Source of the DNA: Acinetobacter sp. SAAs474
GTDB lineage: Bacteria > Pseudomonadota > Gammaproteobacteria > Pseudomonadales > Moraxellaceae
Length of the DNA: 64,000 nt
Assembly (NCBI RefSeq): GCF_032823475.1
Contig: NZ_CP127913.1
Location: 62,001-126,000 of the forward strand
Direction of reading: 5' to 3'
The notes below the pieces were generated by a model. That model did not search any database, had not been told where the DNA came from, and was given only the letters and a program-made list of their open reading frames with translations. Every line of letters begins with the position of its first letter. Position 1 is the stretch's first letter. This document shows, in pieces, positions 1 to 64,000 of the stretch. The position numbers were made by a program, and so were the translations under genes.

Positions 1-185
1 AATCTTTGAAAGGTGTCATTGATTCTTGTGAAGGCTTCTTTATAGATAAAAATTTATTTGGCTTATCAATTCCAACAAATATTCTTGATTTTGTTGGTGA
101 GGATAATATTTGGGCTGCCCTTAAAAATTTTGATGTATATGCCCTCTGGGCAGGAAACTGGCATTACAAAAAGCCCTCCATTTAA
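1..185 (+). CDS. 3' end of an unrecognised gene
   Basis: An open frame enters from the window edge (codons in phase with position 3) and stops at TAA 183-185. About 60 residues are visible, ending in NWHYKKPSI; I recognise no domain. The stop codon lies inside a XerC/XerD-like site (180-207), so the recombination site itself closes the frame. The gene at 47138-47521 ends the same way. It is probably the last gene of a neighbouring pdif module, but its start and function cannot be seen. Confidence 0.5.
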   Translation, partial: SLKGVIDSCEGFFIDKNLFGLSIPTNILDFVGEDNIWAALKNFDVYALWAGNWHYKKPSI

Positions 186-207
186 CATAATGGTGCTTAT
201 ACGAAAT
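180..207 (-). other. pdif-like XerD/XerC site
   Basis: Reads ATTTAACATAA, six-base spacer, TTATACGAAAT: a XerD-type arm followed by a XerC-type arm. It is inverted relative to the site at 903-930, and the pair encloses a toxin-antitoxin operon. That is the usual arrangement of pdif modules on Acinetobacter plasmids. Confidence 0.85.
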
Positions 208-250
208 TCAGTGTCTCAGGCCAAAAAAACAAAGTTAATACCTTGCATAA

Positions 251-270
251 ATGTATCTTTTGGGATACAT
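251..270. promoter_or_regulatory. Probable TA operator
   Basis: ATGTATCTTTTGGGATACAT has perfect 7-base arms with a 6-base centre. It ends 7 bases before the likely toxin start at 278, a usual place for an autoregulatory operator bound by the antitoxin. An in-frame ATG at 251 lies inside this palindrome and is therefore an unlikely start. Confidence 0.6.
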
Positions 271-277
271 TTTACTT

Positions 278-580
278 ATGTACTCAATATATACCACAGA
301 AGTCTTTGATGATTGGTTTACCAAGTTAAAAGACCAACAGGCAAAAAGATGCATACAAGTCCGAATTGATCGGGTTGAAGATGGGAACTTTGGAGATACT
401 GAACCTGTGGGTGAGGGTGTATCTGAATTACGTTTCTTCTTTGGACCTGGCTATAGGATTTATTACTGCAAACAAGGGCAAAGGGTTGTTATTCTTTTAG
501 CAGGCGGAGATAAGTCTACGCAAAGTAAAGATATAAAACTTGCCCTGCAATTGGCACAAGATTTAGATGAGGAGCTATAA
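278..580 (+). CDS. RelE/ParE-superfamily killer protein (HigB-like)
   Basis: 100-residue protein resembling the small addiction-module killer family of the RelE/ParE superfamily, members of which usually act as ribosome-dependent mRNA endonucleases. The core shows ELRFFFGPGYRIYYC and VVILLAGGDKSTQ, typical of the family strands, and a C-terminal helix ending LAQDLDEEL. I take the start at 278 because the upstream ATG lies in the operator palindrome. Its stop directly abuts the antitoxin ATG, so the two are translated together, toxin first, as in higBA-type systems. The pair sits between inverted pdif sites, which suggests a mobile stabilisation module. Confidence 0.85.
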   Translation: MYSIYTTEVFDDWFTKLKDQQAKRCIQVRIDRVEDGNFGDTEPVGEGVSELRFFFGPGYRIYYCKQGQRVVILLAGGDKSTQSKDIKLALQLAQDLDEEL

Positions 581-862
581 ATGGCTATTAAACTTCGCAA
601 ATGGGACAGTGCTGAGCATCTAAAAACAGAAGAAGATATGCAGGCTTACTTAGAAGCATGTATCGAAGAATCTAATGGTGATGCCGCATTCATTGCTAAA
701 GCTTTAGGTAACATTGCTAAAGCTAAAGGAATGGCTCAATTATCACGAGATACAGGTCTAGGCCGAGAAAGTCTTTACAAAGCACTTTCTGGTGATGTTA
801 ATCCTAGTTTTGATACTGTGATTAAAGTTGTCAAAGCACTGAATTTACGCTTAGCAATTTAA
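581..862 (+). CDS. HigA-like addiction-module antidote
   Basis: 93-residue helix-turn-helix protein matching the putative addiction-module antidote family that pairs with the killer encoded just upstream. The HTH region contains MAQLSRDTGLGRESLYKAL, and the C-terminus VIKVVKALNLRLAI is typical of the family. It should neutralise the toxin and repress the operon through the palindrome at 251-270. It starts immediately after the toxin stop. A decayed relative of this family lies at 40565-40663. Confidence 0.88.
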   Translation: MAIKLRKWDSAEHLKTEEDMQAYLEACIEESNGDAAFIAKALGNIAKAKGMAQLSRDTGLGRESLYKALSGDVNPSFDTVIKVVKALNLRLAI

Positions 863-872
863 AAAAATTACT

Positions 873-902
873 AAAAAATGGAGCTTTAGGCTCCATTTTT
901 TA
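873..902 (+). terminator. Rho-independent terminator of the TA operon
   Basis: Hairpin with stem TGGAGC/GGCTCCA inside A-rich and T-rich flanks, just after the antitoxin. It directly abuts the pdif site at 903. Very similar hairpins abut pdif sites at 48881-48908 and 50655-50682. Confidence 0.8.
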
Positions 903-930
903 ATTTCGTATAAGGTGTATTATGTGAATT
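903..930 (+). other. pdif-like XerC/XerD site
   Basis: ATTTCGTATAA, spacer GGTGTA, TTATGTGAATT. Inverted relative to 180-207, closing the toxin-antitoxin module. Confidence 0.85.
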
Positions 931-939
931 TTAGGAAAA

Positions 940-1545
940 TTAAGAAATGGCTTCTAAAAATTGATTGATATAAACACTAACTTTTTTAGCATATTCTTCA
1001 GCCAAATTATGCTTACCATTACTAATAATTTTTAAGGTAGAACCTTTTAATTTAGTATTTAGATATGTTCCTACCGCTACTGGGCTAATAGGATCAGCAT
1101 CTCCCCAAATTAGCAAAGTCGGAATATTAATTTTTTCTAAATACTCATCGTAATTTACATTTGTTGTCATAAACCATTCAGGATATCTTGGATACTGTTC
1201 TTGGTATTCAGTTCTCCAGTCTTGAACATTGAAGGGAGTTAAATCAACTCCTCCTGATGTTGCTATTAAAACAAGACCTTTGATTAGACTAGCGTCGGTA
1301 AATGCCTTATTAACAGCAAAAATGCCCCCCATTGATTGGGCAATTAGAATAGATTCTGAATTAATTTTTCCTGTAACGTATTTTTCTAAATCACTAAAAT
1401 TCTTTAAGCTATTATCCTCCTCAATATTTCCGAAACCAGGATAGCCAATAATTTGCTTTTCATACTTTTCTGGTAAAAACTCAATCAAAGGTTTCCAAAA
1501 ATCAAGGTTTCCAGATGCACCAGGTAAAAATACTATTTTTTCCAT
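940..1545 (-). CDS. Alpha/beta-hydrolase
   Basis: 201 residues, short for the fold but apparently complete. FLPGASG near the N-terminus forms the oxyanion loop, AQSMGG is the nucleophile elbow, LLIWGDADPISP supplies the acidic residue and NGKHNLAEE the catalytic histidine. This order is that of alpha/beta-hydrolase esterases of the RsbQ/bioH-like type; the substrate cannot be told. It ends 10 bases from a pdif site and is followed upstream by IS debris, so it may be cargo of a pdif module whose far border was lost. Confidence 0.85.
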   Translation of the reverse strand: MEKIVFLPGASGNLDFWKPLIEFLPEKYEKQIIGYPGFGNIEEDNSLKNFSDLEKYVTGKINSESILIAQSMGGIFAVNKAFTDASLIKGLVLIATSGGVDLTPFNVQDWRTEYQEQYPRYPEWFMTTNVNYDEYLEKINIPTLLIWGDADPISPVAVGTYLNTKLKGSTLKIISNGKHNLAEEYAKKVSVYINQFLEAIS

Positions 1546-1607
1546 CTTTTCATAGTCTTAAAAATTTTAATCGCTAAAACACTATCTTGTATAGCTTTAT
1601 TAGTCTA

Positions 1608-1643
1608 GGGCGTGTCCTCATTTGAAGAATAATATTTAAACGC
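1608..1643 (+). repeat. Remnant end of an IS5-family element
   Basis: GGGCGTGTCCTCATTTGAAG and the following 16 bases are identical to the left end of the IS5-family element at 13134. Only this end remains; an IS3-family element abuts it at 1644. Confidence 0.75.
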
Positions 1644-1670
1644 TGTATTAGCCCCTATAAAAACGGACAT

Positions 1671-2442
1671 TTAACTTGCTAATTTTAGCGAACGAAATTC
1701 CCGAGGGGATTTCATTTTTAACCCACTATGTGGATGATTGCAATTATAGTCTTCAATCCAGATAGATAAATATCTCATGACAGTTTCTGCATCTGGTACA
1801 TCACTTAAATACATATAGTCCCGCTTAAAGGTTTTCACAAACGCCTCAGCCATACCATTACTTTGTGGGCTGCGAATTGGTGTTGTGCAGACATGGAAAC
1901 CTAATGACTGTGCAAACATACGTGTGGATTGTGCAATGTAACAACTACCGTTATCTGTCAGCCATTCAACCCTTTGTGGTAGATGAAATACTGTACCAAA
2001 CCGTACTGATGCCTGCTGTTGTTGCTGCATAACTCATAATTTCTCGATCACAGCAGTCTAAACTGAAGACAACCCTTACTTTTTCACCATTCCAACATTT
2101 GATTTCAAAGCCATCCGAACTCCATCTTTTATTTGACTCAGAAACAATGACTTTGCCCTCATGTGTACGATCATTCTGAAGTCGTTTAGGTCGAGTGAGC
2201 AGTAAATCATTCTGTTTCATGATGCGGTAAATACGCTTATGATTCACTTGTTTTAATGACATCGTATTTGCCTTTAAGTGACGGTTAAGATGTGCGGTAA
2301 CACGTCTATAGCCATTACTGGGGCGTTGGTCACAGATGTCACGAATCATAGGCAATAGAATACGATCCTCCATTTTGTTATATCTCGAACGAGAGGTCGG
2401 ATTTGGCTGCTTTAAGCGACGATAAAGGTTCGATCTCGCCAC
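1671..2442 (-). pseudogene. IS2-like orfB transposase, frameshifted
   Basis: DDE integrase-type transposase (HTH then rve core) in two overlapping frames, 1966-2442 and 1671-2030. Compared with the copy at 27162, 41 bases after GGCATCAGTA are missing, which breaks the frame. The second fragment carries RVEWLTDNGS and ends in the usual HSGLKMKSPREF. The same 41-base deletion is in the fragment at 48966-49449. It is inactive without frame repair. Confidence 0.85.
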
Positions 2443-2456
2443 ACCAAGTGTCAGCG

Positions 2457-2843
2457 CTATTTGTTGTATTGGGTATCGTCTGGTGGTAATAAGGGCATAT
2501 GCGATATGTACTTTTTTGTCTGAGCAATCTCTAAAGCATCTTTGAGAATTTCTGCTTCGACGGTCTTTCGACCAAGCATTTGTTCAAGCTGTTTTACTTT
2601 TTTTAATAGTGCATTGTAGTCTGAAACACTGACGACTTGATCATTGGCTTCCACGGCAATTACTCCACCATCTTGCATAAGTTTCTTCCATTTAAACAGT
2701 AAACTTGGGGCAATACCATACTGTCTAGCAACAGAAGAAACGGATGATCCAGGTTGCATGGTCATAGCAACAAACTGTGCTTTTTGTTGACCTGTATAAC
2801 GTCTACGACGTTGAGCCGATGTAATAACTTCAATACGTTCCAT
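2457..2843 (-). CDS. IS2-like orfA
   Basis: 128-residue HTH transposase subunit with RRRRYTGQQKAQFV, the HTH SVSSVARQYGIAPSLLFKW and a leucine-zipper-like segment VKQLEQMLGRKTVEAEIL, as in IS2-group OrfA. It is nearly identical to 26761-27147. It overlaps no other gene and is complete. Confidence 0.88.
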   Translation of the reverse strand: MERIEVITSAQRRRRYTGQQKAQFVAMTMQPGSSVSSVARQYGIAPSLLFKWKKLMQDGGVIAVEANDQVVSVSDYNALLKKVKQLEQMLGRKTVEAEILKDALEIAQTKKYISHMPLLPPDDTQYNK

Positions 2844-2916
2844 AAGACACTCCTTAACTCTAGTTCTATGCCTAGATCTTAATTTTGAGTGTCCGTTTTA
2901 ATTGGGGGTTAATACA

Positions 2917-3348
2917 GACATTCAGCAATCCAGCCATCATCGTAGTTGGGTATGTGTTTTTGTGCTCTTTCATATAAGCGTATCTCACTGACTTTCTTTG
3001 GCAAAGTACGCTGCCGCTTTTTTTAGAAACTCTCTCCATTTCGGCAGTTTTGAGTTGTTGTTTAAGTTTCTTATTTTCTTCGAGTAAAGCAACGAGATCG
3101 GGCTAATATTGTTGTGTACCAGCCAATGTGCCTGCTTTTGCTTTCTTGTACCAATTTGATAAAGTTTGCATGGAAATACCGAGTTGCCGTGCTGTTTCGG
3201 AAACATTACCTTTGTTTTCTTCAATGGCTTTTATTGCTTCAGCTTTAAATTCTGCCGTATAAGTCTTTTGTTTTTTGCTCATGGTAAACTCCTAATGAGT
3301 ATCTATAGTTTACTAAGTTAAAGTCTCCGTTTTTATCAGCACACATCA
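2917..3348 (-). mobile_element. Truncated IS3-family element
   Basis: Inverted copy of the left part of the element at 18953-20200, with the same terminal repeat TGATGTGTGCTGATAAAAAC (here ending at 3348) and the same premature TAG and frameshift in orfA. The rest was lost where the IS2-like element now sits. The two copies point their orfA ends at each other across 3349-18952. Confidence 0.85.
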
Positions 3349-3387
3349 GTTTGAATAAAAATTATCTTTAATAAAAGGTTGGTAATT

Positions 3388-4667
3388 ATGATGTTTTTGA
3401 AAAGTTTGCCAAATAGATATTCTTACTTTTTAAAAAAAGAGACAAATCTTTATGATTGGTTTATTAGTTCAATTATATATAAAAATTCTAAGGAAGTTGC
3501 TTTAAAGCAAATAGAAAATGCATTGGGAATTTTAATAAGTGAGAATGATAGTTTGAGAATTAGATTTAGTTTTGAAAATGGAGAATTAAATGAATTTATA
3601 GAAGAAAGCTTTATTGTTAATAATTATTTTGATGTTAATTATATTGATGGGATTGAAATAAAGGATGTGAAAGAAAATTTTGAGAAAAGAGTTGAGGCTT
3701 ATAAAAGAGAAATGCAAGAATATTCTGAGTTATTTAAATTATTTGTTTTAATTGATGGGAGAGGTGGAATGTATTTGTACTTTTTAATTCATCATTTAAC
3801 ATGTGATTTACGATCTTACATAATTATTAAAAATAGATTTTTTGAATTAATAGATAGCCAGACTATTGTAGATAAAGTGCTATATAATAAATACGTGGAG
3901 AATATTTTTAATTACTGGGGAAAGGAAAAAATTTTAAAGATAATATTTATGATTTTTGGATAAAATATTATTCAGAAAAATTTGATAGTTTAGGTGTTTT
4001 TGATAAAGGTTGCTTATTAGAGAAATATTCAGAAAATATTGAAATAAAAATTTCTGGAGATTTAAATGATTCTATTAATAGGCTAAATAGTAGAGATTTA
4101 CCAATACTAATTTTACTTTCATATTCTAACGCGCTGAATATATGGTCAAATGGTCGTTGTATAAAAAAACAAATTTGCCTTGTACATCATGGGCGAGAAT
4201 ATTTTGATAATGAAATATCAGGTGCAAATCTTGTTGGTTGGTTAAGTCAAATATTTCCATTTTCATTAAATAATAATTTACCTGTTAACACACTAATAAA
4301 GAATATTAGGGAGCAGTTGTATTTTATGTATGCATATAGTTCTAGTTATGGTTTTATGAAATATGTTAATAAAAACCCTCTATTGGTTAATATTCCTGAA
4401 CCTGAAATTTCAATAAATATAGTATTGGATAACAGTAGAAATGGTGATTTTTTTAATTTTAAATCTACAGGTTTTAATGTTTTTAATAAAATGAATCCTA
4501 ACTCTAAGAGAGCATTCATATTGAGTAGTGGTTTTTACAGAAATAAAGGCGATTTTTATTTTTCAATTGACTACTCTAATAAGATTTATGATAAAGAAAG
4601 TATTATGCTACTAATTAGTGCCTTTGAAAAAGAATTTTCCAACTTATTATGTAAGTATTATGTATAA
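3388..4667 (+). pseudogene. NRPS condensation-domain protein, one frameshift
   Basis: Stand-alone condensation-superfamily protein, which would join a carrier-bound acyl or aminoacyl group to an acceptor. The first frame (to 3963) starts at ATG 3388 after AAAAGG and carries HHLTCDLRS, the HHxxxD active-site motif, at about residue 135. From about 3912 the homology continues in the other frame as NFKDNIYDFWIKYYSEKFD, then HHGREYFDNEISG and VGWLSQIFPFSL, typical of the C-terminal half of these domains. The switch lies near GGGGAAAGGAAAAAA, so a one-base slip in a homopolymer, a sequencing error or programmed slippage are all possible. The joined length of about 425 residues suits one domain. 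Its stop overlaps the start of the adenylation gene. Confidence 0.75.
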
Positions 4668-6111
4668 ATTTATAGAAAAACTTTTTTCAGAAAGAAATTT
4701 TAACAATACAGCCGTATTTTTTAAGGGGAGGAAATATAAATATGAAGAACTATACAATGATGTTGTTAAACTTTCTTCGCAAATTTCTATGGAAGTAGGA
4801 GGTAATAAAAGACATCGAATTGGTTTTATGCTTGATAAAAGTTATGATTCTTTGTGTGTAATGTTGGCTATAATGCATAGTGGAAATATATATGTTCCAT
4901 TAAATAAAAAATCCCCATTATCTAAATTAAAATTGATTCTAAAAAGATATGATATTTTAAATGTAATAACAAATGAGGATTTTGATTTTTTTGATTGTAA
5001 TTTTATTAATATTGATGATTTAAAACGAATAGTGGTTCCATCATCAAGTTTTGAAAAGCAAATTAATAATAGTAAAGAAAATTATGCATATATAATTTTC
5101 ACCTCTGGAAGTACAGGTTTCCCTAAAGCTGTTGGTATTACGTATGAAAATCTTGAGTCTTTTATCGAATCTATGAATGAGGTTGTTAATATTGCAAATT
5201 TTGATAAAGTCAGTTTCTTTGCTGATTATTTTTTTGATTTTTCTATTGCAGAAATATTTCTTACTCTAAGTAATGATTCCTGCCTAGTAATACCTGAGGA
5301 ATTAGAAAAAAGAAATCCTCTAAAATTTGTTAATGATAATCATATATCAGTATGGATGTCCGTTCCTAGTTATGCAAATTATTGTATAGAATTTTTAAAA
5401 TTAAAAAAATATAATTTAAATTCAATTCGTATGACTATTTTTTGCGGTGAAGGATTATCTGTTAAACTAGCTGACTCTTGGAAAGTTGCAGCACCAAATA
5501 CTGAAATTTTCAATGCTTATGGTCCTACGGAAGCAACAGTTTTTTCTACAATATATAAATACGACTATTCAAAAAAATATGATAGTTATTTAGTACCTAT
5601 TGGATCAAATTTAAAGCATATAAAATCAAAAATTGTATCGGTCGATAGTAATGGATTTGGTGAGCTTCTTCTTTCAGGTGGACAAGTTTTTGAAGGTTAT
5701 CTGTTAGAGAATAAAATAAAAAATTGGTATAAAACTGGAGATATTGTTTATTTAGATGATTATGGTATTTATAATTTTTTTTGTAGAATTGATTTTCAAA
5801 TTAAAAGAAATGGTTATAGAATAGATATAAATGAGATTAAAAATATCCTTTTAAATTATATTCCACATGTTGAGGTTGAAATAGTGGATATAAAAATAAA
5901 TAACTTAATTAAAGTGATTTTTATTCTAGAGAAGGAGGAATATATTGCTGATCTTGAAAGTACTATAAGTAATCATCTTGAGATTTACATGAGACCAGAT
6001 GAAATAGTTGTATTAGATGAAATCCCCTTAAATCATAATGGAAAGATTGATTATAAAGAAGTTAGGGTTGTGGTTAGTAAAATTATTAATAATACAGGAG
6101 AGTCTAAATAA
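4660..6111 (+). CDS. Stand-alone NRPS adenylation domain
   Basis: 483 residues. It should activate an amino or other carboxylic acid as an acyl-adenylate and load the small carrier protein at 6979. Visible core motifs: A3 IIFTSGSTGFPK (about residues 145-156), FDFSIAEIF, A5 NAYGPTEAT (about 285), A7 YKTGDIV (about 357), A8 RIDFQIKRNGYRID, and A10 NHNGKIDYKEV with the catalytic lysine (about 463). The aspartate of FDFS suggests an alpha-amino acid; I cannot name it. The start at 4660 gives an ATGTATAA overlap with the condensation gene, favouring coupling over the upstream GTG at 4618. There is no fused carrier domain. Gene order C, A, NTase, PCP forms one tightly overlapping operon. Confidence 0.88.
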   Translation: MYKFIEKLFSERNFNNTAVFFKGRKYKYEELYNDVVKLSSQISMEVGGNKRHRIGFMLDKSYDSLCVMLAIMHSGNIYVPLNKKSPLSKLKLILKRYDILNVITNEDFDFFDCNFINIDDLKRIVVPSSSFEKQINNSKENYAYIIFTSGSTGFPKAVGITYENLESFIESMNEVVNIANFDKVSFFADYFFDFSIAEIFLTLSNDSCLVIPEELEKRNPLKFVNDNHISVWMSVPSYANYCIEFLKLKKYNLNSIRMTIFCGEGLSVKLADSWKVAAPNTEIFNAYGPTEATVFSTIYKYDYSKKYDSYLVPIGSNLKHIKSKIVSVDSNGFGELLLSGGQVFEGYLLENKIKNWYKTGDIVYLDDYGIYNFFCRIDFQIKRNGYRIDINEIKNILLNYIPHVEVEIVDIKINNLIKVIFILEKEEYIADLESTISNHLEIYMRPDEIVVLDEIPLNHNGKIDYKEVRVVVSKIINNTGESK

Positions 6112-6989
6112 TGTCGTTGTATCAATCTAAAAATATAGATGAATTTGATCGCATCTTTACATCTTTACATCATAGTAGTATTAAAAATCTTCTATACTCC
6201 TATGTTCATGATGAAAGTAAAGCATTATTTTTACTTGTTGGTTCGATTCCAGAAGGGAATGCTAGTGAAGTTTCAGATATTGATATTATATGCGTAACCA
6301 ATTATGATAATATAATATTTGATAATAAAGATAATGCTGTCTTTAATGGTTTTTATTCCTTTGATAATGATCCTTTAGCTTTTTTTAATAAAATTATATT
6401 TTATAATGATGTGGAGTTTGATATTTTATTTGTTTCGGCAGATAAATTGATGCGTATATTGGGTCGATTGGATAATAGTAAGTGTAATTTTACAGTTCAA
6501 GAGCTCCATGTTTTATCCAGAATATTCAACGGTTGGGCATTTTGTGAAACCAATATAAATAAAATACTTAATATTATAAAAGAAAATGGTAAACTAAAAT
6601 TATTTTGTGTACTTCGTAATCTTATTGGTGCACTCAAGCATATGGAAGATGCAATTATACATAAAGATAGAAATCTTAAATTGTCAAAATATCTTACGAA
6701 TTATGCTCTAGTCGAATTTATCCAATGTATATACTCAAGCTTTGATATTTATGACTGTGGGCATAAATGGCTGAGAGGTTTTGATAAATTGGAAATTGAT
6801 ACCGATATTAAAAAAATATTTTACACTTTATATTTTAATGAATCTAAAATTTATGGTGAGAAATATGATGGTTTAGTTAAATATTTTATTAATTTGATAA
6901 TAAATTATTTAAATAAAGATCCTGTCTTTAAGATGGCAATTAAGTCAAATTCACAATTGATTAAATATAGGTATATATATGAATATTAA
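6111..6989 (+). CDS. Nucleotidyltransferase-superfamily protein
   Basis: 292 residues. The N-terminal part has LLVGSIPEGNASEVSDIDII (residues 41-60), the GS...DxD pattern of pol-beta-type nucleotidyltransferases, with a further acidic EFDILF near residue 100 that could complete the metal triad. The rest is helical and unfamiliar. Its ATG overlaps the adenylation stop (TAATG) behind a clear GGAG site, and its end overlaps the carrier-protein start. Such a protein in an NRPS operon could nucleotidylate the product, an intermediate or an inhibited target, or give self-protection; that is inference. The NTase domain at 11698 is a separate, unrelated-looking one. Confidence 0.7.
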   Translation: MSLYQSKNIDEFDRIFTSLHHSSIKNLLYSYVHDESKALFLLVGSIPEGNASEVSDIDIICVTNYDNIIFDNKDNAVFNGFYSFDNDPLAFFNKIIFYNDVEFDILFVSADKLMRILGRLDNSKCNFTVQELHVLSRIFNGWAFCETNINKILNIIKENGKLKLFCVLRNLIGALKHMEDAIIHKDRNLKLSKYLTNYALVEFIQCIYSSFDIYDCGHKWLRGFDKLEIDTDIKKIFYTLYFNESKIYGEKYDGLVKYFINLIINYLNKDPVFKMAIKSNSQLIKYRYIYEY

Positions 6990-7203
6990 AAATGATGTTA
7001 TAACGATTTGGAAGAGTCGAACAAAATACTCTCATGCTGATATGAGTGAGGATTTTTTTGATGTCGGTGGGGATTCTTTAGGTTCTATTTATTTGCTAGT
7101 TGATATTAATAATTTTTTTGGAATAGAACTAGAACCAGATGATTTTTTTACTTCACCAACTTTAGGGAATTTGATCAACTTAATTGAACAAATGCTTAAA
7201 TAA
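6979..7203 (+). CDS. Peptidyl carrier protein
   Basis: 74-residue free-standing carrier protein. DVGGDSLGSI holds the serine (Ser33) that receives phosphopantetheine, and FFTSPTLGNLINLIEQ is the usual helix 3/4 region. Its start overlaps the end of the nucleotidyltransferase gene. It is the likely partner of the adenylation domain (4660), the condensation protein (3388) and perhaps the acyl-CoA-dehydrogenase-like protein at 21231, which would act on a tethered substrate. Confidence 0.9.
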   Translation: MNIKNDVITIWKSRTKYSHADMSEDFFDVGGDSLGSIYLLVDINNFFGIELEPDDFFTSPTLGNLINLIEQMLK

Positions 7204-7280
7204 CTAAGAAGAATTTTAAAGCAAAAGTAAAATTTAGGCCAAAATAGTTAAATTATTTAATAATTACAAAAATATAAATC

Positions 7281-7318
7281 TGTGATGTTAAAATTATTAA
7301 ATACATTAAAACATCACA
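7281..7318. terminator. Hairpin between convergent genes
   Basis: TGTGATGTT (7281-7289) pairs perfectly with AACATCACA (7310-7318). It sits in the 320-base AT-rich gap between the carrier-protein operon and the convergent DXS-like gene. No long T tract follows, so terminator function is only probable. I see no gene in 7204-7523. Confidence 0.4.
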
Positions 7319-8278
7319 AAAACCATATTACATCTTATTCTTAACTTTGTAAACTTAATTTAAAGTTTTTTGTGAATGGGATTTTATCAGAATTATATTG
7401 GAGATACTTGAGTTTTAGATGGTGGATATGATTGATTGATTTTAAATCAATATTGTTTTAATTTAGTAATAAAATTAAAACTATGTAAAATAATTTTATT
7501 TTTGTATGGTTTTAATTTAATTTTTATTTTTCCTCTTTTATTTCTTTTAAAAAATATTTACAGCTATTGTAAATACTTTTTGCATCTAACCCATTTTGTT
7601 GCCACTGCCAAATAAAATCACCGTGAGGAGTTAATTGATTAGTAATATATAAGTGTTTAATTGGGGTTGTTGAATTCCAAATCGCTCCAATATTAGTGCC
7701 TACTGATCCATTATTAGCATGTTCTTCAACTATAATTACAGGTCCTTTTTCTTGTAAAAAAGATAAGAGACTTGGATCAATAGGATGTAGTTTGATAATT
7801 TCAATTACATTACAATTTATTGTATCATTTTTAAGTAATTCAGCAGCTTTTAAACATTCTCCAAGGATCCTTCCATGGCTGAGAATTGTTAGGTCATTGC
7901 CATTTCGATGAGTAAATAGACCTTTTGGCCAATGTAATAAGGTATCTTCTGAGCAATCAATTAGCGGTCCTTTAAAAATACGAATAGCTATTGGGCCAGA
8001 TCTCTCTTTATTTAGAATTCTATCAGCTATATCTAATAAATTATTATTAGAACAAGAATAGATTTCCATCTTAGGGCAAGATCGTAGAATTGCTAAATCA
8101 TTTATTCTATGATGTGTAGGGCCATCTTCGGCACCAACTCCACATCGATCTACTAGTAAAACTACTTTAGCTTGATTAACTCCAATATCATGGAGTAGTG
8201 CATCTGCGGAACGTTGAATAGCCACCGATTTTGTAGACACCTTTTAGTTAGATAAAATGGCTAATTAACGAGGTGCTT

Positions 8279-8557
8279 ATGAGCAGTAAACGATATCCTG
8301 AAGAATTCAAAATTGAAGCAGTAAAACAGGTCACTGAGAAAGGTCATAGTGTGGCCGAGGTTGCTACGCGTTTAGGAACCACCACCCATAGTTTGTATGC
8401 TTGGATTAAACGTTATGATCCACAGCAGCCCAAGACGATAGAGTCTAATGATCCAAGTGCAGAATTAGCAAAGTTAAAAAAAGAGCTGCAACGGGTTACT
8501 GAAGAAAGGGACATATTAAAAAAGGCCGCGGTGTACTTCGCAAGCCAGTCCAAATGA
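8279..8557 (+). CDS. IS3-family orfA
   Basis: HTH transposase subunit of 92 residues: RYPEEFKIEAVKQVTEKGHS, HTH VAEVATRLGTTTHSLYAW and a coiled end ELAKLKKELQRVTEERDIL. ATG 8279 follows AACGAGG, which decides the start over the GTG at 8273. It overlaps orfB by four bases (ATGA). Confidence 0.92.
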   Translation: MSSKRYPEEFKIEAVKQVTEKGHSVAEVATRLGTTTHSLYAWIKRYDPQQPKTIESNDPSAELAKLKKELQRVTEERDILKKAAVYFASQSK

Positions 8558-9426
8558 GGTACGCCTTTATTCAGGACAATCAGCACATATGGCCTGTTCG
8601 TCGTTTATGTTCAACATTAGATGTTCACCACAGTGGTTATTACGCATGGTTAAAGCAACCCACTAGTGAAACTGCAAGGAAACGGCAACAGCTTTCAGAA
8701 CTGATTAAACAATTCTGGCTGGAATCTGGCGGAGTCTATGGCTATCGCAAGATTCACTATGATTTGAAAGATGTTGGCGAAAGTTGCGGGATCAATCGAG
8801 TACATCGACTGATGAAAGCAGATGGTCTTAAATCACAGCGTGGTTATCGTAAACCTAGAGCTCACGCTGGTACTCCAGCGGTCATTGCCGCAAACAGCTT
8901 AAATCGACAGTTTAATCCAACTCAGCCGAACCAATTATGGGTGACGGACATTACCTATATCCGTACACATGAAGGGTGGTTGTATCTTGCAGTTGTGATT
9001 GATCTATTTTCACGTCTTGTTGTTGGTTGGTCTATGAAATCCAGAATCACGACAGATTTGGTTTTAGATGCGTTATTGATGGCTTTGTGGCGAAGAAATC
9101 CAAAGAACAAAGTCCTAATTCATTCTGATCAAGGTAGCCAATATACCAGCCATGAATGGCAGACATTTCTCAAGCATCATAATCTTGAAAGTAGTATGAG
9201 TCGTAGAGGTAATTGCCATGACAATGCTGTTGCAGAAAGCTTCTTCCAGCTATTAAAGCGGGAACGAATTAAAAAGAAAATCTATGTAACTAGAACTGAA
9301 GCAAGATCCGATATCTTTGAATATATAGAGATGTTCTATAATTCAAAACGCAGACATGGTTCCAATGGTCAACGTTCTCCATTAGATTATGAAAAGGCCC
9401 ATCAAAAGATGGTTATGTGTGTCTAG
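8554..9426 (+). CDS. IS3-family orfB (DDE transposase)
   Basis: 290 residues with the HTH_21 region GYRKIHYDL, the rve core WVTDITYIRT (first D), LIHSDQGSQYTS (second D) and NAVAESFFQLLK (E). The catalytic DDE triad is complete. It is expressed with orfA, normally also as a frameshift fusion. Confidence 0.95.
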   Translation: MRYAFIQDNQHIWPVRRLCSTLDVHHSGYYAWLKQPTSETARKRQQLSELIKQFWLESGGVYGYRKIHYDLKDVGESCGINRVHRLMKADGLKSQRGYRKPRAHAGTPAVIAANSLNRQFNPTQPNQLWVTDITYIRTHEGWLYLAVVIDLFSRLVVGWSMKSRITTDLVLDALLMALWRRNPKNKVLIHSDQGSQYTSHEWQTFLKHHNLESSMSRRGNCHDNAVAESFFQLLKRERIKKKIYVTRTEARSDIFEYIEMFYNSKRRHGSNGQRSPLDYEKAHQKMVMCV

Positions 9427-10459
9427 AATTTTGGTGGCTATTCACGTTGCAAAAAAGTTGAATAAATATGTATAAAAGTCAGATCAAAATCTCTACATGC
9501 AGCAGCTGCGATTGTAAAACCAGAATGTTCTGCAATTCCAACATCTAAATAATTAATATTAGTATTTTTTGTAACACTATTAAAACCAGCAGTTTCTGCC
9601 ATACCTGCCGAAACAAATAATATTTTCATTTGTTGAGCTACATTAACTAAGAAATCACTCAGAATTTCTTGTGAATTTTTTTTCGTTGTAGGAAAAGTAC
9701 TTTTCAATTTAGCCGATGGAATTGCATGATATTTGAATGGATTTAATGATGCAATTTCATCGCTATAACCTTTGATGGTGCGTACATGAAGTAATGTACT
9801 TTTTCTTGATTTCTTTATTCCTATTAATTTATTAGCAAGTTCATCGGGTTCGTTACCATCTATCGACCCTGAAAAATGAATATCTGCTGCTACAGCTAAA
9901 GCTTCATAACGTTTAGAATTCATTGTTTTCAAAGATGAAACTGCATCAGAAATACTGTGTCCATTATCATTTACAATAATTATTACTGGGCGATTAGCTT
10001 TATGTATTAATAAAAGTGACTCTAATGAAACACCATTTGCAAATGCTGAATCACCAATAATAACTATTACCCAATGATCTGAGGGAGTTATTGAAAATCC
10101 GATTGCTATTGCTATTGCTGTACCTGCATGTCCTACACGAAAATGATCATGATTAGACTCTGATGGTTCTGGAAAACCACTAATACCATTAGCTTTACGT
10201 ATAGACTCAAATGTATCATGTCTTCCAGTAATTATTTTATGCGCATAACATTGATGTCCAGTATCAAACACAAAGATATCATCAGGGGAATCAAAAATAT
10301 AATGTATAGCAACCGTAATTCCTACTGCACCAATGGGGCTTGCATAATGACCTCCAGATGATTTTATAGCTAGCTTTAAATAATCTCTTAAATTTTTAGC
10401 AAAATTCACTAAATCGATTTGAGGAAGTTTTTTAAGTGTATTAAGATTAAATTGCACAA

Positions 10460-11701
10460 TCATTCCTTTTTTTTGATTAGCTCCATACCAAAGATACTTA
10501 ATGCATCCCATACTTTTTCAAAAGCTTGAACTACTGTTTGAAGTTCTGTAATTCCATTTGGTGGTGCAATTTCGGAAATACAGAACATTGAATCCAATAT
10601 TGCTTTTGTATTTGGAAAATCATTTAAGTCATATTTATTCTTCCATGCTGGATTATATTCCCATACTGGGCGGGTAAGCCAAACACTAATTGGTACATGT
10701 TCAGCAGCCAATAATTCAACAATTTTATTCCGTACTTCCGCAGTGGCTGGTAGGTTTAATGCTTTAAAGTCAAGTCGCATGGGAAGTGAACAAAAACTAC
10801 TATCTTCAAAGTTTTTTCCAAATAATCGTTTGATTCCAGGTAGTTTTTCAAGTTTATTAACTAAATAATTTACATTTTCTCTTCTTATTCTAATTTGTTC
10901 ATCAATTTCATTTAGCCGATCAAGAGCTATAGATGCAGAAAATACATTAGGACGATAGTTATATCCTAATGAGGATGGAGAAAATATCCTCTCCCCATTA
11001 CGTGAAGAACTACTTAAAGAAACATTATCAACGTGTTCTATTAATTCTAAAGAATTAGTACTAAGTAATCCTAATTCGCCTGAAGCTAGATGTTTTGCGC
11101 CATTACCTGAAAGTACATAAGCATCACTTTCAAGGTTTAAGTAATTTTTCAAATAATTAGGTACATTTGCTGCTTGAGCACAATCATCGACTATTGCTAT
11201 ATTTTTAGAGCGAGCAAATGAGCGGAGTTTAGCTCTTGGTGCTGAATTTCCAAAGAGATGTGTAATTTGTACAATAGCAACGCCTTCTTTATGCATGTGA
11301 TTTATTGCGGATATCTCATCAATGCATGCATCGTCTGCGGTATCAACAAAAATAGGACGCAAGCCACAGTGCGATATTGCAGCTACTGCTCCAGGCCAAT
11401 TAAGTGCACATACAATTGCTATCTCACCTTGATTTGCAAAAAAGTCAGTAGCTACATGTAGGGCGGCACTTCCAGATGAGACTGCTCTAGAGTATTGAGT
11501 GCCACAATATTTACTAGTATTTGATTCAAGTTCTTCGATAAGTGGGTGATTAACGCGATGAAATTTTCCACTATCTAATACTCGTTGTAATGCATTTAAA
11601 TGATTTTGAGTTGGGGCGGGCCAAGGTGTAAAAGTATTCTTTTCAACACTTGATTGTCCACCATAATATGCTAGGGTATTTAGTATGTTCTTCATATTCA
11701 T
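10460..11701 (-). CDS. DegT/DnrJ/EryC1/StrS-type PLP aminotransferase
   Basis: 413 residues, fold type I aminotransferase of the sugar aminotransferase family. SSGSAALHVA binds the PLP phosphate, AIVDDCAQA holds the aspartate that pairs with the pyridine nitrogen, and SGNGAKHLASGELG holds the Schiff-base lysine. In natural-product loci this family aminates keto-sugars or related ketones, which fits a product of the DXS-like enzyme encoded next. ATG 11701 overlaps the preceding stop (ATGA), and its own stop overlaps the DXS-like start, so three genes are coupled. The substrate is not readable from the sequence. Confidence 0.88.
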   Translation of the reverse strand: MNMKNILNTLAYYGGQSSVEKNTFTPWPAPTQNHLNALQRVLDSGKFHRVNHPLIEELESNTSKYCGTQYSRAVSSGSAALHVATDFFANQGEIAIVCALNWPGAVAAISHCGLRPIFVDTADDACIDEISAINHMHKEGVAIVQITHLFGNSAPRAKLRSFARSKNIAIVDDCAQAANVPNYLKNYLNLESDAYVLSGNGAKHLASGELGLLSTNSLELIEHVDNVSLSSSSRNGERIFSPSSLGYNYRPNVFSASIALDRLNEIDEQIRIRRENVNYLVNKLEKLPGIKRLFGKNFEDSSFCSLPMRLDFKALNLPATAEVRNKIVELLAAEHVPISVWLTRPVWEYNPAWKNKYDLNDFPNTKAILDSMFCISEIAPPNGITELQTVVQAFEKVWDALSIFGMELIKKKE

Positions 11702-12987
11702 CCACAAATTGAGTAAATTTTTGCTAAATCATCAATTGACCTATATCCAGCTTTGGTCGCTTGATCATAAAATTCAGAGAATTTAATGTTTTTTTTCTCT
11801 ATTAAGATTTGTGCAATTTTATGATCACTAATTGTCCTATCACTACGTCCCATAGCTAAGTATTCAATAATACAATCCGCAATTGATTGAAAATTATCAT
11901 TTTTATTTTTTTCAGCATCTAGAAATATATGGATATCATTTTTACAGTAAGTATCTCCAGTAAACTCGATATCCCACCCTTGAATATTCAGGTTAATAAC
12001 GTTGCTTTTATGTGTGCCAACATCAATAAATTCTATATTTTTATTAAAGTAGTTAGCTATTTTATAAAGATCTTCTTCTTTGCATCTTATATCTAAATCA
12101 TTAGGAATTATAGGGAGACCATAACGCCACAAAGAAGTACTTCCACAAATAGCCCATTTGTTAACTGCTATTTTATCCAAAATATTACTAATGGTATAAA
12201 TCACATTCTCTATTGGTTCTTTTAGCCAAATAGATGCTGAGTCAGAAAAACTTTCAATTGCTAACAGTGATAATGGATTTTTTAAAATTACATTTCCCTT
12301 TGAAATATCAGCGTATATAATATTAAACAGTGGGGTAGTATCACCAATTAGAAAAGATTCATGTATTTTATTAAAGTCTTTGTTTTTTATAGAAAAATTA
12401 TTTAATAATTTAAGGGCAGATCTTACATTTTTTTGGGGCTCAGATTTTATATTGAGAGTCGCATCATTGTTAAAATTAAATAGGTCTGAAACTAAATCTA
12501 TATAATTAACTATTCCCAAATGATCATGTGGAGAATAATGTGTTTTTTTTACTTGTGATTCTTTTATTTTACAGCTTTTAAGTATGCTAAGTTCTTTTAA
12601 AGCGCTGATAGAGTCATCACTACAATGAATTAAATTCAAAGTCTGATTATCACATGGAAATTCTTGTCTAATGGTTTTAGTTAGAGCAAAAGCAGGATGC
12701 GTAGCTCCTTTTAAAAAGCTTAGATAATGATCATCTGGAATGTCATCCCAATACAATACTAAGACTGGACCAAGAGAAAATAATCTTTGAACTTTTTTTA
12801 GTTTTTCTTTACATAGATGTGGGTATAAATTCGAAGTTAAATCATCATCTAGTTGACTATAAAATATTTCTTTAGGGGGGGATGGTATTTCATTTAAACA
12901 AAATTTCACTATTGATTCACCCAACCCAGCATATATTGCTTCAGGTGAGATTACCGCCAGTCCACCATATTTTTTTCTTGTGAGCAT
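11698..12987 (-). CDS. NDP-kinase-like / nucleotidyltransferase fusion
   Basis: 429 residues. Residues 7-136 resemble nucleoside diphosphate kinase: YGGLAVISPEAIY aligns with the KPDAV strand, FSLGPVLVLYW, KGATHPAFALTKTIRQEF (arginine 107) and LNLIHCSDD with asparagine 118 and the phospho-histidine position His121. The lysine of KPDAV is serine here. Residues 276-300, WAICGSTSLWRYG...NDLDI, form a GS...DxD nucleotidyltransferase core, with IQGWDIEF as a possible third acid. I know no described enzyme with this pairing. It leads an operon with the aminotransferase and DXS-like genes (overlapping stops and starts) behind an AAGGG site. A phosphoryl or nucleotidyl transfer to the pathway product is inferred. 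Confidence 0.65.
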   Translation of the reverse strand: MLTRKKYGGLAVISPEAIYAGLGESIVKFCLNEIPSPPKEIFYSQLDDDLTSNLYPHLCKEKLKKVQRLFSLGPVLVLYWDDIPDDHYLSFLKGATHPAFALTKTIRQEFPCDNQTLNLIHCSDDSISALKELSILKSCKIKESQVKKTHYSPHDHLGIVNYIDLVSDLFNFNNDATLNIKSEPQKNVRSALKLLNNFSIKNKDFNKIHESFLIGDTTPLFNIIYADISKGNVILKNPLSLLAIESFSDSASIWLKEPIENVIYTISNILDKIAVNKWAICGSTSLWRYGLPIIPNDLDIRCKEEDLYKIANYFNKNIEFIDVGTHKSNVINLNIQGWDIEFTGDTYCKNDIHIFLDAEKNKNDNFQSIADCIIEYLAMGRSDRTISDHKIAQILIEKKNIKFSEFYDQATKAGYRSIDDLAKIYSICG

Positions 12988-13133
12988 ACAAAACCCTTGA
13001 TGAAAAATGCAACCTAATCTCTCGAAATTCTTTTAGATACGAATACATAACCCAAAGTTTTTCTTATGGAGGTTGAATGAAAGAAAGTGCAAATATGAAA
13101 TAAATTTAAAAATAAAACCATTATCTTTGCTAG

Positions 13134-13788
13134 GGCGTGTCCTCATTTGAAGAATAATATTTAAACGCCTAGAATTAGGCTCTACTTTATCTTCATTTCA
13201 ATATTTTTCAATGGCACGTACTCTTTTAATCGCTGGGCTATGAAAGGCTTATGGGATAAATTTTTTTCAAACTACGAGGCGAATGGGTATTCATTGATGG
13301 AAGCTACATACGCGCGCATCAGCATGCAAGTGGAGTTCGGCATGGCTTCGAGCGTGCAATTGGACAATCTCGTGGAGGACTCACAACAAAGATTCATCTT
13401 GCAACCGACGCGAATGGATTACCGATTGATTTTAAAATCACTGGGGGTGATGTCCATGACAGCCAAGTTGCAGAACACCTAATAGATCTAATTGAAACAG
13501 CAGATTATTTAATCGCGGACAAGAGATATGATTCTGAACATATCAGGAAGTCAGCTAGAAATCGAAAAATGATACCTATTATTCCATTAAGATCAAATAG
13601 TAAGAAATTCAATCCTGATTTTGATAAGTACTTATATCGCTTAAGACATTTAGTTGAGAATACCTTTGCAAGATTAAAACACTTCCGTGCGATAGCAACT
13701 CGATTTGATAAACTCGCACGTAATTATCAGTCTATGATTTATATCGCCTGCATGTTCATTTGGTGTAAATCTAAATGAGGACACACCC
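13134..13788 (+). mobile_element. IS5-family (IS427-like) element, internally deleted
   Basis: Ends GGGCGTGTCCTCATTT and its inverted counterpart GAGGACACACCC, flanked by TA on both sides as in this group. 655 bases, short because much of the first reading frame is missing. The transposase 3' part is readable in frames from about 13320 to 13778. Confidence 0.88.
13320..13778 (+). pseudogene. IS5-family transposase remnant
   Basis: GGLTTKIHLATDANGLP, then TGGDVHDSQVAEHLID, LIADKRYDSEHIRK and, in the second part, RHLVENTFARLKHFRAIATRFDK: the DDE_Tnp_1 core and C-terminus of IS427-group transposases. The N-terminal half is lost. Confidence 0.8.
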
Positions 13789-13791
13789 TAA

Positions 13792-14826
13792 TCATAATTC
13801 AGACATTAGTTTTTTTCGTTTAACAGCTAGAGAAGCTATTTCCTCACACAATTGTGGAAAGCTGATACCACTAGCAGCTGCAGATTGAGGCAATAAGCTT
13901 GTTGCTCTCATCCCTGGTAAAGTTTCAATTTCTAGACACCAGATATTCCCATTTCTATCCATTCTAAAATCAGCCCTACTGTAATCATTCAGCTTTAGAG
14001 CTTTGTGAGCAGAAATTGCAAAATGCCGAGTTTGATTAGCCTGTTCTGGAGATATTTTTGCTGGGAATACCACATCTACAGCTTCCATCTGACACTTACT
14101 TTCGTAATCATATATTCCAGATAGTGGTAAAATAATTTCCCCAACAGTTAATGCTTTATCTGCAAGAATTCCAACAGTCAACTCTCGTCCTTCTATAAAC
14201 TTCTCAATCATTACTTCATTATCATGCTCTAAGGCTAAATTCACAGCATCTTCAAGTTGATTGGGATATTTAACTAGGGTAAGACCAATGGTAGATCCTT
14301 GTTTATTAGGTTTTACGATCACAGGAAAACCTAAAGTATTTTCTACGATTTGCGGTTCAACTGGTGCCATAAGCCAGTCAGGAGTAGGAACACCAGCTTT
14401 TATCAAGAGTCGCTTAGCTATATCTTTATCCATAGCTAAGGCACTTCCAAGGTGACCACTTCCTGTATATGATAACTTAGCCATATCAAGCATTCCTTGA
14501 GTGGTACCATCCTCACCAGTTCCACCATGTAAGACTAGAAAAACTATGTCTACATCAATTAAATCACCAGTTTTAGTTAATACAACTTGATCAAATGAAA
14601 CTTCCAAGGAATCTTTTTCTTGAAAAAATAATGGAATTGAACCTGTCTCAAGTAACTTTTTTTGTGTGACTTCGTCTAGTAAACCTTGTGCAGCATCAAT
14701 AGCTAATACTTCATGACCAGCTTGCTGTAAAGCCTTAACAACTTGAACTCCGCTTTCTATAGAAATTTCTCGTTCAGAGCTATTTCCACCAAAAAGCACT
14801 GCTATTTTTAGTTTGTCAATATTCAT
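13792..14826 (-). CDS. D-Ala-D-Ala ligase-like ATP-grasp ligase (copy 1)
   Basis: 344 residues across the whole Ddl fold: VLFGGNSSEREISIESG at the N-terminus, LHGGTGEDGTTQG, the ATP-grasp lysine strand PVIVKPNKQGST, EKFIEGRELTVGIL, and the metal/omega region EIETLPGMRATSLLPQSA. The family normally has E-x-N-T here; this protein has E-x-E-T, replacing a magnesium-binding asparagine. YDYESKC also lacks the usual tyrosine after K. These changes suggest a pathway-specific peptide ligase or a resistant Ddl, not the housekeeping enzyme; that is inference. It is divergent from a second ligase (16455), and the IS5-family element ends just after its stop. Confidence 0.8.
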   Translation of the reverse strand: MNIDKLKIAVLFGGNSSEREISIESGVQVVKALQQAGHEVLAIDAAQGLLDEVTQKKLLETGSIPLFFQEKDSLEVSFDQVVLTKTGDLIDVDIVFLVLHGGTGEDGTTQGMLDMAKLSYTGSGHLGSALAMDKDIAKRLLIKAGVPTPDWLMAPVEPQIVENTLGFPVIVKPNKQGSTIGLTLVKYPNQLEDAVNLALEHDNEVMIEKFIEGRELTVGILADKALTVGEIILPLSGIYDYESKCQMEAVDVVFPAKISPEQANQTRHFAISAHKALKLNDYSRADFRMDRNGNIWCLEIETLPGMRATSLLPQSAAASGISFPQLCEEIASLAVKRKKLMSEL

Positions 14827-15322
14827 ATTAGAACCTCATCGCTATTATATTAATTCTTCATATATAAAAATAATGATCTCAAGTAGATAGCAAAATAAAA
14901 TAATAGAGATCATCTCCCTTATCCTGAAATTAGAACGCTTCAATTAGCAGGATTTTAATCAAAAATATTTAGCTGTATACTCCTTTAATTAGTGCGAAGA
15001 TGATTGTTCTTTTGACAGGATTACATTTTTTTAAAGTTTTTATAAAGGAAGCCTAATTAAAATTCAAGTTGACAGGCGAGATGTTGATAAAATTGAATTT
15101 TTATATATGAGTTGTTGGAATTATATTATGAAAAGATTATAAGCTACTGAATGGATTAAAAAATTAAACTATTGTTTAACACTTAAAATTATCAAATATT
15201 ATCAAAATATTTTCGAGTTTCTGTTGCACTTTATACGTTTTAACTATACAGAAGTTAAACAAAACTAAATTACCAAGACATAGATATAAACAATATTGCA
15301 TTATAAGTGACATTCTAATATA
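14827..15322. other. Non-coding, divergent upstream region
   Basis: Holds the regulatory region between the two divergent ligase genes, later split by the IS982-family insertion. ATGATCTC (14873-14880) pairs with GAGATCAT (14906-14913). TTGACA occurs near 15019 and 15069, but I see no convincing matching -10 box at proper spacing. No gene found. Confidence 0.4.
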
Positions 15323-16297
15323 ACCGCGAATCGCGGATAAGAAATTAACTTGAAAAACAGGAGGACTAGAGCCATCAGTTGAGTTACCACACCAAACTTA
15401 CAACTCTAGTCCTGATGTTCAATAGTACCGAATTATTCTGTGTAATTGATGATTTCTTTCTTAAATTTGAAGCAACCTACTGGAAGTTCCTCAAGCAAAG
15501 CAATCACTGTTTAAGAATCCGAACTGGTCAACTAAGCATCTCAGAAATTATCTTTATCGCCATTTGGTATAAGTGTTCTCACTTCAACAATTTCAAAGCA
15601 TTCTTCTCATGGTTGAAGCAGGATAAATGTCATTTATTTAAAAGCTTACCCTGTTACCAACGTATGATTCACTTAATTAATATGCATCAATTGGCACTAC
15701 ACGCTCTACATGTCGCGCTGATGAAAGATCAATACAAACAATATTTATGGATTGACTCAACGACTCTACTGGTCTGTAAAAATCAACGTATCCACCTCCA
15801 TAAATCACTAGTCAGGATTGCATCTCGCGGTAAAAGCTCGATGGGATGGTTTTATGGTTGTAAATTACATATCGTGATGAATCAATTTGGCAAGATCGTT
15901 AGCTCAGCCTTATCCAACGGGCATATTGCTGATATTAAAATGGTGGAGAAGTTAGTTGCGGGTTTACAAGCGAAGCTCTATGCGGATCGTGGCTATATCA
16001 GCAAAGAGTTAAAAAGCAGATTAAGAGATCAAGGTATTGATTTAATTACCTATCATCGAAAGAATATGAAGTCTGTTCAACTACAACAATCTGATGAATA
16101 TCACTTAAAACAGCGTAATAAAATAGAGACTTTATTCAGCCTCTTAAAAGGACAATACAATTTAGTAACGAGCAAAGCGCGTAGTATTCTGGGCTTTTTA
16201 AGTGGGATTTATGCTTCGTTATGTGCATATCAATTAATCCATCGAAATAAGCCAACCATTCAGATTATAGAATCATTGGCTTAAACAGGATTGGGGT
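15323..16297 (+). mobile_element. IS982-family insertion sequence
   Basis: Starts ACCGCGAATCGCGG and ends, read inward, ACCCCAATCCTG. A perfect 7-base direct repeat TAATATA flanks it (15316-15322 and 16298-16304), which fixes the ends. 975 bases with one intact transposase. Confidence 0.93.
15415..16284 (+). CDS. IS982-family transposase
   Basis: 289 residues. YLWIDSTTLLVCKNQRI carries the first catalytic aspartate, LYADRGYISKELKSRLRDQGI the second, and KQRNKIETLFSLLKGQYNL the glutamate. The start at ATG 15415 (MFNSTELFCVIDDFF) matches IS982 proteins; the longer frame from 15379 lacks this fit. A truncated relative lies at 26158-26687. Confidence 0.92.
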   Translation: MFNSTELFCVIDDFFLKFEATYWKFLKQSNHCLRIRTGQLSISEIIFIAIWYKCSHFNNFKAFFSWLKQDKCHLFKSLPCYQRMIHLINMHQLALHALHVALMKDQYKQYLWIDSTTLLVCKNQRIHLHKSLVRIASRGKSSMGWFYGCKLHIVMNQFGKIVSSALSNGHIADIKMVEKLVAGLQAKLYADRGYISKELKSRLRDQGIDLITYHRKNMKSVQLQQSDEYHLKQRNKIETLFSLLKGQYNLVTSKARSILGFLSGIYASLCAYQLIHRNKPTIQIIESLA

Positions 16298-16454
16298 TAA
16301 TATATGACTGTAAGATCAAAACTGGTTGTAGTGTGAATAATTTAACACAAACTAATTTTTTTGTTTATTGAGTAATGGCTGTAAAAGCTTGCAATAAATA
16401 GCATTGAAGATAATTTTATATGTATTTTTTAGAAACTAAATAAGGATTTAATCT

Positions 16455-17411
16455 ATGGGAAATGTAACAAATAACTTAAAAGTTGCTATTATTTGTGGTG
16501 GAAGTTCAACTGAATCAGAGGTTTCGAGAAGTTCAGCTAAAGCAGTTGAAAAGGCTCTAAAAAAAACATTTTCAGATGTACAAGTAGTCGAGTTAGATAG
16601 TGAGCTTCCACAAAAATTAATTAATAGTAAATATGATGTTGTATTTCCTGTATTGCACGGTGCAATTGGAGAAGATGGAACAATCCAAGGTTTTTTAGAA
16701 ATATTAGGTTTGCCATATGTTGGCAGTGGAGTTAAAGCTAGTGCATGTGCACTTCATAAGCCGACCGCAAAACTTATTTTTTCCTCTGCTGGCCTTCTAT
16801 GTGCTTTGGGTATAACCGTGTGCAGAGGCGATGGAATTGAAGATGTAGTAAATAGAATCTTAGAAAAACTGGGAGATGATATTGTTATTAAACCTTGTGA
16901 TCAGGGTTCTGCTTTAGGTATTGAATTTGCTCAAGGGCGTGAAGAAATCACCTTATCTATAAAAAAAATATTAAATCATAATACAGAGGCCGTTGTTGAA
17001 AAGCGAATCATTGGCCGAGAAATCACAATTGGTGTTTTAGAGGATAGTAATAGAGCCAAAGCATTACCTGTAGTAGAGGTAATAACTCCGATAGGACAAT
17101 GGTATGACTACGAACATAGATATACTGATGGAGCAAGTCAGCATATTGTACCAGCTAAATTATCAAAGGATGTATACGAGAGGGCTTCTGAAATTGCTAT
17201 AAAGGCACATCAGGCTCTTGGGTGCAAAGATCTTTCAAGATCAGATTTTATTATTACTTATACGTCAGATATTTACCTTCTTGAAACTAACACTATCCCA
17301 GGAATGACTCCAACCAGTCTTTACCCCGATGCTGCTAAGGCTGCTGATATTACATTTGATGAACTTGTAAGCCAATTGGTTAAAACAGCTATCTTGCGTG
17401 GTAAAAGATAA
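16455..17411 (+). CDS. D-Ala-D-Ala ligase-like ATP-grasp ligase (copy 2)
   Basis: 318 residues with AIICGGSSTESEVSRSSA, FPVLHGAIGEDGTIQG, DIVIKPCDQGSALGI, EKRIIGREITIGVLE, QWYDYEHRYTDG, and a canonical LLETNTIPGMTPTSLYPDAA metal-binding and omega-loop region. Unlike copy 1 it keeps the E-x-N-T pair, so it is likely an active D-Ala-D-Ala-type ligase. In this setting it could build a dipeptide unit or replace a host Ddl blocked by the product. It leads an operon with the kinase at 17413 (one base apart) and the thymidylate-kinase-like gene. The IS982-family element lies 157 bases upstream and may have changed its promoter. Confidence 0.87.
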   Translation: MGNVTNNLKVAIICGGSSTESEVSRSSAKAVEKALKKTFSDVQVVELDSELPQKLINSKYDVVFPVLHGAIGEDGTIQGFLEILGLPYVGSGVKASACALHKPTAKLIFSSAGLLCALGITVCRGDGIEDVVNRILEKLGDDIVIKPCDQGSALGIEFAQGREEITLSIKKILNHNTEAVVEKRIIGREITIGVLEDSNRAKALPVVEVITPIGQWYDYEHRYTDGASQHIVPAKLSKDVYERASEIAIKAHQALGCKDLSRSDFIITYTSDIYLLETNTIPGMTPTSLYPDAAKAADITFDELVSQLVKTAILRGKR

Positions 17412-17412
17412 G

Positions 17413-18156
17413 ATGAGTAGAGAGATTGTACAGGGTTTTAAAGATATTAAGATTGATTTAGTCATAAAATTCGGTGGGAGTATAGTGAACGATACTGAAA
17501 AAACATGCGCTTTGCTAAAAATCATTAATGAAGCTACTAAAAATGGAAAGCATATATTAGTTATTCCTGGTGGGGGTCCACCAGATAAAGCTATAGAAAA
17601 AATATATGCAAAGAGAGAATTTACCATGGCAACAGCTCATGAAGCATGCGCTTTAGCTCAAGACCAAATTGGCTTAATACTTGCCGACCCAAACTATTCA
17701 GAGATATCAATCGCCTGTCGGAATATTAAAGATGTGAGAGTTGCAATACAAAATCGAAGAACTCCTATTTTATTGCCATCACAAACTTTAATGTCTTTAG
17801 ACCCTGTTGAATATAGTTGGGATATTACTTCCGATGCTATAGCTGGATGGGTTGCATGGCAAATCGGTGTCTCTAAACTCATTGTATTAACAGATGTAGA
17901 CGGTATTTATGCTAAGGATGTATCAGGTAATTTGTTGGAAGATAAATTAATTGAAAAAATTTTAGCTAGTGAAGTTGTTAAATTAGGACATACGTCTATA
18001 GATGTGTGTTTAGCTGAATGGATTAAACATGGATACATTAATGAATGTGTAATTGTAAATGGGAATTATCCTGAACGATTAGACAATATATTACATGAAA
18101 AAACTGCACTATCTACCCATATTTATTATAGTAAATCACAGTTTTTGGCATTGTAA
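17413..18156 (+). CDS. Amino-acid-kinase-fold small-molecule kinase (MfnE-like)
   Basis: 247 residues, amino acid kinase superfamily. VIKFGGSIVND is the N-terminal glycine loop, VIPGGGPPDKAI the second, AHEACALAQDQIGLIL a helix found in the MfnE/COG2054 group, and YSWDITSDAIAGWVAWQIG with LTDVDGIYAKD the nucleotide-binding C-terminal half. MfnE adds a second phosphate to an aminomethylfuran phosphate; the group also resembles fosfomycin and isopentenyl phosphate kinases. Here it probably phosphorylates a pathway intermediate. ATG 17413 lies one base after the ligase stop and is preferred to the GTG at 17398. Confidence 0.75.
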   Translation: MSREIVQGFKDIKIDLVIKFGGSIVNDTEKTCALLKIINEATKNGKHILVIPGGGPPDKAIEKIYAKREFTMATAHEACALAQDQIGLILADPNYSEISIACRNIKDVRVAIQNRRTPILLPSQTLMSLDPVEYSWDITSDAIAGWVAWQIGVSKLIVLTDVDGIYAKDVSGNLLEDKLIEKILASEVVKLGHTSIDVCLAEWIKHGYINECVIVNGNYPERLDNILHEKTALSTHIYYSKSQFLAL

Positions 18157-18219
18157 AAATGAATTGTATGGAAATTTTTATTTAATGGTTTAGTTGGAAT
18201 TGATATAGGGAGCTTTAAT

Positions 18220-18885
18220 ATGCTAACAAAAGGTATTATCCAAACACTGCAAGAAGTAAAAAATACAAATTATAAAGATCAAGCAATATACATTGGTTTT
18301 ACTGGCCTAGATGGTGCAGGAAAATCAACACAAGCTGGAATGCTTGGACAATATTTACGATCATTTGATCGGCAATGTTATGTTTGTGAGCCAAAAGATG
18401 ACCTAGTTCCCCAACTTTCAATTGCTATAGGAAAAAATAATAGTAAATCTCCAAGAGAGTATTTTGGGACATATCCATTTGAATTATCGAAAGCTTTTAG
18501 CGTTGTAAGACATCATTATAGTGGTATTTTACCTTTTCTGAATTCTGGGATTGATGTAATTGAACCACGTACAAATTTTTGCAGACTTGGTTTAGCAATC
18601 GCACATGATTGTGATGAGATAAATAAAGTAGTTGATGTTTATGAAATATCCAAAAAATATGACTTTGTTTTTTGGATTGATACTCCTCCAGAGATTGCAT
18701 ATAAAAGAGTCAATGATAGAGGAACAGACTATGAACCATTCGAAGAGTTAGATAAATTTCATAAAGCATTATGCCAGATAGCAGATAAAACTTGCATAAG
18801 AATTAATGAAATTGGTTCTAAGGATGATGTTTTTAATAGGATTAAATTAAAGTTGAATGAGCTAATTGGGAAATTAGATAAGTAA
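18220..18885 (+). CDS. Thymidylate-kinase-like P-loop kinase
   Basis: 221 residues. GLDGAGKST (residues 29-37) is the Walker A motif of dTMP kinases, EPRTNFCRLG resembles the substrate-binding arginine segment, and DTPPEIAYKRVNDRGTDYE the LID with its arginine. The N-terminus has about 20 extra residues. A ribosome site GGGAG lies 10 bases before the ATG. It follows the MfnE-like kinase in one operon, so together with the NDK-like domain at 11698 the locus holds three phosphotransferase folds. A specialised role on a pathway phosphate is more likely than nucleotide supply, but unproven. Confidence 0.8.
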   Translation: MLTKGIIQTLQEVKNTNYKDQAIYIGFTGLDGAGKSTQAGMLGQYLRSFDRQCYVCEPKDDLVPQLSIAIGKNNSKSPREYFGTYPFELSKAFSVVRHHYSGILPFLNSGIDVIEPRTNFCRLGLAIAHDCDEINKVVDVYEISKKYDFVFWIDTPPEIAYKRVNDRGTDYEPFEELDKFHKALCQIADKTCIRINEIGSKDDVFNRIKLKLNELIGKLDK

Positions 18886-18952
18886 AATAGAATAATATGG
18901 GTTGTATTGGGTATGAAAACTGTAGATTTTTTATATCTAATATTAATAAGAG

Positions 18953-20200
18953 TGATGTGTGCTGATAAAAACGAAGACTTTAACTTGGTAAACTATAGAT
19001 ACTCATTAGGAGTTTACCATGAGCAAAAAACAAAAGACTTATACGGCAGAATTTAAAGCTGAAGCAATAAAAGCCATTGAAGAAAACAAAGGTAATGTTT
19101 CCGAAACAGCACGGCAACTCGGTATTTCCATGCAAACTTTATCAAATTGGTACAAGAAAGCAAAAGCAGGCACATTGGCTGGTACACAACAATATTAGCC
19201 CGATCTCGTTGCTTTACTCGAAGAAAATAAGAAACTTAAACAACAACTCAAAACTGCCGAAATGGAGAGAGTTTCTAAAAAAAGCGGCAGCGTACTTTGC
19301 CAAAGAAAGTCAGTGAGGTACGCTTATATGAAAGAGCACAAAAACACATACCCAACTACGATGATGGCTGGATTGCTGAATGTCTCAGTATCAAGGTTTA
19401 AGCCAACGAAAAATTCAAAGCAATCAACAGACAATATTGGTCAAAATTGCCCATGAAAAGACCAATGAAAGCTATGGCTATATTCGGCTGACCAAGTATT
19501 TAAAGGCTCAAGGTATCCAAATTAGCCAATATGCTGTGCGTTGCATTAAACAGAAGAATCACTGTATTGTAAGTGCCATAAGTGTTTTAAAAGAACTACG
19601 AATAGTGATAACAATCGTTCTGTCTACCATAATCTGCTAGACCAACAATTTTCAATGGAAACCCCGAATCAAGCATGGGTAAGTGACATAACGTACATTT
19701 GGACATCTGAAGGATGGTTATATCTGGCAGCCTTAAAAGACCTTTGTACTAAACAGGTAGTTGGGTATAGCGTAAATGAACGGATGACGTCACAGCTTGT
19801 TTGTAATGCGTTGAGTATGGCTATTCGCAATCATAAGCCAACTAAAGGCCTGATCGTTCATTCAGACAGAGGCCGTCAATATTGCAGTCATGAATATCGG
19901 AATATGCTTGAAAAATATGAATTTCAGGGTTCAATGAGTAAGAAAGGAGACTGTTTTGACAATGCTCCAATTGAAAGTTTTTGGGGAATATTAAAGAACG
20001 AACTTGTACATCATCGGAACTATAAAACCAGAGATGAAGCTAAAGCAGATATTACAAAATACATAGAGCTATTTTATAATCAGCAGAGAATTCAGAAAGG
20101 TCTGCATTTTAAGACACCAAATCAGACAGCAGAGGACTTTTACAAGTTGGCTGCATAGAATCTCCCAAGTGGAAGTGTCCTGTTATTTCGGCACACATCA
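18953..20200 (+). mobile_element. IS3-family element, decayed
   Basis: Terminal repeats TGATGTGTGCTGA and TGATGTGTGCCGA (read inward), with GAG duplicated on each side (18950-18952, 20201-20203). 1248 bases. A shortened inverted copy with identical damage lies at 2917-3348. Confidence 0.92.
19019..20158 (+). pseudogene. IS3-family transposase genes, broken
   Basis: orfA begins at 19019 (MSKKQKTYTAEFKAEAIKAI), meets TAG at 19196-19198, and its usual end FLKKAAAYFAKESQ is in another frame. orfB is spread over 19321-20158; the DDE core WVSDITYIWT, LIVHSDRGRQYCS and NAPIESFWGILKNE is readable only from 19655. It cannot make an active enzyme without several frame changes. Confidence 0.85.
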
Positions 20201-20451
20201 GAGACTGAAAATAGTGACGATGGAAATAATTTGGTAAAAAGTTGTTTTTGTCGGTTAATAGCTTTAGCTCATAATATAATCTTTCATTATGGTTAGAAAA
20301 TTTTTTCTATCAATAAGATAAATTATTTTATTTAAGACTTTTTTGATTTTTTCTAATTTTAGTAAAGTTACAGCAGAAGCTTCTATTATTGACTGCAATA
20401 ATTTTTTATTAGAAGTTTATTTTAAGTTTAATGTTATTAGGATTGTATATT
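20201..20451. other. Non-coding AT-rich stretch
   Basis: Between the IS and the glycosyltransferase gene. Very AT-rich, with no convincing gene or terminator; it presumably holds the promoter of the 20452-23276 operon. Confidence 0.35.
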
Positions 20452-21234
20452 ATGTATACTAACCCTACATTTTCTATAATTATTCCTACATTCAATAGAC
20501 CTAATGAGCTTGTTAGATGTCTTGATAGTGTTTCAATTCAAACCTTTAAAGATTATGAGGTAATAGTTGTAGATGATGGTTCAAAAAAAAAGATAGATGA
20601 AGAACTATTAAATAATTATAAATTTAAGGTAACGTATATTAATAATACAGTTAATCTTGGAGCTGCTAGTGCAAGGAATATTGGTATAAAAGCTGCAACG
20701 GGAAAATATTTAAGTTTTTTAGATGACGACGATGAATATTGTGAAACTTTTTTAGAAGATTCCTTGTCTGTATTAAATAAGAATCCCGAAATTACTCTAA
20801 CCTGGTGCTCAGTAAGATATGTTAACCCTACTGGTTACATTGACCCTCCTGAAATCCAAGAAATTTTTGTAAAAAAGATAGATGTATTTAAAAAATTACT
20901 AAGTATAGGTATAGGCCACGGGGTAACTATAAGGGCCTCTCATATAAATCGAATGAAAAGTGTTTTTGATGAAAATATTAGATTAGTTGAAGATACAGAT
21001 TTATTTATTAGGCTTTTATCTAGTGGTTTGGTTCCTTATTTTATTGCTGGCAAGGCTAAAGTCAAAGTACATAACCATGATAAAACAAGAATGACGTCAT
21101 CTAATTTTAATTTTTTACGTGCGAAAGAGTCAAAGTTTTTATTAAAGAAACATGAGGAATTTTTTAGTAAATACCCATCTCTAAAAAAACAATTAGAAAG
21201 CCATATTGTTTATTTAGAAGGAACCGAAATATGA
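20452..21234 (+). CDS. Family 2 glycosyltransferase
   Basis: 260 residues with the GT-A fold signature: FSIIIPTFNRPNELVRCLDSV, VIVVDDGSKKK, NLGAASARNIGIKAATGKYLSFLDDDDEY (DxD motif) and RLVEDTDLFIRLL near the C-terminus. It would transfer a sugar from a nucleotide-sugar, most likely onto the pathway product. The start at 20452 (MYTNPTFSIII) fits the family better than the frame start at 20431. Its stop overlaps the next gene (ATGA), so it is part of the same operon. Confidence 0.88.
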   Translation: MYTNPTFSIIIPTFNRPNELVRCLDSVSIQTFKDYEVIVVDDGSKKKIDEELLNNYKFKVTYINNTVNLGAASARNIGIKAATGKYLSFLDDDDEYCETFLEDSLSVLNKNPEITLTWCSVRYVNPTGYIDPPEIQEIFVKKIDVFKKLLSIGIGHGVTIRASHINRMKSVFDENIRLVEDTDLFIRLLSSGLVPYFIAGKAKVKVHNHDKTRMTSSNFNFLRAKESKFLLKKHEEFFSKYPSLKKQLESHIVYLEGTEI

Positions 21235-22361
21235 TTTTAAAAAAAATAGATAAATATTTGTCTTCTTCATTTAAGAAAGCTTTAAAGACTATAGAAGAGG
21301 ATGTAATTCCAGTCTTAAAGGATGAATGTGATAGAGTTCATTATAATTCTGAATTTCCATCAGAAACATTTAATAAGATAAAAGAGAAAAAGTTGTTGTC
21401 AACTATTATAGATAGTGATAGAAATTATTATATTTTTAATGTCTATGATCATTTTTATTTTACATATCTTTTATCTAAGGTTTGTGCATCAGCTGGTATG
21501 ATATATGCTATGCATATTGCTCAATTGCATACAATTTATAAAAATAAAATATTAAGTAAAAAAGATGATGAACTTAATATTTTTATTGAAAATCAATTAT
21601 TAATTGCTTCTGCTACATCAGAAATAGGTAAAGGGGGAGATGTTTCTAGAAGTATTGCTACTATAGAAAAAGGAGATAATGATACTTTATATTTAATGAA
21701 AAAATGCTCTGTGATCTCTTATGCAGATTATGCAGATGGTATTTTACTAACAGCTAATAGTTTTGAAAATAAACAAATTTTTATTTATATTGATAAAAGT
21801 AAGTACAAATTAAAGCTGATGAGTAAATGGGATGCGATGGGATTAAGGGGAACATGTAGTAATGGTTATGTTTTGGAAGCAAAATTTCATGAAAATGATA
21901 TATTATCTATTTCATCCAAAGAAATTGTTAATAATTTTATAATGCCATATAGCCATATACTCTGGGCTGCATGTTGGTTTGGTATAGCATCAAATTCGTT
22001 TGAAAAAACTTTAGTTTATTACAAGTTAAATACAATTAGTAATGCTCAAATTTCAGAAATATATAACAACCTGCTATTGGTTGAAAACTCTATAACTCTA
22101 AACTTAATAAATTTTGAAAAAGGACGGGATGATGATTTTATGAAAAAATTAGAACTTACGTCTTTAAAATCTCAAGTTTCAGAACTTTGTATTAATGTTT
22201 GTCTCGATTGCCTTAAAGTTTTAGGTATAAATGGCTATATTAATGATTCTAAATATAGCATAACACGAAATATAGCTGACTCTTTATCTTCAATAGTTAT
22301 GATAAATAATAACAGGATTAATAATTCAATTTCAGAGTCGTTGAAAATTTTAAAGACTTAA
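21231..22361 (+). CDS. Acyl-CoA-dehydrogenase-like flavoprotein
   Basis: 376 residues with the general plan of acyl-CoA dehydrogenases: an N-terminal helical domain, ATSEIGKGGDVSRSIATIE, KCSVISYADYADGILLTAN, then SKWDAMGLRGTCSNGYVLE, the beta-domain signature, and a helical C-terminus with CLDCLKVLGINGYI. In loci with free carrier proteins such enzymes oxidise a carrier-tethered aminoacyl group. It could act on the species bound to the carrier at 6979, although an IS now separates the two halves of the locus. I cannot place the catalytic glutamate with certainty. Confidence 0.72.
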   Translation: MILKKIDKYLSSSFKKALKTIEEDVIPVLKDECDRVHYNSEFPSETFNKIKEKKLLSTIIDSDRNYYIFNVYDHFYFTYLLSKVCASAGMIYAMHIAQLHTIYKNKILSKKDDELNIFIENQLLIASATSEIGKGGDVSRSIATIEKGDNDTLYLMKKCSVISYADYADGILLTANSFENKQIFIYIDKSKYKLKLMSKWDAMGLRGTCSNGYVLEAKFHENDILSISSKEIVNNFIMPYSHILWAACWFGIASNSFEKTLVYYKLNTISNAQISEIYNNLLLVENSITLNLINFEKGRDDDFMKKLELTSLKSQVSELCINVCLDCLKVLGINGYINDSKYSITRNIADSLSSIVMINNNRINNSISESLKILKT

Positions 22362-22409
22362 TCTGTTATAGAACAAAAACATTTCGAATCACTTTTTTGG
22401 GACTATTTT

Positions 22410-23276
22410 ATGAAACCATTGAATTTATTTTTAAATGAACTTTTAACTGTTGAGTCTGGCATATCAACTGAAAAAAAAATATGGTACAAAGAAAATTTCA
22501 ATAAGAAAGTAATAGATTACTATGAAACTATAAAACCTGGGGTGGTTAAAAGAGATTTAAAAACTGGAAAACCAATTTTAAAGAAATTAACTGTTAAAGA
22601 GTATTTTTCAACATTGGGCGTAATACATTTATTCAAACCAGATGATCAAAATAGTTTGAAAATAATGCAATATCACTCAATAAATGCATTAGGTTTTGTA
22701 GGTTATCAATTTGGTGAGGCTTTATTGTATGATTTAGGTTTTTATGTTCCAACTAAAAAAAAATACAATGATACTTTATTTGATTCACTATATTTAGGCG
22801 GGCTTAGTGATGATATATGGAGTGAAGATGTTTCTATATTTCCATCTAATAGTGAATCTTTTGGAAAAATTATTTTAGCTACTCATATTAATCTGTGGGA
22901 AGGTAGTTTTAAAGGGATAGATGGTTTAAATTATTTTGAAGATTTAAAAAAACCAGTTATTCAAGATAAAATTATACTGGAAGCTTTTTCATATAATATA
23001 AGTGTATTGAAAGGATTGTTTAAAGTGAGTAAGGGAATAGATATATTGGATATATTCAAAGAAAATTTGAAATCTGATGATCTCTTTTCTGAACTTTTTA
23101 AATTGCATGGTGTAGGTATTTTATCTGGTGTCCTTGCAGCAATGCATTTGTGTGGACCTTATGGTTTTTATGATTTATACATTAAAAACAAAATAAGCTT
23201 TGATGAATTCTCTATGTCAATAGTTGAATATATAGAGAAATTTTCCAACTACGATGTTTTTGAATTGTATATGTAA
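22410..23276 (+). CDS. Unrecognised protein
   Basis: 288 residues, no signal peptide, no obvious membrane span, rich in lysine and aromatic residues. Segments NALGFVGYQFGEALLYDLGF and GVLAAMHLCGPYGFYDLYI faintly recall lysozyme-like or transglycosylase-type phage proteins (YQFGE...; HL-G-G), but this is only resemblance and I would not assign it. It follows the acyl-CoA-dehydrogenase-like gene by 48 bases and probably shares its transcript. An IS5-family element begins just after its stop. Confidence 0.55.
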   Translation: MKPLNLFLNELLTVESGISTEKKIWYKENFNKKVIDYYETIKPGVVKRDLKTGKPILKKLTVKEYFSTLGVIHLFKPDDQNSLKIMQYHSINALGFVGYQFGEALLYDLGFYVPTKKKYNDTLFDSLYLGGLSDDIWSEDVSIFPSNSESFGKIILATHINLWEGSFKGIDGLNYFEDLKKPVIQDKIILEAFSYNISVLKGLFKVSKGIDILDIFKENLKSDDLFSELFKLHGVGILSGVLAAMHLCGPYGFYDLYIKNKISFDEFSMSIVEYIEKFSNYDVFELYM

Positions 23277-23284
23277 TCTTATTA

Positions 23285-24136
23285 GAGTTCTTTCATAAGT
23301 CATTTTCTGCTCAGTTCCATATTATAAATTCCAGCAATTAAATTAAATCTTAAACCCAGTCTTTTTCCTCGGTTACGATATCGCTCAGCAAGAATTTTAA
23401 AGGTTTTCAAACGACCAAATATATGCTCAATGCTGATTCTCCTCTTGTTTATTTCTTGATTATAAATTTTCAGCTCAGGATCTAGTGTGCAACGCTTTTT
23501 TGCTTTTAATGGCAATAGACTATTCGGATACACAGCATAAAATCCTTGATAGCCCTTATCTGCAAGAATAAAGCCACCTACAGGAATCTGATGCAAGTTA
23601 CGTTTGAACAATTCGAAATCATGCACAGCACCTCGGCTTGTACATAAACTCAGAATTTGCTGAGTTCTATAATGAATGATCGCTTGAACTTTGAAAGTAT
23701 ATGCTTTCTTCTTGCCGCTATAGCTTTTTTTCTGTTTTTTTAGGCCGTTGTATTGGAATTTCTGTAGCATCTACGATCACCACCTTCCAGTCTATGCCTT
23801 CACCTTCTGGCAAATGCTTCGGTAAATTAAATAGATTAGACTTGATGAGGCAATCCTCTATATGACGCATAATTCTTGAAGCTGTGGGCTCTGAAACTCC
23901 GTAACTTGTAGCAACATGAAATAAGGTTCGGTATTCACGCCAATAGCTTAGGCATAAGAGAATCTGATCCTCTATGCTTAATTTGGGTGGCCTGCCTTTG
24001 GAAGGAGTTTGCTTCTTTAATTGCTCAACCATTAAATCAAAAGTTGACCACGAGATGCCTGTATAGCGCTTAAACTGTGTTTCAGAAAGCTTTTTTGAGT
24101 CGATGTATTTCATCTACAAATTATGTACGAATACTC
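23285..24136 (-). mobile_element. IS5-family insertion sequence
   Basis: Around 850 bases holding a two-frame transposase. The ends share GAGT...CATAA-like inverted sequence; exact borders and a target duplication are not clear, so limits are approximate. Confidence 0.75.
23300..24113 (-). CDS. IS5-family transposase in two overlapping frames
   Basis: The first frame (23718-24113) has the N-terminal HTH domain (GRPPKLSIEDQILLCLSYWR) and the first catalytic segment VVIVDATEIPIQRPKK. The second (23300-23770) has LADKGYQGF and RRISIEHIFGRLKTFKIL. They overlap at CCTAAAAAAAC and GAAAAAAAGC, slippery runs that would let a frameshift join them, as in several IS5 subgroups. This is likely the natural organisation, not damage. 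Confidence 0.8.
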
Positions 24137-24196
24137 AGAAAATTAGAGACTAAATATTAGTCAGAAGATGACTATTTTTTGATTTATGAAAGATAT

Positions 24197-25489
24197 CTAT
24201 TGATTGCTATTTTTAATATTTTTAATAGAAATATAGCTAAATAATTGTAAAATAATTATATATAAGAAAAATATATTCCAACTGTAATTGTTAATTAAAA
24301 AAGATGCAATTGGGACCGTAATTAATAAAGAAGCCGTCGATAGAGATGATGCTATAGAATATTTAAATGATGCTCTTGGTTCATCTATTGATCGCATTAG
24401 AAAATTTGAGAAAGTATAAGTGATGAAGCTGGAAGAGATGATATTAAGTGAAAATAAAATTATTAAAGCACTCTTGCTTTTATAATCTAGTGAATTTATA
24501 AGAATAAAAAGAAATATATTTGTGGTTTTTAAAATTAATGATGTAATCATTATTGATTTTAATGAAAATATTTTAGTTATATGTGGCCATAGATATCCGC
24601 ATAATAAGACAGCTAGTAAAGGGAGTATGATGTTAATTGTTCCAAAATATTCAAGCGTTAATTTAAATTCTTTGATTAAAAAAATTATAACAAATGATGA
24701 TAATGTTAAGTCGAATAGCTTATAGAATATTAAATAAATATATATTTCTTTTAGGCTATTAAAAACCGATTTTGATTCTTTAAAATTGTAAAGGCTTGTT
24801 GTTGCAATGAAGAATATTGAAATAATAGGAATCAATAACAATAGATGATATTTTTGTTTTTTGAAAAATTGTAACATTAATTTAAAACTTGATATTGAGA
24901 AAATCAAAGTACAAGCTAAAAATATAAAAGATGAAAATATAAATAAATAATTTAGATCTCCTTTGAATATAAGATTGAAAAGGAAAATTATTCCACCTCC
25001 TGCGAATATTGATGAGATCCTCCAGCCAAATATATGTAATGAAAGGGGGTGATGACGATTATCACTATTATAATTTTTAATTAAGTTTATATCTGTTAAT
25101 ATGTCAAAGCTAGCACCTAAGAATGCAAGATTAAATAGCATTATGTAAAAAAATTCCTTATTGCTGTTAATGGCTAAAACTAATATCAGGAAATTGAAAC
25201 CTATAATCATTACAAATAAAGATAACCAATTGTGAATATTTTTTGCCTTTATGTCATCTGCAAATCCACTCCATAAAAATTTAAAGGAATATGGAAGTAG
25301 TACGAAAGCCAATGAGGATATAAATGTTATTGAATAGCCTAAATCAGTTAGAACGGCTTGTAATGTTATTGTAAGAAAGCAATATATATATCCTGATAAA
25401 AAACCATAGCTAAAAATTTTCACTCGATTTGTGTTGTGCAATTTTTCATCACTTAAACTGGTTTTTATATTTAAAGTGTTTTTAGCCAT
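24197..25489 (-). CDS. AmpG-like MFS transporter
   Basis: 430 residues with about 12 hydrophobic spans. The early LLPYSFKFLWSGFADDIK resembles the signature of the AmpG muropeptide permease family (KFLWAPLVD). AmpG imports muropeptides; relatives in biosynthetic loci move peptides or sugar-peptides. Placed after the biosynthetic genes, it is most likely the exporter or importer of the product. It is convergent with the 20452 operon across the IS and has the same very low GC as the locus. Confidence 0.75.
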   Translation of the reverse strand: MAKNTLNIKTSLSDEKLHNTNRVKIFSYGFLSGYIYCFLTITLQAVLTDLGYSITFISSLAFVLLPYSFKFLWSGFADDIKAKNIHNWLSLFVMIIGFNFLILVLAINSNKEFFYIMLFNLAFLGASFDILTDINLIKNYNSDNRHHPLSLHIFGWRISSIFAGGGIIFLFNLIFKGDLNYLFIFSSFIFLACTLIFSISSFKLMLQFFKKQKYHLLLLIPIISIFFIATTSLYNFKESKSVFNSLKEIYIYLIFYKLFDLTLSSFVIIFLIKEFKLTLEYFGTINIILPLLAVLLCGYLWPHITKIFSLKSIMITSLILKTTNIFLFILINSLDYKSKSALIILFSLNIISSSFITYTFSNFLMRSIDEPRASFKYSIASSLSTASLLITVPIASFLINNYSWNIFFLYIIILQLFSYISIKNIKNSNQ

Positions 25490-25552
25490 AAGCTACAGTC
25501 TATATTATTTTTTTGAAAATTTGGGATGTGATTTTATTTTTTCCATTTTTTT

Positions 25553-26157
25553 TTAAAAAGTCATTAAAAAAACTATTTTTAATTTACTGTTGTTCGTTAA
25601 ATACGCTCTTAATAAATATATTTCATTCCATGATCTATTTTGTTCTAAAACCCAAGTTTTAGGATACTCAAATGGGTAAAATATGTCGTGAAAGTGAACT
25701 ATAATCCCAGGTTTTAGTCTGGGAATAATGTTGAAAACAATATGTCACTTCTAGATTTAGCTATGTGTGATGAGTCAATAAATATTATATCGTTTGCATT
25801 TAGGTCTTTAAATATTGAAACTTTTATATCTTGAATCATTTTTTCATATATTTCTATATTCTTTGAATCTTTTTTCTTTATTAATTTTTTTAGTCTACTT
25901 GGATTGGGGTCTATAAATGTAATTTTTGGTTTATTTTTTTCATATTCTATAACATCTAGTAAGAAGCCTGAAGAAAAACCAGAGCCAATCTCTATGATTT
26001 TATTTGGTTTGTAGCTTTTTATAATTGAGTAATATATAAAGGCATCTCCTTTTATCTGATAAAATTTTGTCAAATTTGTCAGTTATTTTAATCCATCTAT
26101 TCCATAATTTAAGCATATCTTCTATACTCAGCTCAATATTTGGAATATATTTGTTAT
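25553..26157 (-). pseudogene. Class I SAM-dependent methyltransferase, frameshifted
   Basis: The middle part (25714-26073) has IIEIGSGFSSGFLLDVIE, the SAM-binding motif I, and ITFIDPNPSRL. Upstream residues (SIEDMLKLWNRWIKITDKF) are in a second frame, and the C-terminus RLKPGIIVHFHDIFYPFEYPK in a third. Removing one C near GTGACATATTG restores the last junction. The 5' end is cut by an IS982-family fragment at 26158. It was probably a tailoring methyltransferase of the locus. Confidence 0.75.
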
Positions 26158-26687
26158 TTAAATTTTTGAGATAATGGTGTTTATTTTCTCCTTTAATCTG
26201 CTTTTTAAATCTTGGCTAATGTAGCCTCGATCCGCATAAATCTTGGCTTCTAAGCCGTTAACTAATTGCTCAACCATTTTGATGTCAGCAACATGACCAT
26301 TTGATAAAGCTGAACATGCTATTTCACCCAATTGATTCATCGCAATATGTAATTTACAACCATAAAACCAACCCATCGAACTTTTACCACGAGTTGCAAT
26401 TTTAGCTAGAGATTTATGGCGCTGAATCCGTTGATTTTTACAGACTGGTAGTGTTGTTGAATCAATCCATAAATATTGTTTATCTTGACCTTTTATCAGT
26501 GACACATGTAAAGCATGTAGGGCGAGTTGGTGCATATTGCTCAAATGAATCATACGTTAATAACAAGATAAGTACTTAAATAAATGAATTTTGTCTTCTT
26601 TGAGCCATGCGAAAAAGGCTTTGAAATTATTGAAATGAGAGCATTTGTACCAAATGGCAATAAAGCAGATCTCTGAAATTGTGAGTT
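26158..26687 (-). mobile_element. IS982-family fragment
   Basis: Carries the transposase middle part (YLWIDSTTLPVCKNQRI and IYADRGYISQDLKSRL), closely related to the element at 15323. Both ends are missing: it stops at the methyltransferase remnant on one side and the IS2-like end on the other. Confidence 0.88.
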
Positions 26688-27656
26688 TGTATTAACCCCC
26701 AATTAAAACGGACACTCAAAATTAAGATCTAGGCATAGAACTAGAGTTAAGGAGTGTCTTATGGAACGTATTGAAGTTATTACATCGGCTCAACGTCGTA
26801 GACGTTATACAGGTCAACAAAAAGCACAGTTTGTTGCTATGACCATGCAACCTGGATCATCCGTTTCTTCTGTTGCTAGACAGTATGGTATTGCCCCAAG
26901 TTTACTGTTTAAATGGAAGAAACTTATGCAAGATGGTGGAGTAATTGCCGTGGAAGCCAATGATCAAGTCGTCAGTGTTTCAGACTACAATGCACTATTA
27001 AAAAAAGTAAAACAGCTTGAACAAATGCTTGGTCGAAAGATCGTCGAAGCAGAAATTCTCAAAGATGCTTTAGAGATTGCTCAGACAAAAAAGTACATAT
27101 CGCATATGCCCTTATTACCACCAGACGATACCCAACACAACAAATAGCGCTGACACTCGGTGTGGCGAGATCGAACCTTTATCGTCGCTTAAAGCAACCA
27201 AATCCGACCTCTCGTTCGAGATATAACAAAATGGAGGATCGCATTCTATTGCCTATGATTCGGGACATCTGTGACCAACGCCCCAGTAATGGCTATAGAC
27301 GTATTACCGCACATCTTAACCGTCACTTAAAGGCAAATACGATGTCATTAAAACAAGTGAATCATAAGCGTATTTACCGCATCATGAAACAGAATGATTT
27401 ACTGCTCACTCGACCTAAACGACTTCAGAATGATCGTACACATGAGGGTAAAGTTATTGTTTCGGAGTCAAATAAAAGGTGGAGTTCGGATGGCTTTGAA
27501 ATCAAATGTTGGAATGGTGAAAAAGTAAGGGTTGTCTTCAGTTTAGACTGCTGTGATCGAGAAATTATGAGTTATGCAGCAACAACAGCAGGCATCAGTA
27601 GTGAAATGGTCTGTGACATACTTGTACAGAGTATGGAGCGACGGTTCGGTATAGTG
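26688..27656 (+). mobile_element. IS2-like IS3-family element, right end lost
   Basis: Begins TGTATTAACCCCCAATTAAA like the copy at 1644-2916 (opposite orientation), with intact orfA and the first two thirds of orfB. It breaks off just after CGGTTCGGTA, where other IS debris starts. Confidence 0.85.
26761..27147 (+). CDS. IS2-like orfA
   Basis: 128 residues, differing from 2457-2843 at one or two positions (for example GRKIVEAE for GRKTVEAE). HTH SVSSVARQYGIAPSLLFKW followed by a coiled segment. Complete. Confidence 0.88.
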   Translation: MERIEVITSAQRRRRYTGQQKAQFVAMTMQPGSSVSSVARQYGIAPSLLFKWKKLMQDGGVIAVEANDQVVSVSDYNALLKKVKQLEQMLGRKIVEAEILKDALEIAQTKKYISHMPLLPPDDTQHNK

Positions 27657-27659
27657 TAA
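27162..27659 (+). pseudogene. IS2-like orfB, truncated
   Basis: N-terminal HTH_21 segment and first rve strand (RWSSDGFEIKCWNG with the first aspartate, FSLDCCDREIM). It retains the 41 bases deleted in the other two copies but stops at MERRFGIV where the element is cut. Confidence 0.85.
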
Positions 27660-28225
27660 GCATCCGCTGAACACCACTTTTTCTCACTCCAGAATCTCGC
27701 GATAGTGTCCACTAAAATTTGATCTGACCCCCAAAAGTTAAACTTTCTTTGTTCAATAATAGTCTTTTGGACTCCACGACTTCGTATACTTTGCTTTAGA
27801 TTAGAACGCTTATTTTGTTTTTCTAATTCTTTATGCTGTTGCTGAAAGCTTCTTTCAACTGTTAACGCAAAAGAGATCAAGAAGAAAATATATGCATCAA
27901 GAACAGAAGTAAGATTGGATATCTTTGACTATATTGAGGTGTTCTACATTTCAAAACACAGACATAGCTCTAATGGTCAGTATGCGGTTTTAGCGAGAAT
28001 GCAGACGTTAATACTCTTTGCAACATTTTGGCGGTAGGACATACCGTTTTGTCTGTGGAGGCAAGATGTGGTAAAGGTCGTCCTGTGAAGCAGAAAGCAA
28101 GTGAAATCCGTAAGGAAGTTACCTAAGCGCTTTTGCTTTTAGAATCCTTTACTTAAGCTAGTCGAAAATGGTGGGAGTATGTTAAATCGATGATGCCACT
28201 GAAAAGCTGTTGCATCTGCACTTTT
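27660..28225. other. Mosaic of IS debris
   Basis: Contains an IS3-type end (TGTCCACTAAAATTTGATCT), and near 27880-27985 the last part of an IS3 orfB (KKIYASRTEVRLDIFDYIEV, SSNG). 28000-28130 has open codons ending KGRPVKQKASEIRKEVT that I do not recognise. No intact gene. Confidence 0.6.
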
Positions 28226-28437
28226 GTAAGGCTGAGATTGGAGGTTTAAATTTTAAAACAACTGGTAGTCAAAAATTAAATACTAAAACAATTGAAAATA
28301 AAAGAAATAATTTAGATTACATGTTTGGTATCGGTCTGGGTTTAACTGATAAATCTAATTTAAATGTTTTTGCTTCAATTCGCCAAGAATTTAATAATTC
28401 TCTTGAAAATTGCATTAACTACAATTTTCATTTTTAA
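28226..28437 (+). pseudogene. C-terminal fragment of the beta-barrel gene
   Basis: About 70 codons, nearly identical to the end of the beta-barrel protein at 29458-30330 (IGGLNFK...QKLNTKTIENKRNNLDYMFG ... INYNFHF). The 83 bases that follow, up to the precursor start, also match those after the full gene. It is therefore one half of a tandem duplication of the locus, with the 5' part lost in IS debris. Confidence 0.85.
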
Positions 28438-28519
28438 TGTGTTATATTATAGCATTGTGTAGAACAAAAATAATATTTTTATAAAAAAATGTACTAAAAC
28501 AATAATTAGAGAAATTTCT

Positions 28520-28846
28520 ATGAAAAATTTTTTAACTGTCTTAATCTTATCATCGTTAATTGTGACGCCTGGATTTGCTCAAGAAAAAACATCTAATACC
28601 AGTTCAGCAAGTTTAGAACTCAATCAAGTATTTGATATAGAAAAATTTGATAATATTCAGGTATTAGAACTATCTCGTCAAGAAATGAAAGATACTCAAG
28701 GTGCTTTTGTTCCATTTATACCCGTTGCTGTTGCAGTTGGTACGCGTTTTATAACAAATCAATTTGTTAGTCACCAAATTAGGAATGGCATGCTAGCTTA
28801 TAGCACCTATAGTGCTGCCAATAAAATGAATAAGAATAATAATTAA
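28520..28846 (+). CDS. Bacteriocin-like precursor 1 (Sec signal plus GG-type leader)
   Basis: 108 residues in three parts. Residues 1-20 are a Sec signal peptide (FLTVLILSSLIV, likely cut GFA/QE). Residues 21-62 are a leader ending LELSRQEMKDTQGA, with L and S at -12/-11, E and M at -8/-7 and GA at -2/-1: exactly the spacing of class II bacteriocin double-glycine leaders. Residues 63-108 are a unique core (FVPFIPVAVAVGTRF...), hydrophobic then polar. Residues 1-62 are almost identical in the precursors at 30413 and 31303, while the cores are unrelated. The core length and hydrophobicity suggest a membrane-active peptide. A small zinc-ribbon membrane protein follows 7 bases later and is the likely immunity partner. 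Confidence 0.75.
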   Translation: MKNFLTVLILSSLIVTPGFAQEKTSNTSSASLELNQVFDIEKFDNIQVLELSRQEMKDTQGAFVPFIPVAVAVGTRFITNQFVSHQIRNGMLAYSTYSAANKMNKNNN

Positions 28847-28853
28847 ATATTTT

Positions 28854-29222
28854 TTGAGTACTTATCTTTATAAGTACTCTGCTGAGTATAAATTACTTAT
28901 GAATGCCAATCCAAAGCTACATATTTATTTTTTTAACAAAAAAATCAAAAGGAAGTGCCCTTGTTGTAGACGAAATGTTGTTCATCCATTAAATTTCAAA
29001 AAATTATATCCTTATCAATGCTCATTTTGTCGATGTTATATACAACCTAGTATGCTATGGTCATCACTTACTTGTATTTTTATGGTTATAATTCAAACAA
29101 TATTATATGAAAAAAGTATGTACTTTTTAGGACATATAGTTTTTTTTGTAATAGTTGTACGCTGGATTTTTATAGATAAAATTGATGCGATGACACTGCC
29201 TTTATACGCATACGACCCTTGA
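28854..29222 (+). CDS. Zinc-ribbon membrane protein, candidate immunity 1
   Basis: 122 residues from TTG 28854, or 107 from ATG 28899; neither has a strong ribosome site. CPCC at about residues 50-53 and CSFCRC at about 71-76 form a four-cysteine zinc-ribbon-like module. After it come two hydrophobic spans (LTCIFMVIIQTILY and FLGHIVFFVIVVRWIFI). I recognise no named family. It directly follows precursor 1, in the place where the other two precursors also have a small dissimilar gene, so I infer a cognate immunity protein. A membrane location fits a membrane-active peptide. Confidence 0.55.
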   Translation: MSTYLYKYSAEYKLLMNANPKLHIYFFNKKIKRKCPCCRRNVVHPLNFKKLYPYQCSFCRCYIQPSMLWSSLTCIFMVIIQTILYEKSMYFLGHIVFFVIVVRWIFIDKIDAMTLPLYAYDP

Positions 29223-29457
29223 TTTTTTCTTTTAATCATTTTCACGTATATAATCTAAATTTTTTACTCTCCCTAAAAAACTGCTTTTTCTGCATCTGAT
29301 TTCATAAAAATTTTAACTATGGTATGTTGCTAATTTTTTGGGGTATTGGAGACAAAGCCACATATAAACTTTAAATATTGATGGGTTCTATTTTAAAATA
29401 ATTAAAAATAAATATTCTAAAGAACTACTTTAATAACAATTTTGGGAATAATTAATA
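29223..29457. other. Non-coding, probable promoter region
   Basis: AT-rich gap before the beta-barrel gene with no open frame of note. It probably carries the promoter for 29458 onward; I cannot place boxes securely. Confidence 0.35.
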
Positions 29458-30330
29458 TTGAAATATCTTTCTTTTCTACTTTTAAGCCTAACACAATTTA
29501 CTCATGCAGATCTGCCCCTAACCATTGAAAATCTCGTGTCTGATAAAGGAAAAGTCACGTTAGAACTAGGTATGATTTATGGTAATAGTAAGATTAGTAA
29601 TGCAAAATTTTCTGGATATTTCCCTGTACAGGTCTCCAATTCATCCTTTATCAATGTTCCAACAGAAGTAAAAAATGAAAAATTACAAAGTGAGTATCTC
29701 ATAGGAAGCTTAGGCGTAAAATATGGTGTTATTAAAAATTTAGATATCAGCCTACGTAGTAATTTTATTTATACCTCACACCGCTTTCTTGATATTGATA
29801 GTACAGAACAATCTCATCATAGTACGAATATTTCAGATATTGCTCTAGGTTTAAATTACCAATTCTTAGAAGATAAAAAATATCCAGCTATCGTAGGTTT
29901 TGTCGAAGGCTCTGCTTTTGAAAAAAATGAACAGAAAAATTCTTATTTTTCGAGCTGGAGTATTGGGCTAACAACTTATCGTTCTTATGATCCTATCGTT
30001 TTATCTTTAACAACAGGTTATAAATACAATCAACAACGAAAGATCAACGATGCTGATCATTTTAAACCAGCGAGCTTATTTTTCTTTAATCCTCAAGTTG
30101 CTTTTGCTGCAAATGATCGTATTTCTTTGATTGGAGGTTTAAATTTTAAAATAATTGGTAATCAAAAATTAAATACTAAAACAATTGAAAATAAAAGAAA
30201 TAATTTAGATTACATGTTTGGTATCGGTCTGGGTTTAACTGATAAATCTAATTTAAATGTTCTTGCTTCAATTCGCCAAGAATTTAATAATTCTAGTGAA
30301 ATTCGCATTAACTACAATTTTCATTTTTAA
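29458..30330 (+). CDS. Outer-membrane beta-barrel protein (MetA/FapF-like)
   Basis: 290 residues from a TTG start. The signal peptide is about residues 1-17 (YLSFLLLSLTQFTHA/DLP). The rest is alternating hydrophobic and polar strands (GKVTLELGMIYG, SLGVKYGVIKNLDISLRS, VLSLTTGYKY, DYMFGIGLGLTD), ending in NYNFHF with a terminal aromatic typical of Bam-assembled barrels. It recalls the phenol-degradation MetA type of porin, to which FapF, the outer-membrane exporter of Fap amyloid, is also compared. Between precursor genes and a periplasmic C39 peptidase, its likely job is to let the processed peptides out. A fragment of a second copy lies at 28226-28437. Confidence 0.7.
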   Translation: MKYLSFLLLSLTQFTHADLPLTIENLVSDKGKVTLELGMIYGNSKISNAKFSGYFPVQVSNSSFINVPTEVKNEKLQSEYLIGSLGVKYGVIKNLDISLRSNFIYTSHRFLDIDSTEQSHHSTNISDIALGLNYQFLEDKKYPAIVGFVEGSAFEKNEQKNSYFSSWSIGLTTYRSYDPIVLSLTTGYKYNQQRKINDADHFKPASLFFFNPQVAFAANDRISLIGGLNFKIIGNQKLNTKTIENKRNNLDYMFGIGLGLTDKSNLNVLASIRQEFNNSSEIRINYNFHF

Positions 30331-30412
30331 TGTGTTATGTTATAACATTTCGTAGAACAAAAATAATATTTCTATAAAAAAATGTACTAAAACAATAATT
30401 AGAGAAATTTCT

Positions 30413-30880
30413 ATGAAAATTTTTTTAACTGTCTTAATATCATCATCGTTAATTGTGACGCCTGGATTTGCTCAAGAAAAAACATCTAATACCAGTTCAG
30501 CAGGTTTCGAACTCAATCAAGTATTTGATATAGAAAAATTTGATAATATGCAGGTATTAGAACTATCTCGTCAAGAGATGAAAGATACTCAAGGTGCTGT
30601 TGCACCTTTAGTTGCTGTTGGTATTATGGCTGGAGGACGATTCATAACACAAAAATATGTTACACAAAATATTGCTAAATCAATGGTACAAAGTGCTGGA
30701 AACAATGTAGCTAGACAAAATAATGTTTGGGGTATAATGGCAAATACTCGATCACAAGCTAGTAATATCGCTAGAAAAAATAATATCCGAGAATTTCATC
30801 ATGGGGCTGGACAACGTTTTACTCATTATCATACATCTAATAGAAATGGTGCTCATGTATGGTATGGAAAACCTCGATAA
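30413..30880 (+). CDS. Bacteriocin-like precursor 2, nuclease-like C-terminus
   Basis: 155 residues. Residues 1-62 match precursor 1 (signal peptide, then leader ending LSRQEMKDTQGA). The core (63-155) is larger: a short hydrophobic stretch VAPLVAVGIMAGGRF, then a polar part ending FHHGAGQRFTHYHTSNRNGA and HVWYGKPR. This histidine-rich ending is like the C-terminal toxin domains of polymorphic toxins (nuclease type), so the cargo may be a small enzyme and not a pore former; this is inference. The next gene, four bases on, encodes a soluble protein, which would suit protection against a cytoplasmic toxin. The 83-base upstream spacer is shared with precursor 1. Confidence 0.72.
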   Translation: MKIFLTVLISSSLIVTPGFAQEKTSNTSSAGFELNQVFDIEKFDNMQVLELSRQEMKDTQGAVAPLVAVGIMAGGRFITQKYVTQNIAKSMVQSAGNNVARQNNVWGIMANTRSQASNIARKNNIREFHHGAGQRFTHYHTSNRNGAHVWYGKPR

Positions 30881-30883
30881 ATA

Positions 30884-31237
30884 ATGTCTACTTTTAGCTT
30901 TGTAATTATTAAAGAAAAAAGTAATTTACTTGAAAAGGACAGGTATAGAAAATACAACTTCATAAAAATTGATTATGGTTTCTATATTTATGCTCGTCAA
31001 CATATGATAATCAATAAAGATGGAAAATTAAACTCCTCTTTTTTTGATTTTATAATATTAATATCTGAAGAAATTCAATCTGATGTTATTTTACTCATCA
31101 ATATCTTAAAAAATAATGAAAGCGAAGATGATATTAAAATAAAAAATTATATGAATAAAAAAACTATTGATTTAAAAAGAAATACTATTATTAAGCATCA
31201 AACATTATATAGCTATCGCAGAATAAAACATGGATAG
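30884..31237 (+). CDS. Soluble candidate immunity protein 2
   Basis: 117 residues, no signal peptide or membrane span, charged and beta-rich at the start (FSFVIIKEKSNLLEKDRYRK), with HQTLYSYRRIKHG at the end. No family recognised. It follows precursor 2 by three bases after the stop, the same slot as genes 28854 and 31715, which are unrelated to it. A solvent-exposed immunity protein is consistent with the nuclease-like ending of precursor 2. Confidence 0.55.
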   Translation: MSTFSFVIIKEKSNLLEKDRYRKYNFIKIDYGFYIYARQHMIINKDGKLNSSFFDFIILISEEIQSDVILLINILKNNESEDDIKIKNYMNKKTIDLKRNTIIKHQTLYSYRRIKHG

Positions 31238-31272
31238 TTTAATTTTTATCTAAAAAAATAAGGAGGTTATTT

Positions 31273-31296
31273 ATGAAAAATTTTTTAACTGTCTGA
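31273..31296 (+). pseudogene. Vestigial precursor start
   Basis: ATG plus six codons (MKNFLTV) identical to the start of precursor 1, then TGA. A strong AGGAGG lies just upstream (31261-31266). The real precursor 3 starts 30 bases farther on, with the same coding sequence repeated. It is probably a footprint of cassette replacement; it could also act as a tiny leader reading frame. Confidence 0.6.
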
Positions 31297-31302
31297 TTGT
31301 TT

Positions 31303-31710
31303 ATGAAAATTTTTTTAACTGTCTTAATGTTATCATCGTTAATTGTGACGCCTGGATTTGCTCAAGAAAAAACATCTAATACCAGTTCAGCACATTTAGA
31401 ATTCAATCAAGTATTTGATATAGAAAAATTTGATAATATTCAGGTATTAGAACTATCTCGTCAAGAAATGAAAGATACTCAAGGTGCAGCTATTCCATTG
31501 ATGGCTGTTGGCGCTGGATTTGGAGGTCTATATGGCGGGTTAGGATATCCAGGATCATCAACAGCAACGGGAAAATTCTCATGGAGTGGTTTAGGCACTA
31601 GTATTGCTGTTGGTGCTGCTTCTGGAGCAGTGGGAGGGCCGATTGGAAGCGCGGTTGGAAGATATTTGACACCAAGATTGCATATTTTGGTGGGGGTGCC
31701 CAAGGTTTAA
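31303..31710 (+). CDS. Bacteriocin-like precursor 3, glycine-rich core
   Basis: 135 residues. Residues 1-62 match the other two precursors. The core (63-135) is glycine/alanine rich (AVGAGFGGLYGGLGYPGSS, TSIAVGAASGAVGGPIGSAV), as in pore-forming class II microcins and bacteriocins. After residue about 119 the ending RYLTPRLHILVGVPKV is basic; a one-base shift near GGTTGGAAGA would instead give KIFDTKIAYFGGGAQGLKP and end on the TGA that overlaps the next start. I cannot tell which is original. ATG 31303 is 36 bases from the nearest strong ribosome site, so coupling to the vestigial frame is possible. Confidence 0.7.
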   Translation: MKIFLTVLMLSSLIVTPGFAQEKTSNTSSAHLEFNQVFDIEKFDNIQVLELSRQEMKDTQGAAIPLMAVGAGFGGLYGGLGYPGSSTATGKFSWSGLGTSIAVGAASGAVGGPIGSAVGRYLTPRLHILVGVPKV

Positions 31711-31714
31711 AACC

Positions 31715-31996
31715 TTGAAGTATTTGACTCTAACTATCTTTGTATTGATAATTATCAATACAGGGATGTTTTTCCTGAATAAAAGTATAGTTGCATTTTC
31801 TATTACCAATATTTTATCTTTTACATTAGTATTATTTCAATACTATATGATTGGTAATCCAATAATTACAAAAGATTTTTACTCGAAAAATTTTCACTCA
31901 AAAGTTAGAAGAAATAATATTGCATACAATATATATACTTTAATGAGTCAAATTATATTTTTTAGTTTTATATTAGTGTTTAACTTTATTAAATGA
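31715..31996 (+). CDS. Small membrane protein, candidate immunity 3
   Basis: 93 residues from TTG 31715 with three hydrophobic segments (YLTLTIFVLIIINTGMFFL, IVAFSITNILSFTLVLFQYY, IIFFSFILVFNFI) and a basic loop FHSKVRRNN. It directly follows precursor 3 and overlaps the peptidase gene (ATGA). Size and topology resemble immunity proteins of pore-forming bacteriocins. No family is recognised. Confidence 0.55.
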   Translation: MKYLTLTIFVLIIINTGMFFLNKSIVAFSITNILSFTLVLFQYYMIGNPIITKDFYSKNFHSKVRRNNIAYNIYTLMSQIIFFSFILVFNFIK

Positions 31997-32616
31997 AATT
32001 ATTTAGTTTTTTATTTATATTAACGTCTTCAATAGCTTATGCCTCTCCAATCTACTTTAATCAATATCACGATACAATTAAAGTAAAATCATGGAAAAAA
32101 ATTCGTGATCAAAATATTATTAAACAAGACCTTGATTTTTCTTGTGGTGCAGCATCTATTGCAACATTGCTTAATGGATATTACAACCAAAAGATCACTG
32201 AGCAAGAAGTCCTAAAAATCATGGATAAGGGTGACCTTATGGCATCTTTTGATGATATGCAAAGGGCATTAGATCAATTAGGTTTTCATGCAAAAGGCTA
32301 TGCTATTTCTTTAGAGATATTACAGACATTAAAACTTCCAGTGATCGCTTATATTAAGCATCGAAAAAATGACCATTTCACTGTTATCTCAGGAATTAAT
32401 AAGAATTTTATAAGAATATCCGATCCAGCATTAGGTCAAAAAATCTTAAGCTATTCACAATTTACAAAAATGTGGCAAACTCGTACTGATGAGCACTTAA
32501 GGGGAAAAATTTTGGTAATTTTTCCTAAAGATCCAATAAATAATTCAATATTCTTTAGCAACGATATCAAGCAACCAACTGCTCAAGCCATTAAATTCTT
32601 AATATCTCAACGTTAA
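31993..32616 (+). CDS. Periplasmic C39-type double-glycine peptidase
   Basis: 207 residues. The signal peptide is residues 1-17 (LFSFLFILTSSIAYA). The peptidase C39 core has DFSCGAASIATLLNGYY with the catalytic cysteine at 51, NDHFTVISGI with histidine 128, and IRISDPALG with aspartate 144. Unlike the usual C39 domains it is not fused to an ABC transporter. The same free-standing, exported form is known as FapD of the Fap amyloid system. It should cut the three precursors after the GA of their leaders in the periplasm, after Sec export. The C-terminus after about residue 175 is an unrelated tail. It is the last gene of the operon. Confidence 0.85.
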   Translation: MKLFSFLFILTSSIAYASPIYFNQYHDTIKVKSWKKIRDQNIIKQDLDFSCGAASIATLLNGYYNQKITEQEVLKIMDKGDLMASFDDMQRALDQLGFHAKGYAISLEILQTLKLPVIAYIKHRKNDHFTVISGINKNFIRISDPALGQKILSYSQFTKMWQTRTDEHLRGKILVIFPKDPINNSIFFSNDIKQPTAQAIKFLISQR

Positions 32617-32885
32617 GGATATTCTTTTGACTATAATTGATTTTTAGTGTTATTCGATCAAATTAAAGCGACTTTCATTTTCGAAATGATAGATCACTTA
32701 TCATACGGATTGTCTCTCATTTTTAAGCAGAATTTAGATTGACTATAATGTTTTAAAAAATAAGTAAATTTTTGCTTATTAAGCATCATGTCAATCTCAC
32801 CTACATATAGGCTTGTTTTAAATTTAAATGTATATATAATGTATATACATTTTATTTGTAATTTAGCCTTTGGGAATAAAAACGT
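32617..32885. other. Non-coding
   Basis: Contains the short palindrome TCATTTTCGAAATGA at 32675-32689 and presumably the promoter of 32886. No gene seen. Confidence 0.35.
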
Positions 32886-33080
32886 ATGACTGATCAACCC
32901 AAAAAAATAAAGGCAAACAAAAAAGATGGCCAGCTCTTAATTCGTATTAATAGTCGTGAACGGGATGAGTTTATCCAACTATGCGATGAGCTCGATACGA
33001 GTGCGGCTAGAGAATTAAGAAAATTTATCCGTAGTTTTATTCAAAAAAATCAGCCAGCGGATACACATAAAATGGAGTAG
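32886..33080 (+). CDS. Small ribbon-helix-helix-like protein
   Basis: 64 residues: a lysine-rich N-terminus, then GQLLIRINSRERDEFIQLCDELDTSAARELRKFIRSFI, which fits a beta strand plus two helices as in Arc/MetJ/CopG DNA-binding proteins. Its targets are unknown. It is followed 4 bases later by a 38-residue lysine-rich coiled peptide; the two share a terminator. Confidence 0.6.
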   Translation: MTDQPKKIKANKKDGQLLIRINSRERDEFIQLCDELDTSAARELRKFIRSFIQKNQPADTHKME

Positions 33081-33084
33081 TATC

Positions 33085-33201
33085 ATGTCAAAACAGATTA
33101 AAATCTTGAAAGATAAGATTAATGCGCGTCTTGAAAAAATCTCAAAACATCAGAAAAAGCTAGACAAGTTACAACAGCAACTCAAAAAGCAAAAGAAATA
33201 A
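33085..33201 (+). CDS. 38-residue lysine-rich coiled-coil peptide
   Basis: ATG 33085 to TAA 33199-33201: MSKQIKILKDKINARLEKIS then HQKKLDKLQQQLKKQKK. Heptad spacing of I/L suggests one continuous basic coiled coil. It follows the RHH-like gene by four bases. It is likely real given the spacing and terminator, with function unknown; it may pair with the RHH protein. Confidence 0.5.
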   Translation: MSKQIKILKDKINARLEKISKHQKKLDKLQQQLKKQKK

Positions 33202-33235
33202 TATCGATCTGATGATGCTTCGATTTTAAATATGA

Positions 33236-33268
33236 AAAACCGAATTTGATCAAAATTCGGTTTTTTTA
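33236..33268 (+). terminator. Rho-independent terminator
   Basis: Stem AACCGAATTT/AAATTCGGTT followed by a run of T (33261-33267). Ends the two-gene unit 32886-33201. Confidence 0.85.
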
Positions 33269-33377
33269 TATCTGTTTTAATTTAAGAATAACGCATCGTG
33301 TGTGAAGTCAAAATTGCTTGCATGATAATTTTTTTTCGCTAAACTAACGACCGATAGGTAGTTTTTGAGATTTAATT

Positions 33378-34571
33378 ATGCATTCCTCTATTCCATTGAA
33401 AATCATTGTTTCTTTGGCCATGATTGTTGCTTTGGGTCCTGCTGCAATTGATATGTACTTAGCTTCTATGCCTGAAATGGCGAAAGACCTTAATACAACA
33501 TATGCTTCGACTCAATTAACCTTAACTGTATTTTTAATTTTTATGGGTTTAGGCCAATTATTTTTTGGCCCAATTTCAGATGCAATCGGGCGTAAGTATC
33601 CTTTATTAATCGGTTTAGTTCTTTATATTGGAGCAGCCTTTTGGGCAGCAAGTACGATGAGTATTGAAGCATTAATATTTGCGCGTGTCTTGCAAGGATT
33701 GGGAGCTGCCATGGCAATTGTGGTGGTGATGAGTATGGTACGTGATCTTGTTGATGACATTGCCGCCACACAACTTTATGCTTTATTAAATACTATTGTT
33801 GCACTTGGTCCAATTGTTGCACCAGCATTAGGAGGATTTATTGGTGCCCATTTTGGTTGGCGTGGTGTGATGTTGAGCTTATGTGCTGTAGCAAGTATAG
33901 TTTTATTAAATACACTGTTTAATATCAAAGAATCTTTAGTCGCTAAAAATCGTATTCAATTAAATTTAAAAAATATTTTACAAACTTATTTGGGTATTTT
34001 AAAACATAAAATATTTCTTTGTAATTTATTGGCATTATCGGCTGTATATTTTTTTCTGTTTGCATATATTGGTGGTTCATCCTATGTTTACCAAAATGAT
34101 TTTGGACTCAGTCTAGAACAATTTGGTTTAGTGTTTGGTTTAACCAGTATTAGTTTAGTTGCTGGTGCATCATCATCTGCATTGATGATTAAAAAGGTAT
34201 CTGCACCTTTTTTGGCCATGATGGGTGCATTATTAATGATGCTGGGTAGTGTGATGTGTATCATGACTTATGTTTTTGATATTGGTATCGTTGGTATTAT
34301 TATTGGAATTGCTTTAGGATTGTTTGGCTTAGGTATTCTTGAAGCAATTTTAATGGCATTAGCAATGAACTCACAACATCAAGCCCTAGGCTCTAGTGCT
34401 GCTTTATTGGGTGCTTTCCCGATGCTTATTTCATCAATGGCAACACCGATAGCAGGTCAATTAGTCGAAATGAATACGCTATATTGGTTGTTTTTCTTAG
34501 CCATGATTGGGCCAGTAATTTTAGCTTTAGTTTTTGTTGGTACACGTCAAACTTCGGCTCATTCACATTGA
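33378..34571 (+). CDS. Bcr/CflA-family MFS drug exporter
   Basis: 397 residues, about 12 membrane spans. ALGPAAIDMYLASMPEMA in helix 1, GQLFFGPISDAIGRKYPL (MFS motif A) and ARVLQGLGAAMAIVVVMSMVRDL (motif B/C region) are signatures of the Bcr/CflA group, which exports chloramphenicol, bicyclomycin or similar drugs. The specific substrate is unknown. A TetR-family gene follows 25 bases downstream in the same direction and probably regulates it. Confidence 0.85.
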   Translation: MHSSIPLKIIVSLAMIVALGPAAIDMYLASMPEMAKDLNTTYASTQLTLTVFLIFMGLGQLFFGPISDAIGRKYPLLIGLVLYIGAAFWAASTMSIEALIFARVLQGLGAAMAIVVVMSMVRDLVDDIAATQLYALLNTIVALGPIVAPALGGFIGAHFGWRGVMLSLCAVASIVLLNTLFNIKESLVAKNRIQLNLKNILQTYLGILKHKIFLCNLLALSAVYFFLFAYIGGSSYVYQNDFGLSLEQFGLVFGLTSISLVAGASSSALMIKKVSAPFLAMMGALLMMLGSVMCIMTYVFDIGIVGIIIGIALGLFGLGILEAILMALAMNSQHQALGSSAALLGAFPMLISSMATPIAGQLVEMNTLYWLFFLAMIGPVILALVFVGTRQTSAHSH

Positions 34572-34596
34572 GCATTGATTGAGATATAAGTTTCTT

Positions 34597-35193
34597 ATGG
34601 AAATTCAAAAAACACGTTCTAATTCAAAAAAACAGATTATTACAGCAGCATTTGAAAATTTTGTGGTACATGGTTATGAAGGTGCTTCACTTAGTTTAAT
34701 CGCAGATATGGTTGGAATTCGTAAAGCTTCTATATATACCCATTTTTCCAGTAAAGAAGCTTTGTTTTTGGAGCTTTTGCAGCAAGCGATCATCATTGAA
34801 TGTGATTATATCCGAACATGTTTTGCTGAAGCAGGTGACGAAAAGCTTCCAGGAGAAGCTTATTGTTATGCACTTAAGAAGCAATATAGTCATAGTGTGA
34901 GTTTACGCTTTCTTATTCGTATGGCTTATGCACCTCCTGCAGATTTAATTGTAGCCATTACTGATGGTTATTTCAGATATATTCAAGTTCTGCTACAACA
35001 AATTCAATCTGCTCTCCGATTAATTGATTTAAATGAAGATGAAGTTACATTATATAGCGATGCTTATTTAGGCATTATTGATAGTCTTACTGTCGAATTA
35101 CTTTACGATCAGTCATTCTATGAGCGTAGATTAAAAGCGTTATTATTTCTTTATCAAAATACGTTACAACAATCTTTATTAAAGCAGAACTGA
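34597..35193 (+). CDS. TetR-family regulator
   Basis: 198 residues. The N-terminal HTH KKQIITAAFENFVVHGYEGASLSLIADMVGIRKASIYTHFSSKEAL is typical of TetR/AcrR proteins; the C-terminal ligand domain is unspecific. ATG 34597 begins MEIQKTRSNSKK; the upstream TTG frame start is unlikely. It is probably cotranscribed with the MFS exporter and controls it. Confidence 0.88.
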   Translation: MEIQKTRSNSKKQIITAAFENFVVHGYEGASLSLIADMVGIRKASIYTHFSSKEALFLELLQQAIIIECDYIRTCFAEAGDEKLPGEAYCYALKKQYSHSVSLRFLIRMAYAPPADLIVAITDGYFRYIQVLLQQIQSALRLIDLNEDEVTLYSDAYLGIIDSLTVELLYDQSFYERRLKALLFLYQNTLQQSLLKQN

Positions 35194-35410
35194 TTTATAA
35201 TATAATTATAAATCAAAGTTTTAAATTTCTAGCAAAAATCAGCAATAAAGCAATATTGCTGATATTTTGAACAATTTATATTAAATACTGATGTGAATAA
35301 ATAAGCTGAAAATAGCATATTGATGATTATTGAATAATAATTGTAAATGAAAGCTCAATTTATTATAAAAATAATTATACTAAATTGAATTTTAATAAGA
35401 GAAACTCAAT
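35194..35410. other. Non-coding
   Basis: AT-rich, no open frame; presumably the lipoprotein promoter. GAATTTTAATAAGAGAAACTC precedes its ATG. Confidence 0.3.
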
Positions 35411-35770
35411 ATGAAAAAAATATTAAGCTTATTGGCTTTACCATTATTTTTAGCTGCTTGTAGCGCAATTCCACTTCAACCTGGTGCGCAAAATATTCGT
35501 GTTTTAAATACAGATCCTAAAGATTGTACCTTTGTTGGTATTGTGACGGGTAAACAAGGTGATTGGCTTCGAGGACAGGTTGTATCTAATGCTAATTTAG
35601 AAGAAGGAGCATTAAATGATTTAAGAAATAAGGCTTTAGCTTTAGGAGGTAACACAATTAGCATTATTACCAATCGCGCAGGTTCAACAGGAATACCTTC
35701 ATCTAAAGGTACTGATTATGCACAAACTAACGTTGTTATTACTGGTAATGTCTGGAAATGTAATTATTAA
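35411..35770 (+). CDS. DUF4156-type lipoprotein
   Basis: 119 residues with a lipoprotein signal peptide LLALPLFLAAC (lipobox LAAC, lipidated Cys at residue 17). The mature part has VLNTDPKDCTFVGIVTGKQG, NDLRNKALALGGNTISI and a C-terminal cysteine, as in the small DUF4156 outer-membrane lipoproteins of gammaproteobacteria, whose function is unknown. A monocistronic gene. Confidence 0.8.
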   Translation: MKKILSLLALPLFLAACSAIPLQPGAQNIRVLNTDPKDCTFVGIVTGKQGDWLRGQVVSNANLEEGALNDLRNKALALGGNTISIITNRAGSTGIPSSKGTDYAQTNVVITGNVWKCNY

Positions 35771-35979
35771 AAATTTATATAAAATATGATTGAATCATGT
35801 CATAGCATATTAAATAAAATATCAAGCAGCATATAATGCATTATGTTCTAAGTGATTTATGAATATGATCGCATTATATGATAAAAATATACTAACACTC
35901 AGATTAATATCAATAAATATTTATGTTTAAGCATCATTTATTTCATTAATATTGATTTTAATCGTATAGGATATCAATT

Positions 35980-36285
35980 ATGAGTACTAAAAAACTGGTT
36001 ATTATTGTTATTATAAGTTTAATCATTGGCGGTCTAATCGGCTATTTTATTAGTAATAAAACAGTGGGTCGCTATAATATTGTTAATGCCACATGTACAA
36101 CATTAAATGTTGCAGTTGATCATAATATGCTTACAGCTGCAGAAATACGCGAGTTAGGTAAACTCACTAAGGAAAAGTTGGCCAATAGTCAGGCAGCCAA
36201 TGCGTTTAAGATTAGTGATAAACAAATCAGCGCTGCATCAGAGTATTCAACTTGCTCACAGTTTATTGTCGGTATGAATGAATAA
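35980..36285 (+). CDS. Membrane-anchored hypothetical protein
   Basis: 101 residues. One N-terminal span (LVIIVIISLIIGGLIGYFI) with a basic KK before it, then a soluble domain with two cysteines (NATCTTLN and STCSQF) that could form a disulfide in the periplasm. No family recognised. It stands alone between AT-rich gaps. Confidence 0.6.
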   Translation: MSTKKLVIIVIISLIIGGLIGYFISNKTVGRYNIVNATCTTLNVAVDHNMLTAAEIRELGKLTKEKLANSQAANAFKISDKQISAASEYSTCSQFIVGMNE

Positions 36286-36452
36286 ATTTAAGTTTAAAAT
36301 TTTCTGAATTAAAAAATGGTATTTTATACTATATATGATCAATAATGTCATCAGCATGTTGATTATATTCATATTATAATTTTAAATCATATTGATTCAT
36401 GATTGAGAATGAGTTTATAAAATATCATGATAAAATTAAAAAGGAACCTGTG

Positions 36453-36980
36453 ATGAGCAAACCAGCATTAATTATTATTGATTTACAAAATGACTATTTC
36501 CCTCATGGTCTATTTCCTTTAGCCAATACGGAAAGTACATTACAGCATGTTTTACAAGCAATTGAATATGCTCAAGAACGCCATATTCCAATTATTCATG
36601 TGCAGCATGTTGCAGATCCGAATGCAGGAATAGCACCTTTTTTTAATCAGGGGAGTGAGGGTGTTAAAATTCATCCAGATATTTTAGCAGCTGCACCAGA
36701 TGCCCCTATTATCATTAAACATTACGCAGATGCATTTGTAGAAACAGACTTGCAAGAGACATTAGATCAGTTGAATATTAATGAGCTCATTTTATGTGGG
36801 ATGATGACACAAAATTGTGTAACATTTACAGCATTAGCACCGCAAGCAGAATCGTATCACAACGTGACTGTATTAAGCGATGCCACGACGACAGTATCTG
36901 AAATTTTACATCTGATTGCTTTGAATGCGCTCTCTACGCGTATTACATTAAAAACGGTCACAGCATACTTTTCGGATTAA
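36453..36980 (+). CDS. Isochorismatase-family cysteine hydrolase
   Basis: 175 residues. The catalytic triad is visible: Asp in ALIIIDLQNDYF, Lys in IIIKHYADAF and Cys in GMMTQNCVTFTALA. Related enzymes include nicotinamidases and YcaC-type amidohydrolases; the substrate is unknown. ATG 36453 is chosen because AAGGA lies 8-12 bases upstream and it begins the conserved first strand. Confidence 0.88.
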   Translation: MSKPALIIIDLQNDYFPHGLFPLANTESTLQHVLQAIEYAQERHIPIIHVQHVADPNAGIAPFFNQGSEGVKIHPDILAAAPDAPIIIKHYADAFVETDLQETLDQLNINELILCGMMTQNCVTFTALAPQAESYHNVTVLSDATTTVSEILHLIALNALSTRITLKTVTAYFSD

Positions 36981-36984
36981 GCTA

Positions 36985-37112
36985 CTTTTGGCATACTCCC
37001 ATCACGTGAACTATGCGAAAGTGGTAGGAGTATGTCAAAATGATATGTTTGTATACGTTGCAAAGATTCCCCTCACGATAAGTTACGGTTTAGTGGTGAG
37101 AGTATGTCAAAA
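36985..37112 (+). repeat. Two REP-like stem-loop units
   Basis: Two related stem-loops. The first runs from TTGGCATACTCCC to GGAGTATGTCAAAA. The second runs from CCCCTCACGA to TGGTGAGAGTATGTCAAAA. Both end GAGTATGTCAAAAT. A related unit is at 58051-58091. They sit between the hydrolase and the LysE gene and may act as terminators or repeat elements. Confidence 0.55.
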
Positions 37113-37156
37113 TAGGATTTCAGTCATACTCATTTTTATATTTAAGGTGAAATCAT

Positions 37157-37780
37157 ATGCTATTAGCATTCGGTTCTTTAATATTTATTCACTTCTGTGC
37201 TTTAATTACTCCTGGTCCTGATTTTTTTATCGTCACGCAAACGGCTATTAGTCGCTCTCGTATGCAAGCAATATATGTAGTGCTTGGTATTACTACAGCC
37301 GTACTTATTTGGGCTTTTTTTGCCTTAGTGGGCTTAAATATTATTTTTGAAAAGTTTGAATGGTTAAGAAAGGCCATTATGATTTCTGGTGGTATCTATC
37401 TATGTTGGCTTGGCTTTCAGATGCTTAAATCTGCATTTTCTAAACAAAATAATCTTCAAGAATCTTCTGATGTCACGTTACCTAAAAGTAATTTACGATT
37501 TTTTATTAAGGGATTTTTAACTAATATTTCGAATCCTAAAGCTGTCATTTACTTTGGCAGTGTATTTTCTATCTTTTTATCGAATCCGATTTTAAATCAG
37601 ATGCATTTTGCGATGTGGCTGGTTATTGGTATAGAAACATTTTTATGGTTTAGTCTGGTTGTATTTGTATTTTCTTTTCCAAAATTTAAAACGATGTATC
37701 AAGATACAGCAAAATGGATTGATGGCATTTCAGGAGGAATTTTTACAACTTTTGGTATTTATTTAATTTCACAAAAGTAA
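37157..37780 (+). CDS. LysE/RhtB-family amino acid exporter
   Basis: 207 residues, six hydrophobic spans. FIHFCALITPGPDFFIVTQTAISRSRMQA is the conserved first-helix signature of the family, with GGIYLCWLGFQML and FIKGFLTNISNPKAVIYFGSVF farther on. It exports amino acids or homoserine-lactone-like compounds; the substrate is not predictable. ATG 37157 follows AAGGTG. Confidence 0.9.
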   Translation: MLLAFGSLIFIHFCALITPGPDFFIVTQTAISRSRMQAIYVVLGITTAVLIWAFFALVGLNIIFEKFEWLRKAIMISGGIYLCWLGFQMLKSAFSKQNNLQESSDVTLPKSNLRFFIKGFLTNISNPKAVIYFGSVFSIFLSNPILNQMHFAMWLVIGIETFLWFSLVVFVFSFPKFKTMYQDTAKWIDGISGGIFTTFGIYLISQK

Positions 37781-38312
37781 ATATATGACCAAACACATAT
37801 AACAATAACGATTTTAATGGTAGTTTAACTACATGGGCGAACTTCTCCACCTATAATCTTTAATTTAGCTGGAGATGAATAGCCCACCTGACGATGAGTC
37901 AGCTCTATTTTGATTCTTAATATATGGCCTGATCGTATCAATCGTTGCAGCGCCAGTTATTAACAAACAATAAGTGCCAGTCCAAAAAAGTCATGTGCTG
38001 CATCTCTATACAGTTTTTCGTAATTTCTTCAAAGAACGAACCAAATTCCCAAGATAAATTTAAGAGAAATGAAAAATATCACTACCAATGTCTACAATAT
38101 TCATAATGGACATTGAAAATAGATGATTAAAATGAGCCAAAATCAAAGGGATTACAACCAAGTTTAGCCAAGAGATGAACAACATCCTTAAAACGGTAAC
38201 GACTAGTCAATCAGCAACTGGAAAATATGATGTATTCATTTTAGTTGAAATGACTAACATCATACCTATACCTACCACGACTGTGGTAGGAGTAGGTTGG
38301 ACGGTACGGATA
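37781..38312. other. Non-coding, decayed sequence
   Basis: No open frame of significance. It looks like degraded coding or transposase DNA. At 38263-38297 the segment CTACCACGACTGTGGTAG forms a strong hairpin, which may end the convergent transcripts of 37157 and 38313. Confidence 0.4.
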
Positions 38313-39011
38313 TTAAGATATTAAAATCGCATTCACTAAATGAATCATGCTCGGTCCAAGTAACACCATAAATATACCTGACAATACCATACTTAAACAT
38401 GCTGCAACACCTTGTTCCTTATGGCGCATAAATGCTTTGACTGTACCGAAACCGTGTGCTGCATTTCCTAAAGCGGCACCTTGAGCAAATTGTGTATCTA
38501 ATTTTAAAACAGCTAAAACAAGGTCTGCAATGGCCACACCTGCAATACCTGTAATCATGGTAAATAAAATTACTAACTCAACGGAACCCCCAATGTGGCT
38601 GGTTAACTCCATGGCAAATGGCGTTGAAATAGAACGTGACATCAAGCTATAGGCTGTTTCTTGATTAAAACTAAATAATTTTGCTAAATAGAATGCACTG
38701 ATGATGCCACTTAACATTCCGATGATGATTCCTAAGCTAATCGATAAGACATGTGTCTTAATAATTTGACGATATTCATAAATTGGAATCGCAAATGCTA
38801 CTGTTGCAGGTCCTAGCATCCATACAATCCAATGGCTATGTTGCATATATGTTTCATAAGAAATATGAAAAATAGTCATAAAAACAATCATGAAGAATGG
38901 CAATAAAATTGCAGGTGACAATACTAAATAGCTATGTTTTTGATAAAGTTTTTTTACCAATACATAACCAATTAAAGTCATGCATAAACATAAAACTGCC
39001 ATGCTATTCAT
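38313..39011 (-). CDS. lrgB: LrgB-family membrane protein
   Basis: 232 residues, about seven spans. SRSISTPFAMELTSHIGGS and GNAAHGFGTVKAFMRHKEQGV are signatures of LrgB/CidB proteins (YohK family). Its start overlaps the stop of the LrgA gene (ATGA). The pair modulates envelope lysis in Staphylococcus and takes part in pyruvate or glycolate handling elsewhere; the role in this organism is unknown. The divergent LysR gene probably regulates it. Confidence 0.9.
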   Translation of the reverse strand: MNSMAVLCLCMTLIGYVLVKKLYQKHSYLVLSPAILLPFFMIVFMTIFHISYETYMQHSHWIVWMLGPATVAFAIPIYEYRQIIKTHVLSISLGIIIGMLSGIISAFYLAKLFSFNQETAYSLMSRSISTPFAMELTSHIGGSVELVILFTMITGIAGVAIADLVLAVLKLDTQFAQGAALGNAAHGFGTVKAFMRHKEQGVAACLSMVLSGIFMVLLGPSMIHLVNAILIS

Positions 39012-39466
39012 TTGGCTTCTCCTGTATGCTGTTGAGGCGTGTTTTTGTGCTCAATGGGCGATACAAATTTATTTTTAATATATTTTTCTAAATGAAATCC
39101 CCAGTACACCGTATAGGCAGTCACGATCATGACGCAAAGTGTTCCAACAAGCACCGCGATAATTAATTGTATGCCTTGAGTAAATAATAAATTTTTATAT
39201 TTAATTAAACCAATAATACAAGGGATAAAAAAAAGCACGAGTTCAGCTAAAATCAAATCTGAACCTTGTTTAATCCACTGTAGCTTAAAAATACCGGTCA
39301 TGAGTGCAATCAATAGTAAAAATAAGCCAATGACACCTGCAGAGATCGGTAATTGCAACATCTGTTGTAACCAGCTCCCCATCCACCAGATTAAGATGAG
39401 TAAAGCAAGCTGTGTGCATACGCGTAGTAGATAGGTGATACGAAGATAAGAGAACAAATTAAACAT
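39008..39466 (-). CDS. lrgA: LrgA/CidA-family membrane protein
   Basis: 152 residues, four spans. WWMGSWLQQMLQLPISAGVIGLFLLLIALM and AELVLFFIPCIIGLIKY follow the CidA/LrgA pattern (LP-PG-G...; FFIP...G). It lies upstream of lrgB in the same operon, overlapping by four bases. Confidence 0.9.
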   Translation of the reverse strand: MFNLFSYLRITYLLRVCTQLALLILIWWMGSWLQQMLQLPISAGVIGLFLLLIALMTGIFKLQWIKQGSDLILAELVLFFIPCIIGLIKYKNLLFTQGIQLIIAVLVGTLCVMIVTAYTVYWGFHLEKYIKNKFVSPIEHKNTPQQHTGEAK

Positions 39467-39479
39467 AACTGACTAAATT

Positions 39480-39516
39480 TATCGGATTAGTGCTATTTTA
39501 AGATTGATCTCCGATA
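39480..39516. promoter_or_regulatory. Possible LysR operator in the lrgA / lysR gap
   Basis: TATCGGA (39480-39486) and TCCGATA (39510-39516) are exact inverted repeats 23 bases apart in the 100-base divergent region. This is a common layout for a regulator that represses itself and controls the neighbour. Confidence 0.5.
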
Positions 39517-39566
39517 TAAATTATGAATAATAAAACTATAATTATGCTTAATTGGAATAATTTGAA

Positions 39567-40466
39567 GTGGATTTTAAAGCACTGAATGCCTTTGTGACCA
39601 TTGTGCAAAAAAAAAGTTTTAGTCTTGCTGCAGAAGCACTATGTATGACTCAACCGACCATCAGTAAAATGATTGCGCAATTAGAACAAGAAATAGGGGT
39701 TCCATTATTTCATAAAGGCTATTCGGGTCGAAAACGTGACAGTGTCATGACCTATTGGGGCGAACAAATTTACCAACATGCAATGATTATTTTAAATGAA
39801 CAGCAGCGTATTACCGAAACAGTGATGCAAGTCAGGGCCTTAAAACGAGGTAAACTGATTTTAGGTCTTCCGCCTTTAGGTTCGGTATTGCTTAGTACAT
39901 TAATTGCAAAATTTCATAAAGCTTATCCGGCCATTGAGCTCAGTTTCTTAGAAGTAGGAGCATCAGGAATTGAAGCAGCTATTTTGGAAAAACGTATTGA
40001 CGTGGGAATTTTATTAGGGCATTTAAAGCCGATGCTGAGTGGCATCCCAATTATGGACTCACCATTATGTTTACTGTCTGCCTATGATTCACCATGGCAT
40101 GATCAGCAACAAGTGGCTTTAATCGATCTCAAGGAAGAATCATTTTTACTTTATGATGATAGTTTTACTTTAAATAATATCATTATTCAAGCCTGTAACT
40201 ATGTCGGTTTTGAGCCAAATGTGGTGTGTAAAAGTAGTCAATGGGATTTTATCGCCAAAATGGTTGAATCACATGTGGGGATTGCCTTACTTCCTAAAAT
40301 TTACTGTGATCAATTAGATCCTCAAAAGTATAATCGTAGCGTTTTAATTCAGCCTCAATTAAATTGGACTCTTAGTATGGCTTGGAATACGACCGTTGTC
40401 ATGAATCCTGCAACACGAGCTTGGCTAGAAATTGTGGAACAAAATCTTCAAGAAATACATTTTTAA
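39567..40466 (+). CDS. LysR-family regulator of lrgAB (CidR-like)
   Basis: 299 residues from GTG 39567. HTH SFSLAAEALCMTQPTISKMIAQLEQEIGVPLFHKG, then the periplasmic-binding-like effector domain (GKLILGLPPLGSVLLSTLIAKFH, DVGILLGHL). Divergent from lrgAB, as CidR-type regulators are from cid/lrg genes. Confidence 0.88.
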   Translation: MDFKALNAFVTIVQKKSFSLAAEALCMTQPTISKMIAQLEQEIGVPLFHKGYSGRKRDSVMTYWGEQIYQHAMIILNEQQRITETVMQVRALKRGKLILGLPPLGSVLLSTLIAKFHKAYPAIELSFLEVGASGIEAAILEKRIDVGILLGHLKPMLSGIPIMDSPLCLLSAYDSPWHDQQQVALIDLKEESFLLYDDSFTLNNIIIQACNYVGFEPNVVCKSSQWDFIAKMVESHVGIALLPKIYCDQLDPQKYNRSVLIQPQLNWTLSMAWNTTVVMNPATRAWLEIVEQNLQEIHF

Positions 40467-40564
40467 TAGATTGCTGTGAACTTCCTTGCTTTATTATGCG
40501 TGAATAATCATGAATTCTGTAGCACTGATTTCTTTGATTAGCTGTAAAACTTTATATTCGCGTC

Positions 40565-40663
40565 ATGGCTAAAGCTCGTGGCATGATTCAAGCAGGGATT
40601 GGACGTGAAGCACTCTACAAAGCATTACGTAAGGATTCAGAACCACGATCGGATCAAGGTTAA
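40565..40663 (+). pseudogene. Remnant of a HigA-like antidote gene
   Basis: 32 codons: MAKARGMIQAGIGREALYKA then LRKDSEPRSDQG. It matches the HTH of the addiction antidote family (compare AKAKGMAQLSRDTGLGRESLYKAL at 581-862), with a few codons missing in the middle and the ends lost. Confidence 0.65.
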
Positions 40664-40740
40664 ATTAAAAGGACTAAGCCCTGTGGAATACAGAATTCAG
40701 CCCTTAAAAGAGTGTAATTAAATCGTCCAACTTTCAGGGG

Positions 40741-40956
40741 TCAGATCAATAGCTCCCATTTTTCCAACATAACCACTGTATTCTTCAATGGCGACTGATA
40801 AGACGCATGGCTCTCGTGGTTAATAAGTAATTCGTAACCAAAACAACCATCTTCTTCAAGTACTGTTGGTATGATCTCCTTGAATGAATTGATTACATGT
40901 TGCAGATGTTCTGAACCAGATTTTATTTTAATTTCAGCAATAATGGTTAACACCAT
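40741..40956 (-). CDS. ABM-domain monooxygenase, truncated
   Basis: 71 residues of an antibiotic-biosynthesis-monooxygenase domain (MVLTIIAEIKIKSGSEHLQH, GCFGYELLINHE, VVMLEKWE). The family usually reaches 95-100 residues; the end is cut where IS-type sequence (CAGGGGTCAGATCA) begins. It sits 6 bases downstream of the MdaB-like gene and was likely its operon partner, a common pairing with quinone reductases. Confidence 0.75.
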   Translation of the reverse strand: MVLTIIAEIKIKSGSEHLQHVINSFKEIIPTVLEEDGCFGYELLINHESHASYQSPLKNTVVMLEKWELLI

Positions 40957-40962
40957 CTACCT

Positions 40963-41562
40963 CTATATCACTGATGAAGAAAAATTACGGATCAAATGTT
41001 GGCGATAGTCATCTTTTATTTGTGGTACGTTTGGTGCTTTGATGACGTCATGAGCAATAAATGTTGACATACTTTGCATACCAAGAAACTCATTGGCTTT
41101 TCGAAAAGGCAAATAAACCCCATCTACACCTCTCCCCTCAAAAAATTGTTTTGGGTCAGTAAATGCTTCAGCAGGTGCATTCCAGGTTAATGACAGCATA
41201 AATTTTTTGCCATGCATTAAACCTCCCGAACCATATTTTTTAGAAGTATCTAAACGGGAACGACCATCATTAGCGTATATATGACCATGACCTTCAGTAA
41301 ATACATCATCAATATATTTTTTTACTGTCCATGGTGCACCCATCCACCAGCCTGGCATTTGATAAATAATAGCATCAGCCCAAAGATATTTTTTTACCTC
41401 CTCTTTTGGATCAAAAGTACTATCAGCACGCGTAACTTTAACTTTATGACCTAATTCGGTTAATACTTCTTCTGCTAAAATTGTCAAGGTATCATTCAAT
41501 TCACCATTAGAATGAGCAAAAGTTTTAGCACCATTAATAATTAAAATATTATTCATCTTCAT
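40963..41562 (-). CDS. mdaB: MdaB-like NAD(P)H quinone oxidoreductase
   Basis: 199 residues, flavodoxin-like fold. LIINGAKTFAHSNGELNDTL binds the FMN/FAD phosphate, YQMPGWWMGAPWTVKKYIDDV is the MdaB signature, and LSLTWNAPAEAF follows. It reduces quinones by two electrons. It is divergent from a LysR gene that is probably its regulator; the 128-base gap is very AT-rich. Confidence 0.88.
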   Translation of the reverse strand: MKMNNILIINGAKTFAHSNGELNDTLTILAEEVLTELGHKVKVTRADSTFDPKEEVKKYLWADAIIYQMPGWWMGAPWTVKKYIDDVFTEGHGHIYANDGRSRLDTSKKYGSGGLMHGKKFMLSLTWNAPAEAFTDPKQFFEGRGVDGVYLPFRKANEFLGMQSMSTFIAHDVIKAPNVPQIKDDYRQHLIRNFSSSVI

Positions 41563-41690
41563 CCCAAATTAAATAGAGGAGTACAATATAAATTTAAGAT
41601 CCATCAACATAAATGCAATTATTAACAAAACATTATTGATTAATTGTTAATAATTAAAATTGATATATAATTAAAAATGATTTTTTATTA

Positions 41691-42596
41691 ATGATTTACT
41701 TAGATATGAAATCTACATTTGATGAACTTTTAGTATTTGTTACGATCGCTGATTGTGGCTCTATAGTAAAAACAGCAGAACAATTAAATCAAACAACATC
41801 TGCTATTAGTCGCACATTACAACGCCTCGAAAAAAAATTAAATGTTAAATTAATCGAACGTACAACTCGTAGCCTTAATCTTACATATGATGGAAAAATT
41901 TTTTTAGAAAGAGCAAGAAAATTACTGTCTGATTTGAATGAAGCTGAAGAGTTGTTAATTAATCCAGATACTGAACCTACAGGCTTAATTAAAATAGATT
42001 CAGCAACACCGTTTGTACTGCATGTAATTATTCCATTAATACCAGAGTTTATAGAACGATATCCAAAAATCAGTATTGAACTAACTAGTCATGATCATGT
42101 AATTGATTTATTAGAGCATAAAATAGATGTTGCTATACGATTTGGTGATCTAGAAGATTCAAGTCTCTATGCAAAATTATTATATAAAAGTCGTTTGTAT
42201 ATCGTTGCTAGCATTGAATATCTCAAAAAAAATAACTTACCAAAATCTATTATTGAGTTAAATCAACATAGATTATTAGGATTTAGCCATCCTTTGCATT
42301 TAAATAATTGGCCAATTTATATAAATGATCAACTATATAAAACTTCACCATCTATCACAGCTTCTAATGGCGAAAGTGTTCGTCAACTTGCTTTACAAGG
42401 CGTAGGAATCGCTTGTCTCTCTGAATTTTTAATTTTAAAAGATATAAAAGAAGGTAAATTAATTGCTTTATTTGAAGATGAAATAAAGATTCATGAGCAA
42501 AAAATCCATGCTGTCTATTACAAAAAAAATTATATACCTAAGAGAGTTAGATTATTTATTGATTATTTATATGAAAAATTACAACAGCTTAATTAA
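41691..42596 (+). CDS. LysR-family regulator
   Basis: 301 residues. HTH GSIVKTAEQLNQTTSAISRTLQRLEKKLNVKLIERTTRSLNLT and a C-terminal effector domain (GLIKIDSATPFVLHVIIPLI). The CrgA/YafC-like subtype often controls neighbouring oxidoreductase genes; here that is mdaB, transcribed away from it. Confidence 0.9.
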   Translation: MIYLDMKSTFDELLVFVTIADCGSIVKTAEQLNQTTSAISRTLQRLEKKLNVKLIERTTRSLNLTYDGKIFLERARKLLSDLNEAEELLINPDTEPTGLIKIDSATPFVLHVIIPLIPEFIERYPKISIELTSHDHVIDLLEHKIDVAIRFGDLEDSSLYAKLLYKSRLYIVASIEYLKKNNLPKSIIELNQHRLLGFSHPLHLNNWPIYINDQLYKTSPSITASNGESVRQLALQGVGIACLSEFLILKDIKEGKLIALFEDEIKIHEQKIHAVYYKKNYIPKRVRLFIDYLYEKLQQLN

Positions 42597-42899
42597 TTTT
42601 AAGTGGATTTTTCAAACACTTATAAAACTTCAACTGACCTAAAAAATAACTAAAAGCCGACTTGAAAACATGTTGGCTATTTTTTAAATCAATTTGTCAC
42701 TTTTTTCCCATAAAATAGGTCAAAAAACACCTAAAATAGCAATTCCATAATAAATATAGGCCTTTCATCATCCAATTCATCCACATTTTCTGCGGATAAA
42801 TATATGGATAAAATTCACACAGTTTTGTGCGCTTAAGCGCACAACAATTTAAGGATTTTACCCATATACACTCTGTAATAGATCTCCTATGATGAACTC

Positions 42900-43028
42900 A
42901 TACAGGAACAGGATGTTCCGGAACACAAAACAACGATAAGACGTTCATGCACCAGGAATGTGAAGCTCAACAGGAGTTAGGCTTAACCAACCAATACGAA
43001 AAACCCCGACAGGATGTCGGGGTTTTTT
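42900..43028 (+). ncRNA. Candidate small RNA, copy 1
   Basis: A promoter TATACA (42865-42870), 17 bases, TATGAT (42888-42893) precedes a GC-richer block with AGGAACAGGATGTTCC as a stem and ends in a terminator AACCCCGACA/TGTCGGGGTT plus T run. About 128 nucleotides with no open frame. The second copy at 45580-45708 conserves promoter, stem and terminator. It may belong to the multicopy C4-antisense-like sRNA family reported in Acinetobacter, but I cannot confirm that. Confidence 0.6.
43000..43028. terminator. Bidirectional terminator
   Basis: AACCCCGACA and TGTCGGGGTT with A and T runs outside. Serves the candidate small RNA and, on the other strand, the Fic gene. Confidence 0.85.
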
Positions 43029-43041
43029 ATTGCTTAAATAT

Positions 43042-44217
43042 CTATAACTGAGTATTAATTTGATAGCGTGTATTACGTCCACCACCTTCCAATTTCACAA
43101 TACATTCTTTCTCAAGTAAGTCTGATAAGTGGCGAGTAGCCGTTGCTTTACTAATTTTAGCAACCTTTTGATATTGTGACGCACTGATACCATGTTCAAA
43201 GCCATTTTCTCCACCGTCTAATAAACGATTTAGGACTTTACGTTGTTCTTCACTCAGGGCTAAATTTGAATACTTATGCCAAAATTGACTCTTAAATAAT
43301 GTTCGGTTGATCTGTGCTAAGGTTTTTTCAAGGCTATCATTTAATGTATCTAGAAACCAAACTAGCCAATCTGTGATATCACAATCATTTTTTTGAGTTT
43401 GTTCTAATATTTCATAGTAACTTTTACCTTTATTCAATATTGTAGTAGACATTGCATATAAACGGATGCTCTGCTCATCCATTTGAGCTAAAGCAAGGTC
43501 TGTAAGTGTACGTGTAATACGTCCATTACCATCATCAAAAGGATGTAGGGTAACAAACCATAAATGGCTAATGCCTGCACGTAACAAAGGATCAAGCAAT
43601 GAATCATTCAGACTTTGATTAAACCACGCTATGAATGTATTTAAGCGTTCTTCTAAGCCTTCTCTTGGCGGTGCTTCAAAATGTACTTTAGGATAGTCCA
43701 ATCGACCTGAAACGACCTGCATAGGCTCTGATCCCCGAAGTTGACCAATGCGTAAACGTTGCATTGTCCAATCTGGATCATTAAAAAGCCAACGATGCCA
43801 CTGCATGAGACGCTCAACAGTCAGTGGTTGCTTAACATCGTTAAGCGCATCTAGCATGATGTTGGCTAAACCTTCTGATCGATCTGAGCTTGGATAAGGC
43901 TGTTCAAGTGTGATACCTAAGCGTTGAGCTAAAGATGATCGTAATGAAAAAATATTGATAGTTTCATTTTCAATTGCAGACGAAGCAACAAGATTGGCAA
44001 GCAGAGTATCTAGGGTGAACTGCTCTTTTGCTAAATCATGCTGACTTTGCCCAAGAAGAATCCCTATTTTTTGATGTATCTGTCTGGTTTTAGGCAAGAT
44101 AATTGAATCTAGCCATGTAAAATTTGTCCAGCTTTCTGCTTGCCAGATCCATTCCTGCATTTTCAATCGCTCATCTAAAATTTCAGATGAGTTAAATATA
44201 ACATTTATTCGGCTCAT
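43042..44217 (-). CDS. Fic-family AMPylase-type protein
   Basis: 391 residues. An N-terminal DUF4172-type segment, the inhibitory helix motif SSAIENE (residues 79-85, class II S-x-x-x-E-N), the Fic core HPFDDGNGRITR beginning at His225, and a C-terminal winged helix (ASQYQKVAKISKATATRHLSDLLEKECI). Fic enzymes move AMP from ATP to a target hydroxyl, and the inhibitory glutamate keeps the enzyme quiet. The winged helix suggests DNA binding, and a 12-base-arm palindrome overlies its own start codon, so self-repression is likely. Its target is unknown. Confidence 0.9.
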   Translation of the reverse strand: MSRINVIFNSSEILDERLKMQEWIWQAESWTNFTWLDSIILPKTRQIHQKIGILLGQSQHDLAKEQFTLDTLLANLVASSAIENETINIFSLRSSLAQRLGITLEQPYPSSDRSEGLANIMLDALNDVKQPLTVERLMQWHRWLFNDPDWTMQRLRIGQLRGSEPMQVVSGRLDYPKVHFEAPPREGLEERLNTFIAWFNQSLNDSLLDPLLRAGISHLWFVTLHPFDDGNGRITRTLTDLALAQMDEQSIRLYAMSTTILNKGKSYYEILEQTQKNDCDITDWLVWFLDTLNDSLEKTLAQINRTLFKSQFWHKYSNLALSEEQRKVLNRLLDGGENGFEHGISASQYQKVAKISKATATRHLSDLLEKECIVKLEGGGRNTRYQINTQL

Positions 44218-44233
44218 ATTGTGAGCCGAATAA
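44205..44233. promoter_or_regulatory. Palindrome across the Fic start codon
   Basis: TTATTCGGCTCA (44205-44216), five bases, TGAGCCGAATAA (44222-44233): perfect 12-base arms. The ATG of the Fic gene is 44215-44217, inside it. A probable operator for the Fic protein's C-terminal winged helix, or an RNA hairpin hiding the start. Confidence 0.6.
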
Positions 44234-44491
44234 TAGGGTTAATCAGCTCATTTTATCCAAGACATTTCTACTTGGGGGCTAATATTCGAATTTTGCATAA
44301 GAGGTTTTATGTTAAAGACTTAGAGCAGAGAGTACTGTAAGAAAGCTATCGTTTAACTTTAATATTGAATTAAACGGTAGGTATCTCATCAGTTTGGAAC
44401 TTTATCTTTTGAGTATAGTTTAAAGAAATGGGAAATATTAGATTTTAGAATGTTGATATTTATTCAGAGTTCATTAAATAAATGATATTTT
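44234..44491. other. Non-coding
   Basis: Gap between the Fic and SGNH genes. No open frame or clear signal beyond the Fic operator region. Confidence 0.3.
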
Positions 44492-45211
44492 TCAAATATT
44501 TAAATTTTGGTTGGCATACTTAAAGATTTTTTCTGCTGTATATTGTGCCCAAATTTTATATGCATCTGGACTCGGATGAAAATTATCTTTAGCAATAAAA
44601 TTAGTATTAAAGGGTAAATTAATATTTAGTACCGTACTGAATTTTTTATTATTAAATAATATATTTAATTCTTTATTCATTTTCTTTGCTGTTTTACTTA
44701 AAAAATAACGTAAAGGATTTGGTAGTGCAGGAAATTTTTCTAGAGGGGGTAATTCTGTATAAATAATATATTTTGCATTAAACTTTTCAATAAAAATATT
44801 ATGCAATATCTGTATTTCATTTTTCCACTGGTTAATAGATGATATTTTTGTTACATCATTAACACCTATGGAAACAACGACAATATCAAATTTCTCAGCA
44901 GGTATAATATTAAGATGCTTAATAAGATCTGATGTTGTAAATCCTGTTTTTGCATGTAAAGTCCATGTACACCGGAAATCATTTTTTAAGTTTTGAATGA
45001 GTTGTCCACTTAGTGCATCTAATTGTTTGTCTGCACCAACCCCTGCTGCTGCCGAATCTCCTGTAATTAATAGATTTAATAATTTTCCTTGACCAGTTAT
45101 TCCTTTACGGTTTCCCATAGGTTCATTTAATCTTAGGATTGTTTTTTTTACATATATACCTTGAGTGATAATAATTGGGCTTAATAAAATTTCGAGTGAA
45201 CTATTAAACAT
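44492..45211 (-). CDS. SGNH/GDSL-type hydrolase
   Basis: 239 residues from ATG 45211 (MFNSSLEILLSPIIITQG). Block I LLITGDSAAAGVG holds the serine, block III VVVSIGVNDVT the glycine/asparagine, and block V DNFHPSPDAYKIWA the aspartate and histidine. It is an esterase or lipase-like hydrolase with one N-terminal hydrophobic segment that may anchor it. The longer frame to 45277 adds a poor N-terminus. Enclosed with Fic between the two inverted 0.4-kb repeats. Confidence 0.85.
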   Translation of the reverse strand: MFNSSLEILLSPIIITQGIYVKKTILRLNEPMGNRKGITGQGKLLNLLITGDSAAAGVGADKQLDALSGQLIQNLKNDFRCTWTLHAKTGFTTSDLIKHLNIIPAEKFDIVVVSIGVNDVTKISSINQWKNEIQILHNIFIEKFNAKYIIYTELPPLEKFPALPNPLRYFLSKTAKKMNKELNILFNNKKFSTVLNINLPFNTNFIAKDNFHPSPDAYKIWAQYTAEKIFKYANQNLNI

Positions 45212-45579
45212 AGTGAAAATTTTAAATTTAACTAGAATTAATATAATAATACATCTTATATGAAAGACATAATTCATAAGCCTTTTAATTATCTACTTTA
45301 TATAAAATCTCTTATCTTACGAATAAAAATTGTAAAATTTGCATTAGAGCAGATTCACTTTCATTTTTTTAAGTTATACCGGTTTCAGACATACAATAAA
45401 GCTACATTATGATAAAAGATATTTTTTAATTGCTGTAATTTAGATAATTCTCGTAGATTATACTTCTCGTTTATTGGTATTCCAAATACTGAAGACTTTT
45501 AAAATTTTTATACTGCACACTTTTAATAACATTCACTATTCATATGACACCAATTTTATTAAATAGTTAAATTAGTAAT
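45212..45579. other. Non-coding
   Basis: AT-rich gap between the SGNH gene and repeat copy 2. No gene seen. Confidence 0.3.
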
Positions 45580-45708
45580 AAAAAACCCCGACATCCTGTC
45601 GGGGTTTTTCGTATTGGTTGGTTAAGCCTAACTCCTGTTGAGCTTCACATTCCTGGTGCATGAACGTCTTATCGTTGTTTTGTGTTCCGGAACATCCTGT
45701 TCCTGCAT
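45580..45708 (-). ncRNA. Candidate small RNA, copy 2
   Basis: Same design as 42900-43028 on the other strand: TATGAT-type -10 at 45715-45720 (ATCATA on the + strand), the AGGAACAGGATGTTCC stem, and terminator 45584-45607. Both RNAs point outward or inward as a mirrored pair around the Fic/SGNH segment. Confidence 0.6.
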
Positions 45709-46008
45709 AAGTTCATCATAGGAGATTTGTTACAGAGTGTATATGGGTAAAATCCTTAAATTGCTGTGCGCTTAGGCGTACAAAATTGTGTGAATTTTAT
45801 CCATGTATTTATCCGCAGAAAATGTGGATGAATTGGAAGGTAAAAGGCTTATATTTACTATGGAATTGTTGTTTTAGATGTTTTTTTGCACGATTTTATG
45901 AGCAAAAAGTGACAAATTGATTTAAAAAAATAGCCAACAGATTTTTAAGTCGGCTTTTAGTGGTTTTTTAGGTCAATTAAATCTTTATAAGTATTTGAAA
46001 AATAAATT
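45580..46008 (-). repeat. 0.4-kb repeat, copy 2
   Basis: Inverted counterpart of 42605-43030. The central palindrome is degenerate here (TGTGCGCTTAGGCGTACA), while the promoter, RNA stem and terminator are kept, which suggests that the small RNA is the selected part. Confidence 0.8.
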
Positions 46009-46019
46009 TTTTATAAACC

Positions 46020-46047
46020 GTTTCGTATAAGCGACATTATGTTAAAT
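46020..46047 (+). other. pdif-like XerC/XerD site
   Basis: GTTTCGTATAA, spacer GCGACA, TTATGTTAAAT; one mismatch in the XerC arm. It lies 31 bases from the end of the MazF-like gene. Confidence 0.75.
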
Positions 46048-46078
46048 GGAGAGATTTTCAAATAAATTATGTGAGCTA

Positions 46079-46453
46079 CTAAATAGGATTAGCTTTAATG
46101 TGGGCTTTCAAGCGTTCTTTGTAATTTTGAATAAACTTAGTCAACTCTATAACATCAGTATGACTTAATTGACCAATATATTTTCCACTTCTTAATATTT
46201 CACAAAAATCAAAGCTCATTGTGCTACGAATGTCAATATAAGATGACTTCTGTAAACCCGCCTGTCTCCAATCTCGAATCGGATAATATTGCAACTTAAT
46301 ATAATCTGATTTGTCCTTGTACTGGCTTGTAATCGAATCTAATAGCACAACTGTTAAATTAACTTTACCAATTTCAACTGTATAGCGTTCTTTCCCTTCA
46401 AGGGTATCTGAGCTAAATTTTACAAAAATTCGATAAATATCACCAACAGCCAT
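46079..46453 (-). CDS. MazF/PemK-like toxin
   Basis: 124 residues. VGDIYRIFVKF at the start and YYPIRDWRQAGLQKSSYIDI in the middle match PemK/MazF-like endoribonuclease toxins; the C-terminus GQLSHTDVIELTKFIQNYKERLK is typical. It lies directly downstream of a Phd/YefM-type antitoxin, two bases apart, the normal order for such pairs. The combination of Phd-type antitoxin and MazF-type toxin is known among hybrid modules. Confidence 0.75.
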   Translation of the reverse strand: MAVGDIYRIFVKFSSDTLEGKERYTVEIGKVNLTVVLLDSITSQYKDKSDYIKLQYYPIRDWRQAGLQKSSYIDIRSTMSFDFCEILRSGKYIGQLSHTDVIELTKFIQNYKERLKAHIKANPI

Positions 46454-46455
46454 AC

Positions 46456-46770
46456 TTATTGCTCTTCTGCTTCTTCAAATACGCCTTTGGAGTTCAAAAG
46501 CATGCGTTTGATCGGTTGACCAGTTAACTGAGCAATATCCAAAAGATCACAAACCATTTGCTGTCCTAGCTGTTCACGCCGAGCAGCGTCAACGATTTCC
46601 TGCATGTTTTGAAATTCTTCAAAGCTCAAAACAACAGCTTCAGGCGTATTGTTCGTGCAAACAAAAACAGGTTTATGACTATCTTTGACACCTTGGACAA
46701 TTTTGCTCCAAGATTTGCGAACATCAGTCGCAGAAACAGTCGCACCGTTAATAAAAGTTAATCCATCCAT
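46456..46770 (-). CDS. Phd/YefM-type antitoxin
   Basis: 104 residues. The N-terminal domain ATVSATDVRKSWSKIVQGVKDSHKPVFVCTNNTPEAVVLSFEEF is the Phd/YefM fold; the C-terminus is longer than usual and would bind the toxin. It leads the operon. The module lies between pdif sites at 46020 and 47094, which are direct repeats of each other. Confidence 0.82.
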   Translation of the reverse strand: MDGLTFINGATVSATDVRKSWSKIVQGVKDSHKPVFVCTNNTPEAVVLSFEEFQNMQEIVDAARREQLGQQMVCDLLDIAQLTGQPIKRMLLNSKGVFEEAEEQ

Positions 46771-47137
46771 ATCTAAGACCTCATACTATATGACAAAAAT
46801 TATATCATATTTGCCATACGATTTAACCACATTTTAATAATGCAATATCAACATGAGCTATGTGATTTTATATATTAATGGTCTACTTGGAACAGAAATG
46901 ACTGGTAGACTACGAATAGGAATAACGGGGGCATTGTTTGATGAATGATTATTAAGTTTGTTTGAACTTTTTCGTGGAACATTGATCAGATATTAATCGC
47001 GAAACATGAAAAATCACGTAAAAAAGCCACTACTGGTTAATAGTGGCTATTTCATATTCTTAATCAATTGAAAAATAACGTGATTTAAAAAGCATTACGT
47101 ATAATTGGTATTATGTTAATTTTAGAAAAATTTAAGT
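46771..47137. other. Non-coding with nested hairpins and a pdif site
   Basis: Promoter region of the antitoxin, then AGCCACTA/TAGTGGCT (47025-47032, 47041-47048) nested inside AAATCACGT/ACGTGATTT (47011-47019, 47078-47086). The pdif site 47094-47121 follows. No gene seen. Confidence 0.5.
47094..47121 (+). other. pdif-like XerC/XerD site
   Basis: ATTACGTATAA, spacer TTGGTA, TTATGTTAATT. Opens the one-gene module 47094-47543. Confidence 0.8.
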
Positions 47138-47521
47138 ATGTGGAAAATATATAAAGAAGAAAGTTCTGATCTTGGATTTGCTATTGGGTGTCTATTTTCA
47201 GAAGCAATTAATTTAAATGAGTTTAGGCAGTGGGTTGAGCTTTGTATTAATGATTTAAATCAAGATGAAATACCATTTTATATGTTTGATCTTATAGATT
47301 TCGAAGGCTCATTAGCAAAGATTCATTTAATTATTGGATTTGTACCAAGCTCTGGACTATCAAAAACAGAGAAAATGGCGTTAGAAGGCATTTCTTATCT
47401 AAGGGGAATAGATATTTTTGACCCTATTTCTACGCAAGAACAATCTATTGAATACCTAAAGAACAACCCACATGTCTCAGAGAAATTTAAGCGCACTTTT
47501 CCTTTTATAAATTTTATTTAA
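47138..47521 (+). CDS. Unrecognised protein in a one-gene pdif module
   Basis: 127 residues, soluble, acidic in the middle (LNQDEIPFYMFDLIDFEGSLAKIHLIIGFVP). No family recognised; the size and acidity recall immunity proteins, but there is no toxin beside it. Its stop codon (47519-47521) lies within the pdif site 47516-47543, like the tail at 1-185. The gene plus its two inverted sites make a compact exchangeable cassette. Confidence 0.6.
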   Translation: MWKIYKEESSDLGFAIGCLFSEAINLNEFRQWVELCINDLNQDEIPFYMFDLIDFEGSLAKIHLIIGFVPSSGLSKTEKMALEGISYLRGIDIFDPISTQEQSIEYLKNNPHVSEKFKRTFPFINFI

Positions 47522-47543
47522 CATAATGGGTGTTATACGAAAT
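47516..47543 (-). other. pdif-like XerD/XerC site
   Basis: ATTTAACATAA, spacer TGGGTG, TTATACGAAAT. Inverted relative to 47094; contains the stop codon of the upstream gene. Confidence 0.88.
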
Positions 47544-47569
47544 TAAAAAAAACTGTGTCTAAGGCATGG

Positions 47570-47597
47570 GCTTCGTATAATCCGTATTATGTTAATT
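47570..47597 (+). other. pdif-like XerC/XerD site
   Basis: GCTTCGTATAA, spacer TCCGTA, TTATGTTAATT; only 26 bases after the previous site. Opens the TetR/HPP module. Confidence 0.8.
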
Positions 47598-47607
47598 GTA
47601 GGAAATC

Positions 47608-48150
47608 TTAATCGACTATTAATAGACTATTTATATTTTTCTTTAGACTATTAGCAATATTAAGATCAAATCCATCTACCAAAAATCTACTAATTAGCCC
47701 TTCTATCAAAGTATAAATTAGCTCAGATAAATCTTGATGGCTTGCTAATAAGCAATGTTCTGATACTAAGTCTTTTATCCATTGCTTATGCTTTTTAGAA
47801 ACAGAAATTATATCTTGCTCACTTTGACTTGACTCGGCTACAGCCCTAACAAACAAGCACCCTTTGAAAGAATCTTGTTGAAACCATTCCATGTGCCAAT
47901 CAAAAATTTTATTAATTGCATATAGACCTTTAGCTGCTCCAATGTATTGAAATAGACTTTTTTTAAATTTTTCATCACGAGCTGTAAGTACAGATTTAAC
48001 CAACTGATTTTTATTTTTGTAATAAGTATACATAGTAGTTTTAGAGCAGCCTGATTCATCTCGAATTAGGTCAACGCCAACGCCAACAAAGCTATTTTCA
48101 TTAAATAATCTTTCAGCTGTATCTAAAATTTTCAATGCTGATTTTGACAT
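47608..48150 (-). CDS. TetR-family regulator
   Basis: 180 residues from ATG 48150, preferred to 48159 because AGGAT lies at proper distance upstream. HTH ALKILDTAERLFNENSFVGVGVDLIRDESGCSKTTMYTYYKNKNQLV. A 28-base perfect palindrome lies between it and the divergent HPP gene, so it probably represses both. Module borders are inverted pdif sites. Confidence 0.9.
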   Translation of the reverse strand: MSKSALKILDTAERLFNENSFVGVGVDLIRDESGCSKTTMYTYYKNKNQLVKSVLTARDEKFKKSLFQYIGAAKGLYAINKIFDWHMEWFQQDSFKGCLFVRAVAESSQSEQDIISVSKKHKQWIKDLVSEHCLLASHQDLSELIYTLIEGLISRFLVDGFDLNIANSLKKNINSLLIVD

Positions 48151-48170
48151 CAAAGGCATCCTATAAATAA

Positions 48171-48198
48171 AAAAATAGTACAGATCTGTACTATTTTT
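48171..48198. promoter_or_regulatory. TetR operator (28-base perfect palindrome)
   Basis: Centred on TACAGATCTGTA with 14-base arms AAAAATAGTACAGA and its exact complement. It is midway between the divergent tetR and HPP genes. Confidence 0.75.
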
Positions 48199-48248
48199 AT
48201 TTTATCTGTATTATGATTTAAAAACAATATTTTAAAGAGATACTAAAA

Positions 48249-48779
48249 ATGTTTTCAATTTTAGAAGGAAAGGAAAAACTAGCTGTATTTCCAAAAAAAA
48301 ATGAAGTTCTAAGAAGCCTAATTGGAGGAACAATCAGTATCTTCTTTTTACTTACACTGACTAAGTTAACAGGACATATTTACATCATGGCTCCATTCGG
48401 CGCCACTTGTGTAATTCTTTACGCAGTCTCACAGTCACCATTAGCACAACCTAGAAATGTTATATTCGGTCATCTCATTTCAGCTTTTATTGGCTTATTT
48501 TTTCTCAAATTTTTCTCTGAATCTAATCTAACCATAGCTTTATCTGTAGGCTGTGCAATTGCATTAATGCAAGTTTTTAAATGTGTACATCCACCAGCTG
48601 GAGCTAATCCCTTAGTTATACTTTTAACAGCAAATTCCATTAACTATGAATGGAGTTTCTTAGTTTTTCCTGTCTTATTAGGATCTATAGTTTTAGTTTT
48701 GGTTGCTGCTATCGTAAACAATATTAAAAATGATAATAAGTGGCCCCTTTACGGCTTAGGTTTGATTAAAACTAAGTAA
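48249..48779 (+). CDS. HPP-family membrane protein
   Basis: 176 residues, four to five spans. CVHPPAGANPLVIL contains the family's HPP motif; MAPFGATCVILYAVSQSPLAQPRNV is also conserved. Members have been linked to nitrite transport in plants and cyanobacteria; in bacteria the role is mostly unknown. It is divergent from its presumed TetR regulator. Confidence 0.88.
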   Translation: MFSILEGKEKLAVFPKKNEVLRSLIGGTISIFFLLTLTKLTGHIYIMAPFGATCVILYAVSQSPLAQPRNVIFGHLISAFIGLFFLKFFSESNLTIALSVGCAIALMQVFKCVHPPAGANPLVILLTANSINYEWSFLVFPVLLGSIVLVLVAAIVNNIKNDNKWPLYGLGLIKTK

Positions 48780-48801
48780 TAATTTCTTGAAAGTTGAATC
48801 C

Positions 48802-48829
48802 ATTTAACATACTGGTCGTAATGCGAAAT
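48802..48829 (-). other. pdif-like XerD/XerC site
   Basis: ATTTAACATAC, spacer TGGTCG, TAATGCGAAAT. Closes the TetR/HPP module. Confidence 0.75.
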
Positions 48830-48880
48830 TTGAAGAATGTTAGATCAAAATCTAAGTTCTAATTTTTGAAAATCATCAAT

Positions 48881-48908
48881 AAAAATGGGAGCTTAAGCTC
48901 CCATTTTT
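48881..48908. terminator. Perfect hairpin next to pdif
   Basis: AAAAATGGGAGC, TTAA centre, GCTCCCATTTTT: usable in both directions. Abuts the pdif site at 48910. Confidence 0.8.
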
Positions 48909-48909
48909 G

Positions 48910-48937
48910 ACTTCGCATAACGTGTATTATGTTAATT
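48910..48937 (+). other. pdif-like XerC/XerD site
   Basis: ACTTCGCATAA, spacer CGTGTA, TTATGTTAATT. Confidence 0.85.
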
Positions 48938-48965
48938 TTAGATATTCTTTATACTCTATGATTTA

Positions 48966-49449
48966 CTTCTGGCTTTGAAATCAAATGTTGGAATGGTGAA
49001 AAAGTAAGGGTTGTCTTCAGTTTAGACTGCTGTGATCGAGAAATTATGAGTTATGCAGCAACAACAGCAGGCATCAGTACGGTTTGGTACAGTATTTCAC
49101 AGTATTTCATCTACCACAAAGGGTTGAATGGCTGACAGATAACGGTAGTTGTTACATTGCACAATCCACACGTATGTTTGCACAGTCATTAGGTTTTCAT
49201 GTCTGCACAACACCAATTCGCAGCCCACAAAGTAATGGTATGGCTGAGGCGTTTGTGAAGACCTTTAAGCGGTACTATGTGTATTTAAGTGATGTACCAG
49301 ATGCAGAAACTGTCATGAGATATTTATCTATCTGGATTGAAGACTATAATTGCAATCATCTACATAGTGGGTTAAAAATGAAATCCCCTCGGGAATTTCG
49401 TTCGCTAAAGTTAGTAAGTTAAATGTCCGTTTTTATAGGGGATAATACA
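48966..49449 (+). mobile_element. IS2-like fragment (3' part)
   Basis: The last part of an IS2-like orfB with the same 41-base deletion as 1671-2442, plus a 10-base duplication CAGTATTTCA at the junction. The end GGGGATAATACA at 49449 is the element terminus. The 5' half is missing. Confidence 0.88.
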
Positions 49450-49510
49450 CCATTTCAAATTTTCGTTCATGACATACCTATTTTTAAAAGTACATAAATC
49501 TTAAATGCAT

Positions 49511-49912
49511 TTATTTTGAATCTAATTTTTGAGCAAATTTAATACCTAAGAATATTGTTAATATTAGGAAAATAAGATGTACATTTTCTGCCATGAAAGT
49601 ATGTTCTAACTTATTTGCAATAATGATGTATTTATGAAAAGCCCAATACGTCAAAGCATATAATATAAAAAAGCATAAGAGTAATAGGACTTTAAGAAGA
49701 GCTCTTTTTACTTGCCTATTAGGTACTTCACCTATCAAAAGCTCAATAAGAAGACTAGTAATAAAATATAGAGGTGTTAAATACAGCAATATTTCAGGTA
49801 TCACACCCAAGAAAGGCTTTCCTGTAGCTATATTGATATATGCAAAATATCCAAGACCGTATACAACAGTTAAACTTATTATAAGAATTATCCATTTAGC
49901 TTTTTTGTTCAT
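49511..49912 (-). CDS. Small membrane protein A
   Basis: 133 residues, about four spans (WIILIISLTVVYGLGYFAYI, ILLYLTPLYFITSLLIELLI, LLLLCFFILYALTYW, VHLIFLILTIFLGI). Not recognised. ATG 49912 is chosen; a GTG at 49918 is possible. The end of the gene upstream overlaps it. The last of three small membrane-protein genes in one pdif module. Confidence 0.6.
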   Translation of the reverse strand: MNKKAKWIILIISLTVVYGLGYFAYINIATGKPFLGVIPEILLYLTPLYFITSLLIELLIGEVPNRQVKRALLKVLLLLCFFILYALTYWAFHKYIIIANKLEHTFMAENVHLIFLILTIFLGIKFAQKLDSK

Positions 49913-50126
49913 TTTCACTTCTTTTCTGGTGTCTAAATTTTTTATAATTCATATAAAACTTTAAAATTGACAGGGATAAACCTATTAAACAATAAATGGA
50001 AAAAACCCCAATATTAATTAATGGTTTATCCAAGAAATAGTTGGCAAGAACGGTACCAAAAGTGAGTAATCCTATATATTCAAAAAATGAAAATCGGCTA
50101 ATTTGAGAATTAAATAATTTCTTCAT
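49896..50126 (-). CDS. Small membrane protein B
   Basis: 76 residues with two spans (YIGLLTFGTVLANYFL and IGVFSIYCLIGLSLSILKFYM) and a very basic tail (KKFRHQKRSENEQKS). Not recognised. Between proteins A and C and translated in the same direction. Confidence 0.6.
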   Translation of the reverse strand: MKKLFNSQISRFSFFEYIGLLTFGTVLANYFLDKPLINIGVFSIYCLIGLSLSILKFYMNYKKFRHQKRSENEQKS

Positions 50127-50148
50127 AGAGATATCTTTTGTATTTTGA

Positions 50149-50550
50149 TCATTTCTTTGAATTTCCTAGAATAAATTTATGCTGTATTAGTATTCCTATA
50201 AGAATTATTGATATAAAAGAACAGGTACTCCACAACGTATCATCTAAATTATTAGGAGTAAGTAAGTACCTAAAAATCACTCCGTAAATAGAAAGAATGA
50301 TTAAAGCTAAAGTAATTGACTTTAAGAATATAGAAGTGGAAAAATCTATATTTTCTCTTTGGGGACCTGACTTATACATAAAGTACCCCCATGCAATACC
50401 ACCAATAATAGAGATGATAATTAAGATGAAATAAGAACCGAAAGCTGGAGGTTTATTTTCAATCCATCTGAGGGCAGATATAAATAAAGAAAAAGGTATT
50501 CCCCAGCCTAAGCCCCCATGTATAAATATCAACTGATTTTTTTTGTTCAT
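50149..50550 (-). CDS. Small membrane protein C
   Basis: 133 residues, about four spans, with YFILIIISIIGGIAWGYFMYKSGPQ in the middle. Not recognised. First gene of the three-gene unit; the trio lies between the pdif sites 48910 and 50626. Confidence 0.6.
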   Translation of the reverse strand: MNKKNQLIFIHGGLGWGIPFSLFISALRWIENKPPAFGSYFILIIISIIGGIAWGYFMYKSGPQRENIDFSTSIFLKSITLALIILSIYGVIFRYLLTPNNLDDTLWSTCSFISIILIGILIQHKFILGNSKK

Positions 50551-50625
50551 TTTTTAACAATGTAATCAATAATTATTCCCAATTATATCAAGTCTTGTAA
50601 GTAATTAAAATTTAAGATTTTCTAA

Positions 50626-50653
50626 AATTAACATACTAGACATTATGCGAAGT
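50626..50653 (-). other. pdif-like XerD/XerC site
   Basis: AATTAACATAC, spacer TAGACA, TTATGCGAAGT. Closes the small-membrane-protein module. Confidence 0.78.
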
Positions 50654-50654
50654 C

Positions 50655-50682
50655 AAAAATGAGAGTTTAGGCTCCCATTTTT
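50655..50682. terminator. Hairpin next to pdif
   Basis: AAAAATGAGAG, TTTAG, then GCTCCCATTTTT; like 48881-48908 with one mismatch. It lies directly beside the XerC arm of 50626-50653. Confidence 0.7.
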
Positions 50683-50733
50683 ATTGATTATTTTCAAAAA
50701 TTAGAACCCAGATTTTGATCTAAAATTCTCTAA

Positions 50734-50761
50734 AATTGGCATAACACCCATTATGTTAAAT
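50734..50761 (+). other. pdif-like XerC/XerD site
   Basis: AATTGGCATAA, spacer CACCCA, TTATGTTAAAT; diverged XerC arm. The 80 bases between this and 50653 are an inverted copy of those between 48829 and 48910. Confidence 0.72.
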
Positions 50762-50770
50762 CATAGGTAT

Positions 50771-51710
50771 CTACACATCATTGTATGGATATCCCAAAGC
50801 AATTTCAGCCATACTTTTTAAGTCATCTATTGAATATTCTGATAGCAATTGAAGAGTATTCAATAAGATCGAAAGTCCTGCCAATATTGCAGGTGCACTT
50901 TCTCGTCGACCTCGCTTTTGTTGTCTTCCTGATATCCTCGTTAAAAATACTCTAACTTTCGTATTTTGCTCATCATTATTACGTTGAATTCGCCATGTTA
51001 AAACACAGGCCATACAGGAAATAAGTAGACGTCTTAAGATGGCTTGTGGTGTTGTTTGTAGCCATGATTCAACATCATAACCTGCCTGTTTTAACAGTTT
51101 AAAGAAGCTTTCAATGTTCCAACGCCAATAATACCACTGAGCAAGTTCAAACATTTTTATTTCACTAGGCACATTGCTCAATAATGTCCAGCGCGCAAGT
51201 GTTTTTCCATCGATGTCTCGAACTTCTGCAATGATCAAACGTACATCTAAAGGAATACCTTTTTGAGGTGGTATTCTTTTACCGTTTGTATCTATTTTTT
51301 TAGGTTTAGCATTTCTTGTAATCTTAATTTCAGCTTCACCCACATATAGCTGTTCTGTTCGTCCTTTATAGTTAACTTTTTGTGCTGAACTTAATACCAT
51401 CTGATCTGAAACTTCACGAACTTTATAGTTTTTCCCTTGATATTCAACTAAATGACCTTCTTTTCCTCGAATAAGATATAAATAATCCTGTTGTTGCATA
51501 AACCGAAGATGAGCAACTGAATCACCTTGATGATCGATTATGTGGACAAGTTTTTTCCCTAACTGGACTGCTCCCAGTATGCTAGACACGAGACAACTTC
51601 ATTTTAAAGCTGCCTCAAATACATTTGCTCGTACCATTTTTCGTGTTTTATAGCTCTTTTTGGCAGCTTGAAGCAGGACAGTATCAAAAAGAGAATCTGT
51701 AAAATACAAG
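50771..51710 (-). pseudogene. IS4-family transposase remnant
   Basis: The open part (50771-51589) carries IIDHQGDSVAHLRF and YYWRWNIESFFKLLK, the Y-R-E-K signature of IS4 transposases. Upstream residues (FDTVLLQAAKKSYKTRKMVRANVFEAALK) are separated by a stop near 51600, and the true N-terminus is missing. No terminal repeats found. Confidence 0.8.
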
Positions 51711-51735
51711 AAGCGGCACCTATATAAGAAATCAG

Positions 51736-52359
51736 TTAATTTTGTCCGTTATTTCCCCATTTTAAATAAGCTTTGCGTTGGCTTAAAAGGTCATAATAGC
51801 GTTTTATATGTGAGTAATTAGGCTTATCAAAAGGTGTTAAATACCAACGTTGTACTGAAAGCCCAATGCATATATCGGCAAGTGAAAATTGAGTACCTAC
51901 GACATAAGCTTGTGTACGTTCTAATTGGGTATCTAAAATTTTCATCATTTCAGTCCATGCGTGGATACTATCTTGAACACGGACGATATCTTGGTGTTTG
52001 GGTGATTTTCGGACGATATGCATAAGTGCATAAGACCAACTATTATTGAGTTCGATACCTTGCCAATCAATCCACTGATCAATCTTGGCACGTTGCTTTG
52101 GATTTTGTGGATAAAGTATGTCCCCATTATAGCTATTAGATAAATAACGAATGATTGAATTTGATTGCCAAAGAATAAAGTCATCATCAATAAGTACTGG
52201 GATTGTCGCATTGGGATTCATTGCTATAAATTCAGCTTCTTGGGTAGATCGAAAATTACGTCCCCAATCTTCACGCAGATACTGTAAATCTAATTCATCG
52301 CATAACCAAAGTAGTTTTCTAACATTAATGGAGTCGGCACGTCCTAATATTTTGAGCAT
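51736..52359 (-). CDS. Glutathione S-transferase
   Basis: 207 residues. Thioredoxin-fold N-terminus LKILGRADSINVRKLLWLCDEL with a serine at the active position, NPNATIPVLIDDD (cis-proline), QSNSIIRYLSN and the C-terminal helical domain with FSLADICIGLSVQRW. A typical beta-class-like or theta-like soluble GST; the substrate is unknown. Confidence 0.9.
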   Translation of the reverse strand: MLKILGRADSINVRKLLWLCDELDLQYLREDWGRNFRSTQEAEFIAMNPNATIPVLIDDDFILWQSNSIIRYLSNSYNGDILYPQNPKQRAKIDQWIDWQGIELNNSWSYALMHIVRKSPKHQDIVRVQDSIHAWTEMMKILDTQLERTQAYVVGTQFSLADICIGLSVQRWYLTPFDKPNYSHIKRYYDLLSQRKAYLKWGNNGQN

Positions 52360-52723
52360 TTTAGATCCTTAATTTTCTGATATTCGCTATATCCTTAATA
52401 TTTACTTATTATGTCATGCCGATAAGCATTATCGATTGAGAATAACCAAATTCTTTCAGCATTTTTTATCATTAATTACACTAAATTGAGTAGCCACCAA
52501 GTTTACCTCCAGCAAAAGTGATTAATTGGACTACGACTAAGTTTTTTTGATCTATGCTATATATTAAAAGTGACAAGTTTGTTTAAAAAATAGTCGACAT
52601 ATTTCCATGTCGAAATTTTGCTGTTTTAGGTAGGTTTATTATTCAAGTCTATGAAAAAATATATTGTTATAAAATTTTTTATATGATGCGCATGATTTTA
52701 ATTGATTGTTATTGAGTGAAATT
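52360..52723. other. Non-coding with a partial repeat
   Basis: 52568-52640 matches, in diverged form, the outer part of the 0.4-kb repeats at 42605 and 45580 (GTGACAA-TTG-TTTAAAAAATAG). No gene is seen; it may hold a decayed third copy. Confidence 0.5.
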
Positions 52724-53488
52724 TTATTTAAAGTTTTGAGGCGAATAGCCTAAATGGCGTTTAAACATAGCACTAAAGGCACTTGAACTTGTATAACCTA
52801 GTGATGTCGCTATATGTGAGATAGAGTTTCCCTGAGCTAATTGACTCAATGCTAATACAATATGCATGTGCTGAATCCATCCCCTATAAGCTAGCCCAGT
52901 TTCTTTTTTAAATAACCTCATCAAAGTTCTGGAACTGGTTCCAATGAGATCCGACCATGTATTCAGATCTTTAGAATGTTTGGGATCGTTAATTAATTGT
53001 TCGCAAATTAAAATTAAACGCTTATCCTTTGGCCATGGAATTTCTATTGGAAAGGTAGGAGATTGTCTAATTTCTTCAAAAATAAGTAGTTGCAAAGACT
53101 TTTGTAAATCTTCACTGTATAATATTTCATGATGTTGCATTTCATCAAGCTGATTTAGCCTCAAAACTAATTCTTTCAATAAATTCGTCATTCTCACTAG
53201 AAAACATTTATCTCCTAAAATATTTGCAGCATTTTGTTCAACTAAGGCTGTACTTAAGCGTACTTCACTTAATGAGGTGACGCTATGTTCCATAAATGCT
53301 GGAATCCATAAGGCACATTGCGGAGGAATTAACCAAATATTTTCTGCAGTATGAACGCGTATTTCGCCTTTAGATGCATAAAGCAATTGAGCACGATTAT
53401 GCTGATGTGGAGGTATAGTACTTCCATAATTGTGTTGTGATCCCATAGAAATAACTAATGTAGAAATCATATTTTTACTTAAAGACAT
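52724..53488 (-). CDS. AraC-family regulator with cupin domain
   Basis: 254 residues. N-terminal cupin-like part (IPPHQHNRAQLLYASKGEIRV, IPPQCALWIPAFMEHSV) and C-terminal double HTH (SRTLMRLFKKETGLAYRGWIQ and ISHIATSLGYTSSSAFSAMFKRHLGYSP). Divergent from the Fsr-like pump, 110 bases apart, so it probably controls that gene. Confidence 0.9.
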   Translation of the reverse strand: MSLSKNMISTLVISMGSQHNYGSTIPPHQHNRAQLLYASKGEIRVHTAENIWLIPPQCALWIPAFMEHSVTSLSEVRLSTALVEQNAANILGDKCFLVRMTNLLKELVLRLNQLDEMQHHEILYSEDLQKSLQLLIFEEIRQSPTFPIEIPWPKDKRLILICEQLINDPKHSKDLNTWSDLIGTSSRTLMRLFKKETGLAYRGWIQHMHIVLALSQLAQGNSISHIATSLGYTSSSAFSAMFKRHLGYSPQNFK

Positions 53489-53598
53489 TGCTATTAACTC
53501 GTTAAATTGTCACTTATAGAATGATTTTTGGAATATAGCCTTAAATATGCCAGATTATAATAGTCATTATTAAAGTTTTAAGGCAAATAAAGTATTTC

Positions 53599-54828
53599 AT
53601 GCAATTACCTATTAAGATAGAAGAAAATGTCCAAGTTAAAACGACAGATGCTGCATCAAAAATGGTGAGTCATATTATTTTTGCTGTTGCTTTAGCTCAC
53701 CTACTGAATGATTTAATTCAAGCAGCTCTACCTGCGATTTATCCATTACTCAAAGAGAATTTTTCATTAACTTTTGCAGAAATTGGTCTAATTTCATTAG
53801 TTTATCAAATTACTGCTTCTTTATTGCAACCTTGGATTGGTTTATATACTGATAAATATCCTCAACCTTATCTTCTACCTTTAGGAATGGTCATTACTTT
53901 GATGGGCATTATTATGCTTGCATTTTCTAGTAGTTTTTTTATGCTACTTATCTCGGCATCTCTCATCGGGGTTGGCTCATCAACTTTTCATCCTGAAGCG
54001 TCTCGTGTTGCTCGAATGGCGTCTGGGGGAAAATTTGGTACAGCTCAATCAACTTTTCAAGTGGGTGGTAATACAGGATCGGCAATTGGTCCATTATTGG
54101 CCGCTCTTATTATCGTTCCTAACGGCCAAGCCTCAGCAGTTTGGTTAGTATTATTTGCTTTAATTGCAATTTTTGTTTTATTTAAAGTCAGTCAATGGAC
54201 TATTCATCATGCCAAAATTCAAATCAGTAAAACAACATCGACCACCAGTTTTAAATTACATGGCAGTACTTTAATTCGAGCACTGATAGTGATTTCTATG
54301 CTAATGCTTGCAAAATTTACTTATATCGCAAACATCAGTAATTACTATACCTTTTATTTAATTGAAAAATTTAATCTCCCTATTCAGAGCGCTCAATTAT
54401 ATTTATTTGCTTTTTTAGTCGCAGTTGCCCTTGGCACATTTTTCGGTGGTCCTATTGGTGATCGTATTGGACGTAAATCAGTTATTTGGATTTCATTTTT
54501 AGGAATGGCTCCATTTGCTGTATTCATGCCTTATGTAAATTTATTTTGGACTTGTATTTTCGCAATGATGTCAGGTTTAATTATGTCATCTGCATTTTCT
54601 GCCATGGTTGTATATGCACAAGAAGCAGTTCCTGAACGTGTTGGAATGATTGCTGGACTTATGTTCGGTTTAATGTTTGGTATAAGTGGTATAGCAGCGG
54701 CTGGTTTAGGATACCTAGCTGATAGAAATGGTATAGAATGGATATTTACACTATGCTCATATTTACCTTTACTCGGCATTTTCACTTTATTCCTACCGAA
54801 TACTCAGCTTAAAAAGCTTAGCCTATAA
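53599..54828 (+). CDS. fsr: Fosmidomycin-resistance-type MFS transporter
   Basis: 409 residues, 12 spans. AHLLNDLIQAALPAIYPLLKE, SFFMLLISASLIGVGSSTFHPEASRVARMASGGKFGTAQSTFQVGGNTGSAIGP are signatures of the Fsr family, which exports fosmidomycin in Escherichia coli. The substrate here may differ. Divergent from the AraC regulator. Confidence 0.88.
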   Translation: MQLPIKIEENVQVKTTDAASKMVSHIIFAVALAHLLNDLIQAALPAIYPLLKENFSLTFAEIGLISLVYQITASLLQPWIGLYTDKYPQPYLLPLGMVITLMGIIMLAFSSSFFMLLISASLIGVGSSTFHPEASRVARMASGGKFGTAQSTFQVGGNTGSAIGPLLAALIIVPNGQASAVWLVLFALIAIFVLFKVSQWTIHHAKIQISKTTSTTSFKLHGSTLIRALIVISMLMLAKFTYIANISNYYTFYLIEKFNLPIQSAQLYLFAFLVAVALGTFFGGPIGDRIGRKSVIWISFLGMAPFAVFMPYVNLFWTCIFAMMSGLIMSSAFSAMVVYAQEAVPERVGMIAGLMFGLMFGISGIAAAGLGYLADRNGIEWIFTLCSYLPLLGIFTLFLPNTQLKKLSL

Positions 54829-55507
54829 AGCAATTTTTTTAGCTCATTATACGAAACTGTGTTTCTCGTTAGATGAGGGGATAGTATTTCAATCGCTGGA
54901 TGAGCAGCACACTGCGCAAGTGAGCGCTCATGAATCCTGAAAACTATATTTTATAATAAGCTGTGCGATCATCCGTTCAGTTACATAATCGCCGAATCTA
55001 GTTGCGGTAAAGATCTTTAAATAAATACCGCCATCACTTTCTTTGATTTAGTCGAGGGAGTATATCAGCCAATTTTGTCTATTACTTCCTTTGAATAGTG
55101 CTTTTACTCAACTGTAAGTTATAGATTTTATTAATTAATTTTAATTTAAAGCCGAGTCTTTTGTGTCTATTTTAAATTATGCTCAGCATTAAAATTGATC
55201 AAATGATAGCAATCATGGAAAGCATTTCAGCGTATTACAAAATGAATCATCATAATGAAAGATTTGTATTTTTTATGTGATTGATATCATTTTTTGATTG
55301 ACTTTAATCTATAGTAGAAAAGTATATACCGAAAGATGCTATCGATGAGTAAAATTCGTTTAAGAATACCAACGAACTTTATATTATCCGTAACATCACC
55401 AAGAAATTAATCATATTAAAATTTTTATATCGACATCGTTTATTGATTTTAAAATGAGGATATATCGAAATAATAAAATCGATAAATTAAAATAATGTGG
55501 AGTTATT
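54829..55507. other. Non-coding, 680 bases
   Basis: Decayed sequence without an open frame. 54843-54856 holds only a XerC-like half (TTATACGAAAC) and no XerD arm, so not a pdif site. The last part is the AT-rich promoter region of cfa, with ATGTGGAG just before its ATG. Confidence 0.4.
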
Positions 55508-56647
55508 ATGAATATCTATATTGGCCAAAAAAATGATAATTTAAAAGATATTGTAGAAAAAATATTAGCAGAAGTGGATATTCGTATAGATGGGGACCAG
55601 CCTTATGATATACAAGTACATAATAATGAATTTTATAAACGAGTGTTACAACAAGGCTCTCTTGGTCTTGGTGAAAGTTACATGGATGGCTGGTGGGATT
55701 GTGAACGACTTGATATTTTATTTTACAAAATTCTACGTGCTAAACTTGATAAAAAAATTCCGTATAACTTAGAAGACATATTAAGAATAGCTGTAGCGCG
55801 TTTTAGAAATTTACAAAGTAAAAAAAGAGCATGGATGGTCGGTGAAGAGCATTATGATCTTGGTAATGATCTATTTAATTTAATGTTAGATCCTTATATG
55901 CAATATTCTTGTGCATATTGGAAAGACACTGATGATCTTTTTCAAGCACAACAGCAAAAACTAGATTTAATTTGTCGTAAACTCGATTTACAGCCAGGTA
56001 TGCGTATCTTGGATATTGGTTGTGGCTGGGGTGGACTAGCAGAATATGCTGCTAAGCATTATCAAGTTTCAGTGACAGGCATTACAATTTCTAAAGAACA
56101 ACAGAAACTTGCTACCGAACGCTGTCAGGGATTAGATATTGAAATTTTATTAATGGACTATCGTAATTTAAATGATCAGTTTGATCGTATTGTTTCGGTT
56201 GGTATGTTTGAACATGTTGGTCCTAAAAATTACGATACTTATTTTAAGGTAGTACAACGTAATTTAAAGCCAGATGGATTATTTTTATTACATACCATTG
56301 GGGCGAATACGACTATGATGAGTGCAGATCCATGGGCGAGTAAATATATCTTTCCAAATGGTTGTTTACCTTCAATTGAAAAAATTGCACATGCAACTAC
56401 AGGTAAGTTTATTATGGAAGATTGGCATAATTTTGGTGCTGATTATGACTTAACTTTACGTGCATGGTATCTACGTTTTATTGAAGCTTGGCCTGAAATT
56501 CAAGGCAATTATAATGCACGTTTTAAACGTATGTTTACATACTATCTAAATGCTTGTGCTGGTGCCTTTCGAGCACGAGATTTGCAGTTGTGGCAAATTG
56601 TTTTTACTCCAGATGGTGCTGAAGGTGGCTTACGAGTAGCGCGTTAA
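55508..56647 (+). CDS. cfa: Cyclopropane-fatty-acyl-phospholipid synthase
   Basis: 379 residues, close to the family length. GLGESYMDGWWDCERLD near the N-terminus, HYDLGNDLFNLMLDPYMQYSCAYW (active site), MRILDIGCGWGGLAEYAA (SAM motif) and FEHVGPKNY are all diagnostic. It adds a methylene bridge from SAM to unsaturated fatty acids of membrane phospholipids, typically in stationary phase or acid stress. The ATG follows GTGGAG. Confidence 0.93.
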   Translation: MNIYIGQKNDNLKDIVEKILAEVDIRIDGDQPYDIQVHNNEFYKRVLQQGSLGLGESYMDGWWDCERLDILFYKILRAKLDKKIPYNLEDILRIAVARFRNLQSKKRAWMVGEEHYDLGNDLFNLMLDPYMQYSCAYWKDTDDLFQAQQQKLDLICRKLDLQPGMRILDIGCGWGGLAEYAAKHYQVSVTGITISKEQQKLATERCQGLDIEILLMDYRNLNDQFDRIVSVGMFEHVGPKNYDTYFKVVQRNLKPDGLFLLHTIGANTTMMSADPWASKYIFPNGCLPSIEKIAHATTGKFIMEDWHNFGADYDLTLRAWYLRFIEAWPEIQGNYNARFKRMFTYYLNACAGAFRARDLQLWQIVFTPDGAEGGLRVAR

Positions 56648-56843
56648 TAATAGTATGAATGATTTTTTTAAGCGCAGCTTATTTTATTATTCTCAATAAA
56701 TGCTCAACATTATTTGATCACTCAAAACCATTTAATACCGCTGATCGTATCTGTATCAGTGGTATTGAATATTTAATATGGCCTTAATGCATTGACTGAA
56801 GCGGCATGCAAATTATCATTTAATATATCGTGGGAGATAAAAC

Positions 56844-58046
56844 GTGAAAACATCATTTTGTCTATTACAGTCGATGTTAACAGTATTTGCTTTAACATAT
56901 ACCACAGTAGCGATTGCAAAACCGCAGCATCCATCAGCAATAACATCAATGATATTGCCTGCACATAAAGTCGATGAGATTTTATCGGTACAGGCACAAC
57001 ACCCAAAAACCAGTTATTCGCATGCTGGTGAGCAATTGATCATTACTTATTATAGTCGTGGTATTCATGGAGAACCTGTTGTGAGCTCTGCAATGGTATT
57101 GTTGCCTAAAGGCAAAGCACCTACGCAAGGTTGGCCAATATTGGCTTGGGCACATGGTACTACAGGCGTTGCTGATACGTGTGCACCATCTGCCGACTAT
57201 ATCGGGGGACCGGTAAATAGTTATCAGCAAGTTGCTGATAAGGCCTTAGATGATTGGTTGGAACGAGGTTATGCCATTGTTGCTCCTGATTATCAAGGTT
57301 TAGGTACACCAGGAGATCATCCTTATATGAATGCAACCAGCCAGTTACATACTATCGTTGATGCTGTTCGTGCGTTACATCATTTAAAAGCTAAGCAAGT
57401 CAGTAATAACTGGTTAGTTATGGGACATAGTCAAGGTGGAGCTGCAGCTTTAGCCGTTGCCGCATATGGGCAGAAAGATGCACCTGAGCTAAATTTAAAA
57501 GGGGCTATAGCACTAGCACCAGGTGGATATCAATATCAAGGTATTGCCGAATATGTGCAACAAAATTCACAGATAGATCCCCAAATTGCAGCGTTTTTAC
57601 CTATTGTTTTATTGGGAGCCCAAGCAGCTGATCCAAACTTAGATCCTGAACAATGGGTTACACCTGAAATGCAAAATTTGTTACGACAGGCACGTAAACG
57701 TTGTTTATCAGAATTACAAACGGAGATTAAACAAGCACCCCAGACAATTTTTAAAAAAGATGCTGATTTAAATCCACTTTTAAATTACCTAAAACAGCAA
57801 TCGATTGAGTCTATGATACCTCAAGTACCATTAATGTTGGTACAGGGTGATCAAGATCAACTGGTTGATCCTCGTGGTATATCTACATACTATCAACAGA
57901 TCTGTGATGCTCATAAACCTGTAGTGTATTACTCTATTGCCAATGGAGATCATCGAGATGCAGTTCGTCAAAGCTCAGTACTTTCAAAAGATTTTTTAAA
58001 GCAATTAAATCAGGGCAAGATCGTTAATTCATGTATAAAGCATTAA
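56844..58046 (+). CDS. Secreted lipase/esterase-like alpha/beta-hydrolase
   Basis: 400 residues. A signal peptide ends about residue 25 (FALTYTTVAIA/KPQ). WAHGTTGVAD is the oxyanion region, VMGHSQGGAAALA the nucleophile elbow, LVQGDQDQLVDP the acid and IANGDHRDAV the histidine. Resembles the secretory lipase family of fungi and bacteria (TAG-lipase-like). Likely a periplasmic or secreted esterase. Confidence 0.88.
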   Translation: MKTSFCLLQSMLTVFALTYTTVAIAKPQHPSAITSMILPAHKVDEILSVQAQHPKTSYSHAGEQLIITYYSRGIHGEPVVSSAMVLLPKGKAPTQGWPILAWAHGTTGVADTCAPSADYIGGPVNSYQQVADKALDDWLERGYAIVAPDYQGLGTPGDHPYMNATSQLHTIVDAVRALHHLKAKQVSNNWLVMGHSQGGAAALAVAAYGQKDAPELNLKGAIALAPGGYQYQGIAEYVQQNSQIDPQIAAFLPIVLLGAQAADPNLDPEQWVTPEMQNLLRQARKRCLSELQTEIKQAPQTIFKKDADLNPLLNYLKQQSIESMIPQVPLMLVQGDQDQLVDPRGISTYYQQICDAHKPVVYYSIANGDHRDAVRQSSVLSKDFLKQLNQGKIVNSCIKH

Positions 58047-58050
58047 CATC

Positions 58051-58091
58051 ACCCCCCCGCGATACTTTTGGTTTAGTGGGGGGAGTATGCC
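58051..58091 (+). repeat. REP-like stem-loop
   Basis: CACCCCCCCGCGATACTTTT...GTGGGGGGAGTATGCC: long C-run paired with G-run, ending GAGTATGCCAA like the units at 36985-37112. Probably also terminates the hydrolase gene. Confidence 0.55.
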
Positions 58092-58269
58092 AATATCATG
58101 AGAATGATTCAAAATGATTGCTATTATTTACCATATACGAGATATATGTGATTCATTCATGATATTTGATGACATCAAGTTAAGTCATAGACTGATGATT
58201 AACATCAGCATCAGTAGAGAAAAAACAATCCATTTGGTATTTTAGGCCATACACTCATGACGCTAAATT

Positions 58270-58662
58270 TCAATGAGACTGATCTTGCTGATAGGCTTCA
58301 ATTGCTTCAATAGCGGCACGAAATGCTTCTTGTGTTGCTGGTGCACCACAATAGGGTAAGCTATGTAAGAGCACTTCCTGAATTTCTTCAATACTTGCCC
58401 CGTTATTCAGTGCACCACGGATATGGCCTTTAAGTTCAGTCGGACTTTTCTGTGCCACCAAAAATGCAATGGTGATTAAAGAGCGATATTTTCGAGGTAA
58501 TACGCCTTCACGTTGCCAAGTCGAACCCCATGCATGTTCATTGATCCAATCCTGTAAAGGCTGGGTAAATGCAGTGGTATTGTCTTTTGCCCGTTGTACA
58601 AAATCAGCCCCCATGACTTCTGTCCGGACTTTTAAACCATTTTCATAATCGTGTTGTGACAT
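58270..58662 (-). CDS. Carboxymuconolactone-decarboxylase-family protein
   Basis: 130 residues with KYRSLITIAFLVAQKSPTELKGHIRGALNNGASIEEIQEVLLHSLPYCGAP: the CMD fold as in PcaC. True PcaC acts in the protocatechuate branch of the beta-ketoadipate pathway; without its neighbours the assignment stays at family level. Next to a thiolase remnant and aromatic-catabolism genes. Confidence 0.85.
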   Translation of the reverse strand: MSQHDYENGLKVRTEVMGADFVQRAKDNTTAFTQPLQDWINEHAWGSTWQREGVLPRKYRSLITIAFLVAQKSPTELKGHIRGALNNGASIEEIQEVLLHSLPYCGAPATQEAFRAAIEAIEAYQQDQSH

Positions 58663-58789
58663 GATATTCTCTATAGCGGTTGGTGAAGTTAAATTTATTA
58701 ACTATATGATATTATTATATATTAAATTATTTTTTTTATTGTGTGTTTGAACTTTAGTATTAAAACACACATCAATATCGTGATTTTAG

Positions 58790-58945
58790 ATACAGTTTTG
58801 ATAATCGTGGTTGCACCCACAGAATCGTCTAAACCTGCTAGGCGCATGGCTTGATGTGCAGGATCTTGTTTTAAATTCGCAGATAATACACAGTCCATAA
58901 TAACTTCATCAATATTTGTGGCATGTAATTGGACACCTTCGATGG
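58790..58945 (-). pseudogene. Thiolase N-terminal fragment
   Basis: About 50 codons in one frame: ATNIDEVIMDCVLSANLKQD then PAHQAMRLAGLDDSVGATTI and IKTV, matching the N-terminal region of acetyl-CoA acetyltransferases (IDEV-G-VL-A--GQ-PARQA). Neither start nor catalytic cysteine remains. A deletion scar, probably of an aromatic or fatty acid degradation gene. Confidence 0.7.
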
Positions 58946-59009
58946 ATGATGATCTACTAAATCAAAGTAGCCTAAGCAACTTTGATTTAATAGATAAAAA
59001 ATGATCAGA

Positions 59010-59573
59010 TTAAGCATCGACTTTGGCAGTATCGAGCTCATTTGCATGTAAGAAATGCGTATGATGTGGAGCACGTTTAGTTTTTGACCATTGCTCTAAC
59101 ATTTCATGTTTCATTTCTTCAGTGATCATGGCTATTTTTTCTGGTGCTTTTTCATCATCATAAGCCAATTCTAAACGATGGCCATTTGGATCAAAGAAGT
59201 AAATTGAATGGAAAATACCATGGTTGGTAATGCCAAGTACATCGATACCATTGGCTTCTAAGTGTGCTTTGGCTTCAATCAGAGCGGCACGGTCTTTGAC
59301 TTTTAAAGCAATATGCTGTACCCATTTTGGTGTGTTTTCATCACGGCCCATGTCTGGTTGAGTGGGTAATTCAAAGAAGGCTAAAACGTTACCATGACCA
59401 GCATCTAGAAATAAATGCATATATGGATCAAAAGCCTTGGTTGACGGCACATGATCTTCAGCAAATGCGAGAATAAAATCCATATTGAGATTTTTTTTAT
59501 ACCATTCCACGGTTTCTTTGGCATCTTTACAACGGTATGCTACGTGGTGAATCTTTTCGACTTGAATTGCCAT
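59010..59573 (-). CDS. VOC-family (glyoxalase/dioxygenase-like) protein
   Basis: 187 residues from ATG 59573 (MAIQVEKIHHVAYRCKDAKE). The metal ligands are likely H in IHHVAYRC, H in WVQHIALKV and E in GHRLELAYDD, as in single-domain vicinal-oxygen-chelate enzymes. First gene upstream of this is maleylacetoacetate isomerase, with 22 bases between them, so it belongs to the fumarylacetoacetate operon and may be a ring-cleaving or glyoxalase-type enzyme of the same pathway. Exact reaction unknown. Confidence 0.8.
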   Translation of the reverse strand: MAIQVEKIHHVAYRCKDAKETVEWYKKNLNMDFILAFAEDHVPSTKAFDPYMHLFLDAGHGNVLAFFELPTQPDMGRDENTPKWVQHIALKVKDRAALIEAKAHLEANGIDVLGITNHGIFHSIYFFDPNGHRLELAYDDEKAPEKIAMITEEMKHEMLEQWSKTKRAPHHTHFLHANELDTAKVDA

Positions 59574-59595
59574 AATTAAAAATCCTTCTTTAATG

Positions 59596-60237
59596 TTAAG
59601 CTGCGTCGCTTTGTGCTTCAGGTGCAGCATTTTGGAATTCAGTTAAGCGATTACAATGTGTGTAAATCGACTGAATTTTAGGGAATGTTGATAAATCAAT
59701 GTTAAAACGCAAAGCGTTATATACTTGAGGAATCAGACAGCAATCTGCAAAGCTTGCCTGTTGACCAAAACAAAATTGGCCATTGGAGTGTTGTAGTTGT
59801 GCTTCTAAACTGTGAAAGCCCACTGCAACCCAGTGTTGATACCAAGCACTTTTTTGTTCATCACTGACCTGTAAGGTGTTGGATAAATATTGTAAAACAC
59901 GTAAATTATTGAGCGGGTGAATATCACAGGCGATACTTTGGCAAAATGCACGAATTAAGGCACGTTGCTGTAGGTCTTCGGGTAATAATGCCACTTGACT
60001 AAATTTTTCTTCCAAATATTCTAAAATACTGATCGACTGCGTCAGAATAAAAGCATCATCTTCTTGTAAAGCGGGTACCAATGCACTTGGATGAAGTAAA
60101 CGGTAAGCAGCACTATGCTGCTCGCCACCATTTTTAACCAAGTGTATGGCACAGTGCTCTACTGTTAAGCCTTTTAAATTTAAGGCAATACGTACTCGAT
60201 ACGCGGCTGAACTACGGAAATATCCATACAATTTCAT
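59596..60237 (-). CDS. maiA: Maleylacetoacetate isomerase
   Basis: 213 residues, zeta-class GST fold. The N-terminal YFRSSAAYRVRIALNLKG (SSxxxRVRI signature) and HPSALVPAL, QSISILEYLEEKF follow; the C-terminal domain has HPLNNLRVLQYL and FADCCLIPQVYNA. It isomerises maleylacetoacetate to fumarylacetoacetate with glutathione in the homogentisate route. The start at 60237 matches the family and follows a weak CGGAA site, 18 bases after the fumarylacetoacetase stop. Confidence 0.9.
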   Translation of the reverse strand: MKLYGYFRSSAAYRVRIALNLKGLTVEHCAIHLVKNGGEQHSAAYRLLHPSALVPALQEDDAFILTQSISILEYLEEKFSQVALLPEDLQQRALIRAFCQSIACDIHPLNNLRVLQYLSNTLQVSDEQKSAWYQHWVAVGFHSLEAQLQHSNGQFCFGQQASFADCCLIPQVYNALRFNIDLSTFPKIQSIYTHCNRLTEFQNAAPEAQSDAA

Positions 60238-60255
60238 CGTGTGAATTCCGATCAA

Positions 60256-61545
60256 TTATTCTGCGAAGTTAAATTGAACAGCAGGCAATATTTTGCCAGT
60301 CACTTCACCAAAACCAATACGTAAACCGTCTTTTTCACAATAACCTTTCATAATCAGGGTATCGCCATCTTGTAAGAAACTACGTTGTTCGCCATTGGAT
60401 AAGGTTAATGGTTTGGTGCTATTCCAACTGATTTCTAGTAATGAGCCATATGAATCTGCTGTTGGACCAGAAATAGTTCCTGAACCCATTAAGTCGCCGA
60501 CTTGAACATTACAGCCGGCAATGGTGTGATGCGTCAGTTGTTGTGCCATAGACCAATACATATATTTAAAATTAGTTTGGCTGATGACATCAGCTTGATC
60601 GGCTTGCTCCGTTTTTAATTCAACTGATAAATGAATGTCATAACTATTATGCTGATGGTCTTCACGTAAATAAGCCAATGGCTGTGGTTGTTGTAACGGT
60701 GAAGCCGTTTTAAATGGTTCTAATGCCTCTAGAGTGACGATCCATGGAGAAATAGAAGAGGCAAAAGTTTTGGCATTAAATGGACCTAGAGGCACATATT
60801 CCCATTGTTGTAAGTCACGTGCAGACCAGTCATTAAAGAGTACCATACCAAAAATATGATCCCATGCATTTTCAATGGCAATTGGCTGTCCCAGTTGATT
60901 CGGTTTACCGACAATAAAGCCTGTTTCTAATTCAAAATCGAGTTTACGACATGCAGAGAAAATTGGACGTTCTTCTGTGGGAAGTTTAATTTGGCCTGAT
61001 GGACGTACCACATCAGTACCGCTGACCACCACTGAGCTTGCACGACCGTTATAGCCGACAGGCAGTTCTGACCAGTTGGCTAACAGGGCATTTTTAGGAT
61101 CACGGAACATACAACCGACATTGGTTGCATGCTCTTTAGATGAATAAAAATCGGTATAACCTGGTACATGCACTGGTAAATGTAAGCTGACATCTGCTTG
61201 TTTCACAAAAACTTTTTGGCGTAATGTTGTGTTGTCACGTAGGGTTGCATTGTCTACGGATAATAAACTTTGTAGTTCAGTACGGATTTTTGACCAGTTG
61301 CTTTTACCTGAGTCAATGAACTTATTCAGGGTTGCTTGATTAAAATAACGCTCACCCGCATTAATTGTTAAAAATCCATTTTCCTCGAGAACTGCGAGAT
61401 CTACCACCCACTCTCCAAGTGCAACACCAATACGACGCTCGCCATTAATTGTGTGACTAAATACACCATAAGGTAAGTTTTGGATGGGAAAATCCGAATC
61501 TGGTGCAACCTCAATAAATGATTTTAATTGGTGAATCATTTCCAT
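60256..61545 (-). CDS. fahA: Fumarylacetoacetase
   Basis: 429 residues, the full two-domain form. DFPIQNLPYGVFS at the N-terminus, TDFYSSKEHATNVGCMFR (catalytic region), RKLDFELETGFIVG and LFNDWSARDLQQWEYVPLGPF (metal site), and GSGTISGPTADSYGSLLEISW. It hydrolyses fumarylacetoacetate to fumarate and acetoacetate, the last step of tyrosine/homogentisate breakdown. It heads the operon fahA-maiA-VOC, and the IclR gene lies upstream in the opposite direction. Confidence 0.93.
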   Translation of the reverse strand: MEMIHQLKSFIEVAPDSDFPIQNLPYGVFSHTINGERRIGVALGEWVVDLAVLEENGFLTINAGERYFNQATLNKFIDSGKSNWSKIRTELQSLLSVDNATLRDNTTLRQKVFVKQADVSLHLPVHVPGYTDFYSSKEHATNVGCMFRDPKNALLANWSELPVGYNGRASSVVVSGTDVVRPSGQIKLPTEERPIFSACRKLDFELETGFIVGKPNQLGQPIAIENAWDHIFGMVLFNDWSARDLQQWEYVPLGPFNAKTFASSISPWIVTLEALEPFKTASPLQQPQPLAYLREDHQHNSYDIHLSVELKTEQADQADVISQTNFKYMYWSMAQQLTHHTIAGCNVQVGDLMGSGTISGPTADSYGSLLEISWNSTKPLTLSNGEQRSFLQDGDTLIMKGYCEKDGLRIGFGEVTGKILPAVQFNFAE

Positions 61546-61930
61546 GTTCCTTGTGTCAATTCGAAGTCATCAGTGTTATTACTGATCATTAATACCAATA
61601 AAAAATGCATCAATAGATCTAAGACTTTAGTTGCAAATAGTTGCGAATTTAAATAAATATTCATTTTAAAACAATTATTTATATGTTTTTTCATCAATAT
61701 GAATCTAAGGTCTAAGACAGCTTGATTTTTGCGATTAATCACATCATACTCATTTTCATAAATTACGCAATATGTAATTCAATTATGTATATCGTAATAA
61801 ACTAAAGTTTTAGATGATCGGTAGTGAGGCCACTTTAAGCGATATTTGCAATCATTTTCTGGTGTTTTGTACTTTGCAATCAGTGAACTTCAAGTAGAAT
61901 GCTGCTGAATAAACTGAGAGATCAAGACGG
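61546..61930. other. Non-coding divergent region
   Basis: Gap between fahA and the IclR gene; contains the promoters of both. No clear repeated operator found by eye; AACTGAGAGATCAAGACGG precedes the IclR ATG. Confidence 0.35.
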
Positions 61931-62704
61931 ATGTCTGAAGAAAAAATACAAGGTGGAGTGCAATCCTTAGAGGTTGGTCTAAGCGTACTGGATGCCTTGG
62001 TATTCAGTCGTAAGCCAATGATGCTGAAAGAACTTGCAGAAAAATTATCGATGCACCCAGCCAAAGTTCATCGTTATGTTGTCAGTTTGGTTCGTATGAA
62101 CTATGCCAAACAACTGGACGATGGCCGATATACGCTAGGTGAGCAGGCATGGAGATTGGGTCTGAGTTGTATTCAAAGAACCGATGTGATTCAAGCGGCT
62201 CAACCGATGATTAATGAATTGCACCGTAAAATTAATTGCGGCTTACAAATCAGCAAATGGACATCACAAGGACCACTGATTGTGCAATGGATTGAACCTG
62301 ATCAACCAGTTTCAGTAATTACACGTGTAGGTTCTATTATGCCGTTATTGAATTCGGCAACAGGGCGCGCTTATGCAGTTTTTATGGCTGAAGAAATGGT
62401 GCGTCCGTTATTGGAACAAGAATGGCAACAGAAACAAGCACAGAACATTTATCCTGCCAATTGGACTGAGTTTCTGAGTATGAAACAACGCTTTATTGAG
62501 CAAGGTGCTGCAACGGTTTCGGGTGATATGTTGGTGGGTGTAAATGCAATTTGTGCACCAATTTTTAATGCTGCAGGCGAAATTGAATTTTGTATTGCAG
62601 CATTAGGTAGTGAGAATTTACTACCAATTGATTTTAAAAATGAAAAAGTTAAAGCCTTAATGGAAACAGCACGGGCTTTAACTGATTACATTGCGCATGG
62701 TTAA
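61931..62704 (+). CDS. IclR-family regulator
   Basis: 257 residues. N-terminal winged helix (VQSLEVGLSVLDALVFSRKPMMLKELAEKLSMHPAKVHRYVVSLVRMNY) and C-terminal ligand domain (GSIMPLLNSATGRAYAVFM, VGVNAICAPIFNAAGEIEFCI). Divergent from the fahA operon and followed by an MFS gene, so it probably senses a pathway intermediate and controls both. Confidence 0.92.
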   Translation: MSEEKIQGGVQSLEVGLSVLDALVFSRKPMMLKELAEKLSMHPAKVHRYVVSLVRMNYAKQLDDGRYTLGEQAWRLGLSCIQRTDVIQAAQPMINELHRKINCGLQISKWTSQGPLIVQWIEPDQPVSVITRVGSIMPLLNSATGRAYAVFMAEEMVRPLLEQEWQQKQAQNIYPANWTEFLSMKQRFIEQGAATVSGDMLVGVNAICAPIFNAAGEIEFCIAALGSENLLPIDFKNEKVKALMETARALTDYIAHG

Positions 62705-62769
62705 AGTAGAGCTGAACAGTGCTTTTCTATTGCGTGATGTAAGTAAAGCATGGAAACAGGGAAAGCACA

Positions 62770-64000
62770 GTGAAAGATTCAAGCAAGATTTTCTATGGAT
62801 GGTGGATTGTATTGGCGTTATTGACAGTATCGGGTACTGCACTTAGCCTTACAATCACAACATTTAATATTTATTTAAATCAATTCACTCAGTCTGTGGG
62901 AATTACGCCGACACAATTTGCGTTGTGCTCGACCATTATTAATATTACGGTCATGATTTTCTCTCCTAAAGTAGGGAAAATTTTACAGCAGCATACCAAA
63001 AAAACTTTATTGGTTTTCTTAACCGGTTTTTGCTTAAGTTATGCCGCATTCTCTTTGGCCAGCAATATTTATGTTTTATATTTAGTTGCTGCATTATTTG
63101 GCTTTTTTTCTACCGGCCTCACTTTTATGCCACCAACGATTTTAGTCAATCGATGGTTTATTAAAAAGAAAGGTTTAGCCATGAGTATTGCATTATCTGG
63201 TAGTGCAATCTTTGGCATGATTTTAAGTCCATTTATTACTTATTGTATTCAAAATTTAAGCTACCAATTGGCCTATCAGATCATTGCTGGACTAATGTTC
63301 GTGATGAGCAGTGTATTGATCATTTTTTTAATTAAAGAAAAACCAGAGGATATCGGTTTAAAGGCCTTGGGTTATGGCGAAGAAAGCCTGACAGCAGAAA
63401 AAAAACAGACCCAAGATATGGCTTTGGTTTATCTGGCACCTAATGTATTAAAGAAAAAACCATTCTTTTGGTCAATGTTGGCTGCATATTTTTTAATTGG
63501 TTTTGTTGGTGGCGGCATTGTGCTACAACTTCCGGTATTTCTCCAAAATACCTTTGGTATGCAGCAAGCAGCACAATTGTTAGTAGTCAGCTTAGGCATT
63601 ATGATTTTTGCAAAAATTTTATTGGGTAGTTTGTACGACAAACTTGGGGCAGTAAAAGCAACTGCAATTGTGTGTAGCAGTATTTTAATGACCTGTGTTC
63701 CTTTTGCTATGGCCTTTGGTCAACAGGCCTGGTTATTGGGTTTAATTGGCGTATCTTTTTGGGGATTAGGCAACTGTGTCGGTACAGTCGCACCAGCTGT
63801 GATTGCTTCACGTACTTATGGTCATACACATTATGGCGAAGTTTATGGTATTTGCTTACGTTTCCAAACTTTAGGAATCGCAACTGGTGTACCTGCCATT
63901 TCAATGATTGTGGCAGCAACAGGATCATTTACTTGGGTATGGATGATTTGCAGTGTATTGACACTGACTTTATTTAGTCTGTTTTTAATCGGCTTTAAAG
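62770..64000 (+). CDS. MFS transporter, runs off the window
   Basis: At least 410 residues from GTG 62770 (VKDSSKIFYGWWIVLALLTV); no stop before the window end. About 11 spans are visible. The opening FYGWWIV and QSVGITPTQFALCSTI are typical of oxalate/monocarboxylate-type (OFA/MCT-like) MFS proteins. Behind an IclR gene next to homogentisate genes, it may import an aromatic or organic acid. Confidence 0.85.
   Translation, partial: MKDSSKIFYGWWIVLALLTVSGTALSLTITTFNIYLNQFTQSVGITPTQFALCSTIINITVMIFSPKVGKILQQHTKKTLLVFLTGFCLSYAAFSLASNIYVLYLVAALFGFFSTGLTFMPPTILVNRWFIKKKGLAMSIALSGSAIFGMILSPFITYCIQNLSYQLAYQIIAGLMFVMSSVLIIFLIKEKPEDIGLKALGYGEESLTAEKKQTQDMALVYLAPNVLKKKPFFWSMLAAYFLIGFVGGGIVLQLPVFLQNTFGMQQAAQLLVVSLGIMIFAKILLGSLYDKLGAVKATAIVCSSILMTCVPFAMAFGQQAWLLGLIGVSFWGLGNCVGTVAPAVIASRTYGHTHYGEVYGICLRFQTLGIATGVPAISMIVAATGSFTWVWMICSVLTLTLFSLFLIGFK

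Follow-up and report, generated by a model that had tools for sequence, protein, structure and literature searches.

Results

Organisation of the locus

The window, which is the whole stretch of 64,000 nucleotides analysed here, carries between positions 28226 and 32616 three precursor genes, three differing partner genes, a FapF-type barrel gene and the gene of an exported C39 peptidase. The locus is borne by a plasmid of a lake Acinetobacter. Its features are as follows.

About 28226-28437, plus strand: truncated second copy of the barrel 3' end (barrel HMM 1.5e-17)
28520-28846, plus strand: precursor 1, 108 aa; Sec-type signal, LSRQEMKDTQGA leader and 46-aa cationic core
28854-29222, plus strand: partner gene 1 (likely immunity); CxxC..CxxC region, two TM-like segments, TTG start
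29458-30330, plus strand: FapF/NapF/HmcD-like outer-membrane barrel, 290 aa; signal peptide, TTG start
30413-30880, plus strand: precursor 2, 155 aa; Sec-type signal, leader and 93-aa cationic core with a terminal HYH...NGAHVWYG region
30884-31237, plus strand: partner gene 2 (likely immunity); ATG start, at most one borderline TM-like segment
31272-31302, plus strand: vestige of a precursor start, immediately 5' of precursor 3 (repeat analysis)
31303-31710, plus strand: precursor 3, 135 aa; Sec-type signal, leader and 73-aa cationic core, glycine-rich (25% Gly)
31715-31996, plus strand: partner gene 3 (likely immunity); TTG start, three TM-like segments
31993-32616, plus strand: exported C39 peptidase (NapP/HmcC/FapD-like), 207 aa; Cys51/His128/Asp144

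The reading of the open frames agreed with the initial annotation, which had described precursors, small genes, a barrel and a C39 peptidase lacking an ABC transporter. The stop codon of partner gene 3 overlaps the start of the C39 gene (ATGA). No ATPase, and thus none of the HmcB type, was matched by Pfam among the eight locus proteins, and PADLOC gave no match for the seven locus proteins other than the barrel. No RNA family reached its gathering threshold between positions 26000 and 34000. The promoter scan found 23 sites against 29.8 expected, which is no excess, and there were 4 terminator-like sites versus 1.8 expected. IS fragments were seen near the locus. A viral origin was considered and dropped; the scan of viral contigs with the C39 alignment returned two distant loci, and the search of phage records three weak matches.

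A direct repeat of 95% identity links 28236-28535 with 30129-30428. The duplicated unit, composed of the barrel 3' end, the intergenic region and the leader, reaches about 28706, and its counterpart runs from 30129 to about 30599. This barrel-end/leader unit is the recombination scar of a cassette gain. In the public record of the matching plasmid, partner genes 1 and 3, both with TTG starts, are unannotated, and an inner start is annotated for precursor 3. A single-base difference between record and window, close to the beginning of precursor 1, also puts the signal part out of frame in the record; this is either a sequencing error or real variation.

Leaders, cores and partner genes

Residues 1-62 are almost identical among the three precursors, as had been noticed at the outset, and the protein identity of the leaders is 90-94%. 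Compared in blocks of 30 nt, the DNA is 86-100% identical as far as codon 60; the identity falls to 66% in the next block and is lower thereafter. In all three, the LSRQEMKDTQGA leader follows a Sec-type signal, and the predicted cut site is GA, not GG. A double-glycine-type leader thus precedes every core, as in the class II microcins exported by PCATs. E55, M56 and G61 are invariant. Precursor 1 matched the leader HMM with an E value of 5.4e-31, the sequence itself being part of the training set. The signal peptides of the precursors and of the C39 peptidase were assigned by eye and alignment.

The C-terminal parts had been called unrelated. Core 3 indeed has no clear relationship to the others: 168 and 71 of 2000 shuffles reached its scores against core 1 and core 2, respectively. 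The statement does not hold for core 1, which is related to the N-terminal ~42 residues of core 2 (0 of 2000 shuffles). None of the cores and partner genes of the window matched a known toxin or immunity family at cut-off in Pfam and NCBIfam. The class IIb family TIGR03949 matched several precursors, among them precursors 2 and 3 of the window, below its cut-off only. The cores of relatives likewise gave nothing over cut-off in the two databases; a JUQZ lead for them was rejected, being below its cut-off and Gram-positive. No amyloid family appeared among the Pfam and NCBIfam matches of the three precursors in this general family search.

Psychrobacter pA3H1 carries a homologue of partner 1, which there immediately follows a sequence resembling core 1. 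Partner 2 and core 2 occur together again in A. rongchengensis (locus L032), and an orphan homologue of partner 2 was found in a Planococcus plasmid. No homologue of partner gene 3 was found outside its own plasmid.

Barrel and peptidase

The presence of a barrel protein was confirmed in sequence and in predicted fold. Its AlphaFold2 model has twelve long strands by our count, and the top PDB match is FapF. Residue 17 of the model aligns to FapF residue 88; therefore, there is no room for the N-terminal periplasmic coiled coil of FapF. Against the HmcD set, hhalign gave an E value of 5.6e-25. The barrel is also 37% identical to that of a gonococcal locus other than the C39-bearing one.

The peptidase matches Pfam Peptidase_C39 with 86.4 bits, and a signal peptide is present by eye. 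Gln45, Cys51, His128 and Asp144 are invariant in all 35 aligned sequences. No ABC domain was detected by Pfam, and the initial reading of an exported enzyme with a Cys51/His128/Asp144 triad and no ABC transporter is borne out. An exporter of PCAT size was not found in the genome, where the only two Pfam C39 matches lie in open frames that are 207 and 198 aa long. The best NCBIfam score was for FapD, at 92.7 bits far under the cut-off of 330; FilB of the Fil putative pilus system reached 70.7 bits, its cut-off being 475. ComA was also among the matches.

Distribution and cassette exchange

A search of Acinetobacter and related genomes for an exported C39 peptidase beside precursors with Sec signal and leader had been suggested, and it showed that the set recurs in relatives. 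The same gene set was found in Limnohabitans, Halomonas, Helicobacter-labelled MAGs and further proteobacteria, and part of it on Campylobacter plasmids, two of which have no ATPase annotated beside the C39 gene. The precursor profile, built from 18 rows, matched in 3 of 173 Acinetobacter genomes. Every match lies beside this C39 peptidase, and therefore the association exceeds chance. C39 matches at 1e-10 occur in 145 of 175 Acinetobacter genomes; the large majority of those listed look FilB-type (about 280-300 aa, ~30% identity) and were excluded from the system count. Among 369 genomes drawn from the class, seven were positive, the own genome included, and among 398 drawn from the phylum only the own genome was.

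The leader profile had no match in 8 of the 25 C39 loci, and the barrel was not found at 5 of them. The control set for the leader consisted of 25 FilB loci together with L067 and L044 (668 ORFs); L044 is the window's own plasmid, and its three leader matches were not counted as control. The best control match was a FilA-like protein (11.8 bits, E 0.0089), with further FilA-like proteins next. It outscores in bits three of the nine true matches (L058, L061 and the hemocin of L078), and these three therefore rest on gene context too.

Unlike cores stand behind one leader, and one core stands behind leaders that are only 27% alike. Core-partner pairs reappear together in relatives. Partners without their core also occur, namely a 108-aa gene in L032 and L064 as well as partner 2 in Planococcus. 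Several sister loci are damaged: the C39 gene is broken in L064, a stop codon precedes GA in L034, and L033 and L040 are truncated. A single genome belonging to the same class encodes precursors of 270-350 residues.

Discussion

Haemocin is an old, named bacteriocin. On plasmid p250 of Avibacterium paragallinarum (NC_005245.1), the annotated hemocin lies amid the same gene set: an HmcD barrel, an exported stand-alone C39 peptidase and an immunity gene behind the precursor, all on a small plasmid. The hemocin precursor also joins a Sec-type signal to a double-glycine leader, EMSEVKGG. The two C39 peptidases share 33.6% identity over 72% of the query. On the other hand, p250 has an HmcB ATPase gene (AAA_15 match) that was not seen in the window, a true GG site instead of GA, and one Cys-rich core instead of a cassette array. 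Since no ATPase is annotated beside C39 on the two Campylobacter plasmids, HmcB may not be defining for this kind of locus.

The second relative is the nap island of Neisseria gonorrhoeae (NapP, NapF, NapA-C, NapI, NapH), published in 2025 by Poncin (PMC11798529). In addition to GG peptides it encodes a C39 peptidase and a homologue of FapF, and the published model is periplasmic cleavage by NapP followed by export through NapF. It is like the window locus in its C39 peptidase (49% identical), FapF-family barrel, GG peptides and immunity-like gene, and in being a low-GC, horizontally acquired island. In contrast, the reported peptides are autolytic rather than antibacterial: according to that paper, antimicrobial activity was not detected, competitors were not inhibited and autolysis was promoted. 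Added mature NapA and NapC lowered stationary-phase survival, and the nap mutant autolysed less (PMC11798529). For the inner-membrane step NapH is suggested there, and the term 'signal peptide' is absent from the main text (PMC11798529). The gonococcal record L041 was equated with the nap island from its gene layout alone; in it, the barrel beside the C39 gene is a 180-aa frame and no segment matches the leader profile. Given the p250 hemocin and the published nap island, the initial statement that this exact set had no description fails, and the export model gains support.

The locus probably belongs to the haemocin/nap kind of bacteriocin locus and carries a small array of exchangeable cassettes. 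As the leader suggests, the precursors would pass the inner membrane via Sec, and signal peptidase would take off the first ~20 residues. The periplasmic C39 peptidase would then recognise the remaining LSxxEMxxTxG leader and cut after GA; its kinship with double-glycine peptidases points to this, as does the fact that E55, M56 and G61 never vary. The FapF-like barrel may then let the released cationic cores of 46, 93 and 73 residues out of the producer, whereupon they would target other cells, with the gene behind each core putatively encoding its immunity protein. New cassettes would be acquired by recombination in the conserved barrel-end and leader DNA. The proposal of bacteriocin-type export without a PCAT is supported by the recurrence in relatives of the tandem leader, the exported C39 peptidase, the FapF-like barrel and the core/partner pairs. 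PCAT-dependent class II microcins and bacteriocins, such as Mcb of Moraxella catarrhalis, share the double-glycine-type leader, short core and adjoining immunity gene. However, the exporter described for Mcb consists of an ABC transporter plus a membrane-fusion protein (PMC2761928), whereas the window has a Sec-type signal, a barrel and an exported C39 peptidase that is not fused to an ABC exporter. MafB-type polymorphic toxins also have a constant N-terminus, a variable C-terminus and partner genes, but MafB carries a globular MafB-N domain (PMC3482391), unlike the ~62-residue leader and small cores of the window precursors.

The same export route could serve peptides that target the producer's own population in stationary-phase autolysis or fratricide, with the partners tuning the timing. 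The nearest published homologues, the gonococcal Naps, behave in this manner (PMC11798529). Nevertheless, this is unlikely here, because the plasmid location, the exchange of cores between leaders, the single partner per core, the core-less partners (L032, L064 and Planococcus) and the hemocin precedent all fit competition better. In the Pseudomonas Fap system, too, a C39-type peptidase of the periplasm is found together with a FapF barrel, and the FapD score and the FapF-like barrel could indicate a functional amyloid or adhesin whose fibre subunits are the precursors. FapD has been described with a Sec signal and a Cys required for FapC secretion (PMC5557850). However, the Fap proteins are reported there to be without canonical C39 sites, Fap substrates are amyloid, the FapD cut-off lies far above the window C39, and the coiled coil of FapF has no space in the window barrel. 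The cores are short, cationic, unlike in sequence and each accompanied by a partner, which differs from fibre repeats. We consider a Fap-like system very improbable; judged from sequence, leader/core recombination and recurring core-partner pairs fit bacteriocin/immunity cassettes better.

Decay of the cassettes into functionless remnants beside intact machinery would agree with the truncated barrel copy, the remnant of a precursor start, the nearby IS fragments, the out-of-frame signal of precursor 1 in the public record and the broken sister loci. In the window, however, none of the three precursor genes is interrupted, nor are the barrel and C39 genes, and the conserved residues are retained; there is only a slim chance that the array is dead. 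C39 peptidases mature signals too, as the ComA match recalls, and the peptides might be quorum-type signals with receptors or regulators as partners. This is extremely doubtful: Pfam found no kinase or regulator domain in the eight locus proteins, the cores are cationic and 46-93 aa long, and TM-like segments occur in two of the three partners.

The haemocin/nap-kind locus looks like part of a wider, mostly unrecognised bacteriocin route and not like a wholly new one. The chances are about even that a single little-recognised route, composed of Sec, a periplasmic C39 peptidase and a FapF-family barrel, is common to haemocin, the gonococcal Naps, the Acinetobacter and Campylobacter plasmid cassettes and the precursors of 270-350 residues. 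Such a route would serve, in at least two phyla, polymorphic cores that are paired with immunity genes; it would be the general Gram-negative alternative to PCAT export, and Fap amyloid export would be its specialised branch. A Sec signal ahead of a double-glycine leader would explain the exit of haemocin and perhaps of the gonococcal Naps, and would fill the inner-membrane step left open by the Nap paper. In the annotation of the matching plasmid, two precursors are shortened and two partner genes omitted, and such loci would escape bacteriocin searches that rely on a PCAT exporter. Finally, FapD-like enzymes gain relatives with an obvious substrate motif.

Locus organisation and leader

The locus combines three peptide precursors with a common leader, their C-terminal cores, three partner genes (likely immunity genes), a FapF/NapF/HmcD-like outer-membrane barrel and an exported C39 peptidase without an ABC domain.

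28226-32616, + strand: whole locus; truncated 3' barrel copy, precursor 1, partner 1, complete barrel, precursor 2, partner 2, precursor 3, partner 3, C39

The near-identity of residues 1-62 described in the initial annotation was borne out (90-94% identity). The leaders start with positive charge, a hydrophobic stretch and alanine at position 20, judged by eye to be Sec-type. In leaders 1-3 the signal part is followed by an acidic spacer and then LSRQEMKDTQGA. Across 18 aligned precursors, A20, E55, M56 and G61 never vary. Leader DNA, compared in 30-nt blocks, is 86-100% identical through codon 60; the next block is 66% identical and later blocks are lower. The barrel end, intergenic DNA and leader form a unit that is duplicated (repeats D2 and D1; copies from 28236 and 30129, respectively). 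A remnant of a fourth precursor start lies at 31272. The duplicated unit and this remnant look like recombination scars, with the leader DNA apparently acting as the joint.

Transposase-type frames, IS3-family according to the public plasmid annotation, lie upstream. The locus is flanked by two large transporter-like reading frames (24197-25489 and 33378-34571), the second annotated on the matching plasmid as a multidrug efflux MFS transporter. Plasmid p12SAAs470 (135,520 bp; Acinetobacter sp. SAAs470) matches the locus at 100.0% identity across all 4,411 bases searched.

Cores and partner genes

Cores 1, 2 and 3 have 46, 93 and 73 residues and pI values of 10.4, 11.8 and 10.2, respectively; the glycine content of core 3 is 25%. 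These C-terminal parts had been regarded as unrelated. Core 3 indeed has no clear kinship to core 1 (168/2000 shuffles) or core 2 (71/2000), but core 1 is related to the N-terminal ~42 residues of core 2, where 0/2000 shuffles reach the score. Cores are exchanged in both directions, one leader occurring with unlike cores and like cores with unlike leaders. The leader of precursor P0005 is identical to that of the pTR11_4 precursor (L043), with cores 25% alike, and the cores of precursor 2 and precursor P0010 are 82% alike with leaders just 27% alike.

Partner 1 has two TM-like segments and a CxxC..CxxC region; partner 2 has one borderline TM-like segment and partner 3 has three. Partners 1 and 3 have TTG starts, which leaves the exact position of each start uncertain. 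The stop codon of partner 3 and the start codon of C39 overlap (ATGA). Homologues of two partners were located on other plasmids.

L085:432-1010, Psychrobacter pA3H1: core-1-like sequence with a partner-1 homologue directly downstream
L067:4001-4396, Planococcus versutus pPS15-1 (Gram-positive host): partner-2 homologue, ~40% identical

Core 1 and partner 1 both recur on pA3H1 (3.1 kb; 0/2000 shuffles each), the core standing behind SISNQEMEATEGA (EMEATEGA). The signal part there is not in frame, and therefore this copy is a remnant. Core 2 and partner 2 were found together in A. rongchengensis (L032). Five Acinetobacter genomes contain parts of the system; partner 2 is present in both core-2 genomes and in 0/3 others. 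L043 and L033 both pair a third core with the same 108-aa partner; in L032 and L064 this partner occurs alone, the core being absent. No leader match was found across the 8.4-kb stretch around the Planococcus homologue. An annotated RelE/ParE-type toxin gene lies three genes downstream of this homologue. Homologues of partner 3 were found on none of the plasmids searched except its own.

Distribution

Among Acinetobacter genomes, the barrel occurs in 2/173, precursors in 3/173 and a locus-type C39 (>150 bits) in 4/175, two of these merely part-length; a fifth copy is broken. Full-length C39 and barrel occur in the same two genomes. Class-wide, C39 was detected at E 1e-28 or better in 7/369 genomes, own included, and the phylum-wide draw gave only the own genome (1/398). 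One class-wide genome, G220, has four matches and precursors of 82, 142, 273, 311 and 353 residues. These precursors have Sec and a glycine leader in common, and the barrel and C39 sets are spread over four contigs (L059-L062), two sets on one contig. Named C39 relatives are from Limnohabitans, Halomonas llamarensis, Helicobacter-labelled MAGs and Neisseria.

Twenty-five C39 loci (26 genes) were compared by HMM. The barrel is present in 20, and the leader was detected in 17 and missed in eight.

C39 loci lacking a component by HMM
Barrel: L033, L039, L040, L056, L064
Leader: L039, L040, L041, L055, L056, L061, L064, L080

Some misses (L039, L040, L064) fall at contig ends or in broken copies. 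In L061 and L080, diverged Sec-plus-glycine precursors were recognised by eye. The HMMs were trained on a subset of the same 25 loci (six for barrel and leader, seven for C39), so a leader test outside the training set is fairer. A model of 10 precursors was run against 1430 ORFs from 15 other loci. Nine true candidates in nine loci all ranked first (E 7e-11 to 0.11), and the remaining six loci gave no leader match. Among 668 control ORFs, with the own plasmid set aside, the top matches were FilA-like, the best (11.8 bits) scoring above 3/9 true candidates.

Loci of the FilB type, the C39-type protein of the putative Fil pilus system, contain Sec-signal proteins with a DD..LSxxTGQDGI start (L020:234-1178, L016:2281-3402 and others among L007-L031). 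These match the leader profile weakly and are candidate FilB substrates. Several non-Acinetobacter loci have, next to C39, proteins of about 277-316 residues whose starts are signal-like and which are alike by eye.

Proteins of 277-316 residues adjoining C39
L034:7667-8605
L036:7565-8503
L054:7057-7890
L055:5485-7298
L057:7747-8697

Relation to known systems

Avibacterium paragallinarum plasmid p250 bears annotated hemocin genes (L078:1482-4290) with the same barrel, C39 and Sec-double-glycine anatomy as the Acinetobacter locus. On p250, HmcD matches the barrel both by HMM (8e-28) and by profile-profile comparison (5.6e-25), and the C39 stands alone, with a start resembling a signal peptide. 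In the hemocin structural protein a Sec-type signal precedes LSQKEMSEVKGG; an immunity gene comes next. For HmcB, AAA_15-type ATPases are a better match than ABC transporters. Plasmids of Campylobacter volucris and C. concisus carry barrel, C39 and a similar precursor, that of C. concisus recognised by eye only.

The gonococcal nap island encodes NapP, NapF and GG peptides. In the paper on the island, periplasmic cleavage and export through NapF are already proposed, NapH is suggested for the inner-membrane step, and the peptides promoted autolysis with no antibacterial effect; "signal peptide" has zero occurrences in its main text (PMC11798529). At a second gonococcal locus (L042:8953-10401, Neisseria gonorrhoeae NZ_CP119142.1), by a frame named znuA-like by eye, the same barrel accompanies a 179-aa precursor with a Sec-type signal, LSQKEMKETEGA and a larger core, and several small genes follow. 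No C39 frame was seen within the listed 4.1-14.4 kb; the C39 from the other gonococcal locus might serve this one in trans.

FapD is a physical precedent for an exported C39: it carries a Sec signal, its site of action is the periplasm, and FapC secretion requires its Cys, while its substrate was left open in that paper (PMC5557850). A review places fapD and fapF homologues ≤5 kb apart in five additional phyla (PMC6173800).

Interpretation

A haemocin/nap-kind bacteriocin locus with exchangeable cassettes is the probable reading of the observed anatomy, homology, residue invariance, modularity and recurrence of core-partner pairs. Alternatively, the machinery could be intact and the cassettes functionless remnants. 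Two records of the same plasmid, the window and NZ_CP127894.1, differ by a single base near the start of precursor 1 (precursor 28520-28846); the window has the signal part in frame, and the public record has it out of frame. The latter favours decay and slightly lowers our confidence in the bacteriocin reading, and decay is still very improbable. The one-base difference could be a sequencing error or on/off variation, which has been described for some gonococcal nap genes.

The separate pieces are already known, Fap and nap in print and hemocin in annotation. Among open-licence papers, no statement was found of a common Sec, double-glycine, C39 and FapF-barrel route uniting haemocin, nap and exchangeable-core plasmid cassettes; an earlier one is possible in the haemocin primary papers, outside that scope. 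For a bacteriocin locus of this kind, the precursor would pass the inner membrane via Sec, the leader would be cut after GA in the periplasm and the core would exit via the barrel. The cores would kill, and the partners would give immunity.
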